Below are positions 1 through 47,803 of a DNA stretch of 47,803 bases, in pieces. Each line of letters begins with the position of its first letter. Positions within the stretch are counted from its first letter, which is position 1. Under the pieces are notes generated by a model. The model was not told the DNA's origin. It ran no database searches and saw only the letters and a program-made list of their open reading frames with translations. This stretch comes from Candidatus Acidiflorens stordalenmirensis. GTDB taxonomy: Bacteria > Acidobacteriota > Terriglobia > Terriglobales > Acidobacteriaceae. A program made the translations under genes and the position numbers. The stretch lies in assembly GCA_003139995.1 (NCBI GenBank), contig PLIC01000303.1, positions 1 to 47,803 of the forward strand, read 5' to 3'.

Positions 1-113
1 ATATCATGTGCTAACGACAGGACAAGACTTCCACTTGACCCGAGCGGTTGAACGAGTTAGCCTCGGCGCACTCCCCTGAAGGCTGGGACAAGACTACCCA
101 GCAGATTCCCTTG

Positions 114-700
114 ATGAACAGGAAAACTTCAATGAAAATCTCTCAGATCTGTGCCTTGGTTTTGCTGCTGGCAGCGGGGTCGGTGATGGCCTTCGCCGAC
201 GGGATCAACGATCCAAGAATCATCATTCACGGCGTCAATGGAGACGCGGCATCGCTGATTGCACATTGCCCCCGGGGGGTTGCATGAGTGTGGGATTGAA
301 CTTCAGTTTTGGCGTCCCAAAGGGTGGCTCGGGTACGCTGTTTTTCACCAATAATTCCGGGGTGAATTGGACTTCGCTGACGCTGATCGAAAAAGGCGAG
401 CCGGCGGCCGACATCAGCTGCAAGCAGAGCCTGTTTCTGAACTGCTCAATCACTCCCTTGAAGGATGGCCAGGTGGAAATTCTTCTGGCGGGCGTCAAGT
501 GCGGCGGGGGTATTAGAAACGGGCAGAGCTTCTCCATTCAGTTTGGCTGTAACGGGAAAGGTTGCTGGCCGGGCGGGTTGGACTTTACCGCGCATGCGAA
601 CGCGACTGTTCCGGAGCCTGGCACGATTGCCCTGATGGTGACGGGATTGAGCGCGATCGTTTCGCGCCGCAAGCTGTGGAAGACGCGCTTGCAGGCTTAG
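114..700 (+). pseudogene. PEP-CTERM exported protein, frameshifted
   Basis: Two overlapping reading frames together make one exported protein. The first (ATG at 114, or 132) encodes a signal peptide with a hydrophobic core (ICALVLLLAAGSVMAFA) and runs to a stop at 285. The second is open from about 266 to 700 and ends in a PEP-CTERM sorting signal: PEP, a short hydrophobic stretch, then an Arg/Lys-rich tail (SRRK). The switch falls in a C5G6 run (269-279), and one extra base there would join the frames. Known for the family: the C-terminal signal is processed by an exosortase and the proteins go to the envelope or matrix. No exosortase gene lies in this window. The middle part is not recognised. 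The shift may be a real mutation, a phase-variable tract or an assembly error. The stop overlaps that of the convergent kinase gene. Confidence 0.6.
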
Positions 701-3700
701 TGGTTCTTTTTCGAGAACTGGTTCACCAATTGTGAGAACTGCGGCAGGGCCTGGAGCTTCTGAAGCTCGGGATCGTTCCAAGCTTCCTGCGCCGGGTAAC
801 CCTTCTCCAAAGCAAGCTTCAGCGGCTTGATGGCATCTTCGGGTTTTCCCACCAGCGCTTTCACCAGAGCTTCGGAGTAAATCAGATATACATCGTTGGG
901 GCTGATGGCGCGGGCCTGATTTGTGTACTGCAGCGCGTTCGCTCCATCGCCCTTCTTGGCACAGAGAAGCCCTAGATCGCCCATGAGGGCGGCCGATCGC
1001 GGGTTTACCTGAAGTTCCTGGAAGGCAAGCGAGATGGCTTTGCTGTAGGCCGCGACGGCCTGGTCGGAGTGGCCCGACCAGCGGTAAGAGTCACCTAGAT
1101 TGCCGAGCAGTACCTCGTCGTTCGGAGTCATCTCGACCGCTTTCTCGTACATCTTCGTGGCCTGGTCGTAGTTCTTCAGGAAGAAGTAAGCAGTGCCGAG
1201 GTTGGAGTAAGTAGTCGAGTCGGGAGCGAGCGTGAGGGCTTTCCGATATTGCGAAATGGCCTCGTCCCACTTGCCTTGCCGCAGATACACCGAGCCGATG
1301 TTTTCGTAGCCCATGGGATTATCGGGCGCGAGTTCGACCACCTTCTGAAACTCCGGCAGCGCTTTTGCGTTGTCGCCGAGCCCCCAGTAGGCACTGCCGA
1401 GGGAATTGTGATTTAACCAATAGTATGGGTTGGCGGCGACCGCTTTTTGGAAGGTGGCAATGGCTTCGTCACTCTGGCCGCTGCGGTTGTAGACGTCACC
1501 CATGTCCCGGTAGGCTTCATCCGAGTTCGGCGCCAATTCCAATGCGCGCTTTAGCTCGGTAACCGCTTGGGTGTACTTCCCGGTGGTGGAATAGACGCTG
1601 CCGAGCGACAGATGAACTTCGGGCAGGTTGCTCGAAAGCCGCTCGGCCTGTTGCGCCGACAGAGTCGCTTTCTGAGCCCAAACGCTCTCCTTGGTTTCAC
1701 TGTACATGCGGAGGCTGGAGTCGGCGAGCCCAGTGTAGGCCAGAGCAAAGTTGGAGTCTTTTTCGATGGCCTGTTCAAACAACCCGACAGCCTGGCGATA
1801 GGCGTCCGGGCCGTGACCGTTGCGCAGGGTGTTCCGCCCTTGCAGGTAGAGATCGTAGGCCTTCACGTTCTCGGTAGGGTGGGCGCCGATGCGGGCCTGT
1901 TCTTCATCGGTCGGTTTGAGGGCAAGGGCAGTGGCCACGTTGCCGTAGATCTGGTCTTCCAGGGCGAGCACATCGCCCGGGGCCCCCGGGAATTCCTGGC
2001 TCCAAACGCGCTTGCCGGTGGCGGCATCGTCGAGACTCAAGGTGACGCGGAGCTGGTCGCTATTGCCCTGCACCATGCCCTGCAACACCAGGTTGACGCC
2101 CAGTTCGCGGGCAAGCTTGGAGAGAGGCAGATTCTTGGCGACCGCTTTCTCAACTGCGTCAGAGGATGCCAGGTGGATTTCCTTCAATTGAAAAAGCTTG
2201 GCGGCCAGAGCTTCCTGAATACCGTCAGCCACATAACCCACCGTTTTCTCATCGCCGACCTTTTTTAGCGGCAGGATCGCGACATACTGTCCTTGCTTGA
2301 GGGAGGGAATGCCCTGCGCCATCTCGCCCGGCGGCGAAGTTCGCGGGCGATTCAGCAGCGTGCGTCCGGCAAAGATTGCCAGCACGATGGCGAGCACTGC
2401 TCCGGAGATCCACATCCAGCTCTTCCCCGGAAGATCGAGGCTGAAGCGCGACGGACGCACGATGGGATGCGCAATCATCTTCGACAGCGTTTCGGCGCTG
2501 ATGTTGGGGTCGGCTTCCCAAGTCGCCAATTGCTGCAAAAGTTCGACCGCAGAGTGATAGCGGTTGGCCGGCTCGCGTTCCAGGCAGCGGCCGACGATCG
2601 CGCTCAGGGATTTGGGAACCGAGGCGTCAACGTCGGAAGCAGAGCGCGCATCCTCGCGCGTGCGTTTCATGAGGCTGGCGATGGCGGTGTCGGCCTCGTA
2701 GGGAGCTTTTCCGGTGAGCAACTCGTAGAAGATCAGGCCGACGCTGAAAATATCGGAACGCTGGTCGAGCGTGCTGCCCAGCGCCTGCTCGGGCGACATG
2801 TATTCCAGCGTGCCGACGATGGCGCCGGTCTGAGTCATGCCAGCATCGCCGAGCGAGCGCGCCAGGCCGAAGTCCATCACCACGATGCGGCCGTTCTTGT
2901 CGCGCACGATGTTCTGCGGCTTCAGGTCGCGATGGATCACACCTTCGGAATGAGCGGAGTCGAGCGCGCGGCAGACCTGCTCCACGACCGCGATGGCTTC
3001 CTTAGGCGAGAACTTTCCCGTGCGGCGCAATAGAGTGCGCAGGTCCTCGCCGTCAACGTACTCCATGCTGATGAAGCGAATCCCCTCGGCCTCGCCCAAG
3101 TCGTAAATGCGGACCACGTTTTTGTGCGTGATGTTGCGGGAGAGAATAAGCTCCTGCTTGAAACGCTGCAGAATCGCGGGATCCGTCGCTAGTTCGGGAC
3201 GGATCACCTTGAGCGCGATCAGGCGGTCGAGTTCGCGGTCACGCGCCTTGTACACCGCTCCCATGCCGCCCTGCCCGAGCACGCTCAGGATTTCGTAGCG
3301 TCCACCGAAAAGCACGCCCGGCTGCAAACCCTGAAAAGCGGAGATGCTGCCTGTCGAGAACGTTGAGGGCGTCGAAAGCGGAGATGGACGGACGTAGGGA
3401 AGCGCCGACGTCGTGCCCGAAATCGGCGTTCCGTGCGGCATGGTGGGAGCGTCCGAAAGGGGTGCGCCGGAGACCGGCGCGTTCGAAAGAGGCGGAGGTG
3501 TCTGAGCCGCCGCGCCAACAAAATCTCCGGGCAAACGGGCACCCGGCATCGTCGGGCTGTCGGAATCATTGCCCCTGTGGTCACGCTCATCCATTGGTCG
3601 ACCGAATTCCCCAGATTCGGAAAGCCAGCGAGGGAGCACGCCTTGGTTCTGCGACAAAGGCAGCGTTCGCCTCAGGTCGTCGAGAAGGATTCGAGAACCC

Positions 3701-3705
3701 CGCAC
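697..3705 (-). CDS. Transmembrane Ser/Thr protein kinase with TolB-like and TPR regions
   Basis: A receptor-like kinase of about 1000 residues. After a Pro/Ser/Thr-rich leader (1-130) comes a complete Hanks-type kinase domain: Gly-rich loop GQGGMGAVY (144-152), Lys166 in ALKVI, HRDLKPQN (259-265), DFG (278-280) and SPEQ (304-307). One membrane segment follows (about 430-450). Next is a region resembling the TolB/FlgO-like N-terminal domain (about 470-575, beginning VAILPLKK), then a long series of TPR repeats (about 610-990). The layout suggests a cytoplasmic kinase with an extracytoplasmic TPR part for protein contacts; the ligand and substrates are unknown. The listed start is a GTG. An ATG at 3594 (residue 38) would leave the kinase domain intact and is a possible alternative. 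The architecture is common in acidobacteria. Confidence 0.93.
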   Translation of the reverse strand: MRGSRILLDDLRRTLPLSQNQGVLPRWLSESGEFGRPMDERDHRGNDSDSPTMPGARLPGDFVGAAAQTPPPLSNAPVSGAPLSDAPTMPHGTPISGTTSALPYVRPSPLSTPSTFSTGSISAFQGLQPGVLFGGRYEILSVLGQGGMGAVYKARDRELDRLIALKVIRPELATDPAILQRFKQELILSRNITHKNVVRIYDLGEAEGIRFISMEYVDGEDLRTLLRRTGKFSPKEAIAVVEQVCRALDSAHSEGVIHRDLKPQNIVRDKNGRIVVMDFGLARSLGDAGMTQTGAIVGTLEYMSPEQALGSTLDQRSDIFSVGLIFYELLTGKAPYEADTAIASLMKRTREDARSASDVDASVPKSLSAIVGRCLEREPANRYHSAVELLQQLATWEADPNISAETLSKMIAHPIVRPSRFSLDLPGKSWMWISGAVLAIVLAIFAGRTLLNRPRTSPPGEMAQGIPSLKQGQYVAILPLKKVGDEKTVGYVADGIQEALAAKLFQLKEIHLASSDAVEKAVAKNLPLSKLARELGVNLVLQGMVQGNSDQLRVTLSLDDAATGKRVWSQEFPGAPGDVLALEDQIYGNVATALALKPTDEEQARIGAHPTENVKAYDLYLQGRNTLRNGHGPDAYRQAVGLFEQAIEKDSNFALAYTGLADSSLRMYSETKESVWAQKATLSAQQAERLSSNLPEVHLSLGSVYSTTGKYTQAVTELKRALELAPNSDEAYRDMGDVYNRSGQSDEAIATFQKAVAANPYYWLNHNSLGSAYWGLGDNAKALPEFQKVVELAPDNPMGYENIGSVYLRQGKWDEAISQYRKALTLAPDSTTYSNLGTAYFFLKNYDQATKMYEKAVEMTPNDEVLLGNLGDSYRWSGHSDQAVAAYSKAISLAFQELQVNPRSAALMGDLGLLCAKKGDGANALQYTNQARAISPNDVYLIYSEALVKALVGKPEDAIKPLKLALEKGYPAQEAWNDPELQKLQALPQFSQLVNQFSKKNH

Positions 3706-3827
3706 CCCAATATGAAACAGAGTATACCCCGGAAAACCTTATTCAGGAAGCATCGAGAACAGTCTCAAATAAAGGCTTTCCAGCATTTCCGGACATGCGG
3801 CCTAGGGATATGATGCGGGTGCCCCAT

Positions 3828-3852
3828 CCTTTTCGCGTACTTTGCGAAAAGG
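3828..3852. repeat. 9-bp inverted repeat
   Basis: CCTTTTCGC and GCGAAAAGG pair perfectly around a 7-nt loop. No T-run follows on either strand, so it is not a standard terminator. A related string (GATCTTTTCGCGT) occurs about 50 bases further on. Confidence 0.6.
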
Positions 3853-4140
3853 GTAGGTGACGGCACTCCGAACCAGGATCTTTTCGCGTGGGCATCATAT
3901 TCGTGTTGTTTTTCTGTCTTACCTCCCCTCCTCCCTCGATTTTCAAACTGCTGTTGGTCCGGTGATCGTCACCACAGGCATTTCGTCGACGCTCCCAAGC
4001 CAACCGGTCGGTACGAGGATTTCGTCGATTGCCGCCCGCCGTGCTTAAATGACAAGTTGGACACCAATTTTTGCGCCGTCCCCGCGCGCGGCATCCCAAG
4101 GTCAATTCAGAACGAACTGCAGATCCCTCGCTTCGCTCGG

Positions 4141-4209
4141 GACGACAAATCTTAAGATGAATGACGAATTTTAGGATGAATGACAAATCTTAAAATGACA
4201 AATCTTAAG
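4141..4209. repeat. Degenerate short tandem repeat before the acyl-CoA dehydrogenase
   Basis: Three near-copies of GACAAATCTTAA, plus diverged copies (GACGAATTTTAG), are joined by ATGAAT spacers. The tract follows a string (CCTCGCTTCGCTCGGGACGAC) of the kind widely dispersed in such genomes. It ends about 20 bases before the ribosome-binding site of the next gene. Confidence 0.6.
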
Positions 4210-4238
4210 CGGAGGCGGGAAGATCCGACGGAGGATTT

Positions 4239-5381
<1,143 letters not shown>

Positions 5382-5488
5382 ATCTCAGCTAAGCGCCAAC
5401 CGAAGCGCGATGGGAAGCTGCGCACGATTCGTCCCGGTCAGCCCAACATTGGTTTCCGCTCGTCCTTTCTCTGCTTTACACTGACAGT

Positions 5489-6442
5489 TTGAATCAAGAC
5501 ATCCAGAAATCGATCGACCGTTTGCGCTCCGGCGACCCGCGCGCGCTGGCTCGCGCCATCTCTACGGTCGAGAACCGCTCTGCCGGTTGGTCGGATCTGC
5601 TCAAGGCGCTCTTTCCGCATACGGGCAAGGCGCGAGTCATCGGTCTGACCGGCGCCCCAGGATCGGGCAAGAGCACGCTAGTCGATCGGCTCGCCAAGCA
5701 CTATCGCAAAGAAAATCAAACCGTCGGCATCATCGCGGTCGATCCGACCAGTCCTTACACGGGCGGGGCGATTTTGGGCGACCGCATTCGCATGCAGGAC
5801 CACTATAGCGATCCCGGGATTTTCATCCGCAGCATGGCCACGCGCGGATCGCTCGGCGGGCTGGCGCGCGCTACGGCCGACGCCGCCACCGTGCTCGATG
5901 CTTCGGGCCGCGACTTGGTCATGATCGAAACGGTGGGCGTCGGGCAGGACGAAGTCGATATTGTGCGGCTCGCCGATGTCACCATTGTGATTCTTGTGCC
6001 AGGCATGGGCGACGATGTGCAAACGATCAAAGCCGGGATCATGGAAATCGCCGACATCTTTGTCATCAACAAATGCGACCGCGAGGGCGCCGAGCGCGTC
6101 GAGCGCGAGGTTCGCGCCATGCAATCGCTGGCGACGCGCAACGATTGCTGGACGCCGCCGATCGTCAAGACGGTCGCAAGCGAGGGCGTCGGAACTGAAA
6201 AGTTGGCGGAAGCGATCACCGATTACGAGGCGTACCTGAAGAAAGAGAATCTGGTCTTCAAGAAGAACGTCGAGAACTGGCAGGAGCGGCTGGTCGAGAT
6301 GCTGCGCGACGCGATGCTGGAAAAAGCGCGGGCGCGGATGGACGGCGGCAGCCTCGAGCGTTACGCGGCCGAGATCGCCGAACACAAGCGCGATCCGTAT
6401 TCGCTGGTGGAGGAGATTGTGCGCGGCGCAGAACGCAATTAG
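5489..6442 (+). CDS. meaB: Methylmalonyl-CoA mutase-associated GTPase MeaB
   Basis: A G3E-family GTPase that gates cofactor loading of, and protects, adenosylcobalamin-dependent methylmalonyl-CoA mutase. Its 317 residues contain the P-loop GAPGSGKST (55-63), the DPTSPYTGGAILGDRIRM region that includes the Walker B/switch residues, the ETVGVGQ segment and the NKCDREGA base-recognition motif. All are typical of MeaB/ArgK. Translation probably begins at a TTG (5489); the protein starts MNQDIQKS. The gene lies between acyl-CoA dehydrogenase (gap about 107) and methylmalonyl-CoA epimerase (gap 35), which supports this role over the older name arginine kinase ArgK. No mutase gene is in the window. 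Confidence 0.93.
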   Translation: MNQDIQKSIDRLRSGDPRALARAISTVENRSAGWSDLLKALFPHTGKARVIGLTGAPGSGKSTLVDRLAKHYRKENQTVGIIAVDPTSPYTGGAILGDRIRMQDHYSDPGIFIRSMATRGSLGGLARATADAATVLDASGRDLVMIETVGVGQDEVDIVRLADVTIVILVPGMGDDVQTIKAGIMEIADIFVINKCDREGAERVEREVRAMQSLATRNDCWTPPIVKTVASEGVGTEKLAEAITDYEAYLKKENLVFKKNVENWQERLVEMLRDAMLEKARARMDGGSLERYAAEIAEHKRDPYSLVEEIVRGAERN

Positions 6443-6477
6443 CTTCCTGTGACTCCGCTCGCAACAGGCAGGTATCT

Positions 6478-6882
6478 ATGGATTTCAGCATTGATCATCT
6501 CGGCATCGCAGTGAAGTCGCTGGCGGCGGCGAAGTCCATTTACGAGAAGCTCGGGCTGAGCGTTTCTCAGGAAGAAACCGTGGAGCAGGAAAAAGTGCGG
6601 CTGGTGATGGTGCCCGTGGGGGAAACCCGGCTGGAGCTGCTGGAGGCGACTTCGGGCGATTCGGCCATCGCCCGGTTTATTGCCAAGCGCGGCGAAGGGC
6701 TGCATCATGTTTGTATGCGCGTTCCGGATCTGGCGGCGGCGGTTGCAAAATTGAAGAGCGAAGGCGTGCGTCTGGTCTCGAACGAGATCAAGACGGGCGC
6801 GGGCGGGCACCGGTACGTGTTCGTGCATCCGCAGAGCACGGGGGGCGTACTGCTCGAATTGGTGGAGAGCAGCCATTTGTAA
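6478..6882 (+). CDS. mce: Methylmalonyl-CoA epimerase
   Basis: A vicinal-oxygen-chelate (glyoxalase-fold) enzyme that interconverts (R)- and (S)-methylmalonyl-CoA. Its 134 residues are the normal length. Likely metal ligands by family comparison are His7 (IDHLGIAV), Glu53 (RLELLE), His76 (GLHHVC) and Glu127 (LLELVE). The motif GAGGHRYVFVHP is typical. The ATG at 6478 follows a purine-rich stretch (GGCAGGT). It is read with meaB, so the pair serves propionate or branched-chain catabolism. Its final codons (His-Leu-stop) form the left end of an inverted repeat that spans the gap to tsaB. Confidence 0.93.
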   Translation: MDFSIDHLGIAVKSLAAAKSIYEKLGLSVSQEETVEQEKVRLVMVPVGETRLELLEATSGDSAIARFIAKRGEGLHHVCMRVPDLAAAVAKLKSEGVRLVSNEIKTGAGGHRYVFVHPQSTGGVLLELVESSHL

Positions 6883-6971
6883 TTTGCAATTTGTAATTTG
6901 AAGATTTGAAAGGCGCAGGTTGGACGCGCAGGTTTTCAAAATTACCAATTACAAATTACCAATTACAAATG
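6874..6971. repeat. Long imperfect inverted repeat joining mce stop and tsaB start
   Basis: The left arm (6874-6911) and right arm (6934-6971) are each 38 nt and nearly reverse-complementary, around a 22-nt spacer. Each arm contains repeated TTTGTAATT/AATTACAAA units and is far more AT-rich than its surroundings. The outer ends are the last codons of mce and the ATG of tsaB. It would fold into a long hairpin in mRNA. It resembles a small non-autonomous (MITE- or REP-like) element. Confidence 0.8.
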
Positions 6972-7709
6972 TTTCAGCTTCTGCTCGCGGTTGACACTTC
7001 CGGGAAAAACGGTAGTCTGGCGCTGGCCCGCGCGGCGCCGGGTCAGGGCGAAAGCGAAGTCAGTGTGCTTGAAGTTGTGCCGCTCACTGGCGGCGCGTTT
7101 TCGGCGCAACTGGTCCCGCAGATTGCCGCGCTGCTCGAAAAGCACGGATATAGTAAGACCGATCTAGGGGCTTTTGCGGTCGCATCCGGGCCCGGCTCGT
7201 TTACCGGGCTGCGCGTGGGCTTGGCTGCCATCAAAGCGCTGGCCGAGGCACTGCGGAAACCAATCGTTGCGATTTCACTGTTGGAAGCGGTTGCGTGCGG
7301 CGGCGCGGCGCGCGGCCGGGTTTTTGCCGCGCTGGATGCGGGCCGGGGGGACGTGTATGCCGGCGACTATGAACTGGACACCGACGCTCATTCGCACACC
7401 CGCATGTCCGTTGTTATGCACCGCGAACGCTTGCTGAGCAGGGAAGAGTTTTTTGCCGAAGCCAGAAGTGCCGAAGCCGACCTTCCCGAAAGCAAGCGTA
7501 AGGCGATCATAACGCCCGATGCCGTGCTAGCGGAGATCGTTCGGGCTGCCGGAATCCAGATTGAACTGATCGAGTATCCGAACAGCGGAATGATTGCCCG
7601 GCTGGCTTGGGGACATCTCCAGCGGGGCCAGACGGTGAGTCCCGAAGGATTGGAAGCGAACTACATCCGCCGTTCCGACGCCGAGATTTTTTCGAAGCCG
7701 AAGGCGTGA
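6969..7709 (+). CDS. tsaB: tRNA t6A biosynthesis protein TsaB
   Basis: An inactive ASKHA-fold partner of TsaD in making the universal t6A modification at A37 of ANN-decoding tRNAs. The start is ATG 6969 because the protein then begins QLLLAVDTSG, as the family does. The frame is open further upstream (TTG at 6906), but that would add residues encoded by the inverted repeat. Typical segments are AVDTSGKNGSLALA and GAFAVASGPGSFTGLRVGLAAIKALA. At 246 residues the length is normal. No clear ribosome-binding site precedes the ATG; the repeat hairpin sits there instead. rimI follows after 15 bases, a common pairing. Confidence 0.92.
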   Translation: MFQLLLAVDTSGKNGSLALARAAPGQGESEVSVLEVVPLTGGAFSAQLVPQIAALLEKHGYSKTDLGAFAVASGPGSFTGLRVGLAAIKALAEALRKPIVAISLLEAVACGGAARGRVFAALDAGRGDVYAGDYELDTDAHSHTRMSVVMHRERLLSREEFFAEARSAEADLPESKRKAIITPDAVLAEIVRAAGIQIELIEYPNSGMIARLAWGHLQRGQTVSPEGLEANYIRRSDAEIFSKPKA

Positions 7710-7724
7710 GACTGTCAACTGTTT

Positions 7725-8180
7725 ATGCCAGTGGCTATCCGATCCGCTGGGTTGGACGATGTGCCGGCGATTCTCGCTATCGAGCGGCAGGCATCGAGCG
7801 CAGCCCACTGGACCTCCGAGCAGTACAACAAGTTGGTAGGCAGCGGAGTCGTTCTGGTGGCCGAACAAGCAGCCGAGGAAGCCGGCCAGCTTTGCGGATT
7901 TGTTTGCGCGCAGGCGGGCGCGGGCGAGTGGGAGATCGAGAACGTAGTGGTGGCGGCCAAGTTCCTCCGCCGTGGCATTGCCGATGAGTTGATGCGTGAG
8001 CTGATTCAGCGCGCGGAGAGCGAGGCGGCGTCAACGATTGTGCTCGAAGTCCGCGAATCGAATCTGCCGGCCCGCGGCCTATACGAAAAACACAGGTTCC
8101 GAGAGATGGGCCGCCGACGGTCGTATTACAAGGATCCGTCAGAGAATGCGATTCTGTACGCACTTCGGTTCGACCGCTGA
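7725..8180 (+). CDS. rimI: Ribosomal-protein-alanine N-acetyltransferase RimI-like
   Basis: A GNAT-family acetyltransferase of 151 residues; the family acetylates the N-terminal alanine of ribosomal protein S18. The acetyl-CoA-binding part is visible: IENVVVAAKFLRRGIADELM (Q/RxxGxG/A loop), then LEVRESNLPARGLYEKHRF, which is the RimI-type signature, and a C-terminal YYKDPSENAILYAL. It follows tsaB by 15 bases, and fusions or pairings of TsaB with RimI are widespread. Other GNAT substrates cannot be excluded. Confidence 0.88.
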   Translation: MPVAIRSAGLDDVPAILAIERQASSAAHWTSEQYNKLVGSGVVLVAEQAAEEAGQLCGFVCAQAGAGEWEIENVVVAAKFLRRGIADELMRELIQRAESEAASTIVLEVRESNLPARGLYEKHRFREMGRRRSYYKDPSENAILYALRFDR

Positions 8181-8353
8181 CTTCAGCCGAAAAGCCGCAA
8201 ATTTTTTTTGCACTATTTTCTGTGCAACTTTCCCGTTCAGGGGCAGCCTACTAAAGGTGGAAGTCTCTCTATGAAATCTCATTGAACCCCGACCGACCCC
8301 TATGCTACTTTGTAACCTTACGGTAATAATAAATAGCAGGAGGTCTAGCAAGG

Positions 8354-8572
8354 ATGCTGACTTCGAGAGACCAACTCCTGACCGGTCATGATGAGTTCCA
8401 GCGGCTGGTTCAGGAGCACTCGCAATATTCCCAACGGCTGGAATCCCTCACCCAGAAACGATACCTCACCGACGACGAAAAACTGGAAGAAGTGCGGCTG
8501 AAGAAACTAAAGCTGCGCCTCAAAGACCAGATGCTGACGCTGGAACACCAGGCTCAGCGGCAGTCTGCCTAG
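8354..8572 (+). CDS. YdcH-like small protein (DUF465)
   Basis: A 72-residue, highly charged protein with predicted coiled-coil character: SLTQKRYLTDDEKLEEVRLKK, ending KDQMLTLE. It matches the short helical-hairpin DUF465/YdcH family, whose function is unknown. The ATG at 8354 follows AGCAAGG, with AGGAGG a little further upstream. The long 5' leader (8181-8353) and a strong terminator after the gene suggest it is a separate transcription unit. Confidence 0.8.
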   Translation: MLTSRDQLLTGHDEFQRLVQEHSQYSQRLESLTQKRYLTDDEKLEEVRLKKLKLRLKDQMLTLEHQAQRQSA

Positions 8573-8662
8573 ATTTTGCCGAGCTTAGATCAACGGGGCT
8601 GAGCCATTGGGCCCGAATCATAGGAAAAAGCAGGGTCTCGCTCGACCCACGCCATCATCGCG

Positions 8663-8685
8663 GGCGCTTGTAAGCGCCTTTTTTT
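8663..8685 (+). terminator. Rho-independent terminator after DUF465 gene
   Basis: GGCGCTT pairs with AAGCGCC and is followed by seven T residues. It separates the DUF465 gene from the psd operon. Confidence 0.9.
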
Positions 8686-8718
8686 ATTGCAGTTATGCAG
8701 AATGTCGCGGCCTCGCTC

Positions 8719-8724
8719 TATAAT
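8719..8724 (+). promoter_or_regulatory. Candidate -10 box (TATAAT) for the psd operon
   Basis: A perfect TATAAT lies 15 bases before the psd ATG and just after the terminator of the preceding unit. The -35 region is weak (TGCAGA at 17-bp spacing). Transcription would begin within a few bases of the ATG, giving a very short leader. Confidence 0.5.
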
Positions 8725-8738
8725 CGTTCTGAATTCCC

Positions 8739-9428
8739 ATGGTGCGTGACGGCTACTACTATGGTGTGGGATGCCTGCTTGCCGCGGTCATTGTCACGCG
8801 GCTCGCGGCTTGGCCCTATGCCATCCCGGTGTTGCTGCTGGCGGCGTTCTTCCTGTGGTTTTTCCGCGATCCAGAGCGCCAGATTCCGACGCTCCCCGGG
8901 GCTGTGGTTTCTCCTGGAGACGGCAAGGTGACCGATGTGTCGGTCGTGACTTCCGATGGAACTTCGCGGAACCGGATCAGCATCTTTCTCAGCGTCTTCG
9001 ATGTGCACGTGAACCGCTCGCCCATTGCGGGCGTGATCCGCGATGTGCGCTACCGGCGCGGCAAGTTCCTCAACGCCATGGGAGCAAATTCGGCGGAGGA
9101 GAACGAGCAGAACATCGTTACCGTGGAAGGCGAAGGCCGTACCGTAATATTCAAACAGATCGCCGGCCTGATCGCGCGCCGTATCGTTTTCAATTTTAAA
9201 GTGGGAGACCGGGTAGACTGCGGCCAGCGGGTTGGCCTCATCAAGTTTGGTTCTCGCGTGGATGTTTTGTTCGATCGCGACGCCGCGATCCAGGTGAAAG
9301 CCGGCGATCACGTCAAGGGAGGAGCGACGGTACTTGCCTCCTTGCCGATTACGCTGCCGGTTACGCCGCCAATTGGGCAGACGGTTCATGCCGGCAGGGC
9401 CGGGGGAGCGGGTGGCTCGTTGAAATGA
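8739..9428 (+). CDS. psd: Phosphatidylserine decarboxylase (short form)
   Basis: A membrane-bound, pyruvoyl-dependent enzyme that decarboxylates phosphatidylserine to phosphatidylethanolamine. It has 229 residues, the short PSD-A type. Hydrophobic segments lie at about 10-42, followed by [10 protein letters not shown] and VVSPGDGKV (58-64). The self-cleavage Gly-Ser is at 171-172 (KFGSRVDV), where Ser becomes the pyruvoyl group. DVHVNRSP is also typical. No ribosome-binding site is visible before the ATG; a TATAAT close upstream suggests near-leaderless expression. pssA follows after 13 bases, so the two steps are co-transcribed. Confidence 0.95.
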
Positions 9429-9441
9429 AAGAGCTGGGAAC

Positions 9442-10314
9442 ATGGAAGAGCTAGAGCCGCGTCGTCGTGAATCAGACCGTCCGCGCGGAAAATTGCGCAA
9501 AGGCATGTATCTGCTGCCCTCGCTGTTCACCACAGCGAATATCGCGGCCGGTTTCTACGCGATTCTGCAGACCGTGCATGGCGCCTCGGGTGACGCATGG
9601 CACTTGGACTTTGCCGCAAAGGCCATCGGCTTTGCCGTATTGTTCGACGGTCTGGACGGCCGCATCGCGCGCATGACTCACACCTCTAGCGATTTTGGCA
9701 GGGAACTCGATTCGCTGGCCGACGTGATCGCTTTCGGCGTCGCCCCCGCGCTGCTCGCCTGGATGTGGGGCTTCCATCTGTTGCCGATGATCATTGCCCC
9801 CGACCTGCGCCTGAAAATTACGGAACTGGGCTCGGTGGCCTGCTTCGCTTTCCTCATGGCGGGCGCGAGCCGCCTGGCGCGCTTCAACATTGCGAAGAAT
9901 CCGCAGCCTTCGAACCCGGGACGTCCGGGGAAGAAATATTTCGTGGGCATGCCGATTCCGGCCGGCGCGGGAGTGATTGCGGCGATCGTCCACTACTCCG
10001 GCGGGGCGCCCGTGACTTCCTGGTGGACGGCGATGATCTGGTTGATGATGGTCGTCGTGGTCGGTTATCTGATGGTCAGCACGTGGCGTTTCTACAGCTT
10101 CAAGGACATTGATTTTCGTTCGCGCCATCCCTTCCGCCTGATTATTCTGATCGCCGTGCTGATCGCATTGATCTGGCACTTTTCGCGGCAGATACTATTC
10201 GCGATTGCCGTACTGTATATGGCTTCCGGCGTCCTGTGGCGCCTACAGTGGATCTTCCATCGCAAGACTCCGCCTGCACCTCCGGTGAACCGGGAGGCAT
10301 CTCAGAATCCATGA
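9442..10314 (+). CDS. pssA: CDP-diacylglycerol-serine O-phosphatidyltransferase
   Basis: An integral membrane enzyme that makes phosphatidylserine from CDP-diacylglycerol and serine, supplying the psd product upstream. The CDP-alcohol phosphotransferase signature DGxxARx8Gx3Dx3D is complete within DGLDGRIAR...FGRELDSLAD. Several hydrophobic segments follow, and the C-terminal tail is Pro-rich and basic. Its 290 residues are typical. The stop codon overlaps the ATG of the next gene (ATGA), indicating coupled translation. Confidence 0.95.
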   Translation: MEELEPRRRESDRPRGKLRKGMYLLPSLFTTANIAAGFYAILQTVHGASGDAWHLDFAAKAIGFAVLFDGLDGRIARMTHTSSDFGRELDSLADVIAFGVAPALLAWMWGFHLLPMIIAPDLRLKITELGSVACFAFLMAGASRLARFNIAKNPQPSNPGRPGKKYFVGMPIPAGAGVIAAIVHYSGGAPVTSWWTAMIWLMMVVVVGYLMVSTWRFYSFKDIDFRSRHPFRLIILIAVLIALIWHFSRQILFAIAVLYMASGVLWRLQWIFHRKTPPAPPVNREASQNP

Positions 10315-11402
10315 GTCCCCTGTCGAAGACTCCCGCTTCGAAATCCGCCGGCTCGCAGGCCGATCTCCGCGGCGCCAATCTTTATCGCGTGGCGATCGTC
10401 GGCGCGGCGTCGCTCAAGGGAAAAGAGATCGCCGACATTCTGCGCGAACGGAACTTCCCTGCCGTCGATGTCCGGTTGCTCGATGACGACGAGTCTTTCG
10501 GCCAACTGGAAGCGGTTGGCGACGAGATGAACTTCATCCAGAGCATCCGCTCGGAACAGTTCGAGCGCGTGGACTTCGCCTTCTTCGCTTCCGACCCAAG
10601 CTCTACGCTCAATAACTGGAAGGCGGCGCGCGATCAGGGCAATATGATCGTGGATCTCTCGTACGCGCTGGAAGATGAAGCGGGAGCGGGAGCATCGGTC
10701 CGCTCGCCCTGGATCGAGCGGCAGACTGGCCAACCCATTGCCCCGGAGCTGCAGCCGGGCCCGGTGGTGATCGCCCATCCAGCCGCTACGGTCCTCGCGA
10801 TGCTCGCTTTGCGCAGCGAGAAGACTGCCAGAATCGAATGCATGGTCGCGACCGTGTTTGAGCCGGCGTCCGAGAACGGCCAGAAGGGTATCGACGAACT
10901 GCACGAGCAAACGGTGAATCTGCTCTCCTTCCAGGAGTTGCCGAAGAATGTGTTCGACGTCCAGGTGGCCTTCAACATGGTAGCGCGCTACGGACAGAGA
11001 TCCCACTTGGCGCTGGAAGCTGTGTCGCAGCGAATCCGGAAGCACTACCGGCACATTGCCCGTGGCGCAGCCGAGCCTGCGCTGCAGGTGCTGCAGGCGC
11101 CGGTCTTCCATGGGCACGGCTTTTCGGTTTACATGGAGATGGAGAAGCCAGGCGCGATCGCGGATTTGTCGCTGGCCCTGGCGGGAGAGCACGTGGTCGT
11201 GAACGGCAGCCCCGAAGACATACCCACCAGCGTGAGCGCCGCCGGTCAAGGCGACATTCTGGTCGCACTCACCAGCGATGCCAATCGCAAGAACGGCGTT
11301 TGGCTCTGGGCGACGACCGACAACCTGCGCGTTGCCGCTTTGACCGCGGTCGAATGCGCCGAGACTATGACCGCATCCCGGCCGCGAGGTCAGATTCAGT
11401 GA
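10311..11402 (+). CDS. Aspartate-semialdehyde-dehydrogenase-like protein lacking the catalytic Cys
   Basis: A 363-residue protein with the ASADH fold. It has an N-terminal NAD(P)-binding segment (RVAIVGAASLKGKEIADIL), an ADH-like FFASDPSST stretch and a C-terminal dimerisation domain (FVPASENG-like, FNMVARYGQ, HGHGFSVYMEME). In true ASADH the active-site Cys sits in an NC motif after a Pro/Gly turn; here the matching stretch reads AHPAATVLA (155-163), so Cys is replaced by Ala. This resembles the USG-1 type of inactive paralogue. It is therefore probably not a working dehydrogenase, and its role is unknown. The frame is open 75 bases further upstream, but ATG 10311 overlaps the pssA stop (ATGA) and is the natural start. 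Confidence 0.8.
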   Translation: MSPLSKTPASKSAGSQADLRGANLYRVAIVGAASLKGKEIADILRERNFPAVDVRLLDDDESFGQLEAVGDEMNFIQSIRSEQFERVDFAFFASDPSSTLNNWKAARDQGNMIVDLSYALEDEAGAGASVRSPWIERQTGQPIAPELQPGPVVIAHPAATVLAMLALRSEKTARIECMVATVFEPASENGQKGIDELHEQTVNLLSFQELPKNVFDVQVAFNMVARYGQRSHLALEAVSQRIRKHYRHIARGAAEPALQVLQAPVFHGHGFSVYMEMEKPGAIADLSLALAGEHVVVNGSPEDIPTSVSAAGQGDILVALTSDANRKNGVWLWATTDNLRVAALTAVECAETMTASRPRGQIQ

Positions 11403-11956
11403 TCCGACGGACAATGACTCAGTGGACGACGAACCGCTGGGCGGCCGCACTGGCGCTCGGAGTGGGTTTGGCCGCGACCTCGACCGGCTGCGGCTACCAC
11501 CGGGCTGGGAATGCCGTCGAACTGTCGCAGAACATCCACACCATCGCGATTCCCGGCTTCGTGAGCCACAGCCAGACTTTTCGCATCGAGCAACTCTTAA
11601 CCGACGCCGTCGTGCGCGAATTCAACGCCCGCACCCAATACCGTGTGATTCATGACGCGAAGGGCGATGCCGACGCGGTGCTGAAGGCGACAGTTTTATC
11701 CGCGTCGGCGAACCCGCTTGTTTACGACTCGCAAACCGGGCGCGCAGTCAGCGCCCTGGTCACCGTGAGCGTACAGGTGACACTGACCGATCGCCAGGGC
11801 AAGGTGCTTTTCCAGAATCCTTCCTATCTTTTTCACGATCAGTACGAAATTTCGAGCGATCTCCCCAGTTTTTTTCAGGAAGATTCTCCGGCTGTCGATC
11901 GGTTGTCGCGGGATTTCGCGCGGACGCTCGTGGCCAACATATTGGAGGCTTACTAA
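11399..11956 (+). CDS. lptE: LPS-assembly lipoprotein LptE
   Basis: An outer-membrane lipoprotein that plugs LptD and helps place lipopolysaccharide in the outer leaflet. The signal peptide ends in a lipobox (TSTGC) followed by GYHRAG, typical of LptE. The rest matches the LptE/RlpB fold (NIHTIAIPGFVSHSQTFRIEQLLTDAVVREF). The GTG at 11399 overlaps the preceding stop (GTGA) and has GAGG 9 bases upstream. An ATG at 11414 is the alternative, with a poorer site. Its stop overlaps the holA start (TAATG). The presence of LptE supports a Gram-negative, LPS-bearing envelope. Confidence 0.85.
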   Translation: MIRRTMTQWTTNRWAAALALGVGLAATSTGCGYHRAGNAVELSQNIHTIAIPGFVSHSQTFRIEQLLTDAVVREFNARTQYRVIHDAKGDADAVLKATVLSASANPLVYDSQTGRAVSALVTVSVQVTLTDRQGKVLFQNPSYLFHDQYEISSDLPSFFQEDSPAVDRLSRDFARTLVANILEAY

Positions 11957-13089
11957 TGGCGATGCGCGCCTTCAGCCAGGCCGACCGCTTTCTCTCTGAA
12001 CTGGAGTCGCGCAAGCTGAAGCCGGCTTACGTGTTGGTTGGCGATGAAGCGTTTTTTCGCAAGCGCTGCCGCGATGCCATTCTCGATCACCTGGTCGCGC
12101 CCGACTCGCGCGACTTCGGCTTGTTCGAGTTCGACCTCGCCGAGACTTCGCTGAATGAAGTTCTGGATCGCGCCCGCACCCCCTCGCTGATGGCGCCGTT
12201 TCAGGTGTTCTTCGTACGCGGCGTGAAGACGTTGTTTGGCCGCGGCTCGAACGAAGGAAAAATCGGGGCCATCGAAGCCTACTGCAAGAATCCCAATCCC
12301 GCAGCGCTCCTGGTGTTTGTTGCCGATTACATCGGCATTCCCGCCGACGCCCGCCGCATGGAGATGACGGACAAGGACCGCTACCAAAAGATCCGCGAAG
12401 ACCTGGGTCCGTTCTGCGGCATTGTCGAACTGTCTCGCGTGCAAGAGGGCGAAGCCGTCCGCTGGATTGGCGAGTACTGCGTTAGGCGCGGAGTCAAGAT
12501 CGACGCCGACGGCGCGCGCGAGTTGGTGGATGCGCTGGGCGGCGACATGACGATGGTGTCGAACGAACTGGAGAAGCTGATTCTTTATGCCGGCGAAAAA
12601 GGAAAAATCACGCTCGGCGATGTCGAAACCATGGTGCTGGCCGCGAAACAGCGGTCGTTATATGAGTTAACCGATGCAATTTCTTCCAAAGATCGCGTGC
12701 GCGCGCTCGGAGTCCTCGATGCGCTGCTTTCGACCGGCGACGGCGAAGAAGCTGCCATTGGCCATCTCTTCATGCTGGCCAAGACTTTTCGCCAGATGCT
12801 CGTGATCTTGGAGCGCAACGTGCGCGACCAGCGCATGCTTTGGGCGGCATTGTGGCAGGGTTTTCGCGTGCCGCCGTTTGCCGCCGACGACATCATCCGG
12901 CAGGCGCGGCGCTACAAATCGAAGCGGGAGCTGACGCGCGCCATTCGCCTGGTCGCGAAAGCCGATCTCGCGCTGCGCTCGAGTCCTCCCAGCAAACGGC
13001 TGGTCTTCGAAAAACTCGTTCTGGATCTCGCCACCGACCCCAAGCTTGAAGCCGCCGGCGGATGGATGCAGGAAGAACTGCCGGTGTAG
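11956..13089 (+). CDS. holA: DNA polymerase III subunit delta
   Basis: The clamp-loader delta subunit, which opens the sliding clamp. It has 377 residues, near the family length. The N-terminal part (LKPAYVLVGDEAFFRKRCRDAI) is the usual start of the delta AAA+-like fold. The middle contains IGEYCVRRGVKIDADGARELVDALGGDMTMVSNELEKL, the classic delta segment, followed by the collar domain. The pairing of holA directly behind lptE is conserved in many bacteria. The one-base overlap (TAATG) with lptE indicates translational coupling. Confidence 0.93.
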   Translation: MAMRAFSQADRFLSELESRKLKPAYVLVGDEAFFRKRCRDAILDHLVAPDSRDFGLFEFDLAETSLNEVLDRARTPSLMAPFQVFFVRGVKTLFGRGSNEGKIGAIEAYCKNPNPAALLVFVADYIGIPADARRMEMTDKDRYQKIREDLGPFCGIVELSRVQEGEAVRWIGEYCVRRGVKIDADGARELVDALGGDMTMVSNELEKLILYAGEKGKITLGDVETMVLAAKQRSLYELTDAISSKDRVRALGVLDALLSTGDGEEAAIGHLFMLAKTFRQMLVILERNVRDQRMLWAALWQGFRVPPFAADDIIRQARRYKSKRELTRAIRLVAKADLALRSSPPSKRLVFEKLVLDLATDPKLEAAGGWMQEELPV

Positions 13090-13132
13090 AGCCGGGGCTT
13101 GTCCCGTCTCACGCAGGCGTCAAGATGACTCT

Positions 13133-15454
13133 CTACCCCTTTGCCTCGGCCAGCGCCCGCCGTAGTTGGTCGACATCCGGGAAATTCGGATTGATCTTCA
13201 ACACGCGGTCCAGTTGTTGCCGGGCCAGCGCGGCCTGGCCGCTCTTGGCATACGCGAGTCCCAGATGGTAGTTGAAGAGCGCGTTGTCCGGTTCCTTTTT
13301 CAGCGCTGCTTTGAACTGGGTAATCGCGGACGTGTAGACGCCCTTGTGGTAGAAAGCCCAGCCCAGCGTGTCGGCGGAGTTCGGATTATCGGGAAGCTGA
13401 CGCCGGGCAGTCTGCGCCATCGCGAAAGCAACTTCCACATTGCCGCCCTGCTCCAGCATCACGTAGGCCAAATTGTTGGAGGCCAGCGGATTGTCGGGCT
13501 GAATCTGAAGCACCTTCTGGTATTGCTGCTTGGCGTTGTCCCAATCCTGCTTGGCCTCGTAAATGCCCCCAGCCAGCAGGTAGAAAGCGACTTCCTTGGG
13601 ATTAATCTTGGCCCCATCGAGATATGTTTGCAGCGCCTGATCGGTGGCGCCGCGTAGGTTCTGCACCAGGCCGAGCTTGACCATCGCTTCGCTGTTCTTC
13701 TTATCCAAGTCGGAGGCTTGTTTGAACTCCTGTTCCGCCCCCGCGAGATCCTTTTTCTGCTCCAGCAGAAGTTGGCCCATCATGATGTGAAACCCAACGT
13801 TCTTGGGATAAATGGCCAATTGTGTCTTCGCCGTAGCGATGGCCCTGTCCGGCTGCTTTTGTACCAGGTCAACGTTGAGCACGCCGCCCAGCGCGTCGGT
13901 GGAATTCGGATCCTGATCAAGCGCCTGCTGATAGGCCCTTTGCGCGTCGGCAAACTGGGTCTGCGCCATCCGCAGGTTGCCCAGTTGCACATACGCGCCG
14001 GGATTGTTGGGTTGCTTTTCCAGGGACCGATGAATGTTCTCATCGGCTGTTGCGTAGTTCTTGCGATCGATGTCGGCGACCGCGCGCAGCAGGTATCCGT
14101 CAGGAGCCGACGGCTGCAAGGCGATGATCTGGTCTGCTTCCTGCGCGAGGGCCGAGGCGTCGCTGCGGTGGATGGCAACGCCCGCCAACGCGCGGTGCGC
14201 TTCCACAATGTCGGGACGCAGGCGAACGGCATCGCGCCACTCCGCTTCTGCCCGGTTGGTGTTGCCCAGTTGGTCGAATGCCAGACCCTGCTGGTAATGC
14301 GCCACGGCGTTATCGGGATCGTTCTTCAACACCGCCTGCAGCGTATTGACGGCGTCGCTGGCCCTGCCGCTGCGAATTTCGATCTCGCCCTTGTAAACCT
14401 GGGCGTCCTGGTCATCCGGCTTTGCCTTCACAACTTCGTCATTCAACTTGCGGGCATCGTCGAGCCGGTCTTTCAGGATCAGCAGCTGGATGTAATTCTT
14501 CTTGACCACCATGTCCTTGGCATGGTCCCGATAAAGCGAGGCATACTCGGCCGTGGCTTTGTCGAGCTGGTTATTGGAAAAATAAAAATCGCCCAGCATG
14601 CGATAGCCCACGGGATTATTGGGGAAATCCTTCTTCGATTGGCGCAGGAATTCCTCGGCTTCGCCCGGCTTGTTCTCGGCCATGTACAGGCTGGCAAGAG
14701 AAAGCCGGGGGTTGGGATCGTCCGCGGCGGCCGTTATGGCTTGCCGAAACGCCTGCTCCGCTTCGGGGAATCGCCCACGAGTCTGGTAGAAGTTCCCCAG
14801 CGAGACCAGCGCATTCGTGGACTTGGGACTGAGTTTGACCGCTTCCTTGAAACTGTCCTCCGCCCCGTTCCAGTCTTGCCCGCGCATCTGGAACATGGCC
14901 AAATTCAGATAAGTGTCGGACCGGCTGGGATCCAATTTCAGCGCCTGCTTCAGGTCCTCCAGCGCATCCTTCGTGTCATTGGTGCCGGCGTAGTAGTTGG
15001 CCCGCGCGATATAGAAGTCGGCGTCGGGCCGTTTTTTCTCGAGCAGGTCCAGATGCTCCTTCGCGTCATTAAACTGACGTCCGAGGATCAGCAGGTTGGC
15101 CAGGTCCAGATGCGCGGCATAAAGCAACTTCAGCGCGTTTGGATCGTTTGTATCGGGCTGTATTATCTGGACGGTAGTCGACAGCTCCTGGTAGGCGGTT
15201 GGCCACTGCTGCAGCTTCATCGCCGCCAGCGCCAGCTTGTAGTGGGCGTCGGCGAAACGCGAATCAACCTGGATGGCGTTCTCGAACTGAATCTCGGCTT
15301 CCCGGTACTGGCCTTTGTCGAAGTAGCGCTGGCCGCTCTCCAAGTACTTCTGCTTGCGGACGTTCGGATCCCGCGAGCAACCCGTCAGCAACGCCGCCAG
15401 CACGCAAACCGCCGCTACCGCATACTGGAATCTCGATCCTCTAGCCATACCCAT
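13133..15454 (-). CDS. TPR-repeat lipoprotein
   Basis: A 773-residue protein with a lipoprotein signal (LLTGC, Cys26) and then tandem TPR repeats over nearly its whole length. Repeats are recognisable by the A/G-x-LG and FxxALxxxP patterns, for example YFDKGQYREAEIQFENAIQVD. It is probably anchored to the outer membrane and acts as a periplasmic scaffold. It resembles the TPR lipoproteins of PEP-CTERM/polysaccharide systems (PrsT type), but no such locus surrounds it, so this link is weak. The ATG at 15454 lies only 3 bases after GGAG; the ATG at 15448 has better spacing and may be the real start. Confidence 0.88.
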   Translation of the reverse strand: MGMARGSRFQYAVAAVCVLAALLTGCSRDPNVRKQKYLESGQRYFDKGQYREAEIQFENAIQVDSRFADAHYKLALAAMKLQQWPTAYQELSTTVQIIQPDTNDPNALKLLYAAHLDLANLLILGRQFNDAKEHLDLLEKKRPDADFYIARANYYAGTNDTKDALEDLKQALKLDPSRSDTYLNLAMFQMRGQDWNGAEDSFKEAVKLSPKSTNALVSLGNFYQTRGRFPEAEQAFRQAITAAADDPNPRLSLASLYMAENKPGEAEEFLRQSKKDFPNNPVGYRMLGDFYFSNNQLDKATAEYASLYRDHAKDMVVKKNYIQLLILKDRLDDARKLNDEVVKAKPDDQDAQVYKGEIEIRSGRASDAVNTLQAVLKNDPDNAVAHYQQGLAFDQLGNTNRAEAEWRDAVRLRPDIVEAHRALAGVAIHRSDASALAQEADQIIALQPSAPDGYLLRAVADIDRKNYATADENIHRSLEKQPNNPGAYVQLGNLRMAQTQFADAQRAYQQALDQDPNSTDALGGVLNVDLVQKQPDRAIATAKTQLAIYPKNVGFHIMMGQLLLEQKKDLAGAEQEFKQASDLDKKNSEAMVKLGLVQNLRGATDQALQTYLDGAKINPKEVAFYLLAGGIYEAKQDWDNAKQQYQKVLQIQPDNPLASNNLAYVMLEQGGNVEVAFAMAQTARRQLPDNPNSADTLGWAFYHKGVYTSAITQFKAALKKEPDNALFNYHLGLAYAKSGQAALARQQLDRVLKINPNFPDVDQLRRALAEAKG

Positions 15455-15672
15455 ATCTCCGAGCGCCTCGCAATGCGCAAACTTTGTCTTATCAACGCCC
15501 TACTGCACAAAGGTACTCTCTTGGGCGCACCCCAGAAAAGTTACTGCCGTGATTATCGCAAAATTGGCCAACGGCCAGAGCCATATTGGCCCTAACTTTA
15601 AGCATACGCCCGTGTACAGGCGCTTTGGTAATCTGCCCCAACCGGCCGGAACATGGCATAGTTCAATCGGCT

Positions 15673-16068
15673 ATGACCCACTTCCCCCAAACCAATGCCA
15701 ACCAGCGTTCGCCCCGAGTGCGACTGAATGGATCGGTCACGGCCGCAGTGATGGCCGAAGGCGGCCAGCGGGCGCGCGCAAAACTGCAATCCATTTCCAT
15801 CACCGGCGGATTGCTGCAGTTGCAGCATGAGCTATCCACCGGAGATTTCGTCGAAATCGCTTTCCACACCCGATCGGGCGCCATCTGCGGCATGGCCGAA
15901 ATGCTGCACCCGACGCGCAAGTTTCAGAGCGCGTGTCTTCAGCCTTTCCGCTTCATTGCCCTGGGCGACGAGGACCATCGCAAGCTGCGCATGGCGCTCG
16001 ATTCCGCTCTGGACCGCAGTTTTCTGGACCCGGTCTCCGAGCAGCTTCGGACGCCGCCCGGATTTTGA
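15673..16068 (+). CDS. PilZ-domain-like protein
   Basis: A 131-residue protein, taking ATG 15673. It carries a PilZ-like arrangement: an Arg-rich N-terminal stretch (QRSPRVRLNG) standing where the RxxxR motif lies, and SISITGG where D/NxSxxG lies, then a short beta-barrel-like sequence. Known PilZ domains bind cyclic-di-GMP. The arginine spacing is not canonical, so binding is uncertain. The gene diverges from the TPR lipoprotein gene and is convergent with the DUF4139 gene (6 bases apart). Confidence 0.55.
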   Translation: MTHFPQTNANQRSPRVRLNGSVTAAVMAEGGQRARAKLQSISITGGLLQLQHELSTGDFVEIAFHTRSGAICGMAEMLHPTRKFQSACLQPFRFIALGDEDHRKLRMALDSALDRSFLDPVSEQLRTPPGF

Positions 16069-16074
16069 GCTCTC

Positions 16075-17586
16075 TCACCAGGTGTAGTGCGCCGTATAGG
16101 TGATCGTCTTTTCACCATCCGGGGCGATAGTCACCGGGAACTCGATGGTGTGCGCGTCGGTTTTCTTATAGTCGGCGGAGCTCGAAGCGATATCCCAGGT
16201 CAGCGCGCGATACAGGTGTTCGACCACGCGAACATCCACTGGTTCTTTCTTGTGGTTGCGAACTTTGATCTCGAGCGACTCCGTAGCCGTGCTCTTCCCA
16301 TCGTCCACATCGTAGTTGGTGCGGACGCGTTCCCCGGTCAGGTCGAACGCGTTGCCGGTGTAGATGCGGACGGTCTCGTCGCGGGGCGTGTGGTCAATGA
16401 CGTTTTCGCCGGTGAATTCGATCTGGCCGTCGTCGTTGCGGCGGTAGAAGCGGACGCGCCCTTTGGGCAGCGGCATGCCGAGATGATTCGCCTGTGAGTT
16501 TAGGAACTCGCGCATCACCCAAATCTTGGGATTGGATTCGGTGCCGTAAGAGTGATCGTTGCGGATACTGTCCCAGTTCCAGCCGTTGTAGCGGTTGGCG
16601 TCGATCTTGACGCCGTCGTAGATATAGATTTGCTTCGTGCCAACCCCCGCCGCGCGAATGAATTCCACCTGCTTCGTTTCGCGGTCGCGCAGGGTAGTCG
16701 TGCGTTCGAGCGTGTAGAGGTGATACTCGTCGAAGGCTTTCTCGGTGACCGGAGGTCCTACCATTACGGCACCGCTCACCATAGCCATCTGGGTGAAAGC
16801 CCGGCCATTCATTCCTGGCTGAATCTTATTCACGTCCCCGGCCATGAGCTTGATGCGCGCGTTCTCAAACGTCTTGCCCGACTGGTTGTCCATGGTGACC
16901 CAGCCCACGATATCGACCAGGGCGCCCTTCTCGGGTGCAACGATGTTGTAGTCGGCCTGCCAGCTCATGCCCCCGGTGACGTAGGAGAACTCGGCGGGAA
17001 ATTTTCCGGCTCTGTCGGTGGCGAGCGTCCATTCCAGGCGCGGCTTCAGGATGGTGTCATCGGTGAGGCTAGGGAAGACGGGCGTGCCGGGTAGACTGAA
17101 GCGCAATTGGCCGTTGACCTCGATGATGGGCTGCGCAGCGGCGGCGGCCGTCTGGCCCTGGTCGTACTCCTGTCCGTAGCGGTTCATGGCAAAATAGTCG
17201 TGCGGCGCATATCCGCTGCGTATTATTTTGCCTTTGACGATTTGCGTTCCCTGTGGCGTCGCGACCTCGAAATCGATCGTCTTGCTTTCGTAGAGCGAGA
17301 GCAGCAGAGACTCTGAGATCGGGTCGGCGCGATAATTCTGTTCCAACACCTGTACCGCGTGCTTGCCCGTGGGATCGCGCAGAATGACGGAGTCCGGCTC
17401 CAGGTGCATGGTGATGTCATTCACGTTGACCTGGTTTTCGCCGGACTTGAGATCCAGCGGGAGGTCCTGCCGCACGACGGCGAAATTCTCGTTATAGATG
17501 GTGAGTGACGATTGCGGCGATTGCGCGAAGAGACTTCCCGGCAAAATGGAAACGCAAACGAAAACACAGACCAAGCGAGCAATCAT
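16075..17586 (-). CDS. DUF4139-domain exported protein
   Basis: A 503-residue protein with a signal peptide (ARLVCVFVCVSILPGSLFAQ). It begins SLTIYNENFAVVRQDLPLDLKSGENQV, and its C-terminal half (VEFIRAAGVGTKQIYIYDG, VRNHKKEPVDVRVVEHLYRALTWDI) is typical of the DUF4139 family. These proteins are mostly beta-sheet, exported, and of unknown function. The ATG at 17586 was chosen because GGAGG lies 9 bases upstream and the signal peptide starts there; the frame is open further but without such features. Confidence 0.85.
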   Translation of the reverse strand: MIARLVCVFVCVSILPGSLFAQSPQSSLTIYNENFAVVRQDLPLDLKSGENQVNVNDITMHLEPDSVILRDPTGKHAVQVLEQNYRADPISESLLLSLYESKTIDFEVATPQGTQIVKGKIIRSGYAPHDYFAMNRYGQEYDQGQTAAAAAQPIIEVNGQLRFSLPGTPVFPSLTDDTILKPRLEWTLATDRAGKFPAEFSYVTGGMSWQADYNIVAPEKGALVDIVGWVTMDNQSGKTFENARIKLMAGDVNKIQPGMNGRAFTQMAMVSGAVMVGPPVTEKAFDEYHLYTLERTTTLRDRETKQVEFIRAAGVGTKQIYIYDGVKIDANRYNGWNWDSIRNDHSYGTESNPKIWVMREFLNSQANHLGMPLPKGRVRFYRRNDDGQIEFTGENVIDHTPRDETVRIYTGNAFDLTGERVRTNYDVDDGKSTATESLEIKVRNHKKEPVDVRVVEHLYRALTWDIASSSADYKKTDAHTIEFPVTIAPDGEKTITYTAHYTW

Positions 17587-17837
17587 CAAGTTGAACCTCC
17601 GTGGAAGCTGCCGAGCATGCCCCTTCCGCCTTGGAAGCGGCGGTCGCGGCTTTGGTTGGCCGCTGCCCAGAATCACGCTGCCTTGAGTGGAACGTCGGGG
17701 GAAGTCATTCTTGCGGGACGTGAGGAAGCATGTTCTCCGGGCTGCAGCCTGGAGGATGACCACGGGATAGGCAGCTTACGCTGGTTCAATCGTCGTCACC
17801 TGCAGGTTCGGCTTGTCGCTATACTAAGTCCTCTGGG

Positions 17838-18290
17838 ATGACGAACGAGACGACCGAGACCATCACTCATTCCGCTGAGGAGACGATCGCGTTCGGGCGC
17901 AGGCTTGCCGCCGAACTGTCTCCTCCTCTCATCGTGCTGCTGCGCGGCGACCTCGGGGCGGGCAAAACGACCCTCGTGAAGGGCATTGCGGAAGGCTTCG
18001 AAGCCGCTCGCGCCGAGGACGTAACCAGCCCGACTTTCACGCTCATCCACGAATACCGCGGGCCCCGCGCCACCCTCTACCACATTGACCTTTACCGCAT
18101 CGATACCCAGCGAGACCTGGAAACGCTCGGCCTTGACGATCTGCTCGCGCCCAACTGCATCTTACTGATAGAGTGGGGTGAGAAGTTCCCTCGCCTCGAA
18201 CGTGATCGGAACGTGGAAATCACCCTGGCGCAAATAGGGAAAGAACGAGCGGGGGAAACTGAGCGCAGAATCCAAGTGACCACCCGTTGA
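17838..18290 (+). CDS. tsaE: tRNA t6A biosynthesis ATPase TsaE
   Basis: A P-loop ATPase that works with TsaB and TsaD in t6A37 tRNA modification. Its 150 residues contain Walker A GDLGAGKTT (37-45), the family signature DVTSPTFTLIHEY, and LYHIDLYRI followed by LIEWGEKFP. tsaB lies about 10 kb away in the same orientation; tsaC and tsaD are not in the window. The ATG at 17838 is preceded by a purine-poor stretch with no strong binding site. Confidence 0.94.
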   Translation: MTNETTETITHSAEETIAFGRRLAAELSPPLIVLLRGDLGAGKTTLVKGIAEGFEAARAEDVTSPTFTLIHEYRGPRATLYHIDLYRIDTQRDLETLGLDDLLAPNCILLIEWGEKFPRLERDRNVEITLAQIGKERAGETERRIQVTTR

Positions 18291-18314
18291 ATCCCATGGG
18301 CTGATGACATTGGC

Positions 18315-18355
18315 CTGCCAACATTGGACGGCCAACAGTAGACTGCCAACATTGG
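18315..18355. repeat. Direct repeat CTGCCAACATTGG (two copies)
   Basis: Exact 13-base copies lie at 18315-18327 and 18343-18355 in the short gap after tsaE, with related GGCCAAC strings between. No function is evident. Confidence 0.65.
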
Positions 18356-18399
18356 TCTGGGGCGCATCTCACTCAACTGAATTTGGAGCCAGAATCGAC

Positions 18400-19215
18400 T
18401 TGAAACTTACCCATTTCGCACTTGCAGGCCTACTGACCGTGTCGATATTGTCCTTGGTGACTTTTTGCGCAGGTCAAAGCGCCCCGCAGACTCAAACTTC
18501 AGACCCTACAGCCCTTCCGAAGCAGGACAAACCCGGAGAGCAACCGTCTGCCCAGAGTAATTCTCAGGATCAAAACAACCCAGTCCAGGTAGATACAGAG
18601 AAAAAGAAGAACGACCGGATGTTTTACGTGATGCCGAACTACTTGACGGTGGATGGTCAGTCGCAAGTAGCGCCGGTCTCCTGGAAAGAGAAATTCGCCA
18701 TGGCAGCGAAGGGCTCCTTCGACCCATATGAATTCACGATAATCGGTATTGTGGCGGGCATCCGCCAGGCGGAGAATTCCGATGAGGAGTTCGGACAGGG
18801 AATGAAGGGATATGCGAAGCGGTATGGAGCGGCTTTCGCCGATCAGGTAGATGGCAATGTCATGGTGGGCGGCGTTTTCCCCACGATCCTAAAAATAGAT
18901 CCTCGCTATTTTCGATTGGGCAGGGGCCGCTTTGTGCACCGGTTTGGCTATGCCGTCAGCCGTGTTCTCATCGCCCGAAAAGATTCCGGCGGTCGCATGT
19001 TCAACATTCCTGAGTTTGCGGGCAATGCAACGGCGATCGCCATTTCCAATGTCTATTATCCCGCCGACGATCGGAACGCTTCGGCGAATTTCAACAACTG
19101 GGGAGTGCAGATGGGCCTCGACGCCTTCGGGAATGAACTGAAGGAGTTTTGGCCCGATATTCATGGCTACTTGCAGAGGAGACACGCCCGCCGCCTGCAG
19201 AAAGCAATCAATTGA
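18400..19215 (+). CDS. Exported protein of unknown function, tandem paralogue 1
   Basis: The TTG at 18400 has GGAG about 10 bases upstream and opens a signal peptide (LTHFALAGLLTVSILSLVTFCAGQ). After a Gln/Pro-rich linker comes a conserved domain: MPNYLTV, FGQGMKGYAKRY, DPRYFRLGRG, YAVSRVLIARKDSGG, NVYYPADD and LKEFWPDI. The same motifs in the same order appear in the next gene, so the two are tandem paralogues. I do not recognise a function. A small outer-membrane or periplasmic protein is likely from the signal peptide and the alternating Gly/aromatic pattern. Confidence 0.75.
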   Translation: MKLTHFALAGLLTVSILSLVTFCAGQSAPQTQTSDPTALPKQDKPGEQPSAQSNSQDQNNPVQVDTEKKKNDRMFYVMPNYLTVDGQSQVAPVSWKEKFAMAAKGSFDPYEFTIIGIVAGIRQAENSDEEFGQGMKGYAKRYGAAFADQVDGNVMVGGVFPTILKIDPRYFRLGRGRFVHRFGYAVSRVLIARKDSGGRMFNIPEFAGNATAIAISNVYYPADDRNASANFNNWGVQMGLDAFGNELKEFWPDIHGYLQRRHARRLQKAIN

Positions 19216-19371
19216 CCTTTTCCAATCCGGATTCACAGTTACCAGTTTCGTCCCGCTGGCGTGCATCCAAACGCCGGCTCAAACAATCCAACCTTGAAGG
19301 TTCAGCAGGAATTGCTTGGGAAGCAGAGCAGATAGGGTCCCGAAAGGGAAAATACGGATGTGGGGGAAGAT

Positions 19372-20220
19372 TTGAAGACGATTCGATCATTTTGCATCGC
19401 GGTAGCGCTGGCGGGGACGTTGGGAAGTGCGTCTCTTCAAGCCCAGGGACCAACGAGTGCGCCAGAGCAATCCCAAGAAGCAACGGCGCGGTGGGGACTG
19501 GACGACGTTTCGCTTCTCACCCAGGCCCCTCAGCAAGGGAGCACAACAACGGATGGACCCCGTCCTCTGCCAAACGCGCCGACACCCACGATCAACCCCG
19601 CGGAGCCAAATAACCCCACTGACCAGTATGGCAAACAGCCCAAGAGAATTCTGGGGATCATCCCCAATTACCGTGCGGTCAGCGCCAACACGCAGTTGCC
19701 TCCGCAGAGCTTCAAGAATAATCTCTGGCTGGCGACCCAGGATACGTTCGACTACTCCGATTTCATTTTCGTGGGAGGGCTCGCGGGAATTGCGATGGCT
19801 GGCAAATCGCAGCCGTCCTTTGGGCAAGGCGGTGAGGGCTACGGTCGATACTACTGGCACGTTTTTGTCGACGGCGGCATCGAGAACTATATGACGGAAG
19901 CAATCGTGCCAGCGGCGACAAGAGAAGACCCGAGATACTACACCCTGGGCAAAGGGGGATTCATTAAGCGGACCGGTTATGCGGTAAGTCGGCTGTTCAT
20001 TACCAAGACCAACGCGGGAAAGAGTACCTTCAATCTGTCGGAGATCGTGGGGGCCGGGGCGGCCGCGGGCATCGGCAATGCGTATTACCCGGCAGAATCC
20101 AACCCCTTCGTGAAAACGTATCAACGTTGGGGAACGCAGGTGGGTTTGGACGGCGTGTTCAACGTATTAAAAGAATTCTGGCCGGACATCAATCAGGCAG
20201 TATTTCGTGGAAAATACTAA
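19372..20220 (+). CDS. Exported protein of unknown function, tandem paralogue 2
   Basis: The TTG at 19372 is favoured, with GGGGGAAG just upstream, giving a signal peptide KTIRSFCIAVALAGTLGSASLQAQ. A GTG at 19360 would add four residues. After a Pro/Asn-rich linker (PLPNAPTPT) the mature domain repeats the motifs of its upstream neighbour: IPNYRAV, FGQGGEGYGRYY, DPRYYTLGKGG, YAVSRLFITKTNAGK, NAYYPAES, LKEFWPDI. The two genes are co-directional and about 155 bases apart, consistent with duplication. Function unknown. Confidence 0.75.
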   Translation: MKTIRSFCIAVALAGTLGSASLQAQGPTSAPEQSQEATARWGLDDVSLLTQAPQQGSTTTDGPRPLPNAPTPTINPAEPNNPTDQYGKQPKRILGIIPNYRAVSANTQLPPQSFKNNLWLATQDTFDYSDFIFVGGLAGIAMAGKSQPSFGQGGEGYGRYYWHVFVDGGIENYMTEAIVPAATREDPRYYTLGKGGFIKRTGYAVSRLFITKTNAGKSTFNLSEIVGAGAAAGIGNAYYPAESNPFVKTYQRWGTQVGLDGVFNVLKEFWPDINQAVFRGKY

Positions 20221-20293
20221 TCCCCTCTACAAGTCAGCGGCGAAGAAGACAAACACGAAAACGAAAGGGCGCATTCTGCTGATAGCATGACCC

Positions 20294-20605
20294 ATGATGC
20301 CTCAATCTGGCAACCGCATCAGCATCGCATCCCGTCATTCCTCATCCAATCAAGTGATGTCTTCGAGAACCGAAACCACCATCAGGAAAGCTGTTGAGCC
20401 AGATCTGGAAGTAGGCGTAATCTGCGCCGATCGCGACGGCAATCGCATTCGCATCGACCGCATTGATGTAGCTCGCGGCGCCGGAACCGTTGCCTACGAT
20501 TTTCTGAACGACGAACTGCGCGTGCAGGAAGGCATTCAGGAGCGCTCAATCGAGCAATTTCTCGCGCAAGGCTGGTTTACGGCAGCCCCAGGAAAATCCC
20601 TATAG
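20294..20605 (+). CDS. Hypothetical protein
   Basis: A 103-residue frame, or 82 if the ATG at 20357 is used. The second half (EVGVICADRDGNRIRIDRIDVARGAGTVAYDFL) has protein-like composition, and the frame is not a shadow of another gene. No signal peptide, membrane segment or known motif is visible. It ends about 30 bases before the convergent radical SAM gene. Confidence 0.5.
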   Translation: MMPQSGNRISIASRHSSSNQVMSSRTETTIRKAVEPDLEVGVICADRDGNRIRIDRIDVARGAGTVAYDFLNDELRVQEGIQERSIEQFLAQGWFTAAPGKSL

Positions 20606-20635
20606 CAGGCCGCGGAACAGCGCCGCCATCCGGCT

Positions 20636-22300
20636 CTACGTAGCCGAAACCCAATTGCTGCGCTCGACAAAGGTCGGAGGTTCGTAGGTGCGTCCTTTTG
20701 CCAGCCGCTTCTCCTCCCGGCGTGTGGACCACAACAGGATAGGGCCGAGCGACGCCGCGGTGAGGCGGGCGACGACCGGGAACTCCTTCTCGACTTCCCG
20801 GCGCAGCTTGTGAATCCGATCGCTCACGCTGCGATTGACTTTCTTGAATTCTTGCTCCATCACCCAAAGCGCCGCATTGTAAGCGCTGCTGAGCTTCTTC
20901 ACTTCTCGCGTAAACCGCTCGCGGACGCGTGGGTCGGGGTAGTCCTTGTAGCGTTGCCAGCCCATGAGCATGGTCTGGCACATGCGATAAAGACTCGGCC
21001 CATTATGCTCAAAATCGCGCCAGAAGGCCCAATCCAGGAACCTCTTTGAATCCTCGCGCGAAATGGCGGCGTGCCGGAAGTTGAATTTGAACTGCCCATG
21101 GATATCGGCGGGGTCAACGTCCGCCAGCAGACGGCCCTGATCGGACATTTCCTGGTAAAGCGGCGTGCCCGGAACCGGCGTGTAGAGCATGAACTGGTGG
21201 AAGTCGGTCTGGTAGGCGACCGCCGATTCGATTTCCCCGGCGATGTTGTCGGGCGTATGGTGCTCGAGTCCGATGATCGTCGAGCCCTGCACTCGAATGC
21301 CGTGTCTGCGAAGCTCGCGCGTAAGTTGCCCGATGTCCGTGCCCTGCAGCTTGCCATAGCTGGACTGGGGAGATTCCAAACCCATCCAGACCCAGGAAAC
21401 GCCGAGTTCGACCAGTTCCAGCATGGTGTATTTCTGAATCGCATTGGCGGAAGCAAAGATGGAAAGCTCCCAGCTCTTGCCTGCCTCCTTCATGCGCTCC
21501 AGCAAGCGCAGGGCGCGCGTGCGGTGCAGCAGAAAGTTTTCGTCCATTACAAAGAAGGAATGCACTTTGAGCTCCGCTTCGATCCCGCACATCACGTCAA
21601 ACAGTTCGTCGCCGGTTTCGTAAAAGTTGACGAACTTTCCTTTGCCGCCAAAAAAAGAAGACGTGGTGCAGAAGTTGCACCCCATGGGGCAGCCCACCGA
21701 CGGAATGATGGTTGCCGCCGTGCCGCCCTTTCGATTCGGGAGGCGGATTCCCATGACGCGTGTCTCGAGACCGGAAACAATGGCGGGATGGCGAATCGGC
21801 GCGTGCTCGTCCTCCCCCAGGTACCGGCGCATCCATGAGATCCCTTCTCCGCGCACGATGTGATCGGCGTCGATCATCGCTTCCAGGCCGGGAATGGCGG
21901 CTACGTGTCCGCCCACAACGATCGTCGAATCCGGCGATAGCTCCCGCACCATGCGGCACATCTCGCGGACCTTGCCAACGTTCACGATGATCGAAGAGAT
22001 ACCGACGATGTCGTAGTGGTTCTTGGTCAATTCACGGGCGAAGGCTTTGCGGGTGGGAAAATCCAGCACGCTGCAGGGCGCCGAAACATTGGCCTGAATC
22101 ATCATGATGCCCCAGGAGCGATGGAACATGCGCAGCGAGAATCCGCCTTGCGCGCGTGTGACCTGGTTGTGATAGAGCTCCATCGGGTTGATGGAACGGC
22201 TGCCAAATTCGTCGTCTTGCGCGTAGGGCCCGAAGACCGAACTCAACAGAATGCGAGCGTTACTTCCCTTTGCATGAGTTTCCATTTGGCTGATTTTCAA
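20636..22300 (-). CDS. B12-binding-domain radical SAM protein
   Basis: A 554-residue enzyme. The N-terminal 170 residues resemble a cobalamin-binding Rossmann domain (YDIVGISSIIVNVGKVREMCRMVRE, TIVVGGHVAAIPG). The classical DxHxxG of base-off B12 binding is not visible, so cobalamin use is uncertain. The radical SAM cluster motif is CPMGCNFC (Cys204, Cys208, Cys211). MDENFLLHRTRAL and WVWMGLESPQSSYGKLQG follow, both typical of this superfamily. A long helical C-terminal part (about 450-554) has no assignment. Substrate unknown; related enzymes modify lipids, hopanoids or natural products. The SpoIIE-like gene lies upstream on the same strand. Confidence 0.85.
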   Translation of the reverse strand: MKISQMETHAKGSNARILLSSVFGPYAQDDEFGSRSINPMELYHNQVTRAQGGFSLRMFHRSWGIMMIQANVSAPCSVLDFPTRKAFARELTKNHYDIVGISSIIVNVGKVREMCRMVRELSPDSTIVVGGHVAAIPGLEAMIDADHIVRGEGISWMRRYLGEDEHAPIRHPAIVSGLETRVMGIRLPNRKGGTAATIIPSVGCPMGCNFCTTSSFFGGKGKFVNFYETGDELFDVMCGIEAELKVHSFFVMDENFLLHRTRALRLLERMKEAGKSWELSIFASANAIQKYTMLELVELGVSWVWMGLESPQSSYGKLQGTDIGQLTRELRRHGIRVQGSTIIGLEHHTPDNIAGEIESAVAYQTDFHQFMLYTPVPGTPLYQEMSDQGRLLADVDPADIHGQFKFNFRHAAISREDSKRFLDWAFWRDFEHNGPSLYRMCQTMLMGWQRYKDYPDPRVRERFTREVKKLSSAYNAALWVMEQEFKKVNRSVSDRIHKLRREVEKEFPVVARLTAASLGPILLWSTRREEKRLAKGRTYEPPTFVERSNWVSAT

Positions 22301-22407
22301 TCGATCCTTTGCTTTGAGGATATTGCTCGGCGGAGTCTCTTCGCCGTGATCTCAGATCACATTACAAAACTATTACGTGCGCATCAGGACATGTCCTTGC
22401 GAGGGTT

Positions 22408-23247
22408 TCAGAGCGCATCGTTGGATGCATTCCGCACCAGCGCCAGCGCCGTCAGATCGTTATGCGTGGGAGCCGTCCGTGTGAACTGCCGAGTCGCTTG
22501 CAGCATGCTCAGGCACAGCTCGCGCGCGCTGAGTATGGTCGCGTCCTGAAGGCTTTGCTTCGCCCCGTCCAGCCCGAATTCCACATCCTCGCAGTCCCCA
22601 TCCTCGCAGTCCGCTTCGACAAACCCGCGCGTGACAACCACAAGAGCCGCGCCCGCCACAAGGTGACAGGCAGCCGCGCTCTGCGTCGTGTGCGAGAACA
22701 AGCCCAGTGGCAGCCCGGTTGCCTCGAGCAACGCGATTCCGGCGTTGTCGCGAAGCAGCCCCGGAGTGTGGCCTGCATTGGCGTAGCACACCGTCCCCAC
22801 ATCTTCGTTATAACAACCGATGAACGCCGGACAACTGCGAATGCCGCCACGCAAGATGGTGCGGTTCATCTCGTGGCACAATTCGATCATGGCGGTGGTC
22901 TCGTTGAAGTCTTCGCCCGCGAAAAGAATGGGTGCAAGCGTTCGGAACGTTTTCTGCACGGCAATCAGGATTTCACGCGTGTCCGCCCGCAGGCCGGAGG
23001 CATCCAGCAGCACGAACAACATGCGGGACGGCCCCACCCTCAGGAATTCATAGAAATCGCCCGCCACGCGCTGCCCGGTGTACACCGCGGCAATCTCGGC
23101 GTGACGCAGCACGGGCGCATCGCAATGGATCGGGTCGGTGAGAGGCGGTGCGACTTCGCGCTCATCAAATACGGAATGCCGGAACAACAAGCGCCAGAAC
23201 CCCGTCGAGAGCGGCTTGAGTTCCCCGACGTTGGCCTTCTGCGTCAC
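22408..23247 (-). CDS. SpoIIE/RsbU-type PP2C phosphatase-like protein
   Basis: A 279-residue protein using the GTG at 23247, which has GGAG 7 bases upstream; the frame is open to 23340 without a good site. It has the SpoIIE fold: VAGDFYEFL, LLDASGL, NRTILRGG...PAFIGCYNEDVGTVCYANAGHTPGLL, GLPLGLF and a C-terminal HNDLTALAL. The motif usually written TDGVTEA, whose Asp binds metal, reads TRGFVEA here, so one metal ligand is replaced by Arg. Activity may be reduced or lost. No sensor domain, anti-sigma factor or antagonist gene is next to it, so its partner is unknown. Confidence 0.75.
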   Translation of the reverse strand: MTQKANVGELKPLSTGFWRLLFRHSVFDEREVAPPLTDPIHCDAPVLRHAEIAAVYTGQRVAGDFYEFLRVGPSRMLFVLLDASGLRADTREILIAVQKTFRTLAPILFAGEDFNETTAMIELCHEMNRTILRGGIRSCPAFIGCYNEDVGTVCYANAGHTPGLLRDNAGIALLEATGLPLGLFSHTTQSAAACHLVAGAALVVVTRGFVEADCEDGDCEDVEFGLDGAKQSLQDATILSARELCLSMLQATRQFTRTAPTHNDLTALALVRNASNDAL

Positions 23248-23445
23248 AGCGCGGCTCCAGAAACATAGGTGCCAATCGCCTGAGCAAAGAGCGAAATCCT
23301 CCGCAAAACGAAACCGCAGCGAAGAGTATGCACCTGCCAAGGGTATCGGCAGGTTGCCTTCGATGCTTTACTGCAACGAGTTCAATGCGAATGACCTCAC
23401 CGGCCGCGGCTAGAGCAGTTCTCGAAATGGTATAAAGGGAGAACT

Positions 23446-23492
23446 TTGTCCCGAAGGGACAATTGAGAATAGCCCGGCGCTTCAGCGCCGGG
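23446..23492. repeat. Paired hairpins, likely dispersed REP-like repeat
   Basis: TTGTCCC-GAA-GGGACAA (23446-23462) is followed by CCCGGCGCT-TC-AGCGCCGGG (23473-23492). Both stems are perfect and neither is followed by a T-run. They lie between the AAA+ gene terminator and the SpoIIE-like gene. Confidence 0.7.
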
Positions 23493-23543
23493 AATCTTCG
23501 CCGTCTCCGGCGCCTCCGATCCGTCAAACAAAAAGCCACAAAC

Positions 23544-23572
23544 AAAAAAAGGACACCGCCCACGCGGTGTCC
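23544..23572 (-). terminator. Rho-independent terminator after the AAA+ ATPase gene
   Basis: On the minus strand GGACACCGC pairs with GCGGTGTCC around a 4-nt loop and is followed by seven T residues. It lies 22 bases downstream of the AAA+ gene stop. Confidence 0.9.
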
Positions 23573-23593
23573 CTACCTACCAGCAAATTTGAC

Positions 23594-24817
23594 TTACTTA
23601 TTCTCGTTGAGTAATCCCGCTCCAAACTCCTTGCGCTGTATCACCGGACGCGCCGCTCTGGCTGACGCTGCCGCCGGCATGGCCGCCGCCGCTCCGTAAC
23701 GCTCGAGCAGCACGGGTGCCATCGCGCCTTCCGCTTCTTTCACAAAGGTGAGCTTGCTCTCGCCCAGCAGATCGACGCGGATGAAATCTCCCATCCTTAC
23801 TTGTCCAGTCGCCACCAGGTTCGCCAGCGGAAACACCAGATGCCGTTCAATCGCCCGCTTCAAGTGCCGCGCCCCGTACTTCGGATCGGTGCCCTCTGCC
23901 AGCAGAAAGTTCTTCACCTGCGGCGTGCAGTTGAATACGAACTGGTGCGCGCCCGCCGCCATCAGCACCCGCTGCTGCACCATCCCCAGTTCGATTTCCA
24001 GGATCTGCTGCAGGTGTTCGGGACGCAGCGTCTTGAACACGACCACTTTGTCGATGCGGTTCATGAACTCGGGCGCAAACTTGCGCCGCGCCGCATCCAC
24101 CGCCGAGCGATTCATCTTTTCGTCGAGCGAGTTATCCACCTGCACCGCTTTCGGAGCGAAGCCCAAGCCGCCATCCACCAACCCATTCATCTCCACGGTG
24201 CCCAAGTTCGAGGTCATGATAATGATGCAACTCGAAAGATCCACGCGCCGGTTGTCGCCCAGCGTCAGCGTCGCCTTGTCCAAGATTCCGAGCAGCAGTT
24301 GCCACAGCGAGTCGGAAGCCTTCTCGATTTCGTCGAACAGCAGGATCGACAGCTTCAGCTTTTCCGTGTGCCACTGGTCGAGCGCTTCCTGCGTCAGCAG
24401 CGGATGCGTCTCGCGGTGTCCCAGGTATCCCGGAGGCGAGCCGATCAGTTTGGCAATCTCGTGCGAGTGCTGGAACTCGGCGCAATCGATCTTGATGCAG
24501 GCCCGCGCGTCGCCGAACAGCGACTCGGCTACCGCTTCCACCACCCGCGTCTTGCCGGAGCCGGTCGGCCCCAGAAACAGCAGATTGCCCACGGGACGGC
24601 CCGGCGCATTCAGCCCGGCCAGAAACATCTGATAGATTTCCGCGACCTTCTCGATCGCCTGATCCTGCCCCACAATCTTCCGGCGCAGGGCGGTCTCGAA
24701 GTCACGGGCGTCGTTGCTGCGGCGGCTCGGGTCAAGTACGGTTGCAAGGTTCGTTCTCATCGGGTCGGGTCCTTGTTTCCTCTCGGGGAACTGCATTCTT
24801 TCTGGGAAACTGCTCAT
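23594..24817 (-). CDS. Single-domain ClpB/ClpA-D2-like AAA+ ATPase
   Basis: A 407-residue AAA+ protein with only one ATPase module, like the second ring of ClpA/ClpB. It shows KIVGQDQAI, Walker A GPTGSGKT (83-90), a GYLG pore loop in GSPPGYLGH (127-134), Walker B LLFDEIEKA (159-167), sensor 1 MTSNLG and sensor 2 GARHLKRAIER. It has no N-domain, no first ATPase ring, no ClpX zinc finger and no obvious ClpP-docking loop. The C-terminal tail is Ala-rich. A threading or remodelling ATPase is likely; its substrate is unknown. The ATG at 24817 follows AAGAGAG; an ATG at 24760 after AAGGA is an alternative. A terminator follows the gene. Confidence 0.85.
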   Translation of the reverse strand: MSSFPERMQFPERKQGPDPMRTNLATVLDPSRRSNDARDFETALRRKIVGQDQAIEKVAEIYQMFLAGLNAPGRPVGNLLFLGPTGSGKTRVVEAVAESLFGDARACIKIDCAEFQHSHEIAKLIGSPPGYLGHRETHPLLTQEALDQWHTEKLKLSILLFDEIEKASDSLWQLLLGILDKATLTLGDNRRVDLSSCIIIMTSNLGTVEMNGLVDGGLGFAPKAVQVDNSLDEKMNRSAVDAARRKFAPEFMNRIDKVVVFKTLRPEHLQQILEIELGMVQQRVLMAAGAHQFVFNCTPQVKNFLLAEGTDPKYGARHLKRAIERHLVFPLANLVATGQVRMGDFIRVDLLGESKLTFVKEAEGAMAPVLLERYGAAAAMPAAASARAARPVIQRKEFGAGLLNENK

Positions 24818-25146
24818 TTTTTCACTCTCTTGCCACCTGGGAGGAAGGTTCTATTTCCTTGCCCACTCCTTCCTTGTGCAAGCCGCTAGCCATCCTCCCT
24901 AAGCGCCGTATTTCCCCAATTCTCATCGTTTTAGATGCGGCTAGCCCGCCTCACATCAGGCCGGCCACGTTACCCACAGTTCCCTCAAGAGCAATTGTTT
25001 GCAGACTACGGGGAACTTTAGCTCAGCGCCCCTAACCGCCCCTGCGCCCATGTCCCGTAACCCGCAACCCGCCTGACCCGACGTAACTTTCAGCCCAGGT
25101 TACCGCCGCGCACAATAGAAATAGATTTCTTCTCTGGAGAATATCC
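24818..25146. other. Divergent intergenic region, no gene seen
   Basis: This 329-base gap lies between the divergent AAA+ ATPase and glycoside-hydrolase-like genes and should hold both promoters. I found no convincing -35/-10 pair, hairpin or RNA gene. The GGAG about 7 bases before 25147 is the ribosome-binding site of the next gene. Confidence 0.4.
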
Positions 25147-26760
25147 TTGTCCCAATTTTCGGCGGCTAGACTGACGGCCAGACTTTCGAAGTCCACACTC
25201 TCGATAACGACCGTTGTTGCCTTCCTGCTGTGGCTGTCCCTTACCGCCTTCGGCCTCTTTGCTCCAACTGCGGCCGCAGTGCAAAATCCGCACGCCGTGC
25301 AGTTGATGCAGGTAAAAGCCGACGCCAGCAAAAAGCCCGCGCCCCCGGCGCCCGTCGTCGTCATTGCGCCGCCCGGCTCCGATCTTTACGTCGCCCAGCG
25401 CGGAGACAGCATCCCGTCCGTCGCTCGCAAATATCTGCGGCGGACGAAATACCTCACCTCATCGGAACTGGCCGAAGCCATCCGCGAAGCCAACCATAAC
25501 CGGCAGGGGGTCTTCCTCAAATCCGGAGAACAGATCGTCATCCCCGGAATTCTCGAAGCGCCCATTGTAGAGAAATCGGTGCCAGTGGCAAGAGATTTCG
25601 AAGTCCGAGCCATTTACCTGACCGGCGTGATGGCGGGCAGCGATCACGGACAGCGCATCATCCGCCACTGGCGCGAAGTCGGCGGCAACGCGGTCGTCTT
25701 CGATATTAAGGATAGCGACGGCATCGTCAACATCGCCTTCGACCAGCCGCTCGCCACCGGACAGCGCCACTATATTTCCGACCTGCCCAAGTTCATTCGC
25801 TTCCTGCATTCCGAAAACATGCACGCCATCGCCCGCATCGCCATCTTCCGCGATGAGCATCTGGTCACCAGCCACCCGGAGTTGGCCGTAAAGTCCCGCA
25901 GCACCGGCCAGCCCTGGCGCGAAAACGGCAAGCTCGTCTGGACCGACCCTTCGAACCCCAAAGTGCAGGACTACGATATCGCCCTCGCCAAGTTGGTAGC
26001 CCAGGCCGGAGTCGATGAAGTGCAGTTCGATTACGTCCGCTTTCCCGCCGAAGGCGACCAGAAAGACACCGCGTTCGACTTCCAGACCGATCATCCGAAA
26101 TGGCAACGCTCGGAGGTGATCGCCGACTTCCTCCAGCGCGCCTATGCCCAGATCCATCCCACCGGCGCCCTGTTCTCGCTCGACGTCTTCGGAGTCATGG
26201 CGTGGCAGCGTCCCGTCGATCTTTCGCACACCGGGCAGGACATCGTAGCCATGGCCAAGCACTGCGACGTGATCTCGCCCATGATCTATCCTTCGCACTT
26301 CTTCGGCATGGACGGCATCGCGCACCCCGGCGACGCGCCCGAGCATTTCATCGGCGAGTCCATGGACCGCTTCAAGCTCATCACCAATTCCGGAGCCAGC
26401 GGCGTGGTGATTCGCCCGTGGCTGCAAGCCTTTGCCTGGCGCACCAAGACTTACTCGCCCCAGTATGTTGAAGTTCAAGTCGAGGTAGCGAAACAAAAAG
26501 GCGGCATCGGTTTTCTTTTCTGGAACGCCAATAACGATTACTCGAAGCCCTACACCGCCATGCCGGAAATGCGTGCCGCCAAGAACAAAGACCGCTACTT
26601 TCGCGGAGACGAAGTAGGCAACAAGCCCGAACCGTCCACAGCCACGCCGGTTGCCTCAATCGCCGCGCCCGCAACCGCGCCCAACACGAATGTAGACACG
26701 GGGCTTGCCCGGTCTCCCAGCGACACCGCCCACCGCGCCCAGAAAATCTGGCGCTACTGA
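25147..26760 (+). CDS. LysM and putative glycoside-hydrolase (DUF4015) protein
   Basis: A 537-residue protein starting at a TTG with GGAG about 7 bases upstream. A membrane anchor or signal (LSITTVVAFLLWLSLTAFGLFAP) is followed by a LysM-like domain (about 78-140: YVAQRGDSIPSVARKYL...SGEQIVIPG), expected to bind peptidoglycan or similar glycans. The rest is the DUF4015 putative glycoside-hydrolase (GHL) TIM-barrel: RAIYLTGVMAGS, NAVVFDIKDSDG, VDEVQFDYVRFP, FSLDVFGVMAW, DVISPMIYPSHF, FLFWNANNDY. The acidic residues in FDIKD, QFDYVRFP and SLDVFG are candidate catalytic or binding residues. It is likely an envelope polysaccharide enzyme; the substrate is not known. Confidence 0.88.
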   Translation: MSQFSAARLTARLSKSTLSITTVVAFLLWLSLTAFGLFAPTAAAVQNPHAVQLMQVKADASKKPAPPAPVVVIAPPGSDLYVAQRGDSIPSVARKYLRRTKYLTSSELAEAIREANHNRQGVFLKSGEQIVIPGILEAPIVEKSVPVARDFEVRAIYLTGVMAGSDHGQRIIRHWREVGGNAVVFDIKDSDGIVNIAFDQPLATGQRHYISDLPKFIRFLHSENMHAIARIAIFRDEHLVTSHPELAVKSRSTGQPWRENGKLVWTDPSNPKVQDYDIALAKLVAQAGVDEVQFDYVRFPAEGDQKDTAFDFQTDHPKWQRSEVIADFLQRAYAQIHPTGALFSLDVFGVMAWQRPVDLSHTGQDIVAMAKHCDVISPMIYPSHFFGMDGIAHPGDAPEHFIGESMDRFKLITNSGASGVVIRPWLQAFAWRTKTYSPQYVEVQVEVAKQKGGIGFLFWNANNDYSKPYTAMPEMRAAKNKDRYFRGDEVGNKPEPSTATPVASIAAPATAPNTNVDTGLARSPSDTAHRAQKIWRY

Positions 26761-27275
26761 GCGTCGTGTCCCGCAAGTTCGTGGCATAAATTCCTTGTTG
26801 TCATCGTGAGTTCCTTGTTGTCGTCCTGAGCGAAGCGAAGGACCCGTGTATTCGAGTTCGCGATGCGGGTGCCTCACGTCTCGTGGTTGTCGAGACGTGG
26901 GACGACGCGCGGCTCGATTTCTGCTGGGCTCGCCGCACCATTAGCATGGTGGCGGAAATCGACGAACTCATGGAAACAAGGTAATAGTTACTAACAACCC
27001 ACGGACAAACCCATCATTAAGGTAAAGATCGCGACTCAGATCGAGCCGTGAGTGCCGCAGAGTCTATAGCCAACTGCGAAACACCTGCGGCTTTTGGGAG
27101 GCCGAAGCGGCCTGCTGTCAGCCACTTCTGGGGCTGCGAGCCAACGCAAGTAACCTGCCAAGACCGTCCAGTTACACTTACTAAAAGGTCACTCACCCCA
27201 CGAGAGTAGACTATGCACTCCCGTACTTCCATGACTTACTCTAAGTTTACCGACGTACTAATTAGCGGAGATCAG
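26761..27275. other. Intergenic region with repeats, no gene seen
   Basis: About 515 bases without a convincing gene. It contains two copies of GTTCCTTGTTGTC-like sequence followed by CGTCCTGAGCGAAGCGAAGG (26790-26850). Next is a 9-bp hairpin CACGTCTCG/CGAGACGTG (26875-26899). A GC-rich, structure-prone stretch follows (27040-27160), with several short complementary runs (for example GGAGGCC/GGCC). The frame open across the repeat has no recognisable protein. A small RNA or leader cannot be excluded. Confidence 0.45.
26875..26899. repeat. 9-bp inverted repeat
   Basis: CACGTCTCG and CGAGACGTG pair around a 7-nt loop, without a T-run. It lies beside a dispersed-repeat-like string (CTGAGCGAAGCGAAGG) at 26826-26841. 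Confidence 0.6.
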
Positions 27276-27698
27276 ATGAAGTTGCTCCTCTCGATTCTTG
27301 TGCTGGGCGCTCTTTCGATGAATGTTGCCGTGCAGGCGCAGAGTTTCACGGCGAGCGGCAGATCCGCGCTGCCCGATGCGCCCAGCGATCGTCCTTTTTG
27401 GACGGTCGAGAACAAGGTGAATGTCGGCATCTTAGCCGCACTGATCGCCGCCGACGCCGTCACCACTCAGCGCGGCTTGAACCAGGGCCTCCGCGAAATG
27501 AATCCCCTAATGCGCCCGTTCGTGACGCATGGCGTCGCCGGACAAGCTGCCGGGTCGGCTTTAGGTTTTGGCGCTGGAGTCGGTATCGTCTACTTGTTGC
27601 ATCGCAGCCACCACTACAAAGCGGAACGCATTACGATGCGAATGATCGTCGCCGGTGAAAGTGGGTTCGTCGCCAACAACATCATTGCGATTCGCTAA
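27276..27698 (+). CDS. Small exported/membrane protein of unknown function
   Basis: 140 residues, starting at ATG 27276 with GGAG about 6 bases upstream. A signal peptide (LLLSILVLGALSMNVAVQAQ) is followed by LPDAPS and two or three hydrophobic segments (VGILAALIAADAVTTQ, GSALGFGAGVGIVYLLH). The pattern DAVTTQRGL...GLREMNPLMRPF resembles small membrane proteins of the DUF5658 kind, a weak match by eye. Function unknown. It stands alone between the glycoside-hydrolase-like gene and ilvE. Confidence 0.65.
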   Translation: MKLLLSILVLGALSMNVAVQAQSFTASGRSALPDAPSDRPFWTVENKVNVGILAALIAADAVTTQRGLNQGLREMNPLMRPFVTHGVAGQAAGSALGFGAGVGIVYLLHRSHHYKAERITMRMIVAGESGFVANNIIAIR

Positions 27699-27827
27699 GA
27701 AAAAAGGAGCAAAGTGCGTCGCCAAGCCGGATGCCCCGTCCCGGCTGTGAACTCCTGATTTCGCCGGCCCAGCCCGCTTCCACGTTATAATTCCATTCTG
27801 GAAGACGAACCTTCTTCGACCACCGGC

Positions 27828-27850
27828 CACTGATCACCGACCACTGATCA
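27828..27850. repeat. Direct repeat CACTGATCA before ilvE
   Basis: Two exact copies of CACTGATCA (27828-27836 and 27842-27850) lie 67 bases before the ilvE start, with a further related ATTGATCG. They could be an operator, but no regulator is indicated. Confidence 0.4.
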
Positions 27851-27916
27851 TTGATCGTTGAACCATCGAAGAATCTCCAGCCCGCTTCCGCGAATCGTTG
27901 TACCGAAGGAGTCTGC

Positions 27917-28864
27917 ATGGCGATTGAGAAGACGGAAAAAATCTGGCACAACGGCAAGTTCATCGCCTGGGATGACGCTACGCTGCACGTGATGTCTCAC
28001 GTTGTGCACTACGGCTCTTCAGTGTTTGAAGGCATTCGCTGCTACGCGCTGCCCAGCGGCCCTGCGATTTTTCGCGCCACGGAACACATGCAGCGGCTCA
28101 TCGACTCGGCCCGCATTTACCGCATCGACGTCCCCTTCACCCGCGACGAGATCGTGCGCGCCATGCTCGAGTTGGTGAAAGAAAACGGCGTGTGGCCTTG
28201 CTACATCCGCCCCATCGTTCTCCGCGGCTACGGCGAAGCCGGCGTCAACCCGTTCAACTCCCCCACCGAAGTCTATATCGCAAATTTTTCCTGGGGAAAA
28301 TATCTGGGGACGGATGCCAGCGAAGGAGTGGACGTTTGCGTTTCCTCGTGGACGCGAATGGCACCCAACACTCTGCCGGCGATGGCTAAGGCTGGAGCAA
28401 ATTATATGAATTCGCAGCTCATCAAAATGGAAGCCATCGTCAACGGGTACGCCGAAGGCATTGCGCTCGATGTGAACGGCTACGTCAGCGAAGGCTCGGG
28501 CGAAAATCTGTTCGTCGTCCGCAACGGCGTGTTGCAAACGGCTCCACTGGGCAACTCCGTGCTTCCGGGCATCACGCGGGACTCGGTGTTGCAGATCGCG
28601 CGCGACCTCGGCATCAAGATCGTGGAGCAGCAGATTCCGCGCGAGTCGCTTTACATTGCCGACGAAGTTTTCTTCACCGGCACCGCCGCCGAAATCACGC
28701 CCATTCGCTCGGTTGACAAGATCGCCGTGGGCAAGGGCAAGATCGGTCCCATGACCAAATCTCTGCAAGCGGAGTTTTACGGCATTGTTCGCGGCGAGAA
28801 AGCGGACCGGTACAACTGGCTGACGCCGGTTCCGGTGGGAGCGAAGTTGCCTGTGGCCGTGTAA
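27917..28864 (+). CDS. ilvE: Branched-chain amino acid aminotransferase
   Basis: A PLP-dependent class IV aminotransferase that performs the last step of Leu, Ile and Val synthesis, or the first of their breakdown. 315 residues. The PLP lysine is Lys158 in AMAKAGANY. Other hallmarks are [35 protein letters not shown] and [13 protein letters not shown]. The ATG at 27917 follows AAGGAG by 5 bases; the frame is open upstream but with no family similarity. Acyl-CoA dehydrogenase, MeaB and epimerase genes elsewhere in the window would fit a catabolic use, but they are 21 kb away. Confidence 0.95.
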
Positions 28865-29006
28865 CTTTGTTTGGGCGGGCGTGGGGAGAATGCCTTGCGG
28901 CGGCGAATAAGATCGTTAGCGTGTAGGGTTCCCTTCCGTTTCGCTTAGGGCAGACTCTTCGACTTCGCAGCTTGCCCTGCAAGCGAGGCGAGCTGCTCCG
29001 CCCGGA

Positions 29007-29044
29007 ATGACAACTCATGTATTCGTCTCAGCATGACAACTCAT
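29007..29044. repeat. Direct repeat ATGACAACTCAT, second copy supplies a start codon
   Basis: Exact 12-base copies lie at 29007-29018 and 29033-29044. The second provides the ATG and first three codons of the next gene. The first follows a dispersed-repeat-like string (GCGAGGCGAGCTGCTCCGCC). Confidence 0.7.
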
Positions 29045-29830
29045 AAGAATTCCTTTCTCCTCACGAAGTGGTATCTGGACTGCGTCGCAGAGAGTGGCGA
29101 TGCAGCGATCCTGTATGTGGCCGATCTGCGCTGGGACGCACTCACAGTCCATTATGGAAGCTTGCTCACGGTCCTCGGCGGCATGATTGGTTTTACCTCT
29201 TCCCTGCGCGGTGGTGCGGCCCCCGAGGTTCAGGACAGGAAGATAGAAGTCAGCCTGCCTCACCTTGACGTCGAAGGCACGTGGCACGCGTTGAGATCGC
29301 CCATCCAAAGAACAGTCTTTGAAAGTGAGCACGGTTCGGTCGAGTGGCGATGTTTGCAGCCGATGTCTCAGGCCGAGCTGCTTTTTCGAGGAACAGCCAG
29401 GCTTACAGGACGCGGGTACGCGGAATGCTTGACCCTTTCCATTCTTCCGTGGAAATTGCCTATGAACGAGCTGCACTGGGGGCGATTTCTTTCCGAACAA
29501 GATGCTCTTGTCTGGATTGATTGGCGGGGTCCGCACCGACAACGCGTCGTCTTCCACAACGGCGGGGAATGTCAGGTCAAGTCCGTCACAGAGTCGGAAA
29601 TCGTGTTTGCCAATTCAGACACGCGGCTGGAACTCGATCGTGGACTGGTTCTGCGTCAGGGTCGGCTGGGGGATACCGTATTTACCGGCATCTCTCGCCT
29701 TGCCCGGTTGCTTCCCCGAAGCATGCTGTCAGTGAATGAATGCAAGTGGCGAAGCCGAGGAGTGATGCACTCCTCGGGCGGCGAGAGTTCGGGTTATGCG
29801 ATCCACGAGGTCGTGAAGTGGACAGACTGA
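29033..29830 (+). CDS. Protein of unknown function upstream of the lipid-enzyme fusion
   Basis: A 265-residue soluble-looking protein without a signal peptide or membrane segment. It is rich in beta-type sequence with regular Trp residues (LHWGRFLSEQDALVWIDWRG, SVEWRCLQP). The G/Y-rich and WGR pattern is faintly like the lipocalin-like AttH/CrtC fold, whose members bind lipids or isoprenoids, but this is a guess by eye. The start lies in a 12-base direct repeat and has no clear ribosome-binding site. The gene overlaps the next one by 13 bases, so the two are probably translated together, and a shared lipid-related role is plausible. Confidence 0.7.
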   Translation: MTTHKNSFLLTKWYLDCVAESGDAAILYVADLRWDALTVHYGSLLTVLGGMIGFTSSLRGGAAPEVQDRKIEVSLPHLDVEGTWHALRSPIQRTVFESEHGSVEWRCLQPMSQAELLFRGTARLTGRGYAECLTLSILPWKLPMNELHWGRFLSEQDALVWIDWRGPHRQRVVFHNGGECQVKSVTESEIVFANSDTRLELDRGLVLRQGRLGDTVFTGISRLARLLPRSMLSVNECKWRSRGVMHSSGGESSGYAIHEVVKWTD

Positions 29831-31749
29831 GAAATCTTGCCGTGGCGAAGCTGCTCTACGGTTTCCTTTTCGTGGGCCTCCTGCCACTTCTGCTAGTGAC
29901 CTGGGCGGCCAAAACGACGGATGTTGTCGCGTTGCCGATAGTGCACTCTTTGTCTTGGGGACTGGTTGCGGCCGGAGTTGGGCTGTTGTTGATGGCTATG
30001 GGAACAACGGCGCTGTGGCGGCTTGGCGGCGGCCTGCCCATGAATGCATTTCCGCCTCCGCGTTACGTTTCCGGCGGAATCTACCACGTGTTATCCCATC
30101 CGATCTATGTAGGGTTTGCGTTCGTGTGCGTGGGCGTCGCGATCGCCGTGGGGTCGGCCAGCGGATTATGGCTTGTGTCGACGACCGTGATCCTCGCCAG
30201 TGCGGCGCTGGTTCTCGGATATGAACTCCCCGACATGCGAGTACGTTTCGGCGCTGCATTTCCAGAACAACGTCTGCTGCCGCCGGATGATGGATCTCAG
30301 CCGACCCCTCTGGAACGGGCTCGTTGCTACCTGACGGTGCTGTTGCCTTGGTTCGTTCTTTATGAGGCTTTGATCGCGCTTGGAGTTCCGGTGGACGCGA
30401 AGGTAGCCTATCTCCCTTTCGAATCGCGTCTGCGCGTGTGGCCATGGACTGAAACTCTTTATGGCAGCGTCTACGTGATAGTGGTGATGGCGCCGCTGAT
30501 GGCACGGACGCGGCACGCTCTTCGCTGGTTCTCAAGTCGAGCCTTGCTCTCGATGGTGATCGTCTTCCCCCTATACCTTACAGTGCCGCTGATTGCTCCG
30601 CCGCGCCCGTTCGTCTCGAACGGAGCATTGGGCACTCTGTTGAATTTCGAGCGGTCCCACGACAGTGCCGCAGCGGCGTTCCCGTCCTACCACGTCATAT
30701 GGGCCTTCCTGGCTGCCGAGATCATGGGCCGAGAGCTTTGGCAGAGGCGGGTGTGGCAGCTCTGGGCAGTTTTGGTTGGGGTGAGCTGCGTGACCACGGG
30801 AATGCACGCCCTGATGGATGTTCTCGCCGGTTTTCTCGTCGTCTGGGCAGTCGTGCGGATGGAGCGGGTCTGGTCGTTCCTACGCAATTCATCGGAGGCC
30901 ATTGCGAACTCCTGGCGGGAGTGGCGAATAGGACCAGTGCGGGTCATAAACCACGGAGCCTGGGCAGCTGCCGGAGTATTCCTCGGAATCTGGATTCTTG
31001 ACACGCTGCTGGGACCAGGCAAGAGCGTGATCCCACTCGCCATTTTCCTGGGGGGAACAATCGGAGCCGCACTCTGGGCACAATTCATTGAGGGTTCGCC
31101 AGCTCTGTTGCGGCCATTAGGATTCTATGGAGGGGTGATCGGTACTTCGATTGGTGGAGTGGCCGCCGCGTGGTTGTCTGGCGCCAGTGTCTGGCAGGTG
31201 CTGAGCGCGTTGGTTGTCGCTGGTCCGTGGATTCAAGGGATTGGCCGGCTGCGCTGCTTGGTTCAGGGATGCTGCCATGGGCGGCCAGCGAGCGAGCACT
31301 TGGGCATCCGCTATGAGCATCCTCGTTCTCGGGTTTGCCAGATAGCGTCGCTAGGGGGCATTCCGATTCACCCCACGCCGTTGTACTCGCTGCTCTGGAA
31401 CGTCGCCATCGCTCTAGTCGTGACGAGGCTGTATTTCCTGCACACGACGGCAGCGATGGTTGGCGGGGTCTACCTGATCCTCTCCGGTATTGGAAGATTT
31501 GTGGAAGAGGCTTACCGGGGAGAGCCTCAAACGCCGATATTTTGGGGTCTGCGGCTGTACCAGTGGATCGCCATTGTCACCGTGTTTCTGGGTGCGGTGA
31601 TCACAACTTTGGTGAGAACGCCCATCACCTCCGAACCGGTCATCCACCTTTTTTCGGTCTTTGTTGCATTGGCCTGCGGAATTGCCGCGTGGTTCGTCAG
31701 TGGTGTCGACTTTCCCGAGTCGAGTCGCAGATTTGCGCGGCTGAGTTAA
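29818..31749 (+). CDS. Polytopic fusion: methyltransferase-like, PAP2-like and Lgt-like domains
   Basis: A 643-residue integral membrane protein from a GTG with GAGG about 7 bases upstream. Three parts can be told apart. (1) Residues about 10-150: isoprenylcysteine/phospholipid methyltransferase-like, with GGIYHVLSHPIYVGF (86-100), the HPxYxG motif. (2) About 170-345: a PAP2/inositol-phosphotransferase-like region with RP (263-264), FPSYH (288-292) and GMHALMD (328-334) in the order of the C1-C3 phosphatase motifs. (3) About 375-600: Lgt-like, with GRLRCLVQGCCHGRP (476-490), GIPIHPTPLYSLL (514-526) and GIGRFVEEAYRG (557-568), the counterparts of the Lgt signature, HPxQLYE and the distal Arg motif. 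Each family acts on lipids at the membrane. What the fusion makes is unknown. It overlaps the upstream gene by 13 bases. Confidence 0.8.
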   Translation: MDRLRNLAVAKLLYGFLFVGLLPLLLVTWAAKTTDVVALPIVHSLSWGLVAAGVGLLLMAMGTTALWRLGGGLPMNAFPPPRYVSGGIYHVLSHPIYVGFAFVCVGVAIAVGSASGLWLVSTTVILASAALVLGYELPDMRVRFGAAFPEQRLLPPDDGSQPTPLERARCYLTVLLPWFVLYEALIALGVPVDAKVAYLPFESRLRVWPWTETLYGSVYVIVVMAPLMARTRHALRWFSSRALLSMVIVFPLYLTVPLIAPPRPFVSNGALGTLLNFERSHDSAAAAFPSYHVIWAFLAAEIMGRELWQRRVWQLWAVLVGVSCVTTGMHALMDVLAGFLVVWAVVRMERVWSFLRNSSEAIANSWREWRIGPVRVINHGAWAAAGVFLGIWILDTLLGPGKSVIPLAIFLGGTIGAALWAQFIEGSPALLRPLGFYGGVIGTSIGGVAAAWLSGASVWQVLSALVVAGPWIQGIGRLRCLVQGCCHGRPASEHLGIRYEHPRSRVCQIASLGGIPIHPTPLYSLLWNVAIALVVTRLYFLHTTAAMVGGVYLILSGIGRFVEEAYRGEPQTPIFWGLRLYQWIAIVTVFLGAVITTLVRTPITSEPVIHLFSVFVALACGIAAWFVSGVDFPESSRRFARLS

Positions 31750-31932
31750 AGCCTCTCAAATCGAATGTCCTGCACACACCGCTCAGGACCTCCTCCGAGA
31801 TCAGAACCTAGAAGCCGGGAGGCATAAGCCAAAAGACCGCGGCCAGAAAGCCAATGGTCTTGTTACCTCCGTCATCTCGTGCGCGGGGGCGGTTCGGGTC
31901 ATGATAGGGACTGTAGCTGGAGCCCTGCCTGC

Positions 31933-33054
31933 ATGAATATCGACGACTTGCTCCGCATCGCCATGGAGCGCCGCGCCTCCGACTTGCACTTGAAAGTCGG
32001 GAACTACCCTCACCTGCGCGTTGATGGCGATCTGGTGCCGCTGACCGATCTGGCGCGTGTGTCCGCCGAAGACATGTTGAACATGGCGTTCAGCATGATG
32101 TCGGCGCGGCAAAAGCAAAAATTCAAAGAGACCACGGAAATCGATATGGCGTACGGTGTCGCGGGCCTGGGACGCTTCCGTGTGAACGTGTTTCAGCAGC
32201 GCGGCAACGTGGGGTTGGTGCTGCGCGTGATTCCGACGAAGATCCGGGCGCTCGACGAACTGTTTTTGCCGAAGGTGGTGGAGCAGATCTGCGATATGCC
32301 GCGCGGTCTGGTGCTGGTGACGGGGGTGACGGGATCGGGCAAATCGACGACGCTGGCCGCCATGGTGGACCGCATCAACTCGACTCGCGCCGAGCACATT
32401 ATCACGATCGAAGACCCCATCGAGTTTCTGCACCGCGACAAAAAAGGTTATGTAAACCAGCGCGAGGTGGAAGTGGATACGCCATCGTTCTCGGCGGCGT
32501 TGCGCGCTTCACTGCGTCAGGATCCGGACGTGATCCTGGTGGGCGAAATGCGCGATCTAGAAACGATCGCGACGGCGCTCCACGCGGCCGAAACCGGCCA
32601 CATGGTTTTCTCCACGCTACACACGCTGGATGCGGTGGAAAGCATCAACCGCATCATCGCGATTTTTCCGCCGCCGGAGCAGAAACAGATCCGGCTGCAG
32701 TTGGCCGCGGTGTTGCGCGCCATTATCAGCCAGCGCCTGGTGCGCCGGTCGGACGCCGAGGGCCGAGTGCCCGCGGTCGAAGTGATGGTGACGACGGCCT
32801 ACATTCGGGAATGCATTCTGGTGCCCGAGAAGACGCGCGCCATCCGCGACGCGATTTCCGCCGGCACGTCGCAGTACGGCATGCAGACCTTCGACCAGTC
32901 GCTCTGGGATTTGTTCCAGGCGGGGCTGGTGAATTACGAGACTGCTCTCGACAGCGCGTCGAATGCGGATGAGTTCAAGCTGCGGATGCAGGGGATTGCG
33001 TCCACGTCGGATCTCTCGCGGCAGTCGATGCAGTCGGCGGGTTTTGGACGCTGA
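31933..33054 (+). CDS. pilT: Type IV pilus retraction ATPase PilT
   Basis: A secretion-type hexameric ATPase that depolymerises type IV pili in twitching motility. 373 residues from ATG 31933; the frame is open upstream, but the family begins close to NIDDLLRIAMERRASDLHLK. Walker A is GVTGSGKST (131-139), followed by the Asp box IITIEDPIEFLH, Walker B GEMRDLETI and the His box TGHMVFSTLHT. The C-terminal AIRDAISAGTSQYGMQTFDQSL contains the PilT-type AIRNLI-like motif in altered form. PilT and PilU cannot be separated by eye. No other pilus genes are nearby. A strong terminator follows. Confidence 0.92.
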   Translation: MNIDDLLRIAMERRASDLHLKVGNYPHLRVDGDLVPLTDLARVSAEDMLNMAFSMMSARQKQKFKETTEIDMAYGVAGLGRFRVNVFQQRGNVGLVLRVIPTKIRALDELFLPKVVEQICDMPRGLVLVTGVTGSGKSTTLAAMVDRINSTRAEHIITIEDPIEFLHRDKKGYVNQREVEVDTPSFSAALRASLRQDPDVILVGEMRDLETIATALHAAETGHMVFSTLHTLDAVESINRIIAIFPPPEQKQIRLQLAAVLRAIISQRLVRRSDAEGRVPAVEVMVTTAYIRECILVPEKTRAIRDAISAGTSQYGMQTFDQSLWDLFQAGLVNYETALDSASNADEFKLRMQGIASTSDLSRQSMQSAGFGR

Positions 33055-33124
33055 AGATTGGGGCGGAGAATGAGTTTGTCCTGCTGAACGCTGTTGCTTG
33101 TAAACTTTGTTCCTCCTGAAACTT

Positions 33125-33152
33125 GGGCGCGCTTCGGCGCGCCCGTTTTTTT
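33125..33152 (+). terminator. Rho-independent terminator after pilT
   Basis: GGGCGCGC and GCGCGCCC form an 8-bp stem closed by a TTCG tetraloop, followed after one G by seven T residues. It lies about 70 bases past the pilT stop. Confidence 0.93.
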
Positions 33153-33168
33153 GTGCGGCAGTGAAGGT

Positions 33169-33642
33169 TCAAAGCGCCTTCGACATGCGGACGAGGTGGA
33201 CGGGAATCTTGGTAACTTGATCTGCCGGGAAGGGTAATGTGCCGTTCTCAATATATCCAAATTGCCGGTAGTAAGCGGGCAATTCCTGGCGCACATTTAC
33301 GAAGGTGAGATCCATGAAGCGGCATCCGGCGGAGCGGCAGCGCTGTTCGGCGGCGACGATGAGGCGAGTCCCGATTCCCGAGAGCTGCCGTTGCGGATCG
33401 ACCGCCAGTAACCCGAAGTAACCTCGTTCGCCGCGCAGTTCGGTGTAGACGCAACCGGCCAGCACTCCGTCTTCGAACAGCATAAGGAACTTTCCTTTCT
33501 GAAGAAGGGCGCGAACTTTCTCGGGATCTGTGCGATCGGCGTCAATGAAGAAACGCTCGGAGCGAAAGGCAGCGTTCACCAGGCGCGCGATTGCGGGCGC
33601 ATCGGCGGGTTCGGCGGTACGCATCTGCGGAGGATTCGGCAA
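33169..33642 (-). CDS. GNAT-family N-acetyltransferase
   Basis: A 157-residue acetyltransferase. The acetyl-CoA loop is seen in LLAVDPQRQLSGIGTRLI (Q/RxxGxG), followed by LTFVNVRQELPAYYRQFGYI, the usual alpha4-beta6-7 region. The substrate is not predictable. The TTG at 33642 or the ATG at 33624 may be the start; neither has a clear ribosome-binding site. It converges on pilT, sharing the terminator region. Confidence 0.85.
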   Translation of the reverse strand: MPNPPQMRTAEPADAPAIARLVNAAFRSERFFIDADRTDPEKVRALLQKGKFLMLFEDGVLAGCVYTELRGERGYFGLLAVDPQRQLSGIGTRLIVAAEQRCRSAGCRFMDLTFVNVRQELPAYYRQFGYIENGTLPFPADQVTKIPVHLVRMSKAL

Positions 33643-33817
33643 CGGGTGGATTTTACGTTAGGAGCGGCGGTTGTGGGAATGGGCAGAATTGGGGCGAAGG
33701 TCAACTCCGGGCGAGGCCGAGCTGTGCTTGGCTTGGACCCTTTGGCTTCCCCTCGGTTTCGCTCGGGGCTTCGGCAAAACAGGGCAGGCTCACGAGGGCG
33801 CCCGTCTCCAAACGGGA

Positions 33818-34201
33818 TTAGTTGGGCTTGCGGAACTTACTGTCGGCGAGATAGCGGAGCATGATAGCGTCGGTGGCGTTCTGAAACTGCTGCTCCATTT
33901 CGGGGGGGCGCACGGGGGCGTCCTGGCGCAGGGTCTGACGGAATTTCTCACCCATTTCGGAATCGCTGGTGACCACCTGCATGTAGAACCAGAGGAAATG
34001 ACGCATCTGGTCGAGAGCGGACTTGAGCACCTGGATGGATTCCATTTCCGGCTGGTCGGCGAGGGCTTCCATGAGTTCGGGGTCAGTGGGGGCCTGCATG
34101 GCGGCGCAGTTGAGTTCGCGCTGGATCACGCGCAGGTCGTCGGTAACACGCAAAATACGGAGATGAATCTCTTCCATGCTTTCCCGGTGCTCGCGATCCA
34201 T
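33818..34201 (-). CDS. Small helical protein of unknown function
   Basis: A 127-residue, charged, largely helical protein with many Glu, Gln and Arg residues and no signal peptide. The sense is supported by AAAGGA about 5 bases before the ATG (34201) and by protein-like composition. A longer plus-strand frame across the same DNA reads as a shadow. No family is recognised. It may share a transcript with the acetyltransferase gene, which follows on the same strand after about 175 bases. Confidence 0.6.
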   Translation of the reverse strand: MDREHRESMEEIHLRILRVTDDLRVIQRELNCAAMQAPTDPELMEALADQPEMESIQVLKSALDQMRHFLWFYMQVVTSDSEMGEKFRQTLRQDAPVRPPEMEQQFQNATDAIMLRYLADSKFRKPN

Positions 34202-34532
34202 AAGGTCCTTTCCGTTCCGATCAAGCGTGCCTGATTAGTGCGTTTTAACCAAGATCGCATCTCGGAGCAGGAAGGGAAAGGTTCCCCGTGTGCATGAGCT
34301 TCGGTAATTGAAGTTACCTTAGGTCGAAAGCCGCACGGGGCGGGCTATGACGGCGGGGGTGGCCTTTGCTGAATTGGCTGTGGGCGCGGTGGGCGGGAGT
34401 TGCGGAGTAAGTCGTTTGTAAGTTCGGCGCTTGCAGGAACATGGTGCACGCGTCGAGACCTCGCCTTAGGGGGTCGCTTTTTGCGAGGCTGCCGTGCGAC
34501 ACTCTTTGGAGCGGCTTCAGGAAGCGAAATTC
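34202..34532. other. Divergent intergenic region before murG, no gene seen
   Basis: A 331-base region between the minus-strand small gene and murG. CCCCGTG (34290-34296) and CACGGGG (34333-34339) could pair over a long loop. No ftsW or murD remnant could be recognised in any frame, although these genes often precede murG. AGGAAG about 9 bases before 34533 is the murG ribosome-binding site. Confidence 0.45.
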
Positions 34533-35597
34533 ATGCGCATTGTCATCGCGGGCGGGGGGACGGGCGGGCACGTTATTCCGGCGCTGGCCATCGCTCAACA
34601 GCTTAAGAAGCAATTTGGAGCCGAGGTTCTTTTTATCGGGACGGCTCGCGGGATTGAGACGCGGCTGGTGCCGCAGGCGGGGTTTCCTCTGGAACTGATT
34701 CAGGTCGGGGCGCTGAAAAATGTCAGCCTGATGACGCGGGCGAAGACGATGTTTGATTTGCCGCGCGCGATTGCGGCTTCTTCGCGGATGCTCTCGGAGT
34801 TCGATCCCGAAGTAGTGATTGGGGTGGGGGGCTATGCCTCGGGGCCGGCGATGGTGGCCGCGATTCGCCGCCGTCTCCCGACGCTTGCCTTCGAACCGAA
34901 CGTTGTGCCGGGATTTGCCAATCGAATGATCGCGCGCTGGGTTTCCGCGGCGGCGGTGCACTTTGAAGAGACTTGCAAGTATTTTCCCAACTGCCGGGTG
35001 ACGGGCGTTCCGGTGCGCTCGGCCTTTTTTACTATTCCCGCGAAGACTGTGGGCACGCCCACGCTGCTGGTTTTTGGAGGCAGTCAGGGCGCGCGCGCCA
35101 TCAATCAAGCGATGATCGAGTCGCTGGCGGGATTGCGCGAGAGGATTCCGGGGATACACATCATTCATCAGACCGGGCAGCGCGACTATGACCATGTGCT
35201 GGCCGCTTATCGGCAGTCGGGAATCTCGGGCGAAGTCCACAAGTTTATTGACGATATGCCGGGCACGTTCGGGCGCGCGGATTTGCTGGTCTGCCGTTCG
35301 GGCGCGAGCACGGTTGGGGAGATCACCGCGGCGGGCAAGCCGGCGATTTTTGTGCCGTTTCCGGCCGCTGCCGATGACCATCAGAACGTGAACGCGCGGG
35401 CGCTGGAACGAGCGGGCGCGGCGGTTGTGGTCGAAGAAGGCAATCTGGGCGCGGCTTATCTTGTGGACACGATTGCGGCGCTGATTGGCGATGTCGGGCG
35501 GCTGCAGAACATGTCGGCGGCGGCGAAATCGCTGGCGCATCCAAAAGCAGTCGAAGAAATCGCGGAGATGGTGGTGCGGCTGGCTGGCGGTGAGTAG
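34533..35597 (+). CDS. murG: UDP-GlcNAc transferase MurG (lipid II synthesis)
   Basis: The GT28 enzyme that adds GlcNAc to lipid I on the inner face of the membrane. 354 residues from ATG 34533, chosen because the family begins [13 protein letters not shown] and AGGAAG lies upstream; the frame is open 39 bases further. The Gly-rich loop GGGTGGH is at 7-13. The second domain has [24 protein letters not shown] and [16 protein letters not shown], the UDP-GlcNAc-binding motifs. It heads the murG-murC-ftsQ-ftsA-ftsZ block. Its stop codon is followed at once by an inverted repeat. Confidence 0.96.
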
Positions 35598-35699
35598 GAC
35601 CATTTCACCGCAGAGGACGCCGAGAGCGCAGAGTGAAGGCTGAACCGTCGTTTCCCTGAATTTCTCTGCGCCCTCTGCGTCCTCTGCCGTCAAATGGTC
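35598..35699. repeat. Imperfect 36-nt inverted repeat between murG and murC
   Basis: The left arm (35598-35633) and right arm (35664-35699) are nearly reverse complements around a 30-nt loop. They contain GCAGAGGACGC and GCGCAGAG units, a type of dispersed repeat common in environmental bacteria. The left arm begins right after the murG stop; the right arm ends 40 bases before murC. Confidence 0.85.
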
Positions 35700-35739
35700 T
35701 ATCATCAGCGTTCAGCGTTCATCCAGGGATTAAGTTTTC

Positions 35740-37164
35740 ATGTTTGCCAAGATTCAGCGCATTCATTTCGTGGGTATCGGCGGCATCGGCATGAGCGGCA
35801 TCGCCGAGGTGTTGCTGAATCTCGGCTACCGGATTTCCGGCTCCGACCTGAAAAATTCGGCGGTCACCGAGCGGCTTGCCGCGCTGGGCGCGTCCATTTT
35901 TGAAGGACACGCTGCCGCCAATATCGTGGGCGCGGATGTTGTTGTTACCAGTTCCGCGATCTCGGTCGATAACCCCGAAGTTGCCGAAGCTCGGCGGTTG
36001 CATGTTCCGGTGATTCAGCGCGCCGAGATGCTGGCCGAACTGATGCGGCTGAAGTACGGGATCGCGATTGCCGGCATGCATGGGAAGACCACCACGACGT
36101 CGATGGTCGCGGCCGTGCTGGCCGCTGGCGGCCTCGATCCGACGGTCGTGGTCGGAGGGCGCGTGGACGCAATGGGCTCGAACGCGCGGCTCGGTAAGTC
36201 GCAATACTTGGTTGCGGAGGCGGACGAAAGCGACCGATCGTTCCTGAAGCTGTCGCCGATTCTCTCGGTGGTTACGAACATTGATCGCGAGCACATGGAC
36301 TGCTACCGCGACATGCACGACGTTCGCCGGACGTTTCTCGAATTCATGGAGCGCGTGCCGTTTTACGGTATGGTCGTCGGCTGTAATGACGACGTGGTGC
36401 TGCGGCGCTTGCTGCCGCGCGTGCATCGGCGGGTGACGACGTACGGAACCAGCAAGGGGTCGGATTTTCTGATCCGAATGGGGGCGTTGATTGGGTCGTC
36501 TCCGGCGACTGGAGAGCACAGCCCGCTCATCCGCTTTCAGGTGACTTATAAGGAGAAAGATCTCGGCGAGTTTACGCTGCACGTGCCGGGCACGCACAAC
36601 GTGCTGAACGCGACGGCGGCTATTGCGGTGGGCACCGCGCTCGACATTCCGGCGGAGCGGATTCGTTCCGCGCTCGACGACTTTCGCGGCGTGGACCGGC
36701 GCTTCCAGTTCAAGGGCAAAGCGGCGGGCGTGAGCGTGATTGACGATTACGGACACCATCCGACGGAAATCCGCGCCACGCTCGCCGCCGCTCGCCAGTG
36801 CGGATTTCGCCGCGTGCATGTGATCTTTCAGCCGCACCGCTTCACTCGCACGCGCGATCTGATGGATGAGTTCACCACCGCCTTCGCCGATGCCGACACG
36901 CTTTGCTTGCTCGACATTTATCCGGCCAGCGAAAAGCCCATCGAAGGCATCACGGCGAAGGCGCTCGCCAGCCGCATTGCCGGAGCAGGAAAGCGGAGCG
37001 TCGCCTATGCTCCCTCTTTTTTCGACGCTGTCGCCACGGTCGCCGCGCTCGCCGAACCGGGCGATATGGTGCTGACTCTGAGCGCGGGCAGCGTCTCGCA
37101 ACTGGGTGCGATGATTCTGGAGAAGCTGGAGACGAAGAGCTACGAGCCCCGAGCTACGAGCTAA
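35740..37164 (+). CDS. murC: UDP-N-acetylmuramate-L-alanine ligase
   Basis: A cytoplasmic Mur ligase that attaches L-Ala to UDP-MurNAc, the first residue of the stem peptide. 474 residues. The N-terminal domain begins [16 protein letters not shown] (family hallmark), the ATP loop is GMHGKTTTT (112-120), and the C-terminal part has [14 protein letters not shown] and [12 protein letters not shown], both typical of MurC. AGGGA lies upstream of the ATG. The following gene is ftsQ; murB and ddl, often found here, are absent. Confidence 0.96.
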
Positions 37165-37255
37165 GACACGAACCAACTTGGCACTGTCTCAATTCTCGAA
37201 AACCAGTTATAGTAATTTTGCTCAGCGGTTTTCTGTCGACAACTGACTCGAACGA

Positions 37256-38608
37256 GTGACGCGGAAATCGAGTTTCACCGCCGTCCAGGAAGAATTGTAT
37301 CCGCTTCCCGGCGTTTCTCAGCGCGAGGCTCCCGAGCGTGAGCCCTTCGACGATGCACGGCTCGTCGATCTTGAAGCGGAACAGGAATCCCCATTTTTGC
37401 GCGGGCAGAAGCGAGTCTCGGTTCGGCGCGGGTCACTTCCCCCAAAAACTGCCAACCGGTTGAAGTGGGTTGTCCTGGCGCTCGTCGTTTTTGCGATTCT
37501 CGGAGCCGCCGGCGCGGGCCTCTACGATTACGGGAAGCACTCCTGGCGTTTTCGCATCGATTCCAGCGATCAGATCGAAGTCGCGGGCGCCGAACACGTG
37601 GCCCATGCGCAGATCATGGAAGTCATGGGCGGGGATATTGGCCGCAACATCTTTTTCGTCCGGCTGGCTCAACGCAAACAACAACTGGAGCAGATTCCGT
37701 GGGTGGAATCGGCGAGCGTGATGCGTTTTGTGCCGAACCGCCTGCGCATCGAGATTCATGAGCGCACGCCGGTGGCGTTTGCCCGCATCGGCTCGCACAT
37801 TTCTTTGATCGACGCCGGGGGCACGCTGATAGAACTTGCTCCGGGCGGCAAGCGCAAGTATTCGTTCGCGGTGATTGCGGGCATGAATGCGGGCGAGCCG
37901 CTCTCCACGCGAGCGGCGCGGATGAAGAATTACAACGAGCTGGTTCGTGAACTCGATTCCGGCGGCGCCCGTTATTCGGAGGATTTGAGCGAAGTGGATC
38001 TCAGCGACCCCGAGGACGTGAAAGTGCTGGCTGCCGACGCAAACGGCGAAGTGCTCGTGCACCTTGGCTCGGGGAATTACCTGCAACGCTACCAAACTTA
38101 CGTGACGCATGTGCAGCAGTGGCGGCAGCAGTTCGACAAGCTGGAATCGGTGGACTTGCGCTATGAGGGCCAGATCATCGTGAATCCAGATCTCGACGGG
38201 ATGGCTCGGCAGCCGGTCTTGACGCCAGCAGCGGCGAAAGCGGCGATGGCTGCGGGAGTGAAACCCGCGGCGATTGTGAACTACGAAAAATATGTAACGC
38301 ACCCGGTAGCAGCGACTCAGGCGAAGAAGGACGCTAAGCCCAAGGCGAAAGCTGGGAGGAAAGCCGCAGTTCATCATGCTCCGACTAAACAAGCGCCGGT
38401 TAAACAAGCTCCAGTTAAACAAGCGCCAGTGAATCAAGCTACGCTGAAGCCGAAGGGAAATGCGGCGACGGCCGCAGTCGCGAAAAATACTGCGGCGTCG
38501 CATCCGGCTGCGTCCCGGGCTGCGATTCCGTCCCCGCCGCCCGCTGCTGTTACCACGGGCCAAAAGAAACCGAGCGCTGGCATTCCGAAGGAGACTCCGC
38601 AGAACTAG
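37256..38608 (+). CDS. ftsQ: Cell division protein FtsQ with long basic, repetitive tail
   Basis: A single-pass divisome protein linking early and late division factors. A cytoplasmic N-terminus of about 75 residues is followed by one membrane segment (KWVVLALVVFAILGAAGAGLY), a POTRA domain (IEVAGAEHVAHAQIMEVMG, SVMRFVPNRLRIEIHERTPVA) and the FtsQ beta domain. After about residue 320 comes a 130-residue tail rich in Ala, Lys, Pro and Gln, with four APxKQ units. Such a periplasmic tail is unusual; family members normally stop near 250-300 residues. The start is GTG 37256; no strong ribosome-binding site is visible. Confidence 0.9.
   Translation: MTRKSSFTAVQEELYPLPGVSQREAPEREPFDDARLVDLEAEQESPFLRGQKRVSVRRGSLPPKTANRLKWVVLALVVFAILGAAGAGLYDYGKHSWRFRIDSSDQIEVAGAEHVAHAQIMEVMGGDIGRNIFFVRLAQRKQQLEQIPWVESASVMRFVPNRLRIEIHERTPVAFARIGSHISLIDAGGTLIELAPGGKRKYSFAVIAGMNAGEPLSTRAARMKNYNELVRELDSGGARYSEDLSEVDLSDPEDVKVLAADANGEVLVHLGSGNYLQRYQTYVTHVQQWRQQFDKLESVDLRYEGQIIVNPDLDGMARQPVLTPAAAKAAMAAGVKPAAIVNYEKYVTHPVAATQAKKDAKPKAKAGRKAAVHHAPTKQAPVKQAPVKQAPVNQATLKPKGNAATAAVAKNTAASHPAASRAAIPSPPPAAVTTGQKKPSAGIPKETPQN
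38378..38437 (+). repeat. 15-bp tandem repeat in the ftsQ tail (four copies)
   Basis: Four 15-base units encode APTKQ, APVKQ, APVKQ, APVNQ. Third positions vary between units, so the repeat is conserved at the protein level. Confidence 0.85.
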
Positions 38609-38632
38609 CGAATATCATGCCGAGCGTTATTT

Positions 38633-39853
38633 ATGCCGAATCATGAGCCCAATTTCATTACCGCCATTGACGTGGGCAGCGCCAAGACTGCCGTCCTGGT
38701 GGCCGAGCTGAGCGAGAACGGATTGCGTTATCGCGGCCACGGGATCAGCGAATCGCGAGGCCTGCGCAAGGGCGTGATTACCGAACTCGACAAGGCCGTC
38801 GGCAGCATTCAAAAAGCGGTGGAGCATGCGGAAGACGTGGCCGGGATTCCGATCGAGCACGCGCTGATCGGCATTGCGGGCGCGCACATTCGCGGGATGA
38901 ACAGCCACGGCGGCATCAGCTTCGGCGCGCGCTCGCGCGAGATTGCCCGCGAGGAAATCCGCCAGGCCGTGGACAAGGCCCGCAGCGTGCCCTTGCCCGC
39001 CGATCGCGAAATTCTACATTTGCTGCCACAGGAGTTCATTCTCGACGATCAGCCGGGCGTGCAGGATCCGACGGGCATGATGGCTACGCGGCTCGAAGTT
39101 CGCGTGCACATTGTGACGGCTTCTTCGAACGCCACGCAGAATCTGGTGACGGCGGTGAACCGGGCGGGTGTTCATGTGGACGACACGATCTTTGAGCCGC
39201 TCGCTTGCGCGGACTCCGTGTTGCGGTCCGACGAACGCGAACTCGGAGTTTGCCTTGTCGATCTGGGCGCTGGGTCGTGCGATCTGGTCGTTTTTCAGCA
39301 GTGTGCAGTCGCGCATACGGCCGTCATCCCCATCGGCGGCGACCACTTTACGAGCGATCTCTCGGTCGGCATGTGTACGGGGCTGGCGAACGCGGAAACG
39401 CTCAAGAAAAATTTCGGCAACGCGGTGCCGACGCTCATCCCCGAGGGCAACGAGATCGAGGTGCCGTCGGTCGGAGACCGGCCCTCGCGCATGATGCCGC
39501 AGCGCATGGCCGGCGAAATTCTGGAGCCGCGCGCCCGCGAACTTTTCGAGTTGCTCCGCGACAATCTGCGCCACGCGGGCGTTCTGGAGCACTGTATCGC
39601 CGGGTTCGTCTTGAGCGGCGGAGCTTCGCGCCTTCCCGGCATTCTCGACGTGGCGGAATCGGTGCTGCGGAAAGCGGCGCGTCTCGCCTGGCCCACGCCG
39701 ATGGCGAGGATGCCTTCGTTCCTGGCAGAGCCGGAGTTCGCGACGGTGTTGGGCATGGTGTATTACGGCCACCGCGCTCGCCTTGCACGCGGCCTGCAGG
39801 AGCCCAGCTTCGGTTCGCGCATGAAAGCGATGTTCGCGAGGAAAGGCGCGTGA
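38633..39853 (+). CDS. ftsA: Cell division protein FtsA
   Basis: An actin-like ATPase that tethers FtsZ to the membrane. 406 residues. It starts near ITAIDVGSAKTAVLVAEL (phosphate-1 loop) and has the SHS2-type 1C domain (KGVITELDKAVGSIQKAVEHAEDVAGIPIEHALIGIAG). VCLVDLGAGSCDLVVF (phosphate 2) and VLSGGASRLPGI (adenosine motif) follow. The C-terminus has a basic stretch (GSRMKAMFARKGA) fitting the membrane-targeting helix. It lies 25 bases after ftsQ and about 110 before ftsZ. Confidence 0.96.
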   Translation: MPNHEPNFITAIDVGSAKTAVLVAELSENGLRYRGHGISESRGLRKGVITELDKAVGSIQKAVEHAEDVAGIPIEHALIGIAGAHIRGMNSHGGISFGARSREIAREEIRQAVDKARSVPLPADREILHLLPQEFILDDQPGVQDPTGMMATRLEVRVHIVTASSNATQNLVTAVNRAGVHVDDTIFEPLACADSVLRSDERELGVCLVDLGAGSCDLVVFQQCAVAHTAVIPIGGDHFTSDLSVGMCTGLANAETLKKNFGNAVPTLIPEGNEIEVPSVGDRPSRMMPQRMAGEILEPRARELFELLRDNLRHAGVLEHCIAGFVLSGGASRLPGILDVAESVLRKAARLAWPTPMARMPSFLAEPEFATVLGMVYYGHRARLARGLQEPSFGSRMKAMFARKGA

Positions 39854-39858
39854 CGATT

Positions 39859-39918
39859 GTGGTGGTGGAACGACGGGTGTCTAGCCCGTTCCGCCGGGCG
39901 GGAAGCCCGGCTCACCAC
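39859..39918. repeat. Hairpin-rich repeat between ftsA and ftsZ
   Basis: GTGGTG at the left end pairs with CACCAC at the right end. Between them are two hairpins: CGGGTGTCTAGCCCG and GCCGGGC-GGGAA-GCCCGGC (39893-39911). The branched layout resembles a mobile REP-like element. No T-run follows. Confidence 0.7.
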
Positions 39919-39962
39919 TAGTCGAGTTACTGGCAACTGAGAACTGACTTTCGAGGTGAGTT

Positions 39963-41246
39963 ATGACTGAAGAGAATGGACTCCGCATCTGCTTCAACGA
40001 AGAAGCGCGCAACGACGCTCGCATCAAGGTCATTGGTGTCGGCGGCGGCGGCAACAACGCGGTCAATCGCATGATTGACTCGGGCATGGAACACATCGAA
40101 TTCATTGTGGCCAACACCGACTTGCAGGCTCTGCGGATGTCGCGCGCCGCCACCAAAATTCAACTCGGAGTGAAGCTGACCAACGGACTCGGCGCCGGCG
40201 CCAATCCAGAGATAGGCCGCAAAGCCGCGCTTGAAGATTCGGACAAAATCATCGAAGCCCTCGAAGGCGCCGACATGGTTTTTGTTACGGCAGGACTTGG
40301 TGGCGGCACCGGCACCGGCGCGGCGCCGATTATCGCCTCGCTCGCCAGCGAAATGGGCGCGCTCACCGTTGCGGTCGTCACCAAGCCTTTTGCCTTTGAA
40401 GGCAAACGCCGCATGCAGCAGGCGGAGCGCGGTATTTCCGAACTCATGGAATCGGTCGATACCACCATCGTGATTCCCAACGAAAAATTGCTTGCGGTCG
40501 CCGAGAACGCGGGCTTCTTCGAGTCCTTCCGCATCGCCGACGATATTCTTCGCCAGGGGGTGCAGGGCATTTCCGACATCATCACGATACCGGGCATCAT
40601 CAACCGCGACTTTGCCGACGTGAGGGCCATCATGGCGGGCATGGGCTATGCGGTGATGGGCGCGGCTACCGCTGCCGGCGAACATCGCACGGTGGAAGCC
40701 GCGCAGCGCGCCATCGCTTCGCCCCTGCTCGAAGCGGGCGCGATTGACGGAGCGCGGGGCATTCTCATCAACATCACGGGCTCGAATTCGCTGAAGCTGG
40801 CCGAAGTGCAGCAGGCTTGCAGCATCATTCAGAGCGCGGCTCACGAAGACGCCAACATCATCTTCGGCGCCGTTCTGGACGAAAAGATGAAGGACTCGGT
40901 CAAGATCACGGTGATCGCGACCGGCTTTAAGGAGGCGGAGATGCGTCGTCCGCGCCACCACGAGAGCTTCGATCCGGTCATACTTTCGCGCCAGGTTGCG
41001 CATCAGGTTTCGCGCGATCATTTTGACGAGCCCGAAACGGTGGCTGAACCCGAGCCAGTCTTTGTACCCGAGCCGAGCTTCGAGCCGGATCCCGCGCCGG
41101 CAGCCTTTCAAGAATCGGCGCCGGTTAGCGCGTCGCATGCAGCAGAGCTGATTTCGCTCGATGCGATGCGGTCGGCCGCTCCCAGCTACCAGGTGGAGGA
41201 TCTCGACGTTCCGGCCTTCCTGCGGAAACGCAGCGAAGTGATGTAG
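39963..41246 (+). CDS. ftsZ: Cell division GTPase FtsZ
   Basis: The tubulin-like GTPase that forms the division ring. 427 residues. It has the N-terminal [13 protein letters not shown] loop, the tubulin signature GGGTGTG (113-119), and NTDLQAL. A Pro/Glu-rich linker (about 340-410) leads to a conserved C-terminal peptide ([11 protein letters not shown]) for binding FtsA and other partners. GAGGTGA before the ATG is a good ribosome-binding site. It ends the division block; no clear terminator was seen. Confidence 0.98.
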
Positions 41247-41386
41247 CGTAAACAGCGAGCGATGGAGAGACCGGAGTCCTCGGCCGTCGTTTCCGCCGTT
41301 GTTGTATTTAAGGAGTCACGCGAGCATATTCTGACTCGCGGCAGATTTTCTCGCGTCAGTCAGGCAGGGGACGATCTTTCGGACGA

Positions 41387-41593
41387 ATGCCGCCTCTATC
41401 GACGAAGTCGAAATCTCTCCTCATTTTTCTCATGCTGCTGGCTGCGTCCGAATTCATCGTGCGCGGCCCCGTGCGTTTTCTGCGGGCGGCGGACTTCAAC
41501 GAATTTCTGTTTTTGAGATGTCCGCGTTTCTTACCTGGTAAAGTGTCCGGTCCCCGAGCAGCGGAGTCGTGCCCACACGAGCTTGCGGCCTGA
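41387..41593 (+). pseudogene. Truncated GT87-like glycosyltransferase, N-terminal fragment
   Basis: A 68-residue frame starting with a hydrophobic segment (LLIFLMLLAASEFIVRGPVRFLRAADFNEF). The order of EF, RGP, R-x-L and DFN-x-F is the same as at the start of the next gene (EFSARGPFRALGSGHDFNDF). After that point similarity stops and the frame ends. It is best read as the 5' remnant of a duplicated GT87-like gene. Confidence 0.65.
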
Positions 41594-41656
41594 ACCCCCG
41601 ACGCAATAAGGCGCGGTCCTCCACGTCTGCACTCCAAAATCGGCACACAAGCAGAC

Positions 41657-43027
41657 ATGGATGCCATACAATTGTGCGGAATGGAATTGTCCCGCGTGCG
41701 TAGCCGCTTGCGCTTGCCGGTCCTCTGCTTATTAAGCGGCCTGGCGGTCTTGGAATTTTCGGCGCGAGGCCCATTTCGCGCATTGGGGTCGGGTCACGAT
41801 TTTAACGATTTTGTCTCACCTTATGTGCAAACCCATGCCTGGCTCTCCGGCCATGATCCGTATGCTCCCTCGACCCTGAGGGATCTGTGGCCCGTATCCC
41901 CGGGCCCGCGCTTTCTTCTCAAGGAGAGCGCCGATGGCACGTTGCCCGCAAAACGTGGCCTCCCCTCTCCATACACAGCCACAGCTTTTCCTCTGCTTCT
42001 TCCCATTGCCGAATTGCCCTGGAGAATCGCAATCAGTGTGTGGGTCTTGATGTGCGTTGTCGCCGTCTTCGTAGTCGCCTCGATACTCATCCACCTTGCC
42101 GGCATTCGAATACGCAGTCCGCTGGTGCTGATGATCTTCGCATCGGTATTGCTCCTTGCCCCCGTGCAGACGGCAATTGCCACCTCGAATATTGTCACCG
42201 TTGTTTTTGCCATGGGCATGGTTGCGACGTTCTGCCTGATGCGGAACCGCGCTGAAATGGCCGGCGTTTTGCTGATCCTTGCCATAGCCTTGAAGCCCAC
42301 GGTCGCCTTGCCGTTTGTGATCTACGCGCTCGTTAGCCGGAGCCTTGCTAAAGCGATCGTTCCGGCGCTGGCGACAGGCATTCTGCTGTTATCCGTAACC
42401 GTCATTCCCCCGCATGGGAGAACTTTTTGGTGGAAGAGTTTCCTCGGAAACAACCAGAGCATGTTCGCTCCCGGTGCGATTGACGATTTCAGCACAGCCA
42501 ATCCACTTCACTTTCAACTGGTCAATTTGCAGGCAGCGCTCTTCCCGATCCTGCAAAACCGAGCCCTTACTCAGGTCGGGGCCGCGGTGGTATTCGTCGT
42601 CCTGCTCGCCTTCTGGTTTCGGGCAGTGCGCCGCGATGGGCAGATCGGTCTACTGGATTTGGCTATTCTCACCTCGGCGGCACTTCTTCCCGTCTACCAT
42701 CGTTTCACGGATGCGGGTTTGCTGGCAGTCCCGGTGGCCTGGGCTCTGAGTGAAATGGAGGGAGAGCTGAGGAGGTTTGCGCTCGGATGCCTGCTTCTGG
42801 CAAGCCCGTTCCTGATACCGGGCGCAACCATGCTCCAGGAATTTTCGGGAAGATCTGAAATCCTTCAAACCCTCAGTCGCGGTCGATTGTGGAATTGGTC
42901 TATTCTTTCGCACGAGTCTTGGTTGATTCTGATCATTTGCGTGGTTCTGCTAGCGGCCCGTTCCCTTTCTCGGGGACATAAACCAGGTCAACCAAGACGT
43001 GAGCCTCAGCCATCGATCGCATCTTGA
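41657..43027 (+). CDS. GT87-like (DUF2029) polytopic glycosyltransferase
   Basis: A 456-residue membrane protein with about ten hydrophobic segments. The first loop contains GHDFNDFVSPYVQTHAWLSGHDPYAP, the usual acidic DF/GxDPY region of GT-C/GT87 polyprenyl-phosphate-sugar-dependent transferases, and later LKPTVALPFVIYAL, the K-P-motif typical of the family. The known members are mannosyl- or arabinosyltransferases of the cell envelope; the sugar used here is unknown. The ATG at 41657 or that at 41681 may be the start. It follows a truncated copy of its own N-terminus. Confidence 0.8.
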   Translation: MDAIQLCGMELSRVRSRLRLPVLCLLSGLAVLEFSARGPFRALGSGHDFNDFVSPYVQTHAWLSGHDPYAPSTLRDLWPVSPGPRFLLKESADGTLPAKRGLPSPYTATAFPLLLPIAELPWRIAISVWVLMCVVAVFVVASILIHLAGIRIRSPLVLMIFASVLLLAPVQTAIATSNIVTVVFAMGMVATFCLMRNRAEMAGVLLILAIALKPTVALPFVIYALVSRSLAKAIVPALATGILLLSVTVIPPHGRTFWWKSFLGNNQSMFAPGAIDDFSTANPLHFQLVNLQAALFPILQNRALTQVGAAVVFVVLLAFWFRAVRRDGQIGLLDLAILTSAALLPVYHRFTDAGLLAVPVAWALSEMEGELRRFALGCLLLASPFLIPGATMLQEFSGRSEILQTLSRGRLWNWSILSHESWLILIICVVLLAARSLSRGHKPGQPRREPQPSIAS

Positions 43028-43128
43028 AGCACCATGTGAGTATTCCGCGAAATCTTAAATCGTGGGCGAGTTCTGCCGTTGTCGATCCTCGTGCTTCGCG
43101 TGTCGCCCGGCCAACTCAACCCGACGGC

Positions 43129-43850
43129 TTATAGAGCGTTTCTTATCATTCCAATCGTTTGCACAAATCCGACGGTTTCAACCGCCGACAGAACAGCCGA
43201 GAATAAGCCAAATGCCCAGAGCAAGCGTCGATCTTTGGGAATCCATGGAAGCAAACCCAGAATTACAAATGGGACTATAGGGATGGCAAAGCGCGGAAAC
43301 TCGGACCTGGCCCAGTAAGAGTTGTAGGTGAACAAGAGCAACCCATAAAACGCAAAGAACGCTCCTTCCACAGGAAACTTCCGCAGGTATTCGCGCGAAC
43401 TTTTCTGGCCGAAAATCGCGACTGTCGAGACCAGGATCACCACAATCCACAGACCGGTTCTGGCCAGATTTAACTTTGTGGCGCGACCGGCCAATGCGTC
43501 CTGGGTTATGGCCACGAGTGGAATCGTCAACGGCACCCCCCCGTTCCAGTCGGCGTGATCATAACCTTTGACGTTCGCCAATGGATTCTGCAGATAAAGC
43601 ACGAGCGGCAGGATGTACAAAAGTCCAATGGCTGCGCCCATCAGGACTGCGGCGGTGAATCGACGGAAGTCCCTTTTCACGAGCAAAGCGATTCCGATTC
43701 CCAGCAGCGCAAATATGCCCATGGGGCGAACGATGGTCGCGAGTGAAGCGAGTAGCGAGGCGAGCAACCAACGCTGTTTTCGCGCCGCGACAAACGAGCC
43801 GAAGATGCAGGCTATCGCGTTCGGAAAGCTTGGAAGAGGAGGAACTGATG
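43129..43850 (-). pseudogene. GT-C type membrane glycosyltransferase, N-terminal half missing
   Basis: The conserved part of this minus-strand frame reads FVAARKQRWLLASLLASLATIVRPMGIFALL and then several membrane segments down to a normal C-terminus. This corresponds to the second half of GT-C-type transferases, which are usually over 400 residues. Upstream (right-hand) sequence turns into group II intron RNA sequence at about 43,850, so codons open beyond that point up to 43,941 are not gene sequence. The gene is cut by the intron or was already truncated; its 5' part, if still present, would lie beyond 47,803. Confidence 0.65.
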
Positions 43851-44795
43851 ATGAGTTAGGGAAACCTCTTAACGCAGTCCAGCGGGTGCAATTCCCGCGT
43901 GGCCAAAGTCGAGCAAACAGGCCAGTAGTGAGTCTTGCCATTCACCGGGCGACTGGTGGGTGCGAAGCGTAGACAACAAGGAAGCAGGCCGTGAGGATCA
44001 GCTCCGAAATCTTAATATCGTTGCGACGCCGACGCCTTTAGCCTAGCGGAAGGCAGCATCCGGCAGCGACCGTTATGGCGAGGTCGTGCTGGAGTCGCCG
44101 GAGTCCCTAGCCCGGGGCATGTTTCCAAAGGGATTGTCCAGGAACCGAAGAGAGCTCCTCATCTCCTCCCACACCGAGAGGAACGCCTCTCACATCGGGA
44201 GGAACGGGACCCCGAGGGTCGACCGGAGGGGTCGCGGAGAGATGGCGAGCAGTCTTACGACCCCATAGTGTGTGCTGAGCAGCGCGTAGTTCAGGAGGGT
44301 TGAAGTCCCTCTGGCGCTCGAATGAGGGGCGCCATATCCAAAGACGGCGGTAATGCGTCGTCGGCCGGAGGCGTAAACCTCCGGAGGGCAGGGTGTCCAT
44401 TGCGAAATGGAATCCGAAGGGCATGAGGAGAAGTACCGGGCCGTAATCAATGGGGGCTACCCCGAAGATGAACCGGTCGGCCAAAGGTGGGGCAAGGTCG
44501 AGCCTGCACTATGGAGGCGAAGGCGTTCTCATTCACCCACCGCACCAAGGTGTTTGCGGACGGCACGGTAGGGAAGAACAGCGCGTGACCTCAGGAGGAC
44601 TGACAGAGTCTCCGGGTGGCACCGGAGTAAGCGAACCTATAAGCGCAAGCGAAGCGGGGAGCGATGCTCTGGCAGTAGTCGGACGGCTGAACAGTACCTA
44701 AAGCACGGCGAAAGCCGCGTGACCGAGCGATCGGCGACCGGAGTGGGTCGGGGAAGGCAGCCGACGAAGATAGTCGGGAAGAGAAAGGAAACCAG

Positions 44796-46124
44796 ATGAG
44801 TAAGGATGAGGGAGGTTGGAACAGTTCCTTTAGAGAAAAACCCGTACGCTCTCATCTGAGGAGACTGGTGGATTGGATCAACCCGATGGGTGCTAAGAAG
44901 GTCCATTCATTAATCGACAAGGTGTACAAGCGGAAGAACTTGGAGATGGCCTGGGAAAAGGTGAAAGCGAACCGGGGCAGCGGAGGTGTAGATGGGCAGA
45001 CCCTGGAAACCTTCGAAGTGCAGTTGGACCAGCAACTGGATCGACTGCAGCGAGAGTTGAAAGAGGACACCTATCAGCCTTTGCCGGTACGACAACAACC
45101 GATCCCGAAGAGGGACAAACCGGGCGAGTATCGAATGTTGGGGATACCCGCGATCTATGATCGCGTGTGCCAGCAAGCGCTACTCAATCGGCTGGAGCCT
45201 ATCTTTGAACCGATCTTCGACGATGCCAGCTTCGGATATCGGCGAGGGCGGTCCCCGAAGGATGCGCTGCGCAAGGTGTGGAAAGAGATTCAAAACGGGT
45301 CGGAGTGGATCGTCGATGCGGATCTGCGAGACTTTTTCGGATCAGCGGACCACGAGAAACTCGTCACGTTAGTAGCCCAACGGGTAGCCGACAGCCGTGT
45401 GCTGCGCCTAATCCGGGCAATGCTCAAGGCTGGAAGCTACGGTCGAGGGCGGCTCGACCCCACCGAGCGCGGGACCCCGCAGGGTTCAGTAGTTTCGCCC
45501 CTGCTCAGTAACATACTTCTGACGCCGTTTGATCGGGAGATGCGACTGAGAGGATATCAGTTGAGTCGGTTTGCCGACGATTGGGTCATCACCTGTAAGT
45601 CGGCAGCAGAGGCCCGAGCCGCGCTGGACGCGGCCCGCCGAATCTTGAAACAACTGGGCGTGGAGTTGCATCCGCAGAAAACGCGAATCGTTCACGTTCA
45701 GTATGGCTTCGAGTTTCTTGGCTATAAGATCAAGCGCGGGAAGGGTCTGTATTTACCCGAGAGCCAGATCCGTAGCCGAGCACGTTCGGGTGCACTCTAC
45801 GCGTACCCCCGTGAGAAATCGATCCATCGTTTTCAGGACCAGGTCCGGCAACGAACCAAACGGAGGGTGCCGCTGAAAACCAAGGAGCTGATTGCGGAAC
45901 TCAATCCTCTGCTGCGGGGGTGGGGCGAGTATTACAAACGAGCCCACGTCCGAATGCTCTTCAACCAACTCGACCGTTGGATCGTGCACCGGATCTGGTC
46001 GCATCGATTCAAGCGTTGGCGTAATGGGGGTTGGAGGCAACTCCCAGTGACGACGCTGTACCGTGAGTATGGGCTTGTGAACTTGATCGGGTTAATTCCC
46101 TCTCTTGCATCTCGGCATGGCTGA
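44796..46124 (+). CDS. Group II intron reverse transcriptase/maturase (inner intron)
   Basis: A 442-residue intron-encoded protein that helps splice its intron and copies it into DNA at the target. The RT blocks include YRMLGIPAIYDRVCQQAL, FGYRRGRSPKDAL, GTPQGSVVSPLLSNI (226-240) and the active-site FADD (259-262). The maturase (GIIM) domain follows (LLRGWGEYYKRAHVRMLFNQLDRWIVHRIWSHRFKRW). No endonuclease (HNH) domain is present, as in several bacterial classes. AAAGGA lies about 7 bases before the ATG. The ORF sits in domain IV and ends 10 bases before domain V. Confidence 0.95.
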   Translation: MSKDEGGWNSSFREKPVRSHLRRLVDWINPMGAKKVHSLIDKVYKRKNLEMAWEKVKANRGSGGVDGQTLETFEVQLDQQLDRLQRELKEDTYQPLPVRQQPIPKRDKPGEYRMLGIPAIYDRVCQQALLNRLEPIFEPIFDDASFGYRRGRSPKDALRKVWKEIQNGSEWIVDADLRDFFGSADHEKLVTLVAQRVADSRVLRLIRAMLKAGSYGRGRLDPTERGTPQGSVVSPLLSNILLTPFDREMRLRGYQLSRFADDWVITCKSAAEARAALDAARRILKQLGVELHPQKTRIVHVQYGFEFLGYKIKRGKGLYLPESQIRSRARSGALYAYPREKSIHRFQDQVRQRTKRRVPLKTKELIAELNPLLRGWGEYYKRAHVRMLFNQLDRWIVHRIWSHRFKRWRNGGWRQLPVTTLYREYGLVNLIGLIPSLASRHG

Positions 46125-46134
46125 GTCTTCGGGA

Positions 46135-46167
46135 AAGCTGCATACGGGAAAACTGTACGTGCAGTTT
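46135..46167 (+). ncRNA. Group II intron domain V (inner intron)
   Basis: A 33-nt hairpin. A 9-bp lower stem contains the catalytic triad AGC (46136-46138), paired with GTT-type partners. A 2-nt AC bulge (46157-46158) and a short upper stem with a GAAAA loop complete it. This is the canonical catalytic core. Confidence 0.92.
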
Positions 46168-46171
46168 GAGC

Positions 46172-46215
46172 GGCGGACGGAGGCTAGCGCGAATGCGCGC
46201 CTCCTCCGACCCTAC
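46172..46215 (+). ncRNA. Group II intron domain VI with branch-point A (inner intron)
   Basis: GGAGGC/GCCTCC and GCGC/GCGC stems with a GAAT loop are extended by CGG/CCG. The unpaired A46209 on the 3' side is the seventh base from the intron end at C46215, the expected place for the branch point. Confidence 0.8.
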
Positions 46216-46341
46216 ACCGGCGAAGGTGGGGAACCGCAGGGCTTCCGCAAGGAGCGGCCACGGAACCCACTGGAGGGAAGGGGGAAACAAGCAACGCATC
46301 TGTTGAAGGAAACATAAGCGAGACACAGAACTCGAACCATT

Positions 46342-47651
46342 ATGTCCACAGAAATCGACAGACTATCCGAACTCGCCAAGGAAGATCCGAAGCAACGATT
46401 CTTCTCGATCGCTCACTTGATTACACCCGAAAGAATGTATGCGGCATTCCTACGTCTACGAAAGGATGCCAGTGCCGGGGTGGACGGCGTCACCTACGAG
46501 GAGTACGAAAAGGACGCTGCGAGAAACATCCGCGAGCTGCATCAACGGCTCAAGGGTGGCAAGTATCAGGCCCAACCGCTGCGCCGAGTCTATATCCCCA
46601 AGGAAAACGGGAAGCAGAGACCGATCTCGATTCCTGCCCTCGAGGATAAGCTCGTGCAGAAGGTGGTGGTCGAAATACTCAATGCCATCTACGAGCAGGA
46701 TTTTCTCGACTGCTCCTACGGGTTCCGACCCGGACGAGGAGCACACCAGGCATTGGACGAAGTGGGGCGAGTCATCTGCACCCGGCCCACGGGATGGATC
46801 CTAGAGATAGACATCACCGCCTACTTCGACACGATTGTAAGAGAGCAACTCATGGAGATGATCGAGAAGCGCATAAGTGACGACAGCGTGCTCCGGCTGA
46901 TCCGGAAATGGATTCAGGTCGGAGTCATCGAGGAAGGCAGATTACTCATGAGTGAAACCGGGACAGGGCAAGGCCAGCCGATTAGTCCGCTCCTGGCTAA
47001 CGCCTACCTGCACTACGTACTCGACGAATGGTTCGAGGAAGTGGTGAAGCCCCGATTGAAGGGCGAAGCTCACGAGATCCGCTTTGCCGACGATGCCATC
47101 TTGTGTTTCGAACACAAGGAGGACGCGGAAAAGGTGAAGGAAGCCTTATCGAAGCGATTTGGCAAATTCGGTTTGGCCCTTCATCCGGAGAAGACGCGGC
47201 TGGTGGAATTTGGGCGGAACGCCGAAAGGAATGCAAAGGGGCAGGGGAAGAAACCAGCCACCGTGGATTTCCTAGGATTTACGCACATCTGCGCACGCAG
47301 CCGGAAGGGGAAGTTCACAGTCCACGTGAAGACGATCGGCAACGGCTCCGCAGGGGGCTGAAGGCGGTCGCCGAATGGTGCCAGAAGCACCGGCACGAGC
47401 CTGTGGCTGAGCAGCAGAAAATCCTCAACGCCAAGCTCCGCGGCCACTACCAGTATTACGGGCGACCGACAAACTACCAGAGTCTCCGGCAGTTCTATCG
47501 GAGAGTCCGTCGCATCTGGAGGGAGTGGCTGAGTCGCCGCACGCGCGGGCGGTGGTTGACGTGGGAACGCTATGCCAAAATCCTGCGGCAGCACCCGTTG
47601 TTACTACCCCGGATCATGCACCCTTGGAAGGGGGCGGGGAGTATCGCTTGA
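46342..47651 (+). pseudogene. Group II intron reverse transcriptase/maturase, frameshifted (outer intron)
   Basis: The first frame (46342-47361) encodes the RT domain: KENGKQRPISIPALEDKLVQ, YGFRPGRGAHQAL and FADD (248-251). The usual GTPQG block reads GTGQG. At about 47,340 the frame shifts; the maturase part (LRRGLKAVAEWCQKH, GHYQYYGRPTN, WLTWERYAKIL) continues in another frame to 47651. One missing A in GGCAACGG (restoring IGKRLRRGL) would explain it. Unless the change is an assembly error, this protein cannot act as a full maturase. The restored stop lies just before domain V, the normal layout. Confidence 0.9.
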
Positions 47652-47652
47652 G

Positions 47653-47685
47653 GAACCCGCTGCGGTAATTCTGCACGGTGGGGTC
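47653..47685 (+). ncRNA. Group II intron domain V, altered triad (outer intron)
   Basis: A 33-nt hairpin with a 9-position lower stem, a 2-nt AC bulge (47675-47676) and a GCGG/CTGC upper stem with a TAATT loop. The position of the catalytic AGC triad reads AAC (47654-47656), and A47655 faces G47683 instead of pairing. Confidence 0.75.
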
Positions 47686-47688
47686 TGT

Positions 47689-47794
47689 GAGGGAGGAGAC
47701 CTCCGTGGACCATGGTGGACCTAAACGCGCACGAAACCGGAAACGGTGGATAGAAGCCAAGGGAAGCCTACAGCCCACTGAGTCTCCTCTACTC
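47689..47794 (+). ncRNA. Group II intron domain VI with long terminal insertion (outer intron)
   Basis: A 12-bp stem joins 47689-47700 to 47782-47794, with the single unpaired A47791 as a branch-point candidate. About 80 bases of extra sequence replace the usual short loop. The intron end would lie within the last ten bases of the window or beyond. Confidence 0.7.
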
Positions 47795-47803
47795 GGAGAA
47801 ACA

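Follow-up and report, generated by a model that had tools for sequence, protein, structure and literature searches.

A rare bacterial gene pair joins methyltransferase, PAP2 and LGT domains in one membrane protein and may make a lipid so far undescribed

The window analysed here, a stretch of 47,803 nucleotides from Candidatus Acidiflorens stordalenmirensis, contains a gene pair that may make a lipid so far undescribed, because three lipid-handling enzymes are joined in one of its products, one of them seemingly upside down in the membrane. Computation places a methyltransferase, a PAP2 and an LGT domain in a single frame, each with a conserved active site, directly behind the gene of a soluble partner, in a genome that has a separate Lgt. 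Our leading interpretation, to which we give slightly less than an even chance, is that of a rare two-gene module which uses phosphatidylglycerol at the inner leaflet to build a methylated non-lipoprotein lipid of the diacylglyceryl type.

Domain architecture of the fusion protein

The fusion gene is an open frame of 643 residues, running from GTG to stop with no internal stop codon and staying open further 5', from an ATG at 29740. The features of the gene pair are as follows.

29033..29830 (+): partner gene, 265 aa, soluble CrtC/AttH-fold protein (hydratase/lyase/cyclase-like)
29818..31749 (+): fusion gene, 643 aa, GTG start, 13-base overlap with the end of the partner gene
29818..30291 (+): PEMT/ICMT-type methyltransferase domain, residues 1-158; PEMT 30.0 bits, found in 75/76 members
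30097..30108 (+): methyltransferase HPIY motif, residues 94-97; H in 70, P in 76, I in 70 and Y in 75 of 76
30295..30873 (+): PAP2_3 domain, residues 160-352
30682..30693 (+): PAP2 motif 2, PSYH, residues 289-292; P in 76/76, H in 74/76
30805..30819 (+): PAP2 motif 3, HALMD, residues 330-334; H in 75/76, D in 75/76
30883..31629 (+): LGT domain, residues 356-604, predicted to be inverted in the membrane
31243..31281 (+): LGT signature GRLRCLVQGCCHG, residues 476-488; 12/13 positions identical in 76/76, L478 in 64
31495..31518 (+): RFVEEAYR, residues 560-567, equivalent of E. coli Lgt R239...R246; R560, E564 and R567 in 76/76
31630..31746 (+): extra C-terminal helix and conserved tail GVDFP..RRFARL, residues 605-643; D631, P633, R641 and L642 in 76/76

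An earlier note, made from the letters of the window, had read motifs of three lipid-acting families in this one frame, and each third indeed exceeds the cut-off of its own Pfam profile, so that the profiles fail for none of the three parts. In the window protein, LGT scores 85.9 bits against a cut-off of 24.9 (residues 369-596), PAP2_3 52.7 against 27 (residues 211-346) and PAP2 33.9 against 27.2. The assignment of the first third to ICMT/PEMT stands for PEMT (PF04191; 30.0 against 25, residues 81-145) but not for ICMT (PF04140), which remains below its cut-off (13.0 against 24). Across the alignment of the fusion, comprising 76 rows (the window and 75 loci; the cut L005, L055, L071 and L074 as well as L085 were left out, as were the duplicates L002, L080, L083, L084 and L086), matches at E <= 0.01 were obtained for LGT in 76, PEMT in 75, PAP2_3 in 73, PAP2 in 63 and ICMT in 39 rows.

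The whole-chain model of the fusion has a pLDDT of 92.8 and a pTM of 0.92, and the LGT domain matches both the PF01790 profile and the Lgt fold. Profiles of partner and fusion gave no sequence match to solved structures at E <= 10; no solved relative of the methyltransferase domain, searched as part of the chain, is among the 50 structure matches listed, and Foldseek by itself returned no PAP2 match at E <= 0.001 for the fusion.

With respect to the active sites, the LGT set (R477, R560, E564 and R567) is complete in all 76 rows, the PAP2 set (H292, H330 and D334) in 74 (the exceptions being L018 and L022) and the methyltransferase set (H94, P95, Y97 and E136) in 69, the three sets being jointly intact in 67/76. 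The first-motif R/K263 of PAP2 is present in 66/76 rows, and most fusions lack the second Glu of the methyltransferase EE motif. Conservation is highest in the LGT part, with a mean top-residue fraction of 0.62 compared to 0.55 and 0.53 for the other parts. Because the active sites are conserved, each of them may well be active, in which case the fusion would methylate, dephosphorylate and transfer a diacylglyceryl group.

The upstream partner

The partner, which the earlier note had missed, accompanies the fusion, whole or in fragments, in 78/80 loci, and the 13-base overlap between the two genes recurs in 13 of the 64 loci listed. Its model has the CrtC/AttH fold, as found in hydratases, Diels-Alderases and 25-phosphosteroid lyase, and structure matching predicts a double lipocalin-like fold across the whole length. 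The fold is alike over its whole length to 25-phosphosteroid lyase, kievitone hydratase, Fsa2, CghA, Phm7 and NE1406; however, identity to the solved CrtC/AttH-fold proteins is only 8-12%, and the partner has 265 residues whereas the solved chains have 320-381. Pfam gave no match for the window partner, and among 61 partner members it matched ten families, one member each, none of them from the CrtC/AttH group. In the alignment of the partner (61 rows, i.e., the window and 60 loci, leaving out the short L019, L062 and L075, L085 and loci with no called partner frame), D16, Y28, Y129, E131 and E259 are present in 61/61, R151 and E236 in 60/61 and K238 in 59/61 rows.

Distribution and genomic context

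A scan of genome contigs found 115 relatives, of which 80 loci were kept, nearly all of them co-linear over the whole query, with exceptions that are shorter or cut by contig ends. In a quick tree of the 76 rows (LG+G4, SH-aLRT only) the carriers, isolates included, fall into ten phylum-level groups, and the window sits beside Candidatus Sulfotelmatobacter. Horizontal transfer of the fusion is suggested by this pattern, though not proved, given the quick nature of the tree. The earlier note had allowed for a fusion made by the assembly; the co-linear relatives in ten phylum-level groups and the full-length frames in independent assemblies speak against such an artefact, all the more as five records are not marked as MAGs, namely those of Minicystis rosea (complete chromosome), Actibacterium atlanticum, Neisseria wadsworthii, Neisseria sp. 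83E34 and Paenimyroides tangerinum.

Within the groups that contain carriers the fusion is sparse. It was found at full length in 4/396 Acidobacteriota genomes, with a broken copy in one more (G333), and in 5/83 genomes of the family of N. wadsworthii, the centre genome included. The partner profile matched 8/392 genomes in the phylum of the window, centre counted, which are made up of four complete pairs, one variant lacking LGT and three partial matches. Likewise counting the centre, there were matches in 3/188 genomes of the Minicystis phylum, of which two were partial and showed no fusion in the stretches examined, and in 7/247 genomes of the phylum to which a Bacteroidota carrier belongs; the single matches among 299 Pseudomonadota and 145 Verrucomicrobiota were in each case the centre genome itself. 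The module is taken as rare and movable-looking. As to possible vehicles, cargo of phages was rejected, as none of 35 pattern matches on viral contigs was confirmed by tblastn, and so was cargo of plasmids, where the single record obtained was an ordinary lgt that covers 37% of the query.

Apart from the partner, no cluster of neighbours within the 4-kb flanks is present in more than six of the 80 loci, and apart from partner and UbiA none in more than four. In one isolate (L078) the gene immediately upstream, at a distance of 51 bases, codes for an S-adenosylhomocysteine hydrolase, which counts in favour of the proposed module. In 6/80 loci, all from one Acidobacteriota clade, the partner is immediately preceded by a gene of the UbiA family. 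For one of these neighbours (L025) the identity as UbiA was confirmed (77.6 bits against 34.2); the best NCBIfam match of this and two others (L020 and L011) is the unspecified prenyltransferase PRK12884, followed by PRK12882, a geranylgeranylglycerol-phosphate geranylgeranyltransferase, both far below cut-off.

It is this neighbour, together with a partner fold that includes enzymes of isoprenoid or steroid substrates, that would fit a module tailoring a prenylated or isoprenoid lipid, in which the prenylated substrate comes from a UbiA-type prenyltransferase or from elsewhere and is then hydrated or cyclised by the partner and methylated by the methyltransferase, with PAP2 working on a prenyl (pyro)phosphate and LGT adapted to a prenyl-glycerol. 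We consider this unlikely, since the cluster analysis shows no UbiA gene in the other 74 loci and the residues by which Lgt activates phosphatidylglycerol are fully kept in the fusion (see below). In addition, geranylgeranylglyceryl-phosphate synthase (PF01884) was found in 11/39 carrier genomes at E <= 0.001 and over cut-off in only nine. It is absent from the window genome. These counts give no support to an archaeal-type ether lipid made via geranylgeranylglyceryl phosphate either.

Comparison of the LGT domain with stand-alone Lgt

Compared to Lgt (PF01790; E. coli Lgt, PDB 5azb), the LGT domain is distinguished by being fused to two other enzymes, by its predicted inversion, by an extra eighth helix and a conserved basic tail, and by the replacement of Y26, G145, Y235 and E202. 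The earlier note held that the gene is not the housekeeping lgt, and this is borne out: the window genome has a separate stand-alone Lgt (183.1 bits), and in a survey covering the genomes of 38 of the loci a stand-alone Lgt outscoring the fusion was present in 37/38 other carriers. The one genome showing the fusion only (G410, locus L040) may be incompletely assembled. The fusion also fails the NCBIfam lgt equivalogs (TIGR00544, 49.2 against 118.9; NF000778, 65.2 against 334). Other long LGT-containing frames in two carriers (G420 and G402) are not this fusion.

Mutational data for Lgt are given in parts of PMC4728403 and PMC13251419, the former describing the roles of R143, R239, E243 and R246 in the E. 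coli enzyme; as far as these parts go, the two disagree on E243, which is essential in the assay of PMC4728403 but not in that of PMC13251419, and likewise on E151. Excerpts of this literature report Y26, G145 and Y235 as further residues required in E. coli Lgt.

All 76 fusions keep R143, R239, E243, R246, G142 and G154. In contrast, G145 is replaced by Arg and N149 by Gln in 76/76, E202 by Ser in 75/76 and Y26 by His in 73/76 (Tyr being kept in three), and at Y235 Asn (28), Ser (23), Thr (14), Ala (6) or Val (3) is found. Among 25 stand-alone Lgts, mostly from Acidobacteriota and including that of the window genome, Y26 is kept in 25, G145 in 24, Y235 in 22 and E202 in 19. The earlier note had emphasised the GR..GCC signature; as a peculiarity of the fusion this has to be given up, because Cys at the positions of N146 and E151 also occurs in 25/25 stand-alone Lgts, that of the window genome among them. 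Neither these Cys replacements nor H103 separate the fusions from the stand-alone enzymes, the loss of H103 being uninformative as it is also replaced in most of the latter. What is peculiar to the fusion is GRLRCLVQGCCHG, i.e., an Arg at an essential Gly of Lgt, and the substitutions listed above. Taken together, the residues kept and replaced suggest that donor activation is probably conserved and the acceptor side changed.

The second Lgt homologue of M. smegmatis, MSMEG_5408, is described in a section of PMC13251419 as likewise carrying Y26H and N146C, with an activity presumed to be low; no fusion, partner or inversion is mentioned there.

Membrane orientation

Hydropathy of the alignment and the helices of the model give four helices for the methyltransferase, six for PAP2 and then eight, about 18 in total. 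The PAP2 residues R263, H292, H330 and D334 are located where helix 7 ends and where helices 8 and 10 begin. By hydropathy there is no hydrophobic segment from helix 10 (residues 329-346) to residue 383, and the active side of LGT starts where helix 10 ends; therefore, the PAP2 and LGT sites should lie on opposite faces of the membrane. PAP2 lipid phosphatases act on the periplasmic side; the methyltransferase motif is placed by helix count on the same face as LGT, and its cosubstrate SAM is found in the cytosol. As canonical Lgt likewise acts on the periplasmic side, according to passages of PMC4728403, one of the two domains has to be inverted, and the methyltransferase with its cytosolic cosubstrate singles out LGT.

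The distribution of charges points in the same direction. The PAP2 loops opposite the active site have net charges of +2.1, +2.4 and +3.4, those on the active-site side -1.4, -0.5 and -1.0. Lys and Arg are more frequent on the active-site side of LGT in 76/76 fusions and in 0/26 stand-alone Lgts, 25 of which show the opposite and one a tie; E. coli Lgt obeys the positive-inside rule, as stated in a section of PMC4728403. The eighth LGT helix, followed by the basic tail, forms the C-terminus of the fusion. From helix count and charge we strongly infer that the LGT active site is cytoplasmic and thus inverted relative to Lgt, a point that the earlier note had missed.

This orientation bears on whether the fusion might act as an accessory Lgt, lipidating only some of the lipoproteins with the aid of two helper domains. 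The Lgt fold and the catalytic Arg pair are present, it is common for genomes to have a second Lgt gene (about 1,300 carry two copies, according to a part of PMC13251419), and 3/38 genomes have a stand-alone lgt less than 5 kb from the fusion, which might indicate a connection with lipoproteins. However, with the predicted inversion, the loss of Y26, G145 and Y235, NCBIfam lgt scores far under cut-off and no lipoprotein-like gene recurring beside the fusion in the neighbour clusters of the 80 loci, such a role appears quite improbable.

Variants lacking a part

Two loci show which parts can be missing. The first (L126, genome G203) combines the partner with a methyltransferase-PAP2 protein of 478 residues that has no LGT, from which it follows that LGT is not always needed. 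This protein passes the ICMT profile (25.9 against 24) and weakly matches the models of isoprenylcysteine O-methyltransferase and of LmtA, the lipid A 1-phosphate O-methyltransferase, a membrane methyltransferase of the PEMT/ICMT type (43.5 and 26.1 bits), far below the equivalog cut-offs of 160 and 325. A gene for a PLP-dependent decarboxylase lies downstream of it. With its partner as query, the only such variant among 38 genomes of its class was L126 itself. In the second (L151, genome G743) the partner is followed by a methyltransferase-LGT protein whose middle part matches no PAP2 profile; together with the two of 76 rows lacking PAP2 catalytic residues, this implies that PAP2 activity is not always needed either. 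Partner and methyltransferase are thus the parts common to every complete case seen.

These variants and the loss of several canonical Lgt residues would also be expected if one or more domains were catalytically dead and had a role in lipid binding or transport, leaving the methyltransferase (or the partner) as the one working enzyme. We give this a small chance, as the three active-site sets are jointly intact in most fusions and the LGT part is the best conserved.

Proposed function

The preferred reading of a two-gene module for a diacylglyceryl-type lipid can be put in terms of steps, with phosphatidylglycerol as the donor and an order that we infer from the above. The cytosolic partner would prepare or tailor an acceptor by hydration, lyase or cyclase chemistry. 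The sites of methyltransferase and LGT would face the cytosol and that of PAP2 the periplasm. LGT would take phosphatidylglycerol or a very similar lipid, its Arg pair R477/R560 activating the glycerol C3-O bond, and hand the diacylglyceryl group to an acceptor other than a secreted prolipoprotein, giving an ether or thioether. The methyltransferase would use SAM to methylate the acceptor or the product, and PAP2 would remove or swap a phospho-headgroup on the outer face.

A more specific version, which we regard as possible though doubtful, sees LGT as an upside-down Lgt, i.e., a phosphatidylglycerol-dependent diacylglyceryl transferase of the cytoplasmic face with a non-lipoprotein acceptor, working with a methyltransferase that caps the (thio)ether by methylation. 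If so, the inverted LGT and the methyltransferase would form a diacylglyceryl thioether or ether on a cysteine-like or other cytosolic acceptor, which would amount to a bacterial counterpart of prenyl-cysteine processing or to a new class of methylated ether lipids.

Among known systems, PAP2_3 enzymes (inositol phosphorylceramide synthase, Aur1) and LpxE offer a comparison for the middle domain, which in the fusion lies between methyltransferase and LGT. A literature search covering few subscription journals returned no description of the fusion or of an inverted LGT, nor did a search around LmtA return one of the fusion; those parts of PMC12419801 that treat Lgt and PAP2 do not mention such a fusion.

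For annotation, it matters that the fusions, through their match to PF01790, may be mistaken for second Lgts. Should the proposed function be true, the Lgt fold would be working across the membrane from its usual side, independently of lipoproteins, within the same polypeptide as two further lipid enzymes and with an obligate soluble partner. The two genes form a cassette of a size suited to expression and assay, and bacteria of ten phylum-level groups would then be expected to contain a membrane lipid not yet described.

Genes neighbouring the pair

In the window, a putative glycosyl hydrolase gene resides a few kb upstream of the pair formed by the fusion and its partner gene, and its product also gives a weak LysM match. 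At two other loci a gene directly adjoins the pair or its LGT-less variant. The three genes are:

25147-26760 (window), + strand, putative glycosyl hydrolase (DUF4015, 269.5 bits)
953-2518 (L126), - strand, PLP-dependent decarboxylase directly downstream of the LGT-less variant
1788-3104 (L078, Paenimyroides tangerinum), + strand, S-adenosylhomocysteine hydrolase, on the upstream side of the partner gene with a gap of 51 bases

The decarboxylase is close to diaminopimelate decarboxylase, scoring 252 bits against TIGR01048, under the cut-off of 297.9. The position of the S-adenosylhomocysteine hydrolase gene next to the partner gene may be due to chance.

In three of the 38 other carrier genomes searched (G416, G418 and G428; loci L054, L058 and L075, respectively), the fusion has a stand-alone lgt less than 5 kb away, and at L075 this lgt is divergent from the partner gene at a distance of about 0.4 kb.

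Three Bacteroidota loci harbour long frames (609-623 aa) in which an LGT domain makes up the N-terminal part:

1448-3301, - strand, L118
1284-3155, - strand, L119
1264-3093, + strand, L036

Their long C-terminal part, beta-rich in appearance by eye, had no Pfam match in the two of the three frames scanned. At L036, the frame lies upstream of the partner gene, separated from it by 140 bases.

Broken and partial copies

Genome G333 carries one copy of the pair (L087 and L125), the pieces of which are spread over several frames; this is either a decayed gene or the result of sequence errors. Partner-gene matches are only partial in three Acidobacteriota genomes (G098, G245 and G374; L136, L137 and L138, respectively), for example:

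4836-5564 (L136), partial partner-gene match, Acidobacteriota

No fusion was found in the vicinity of any of them; these matches are remnants or fragments.
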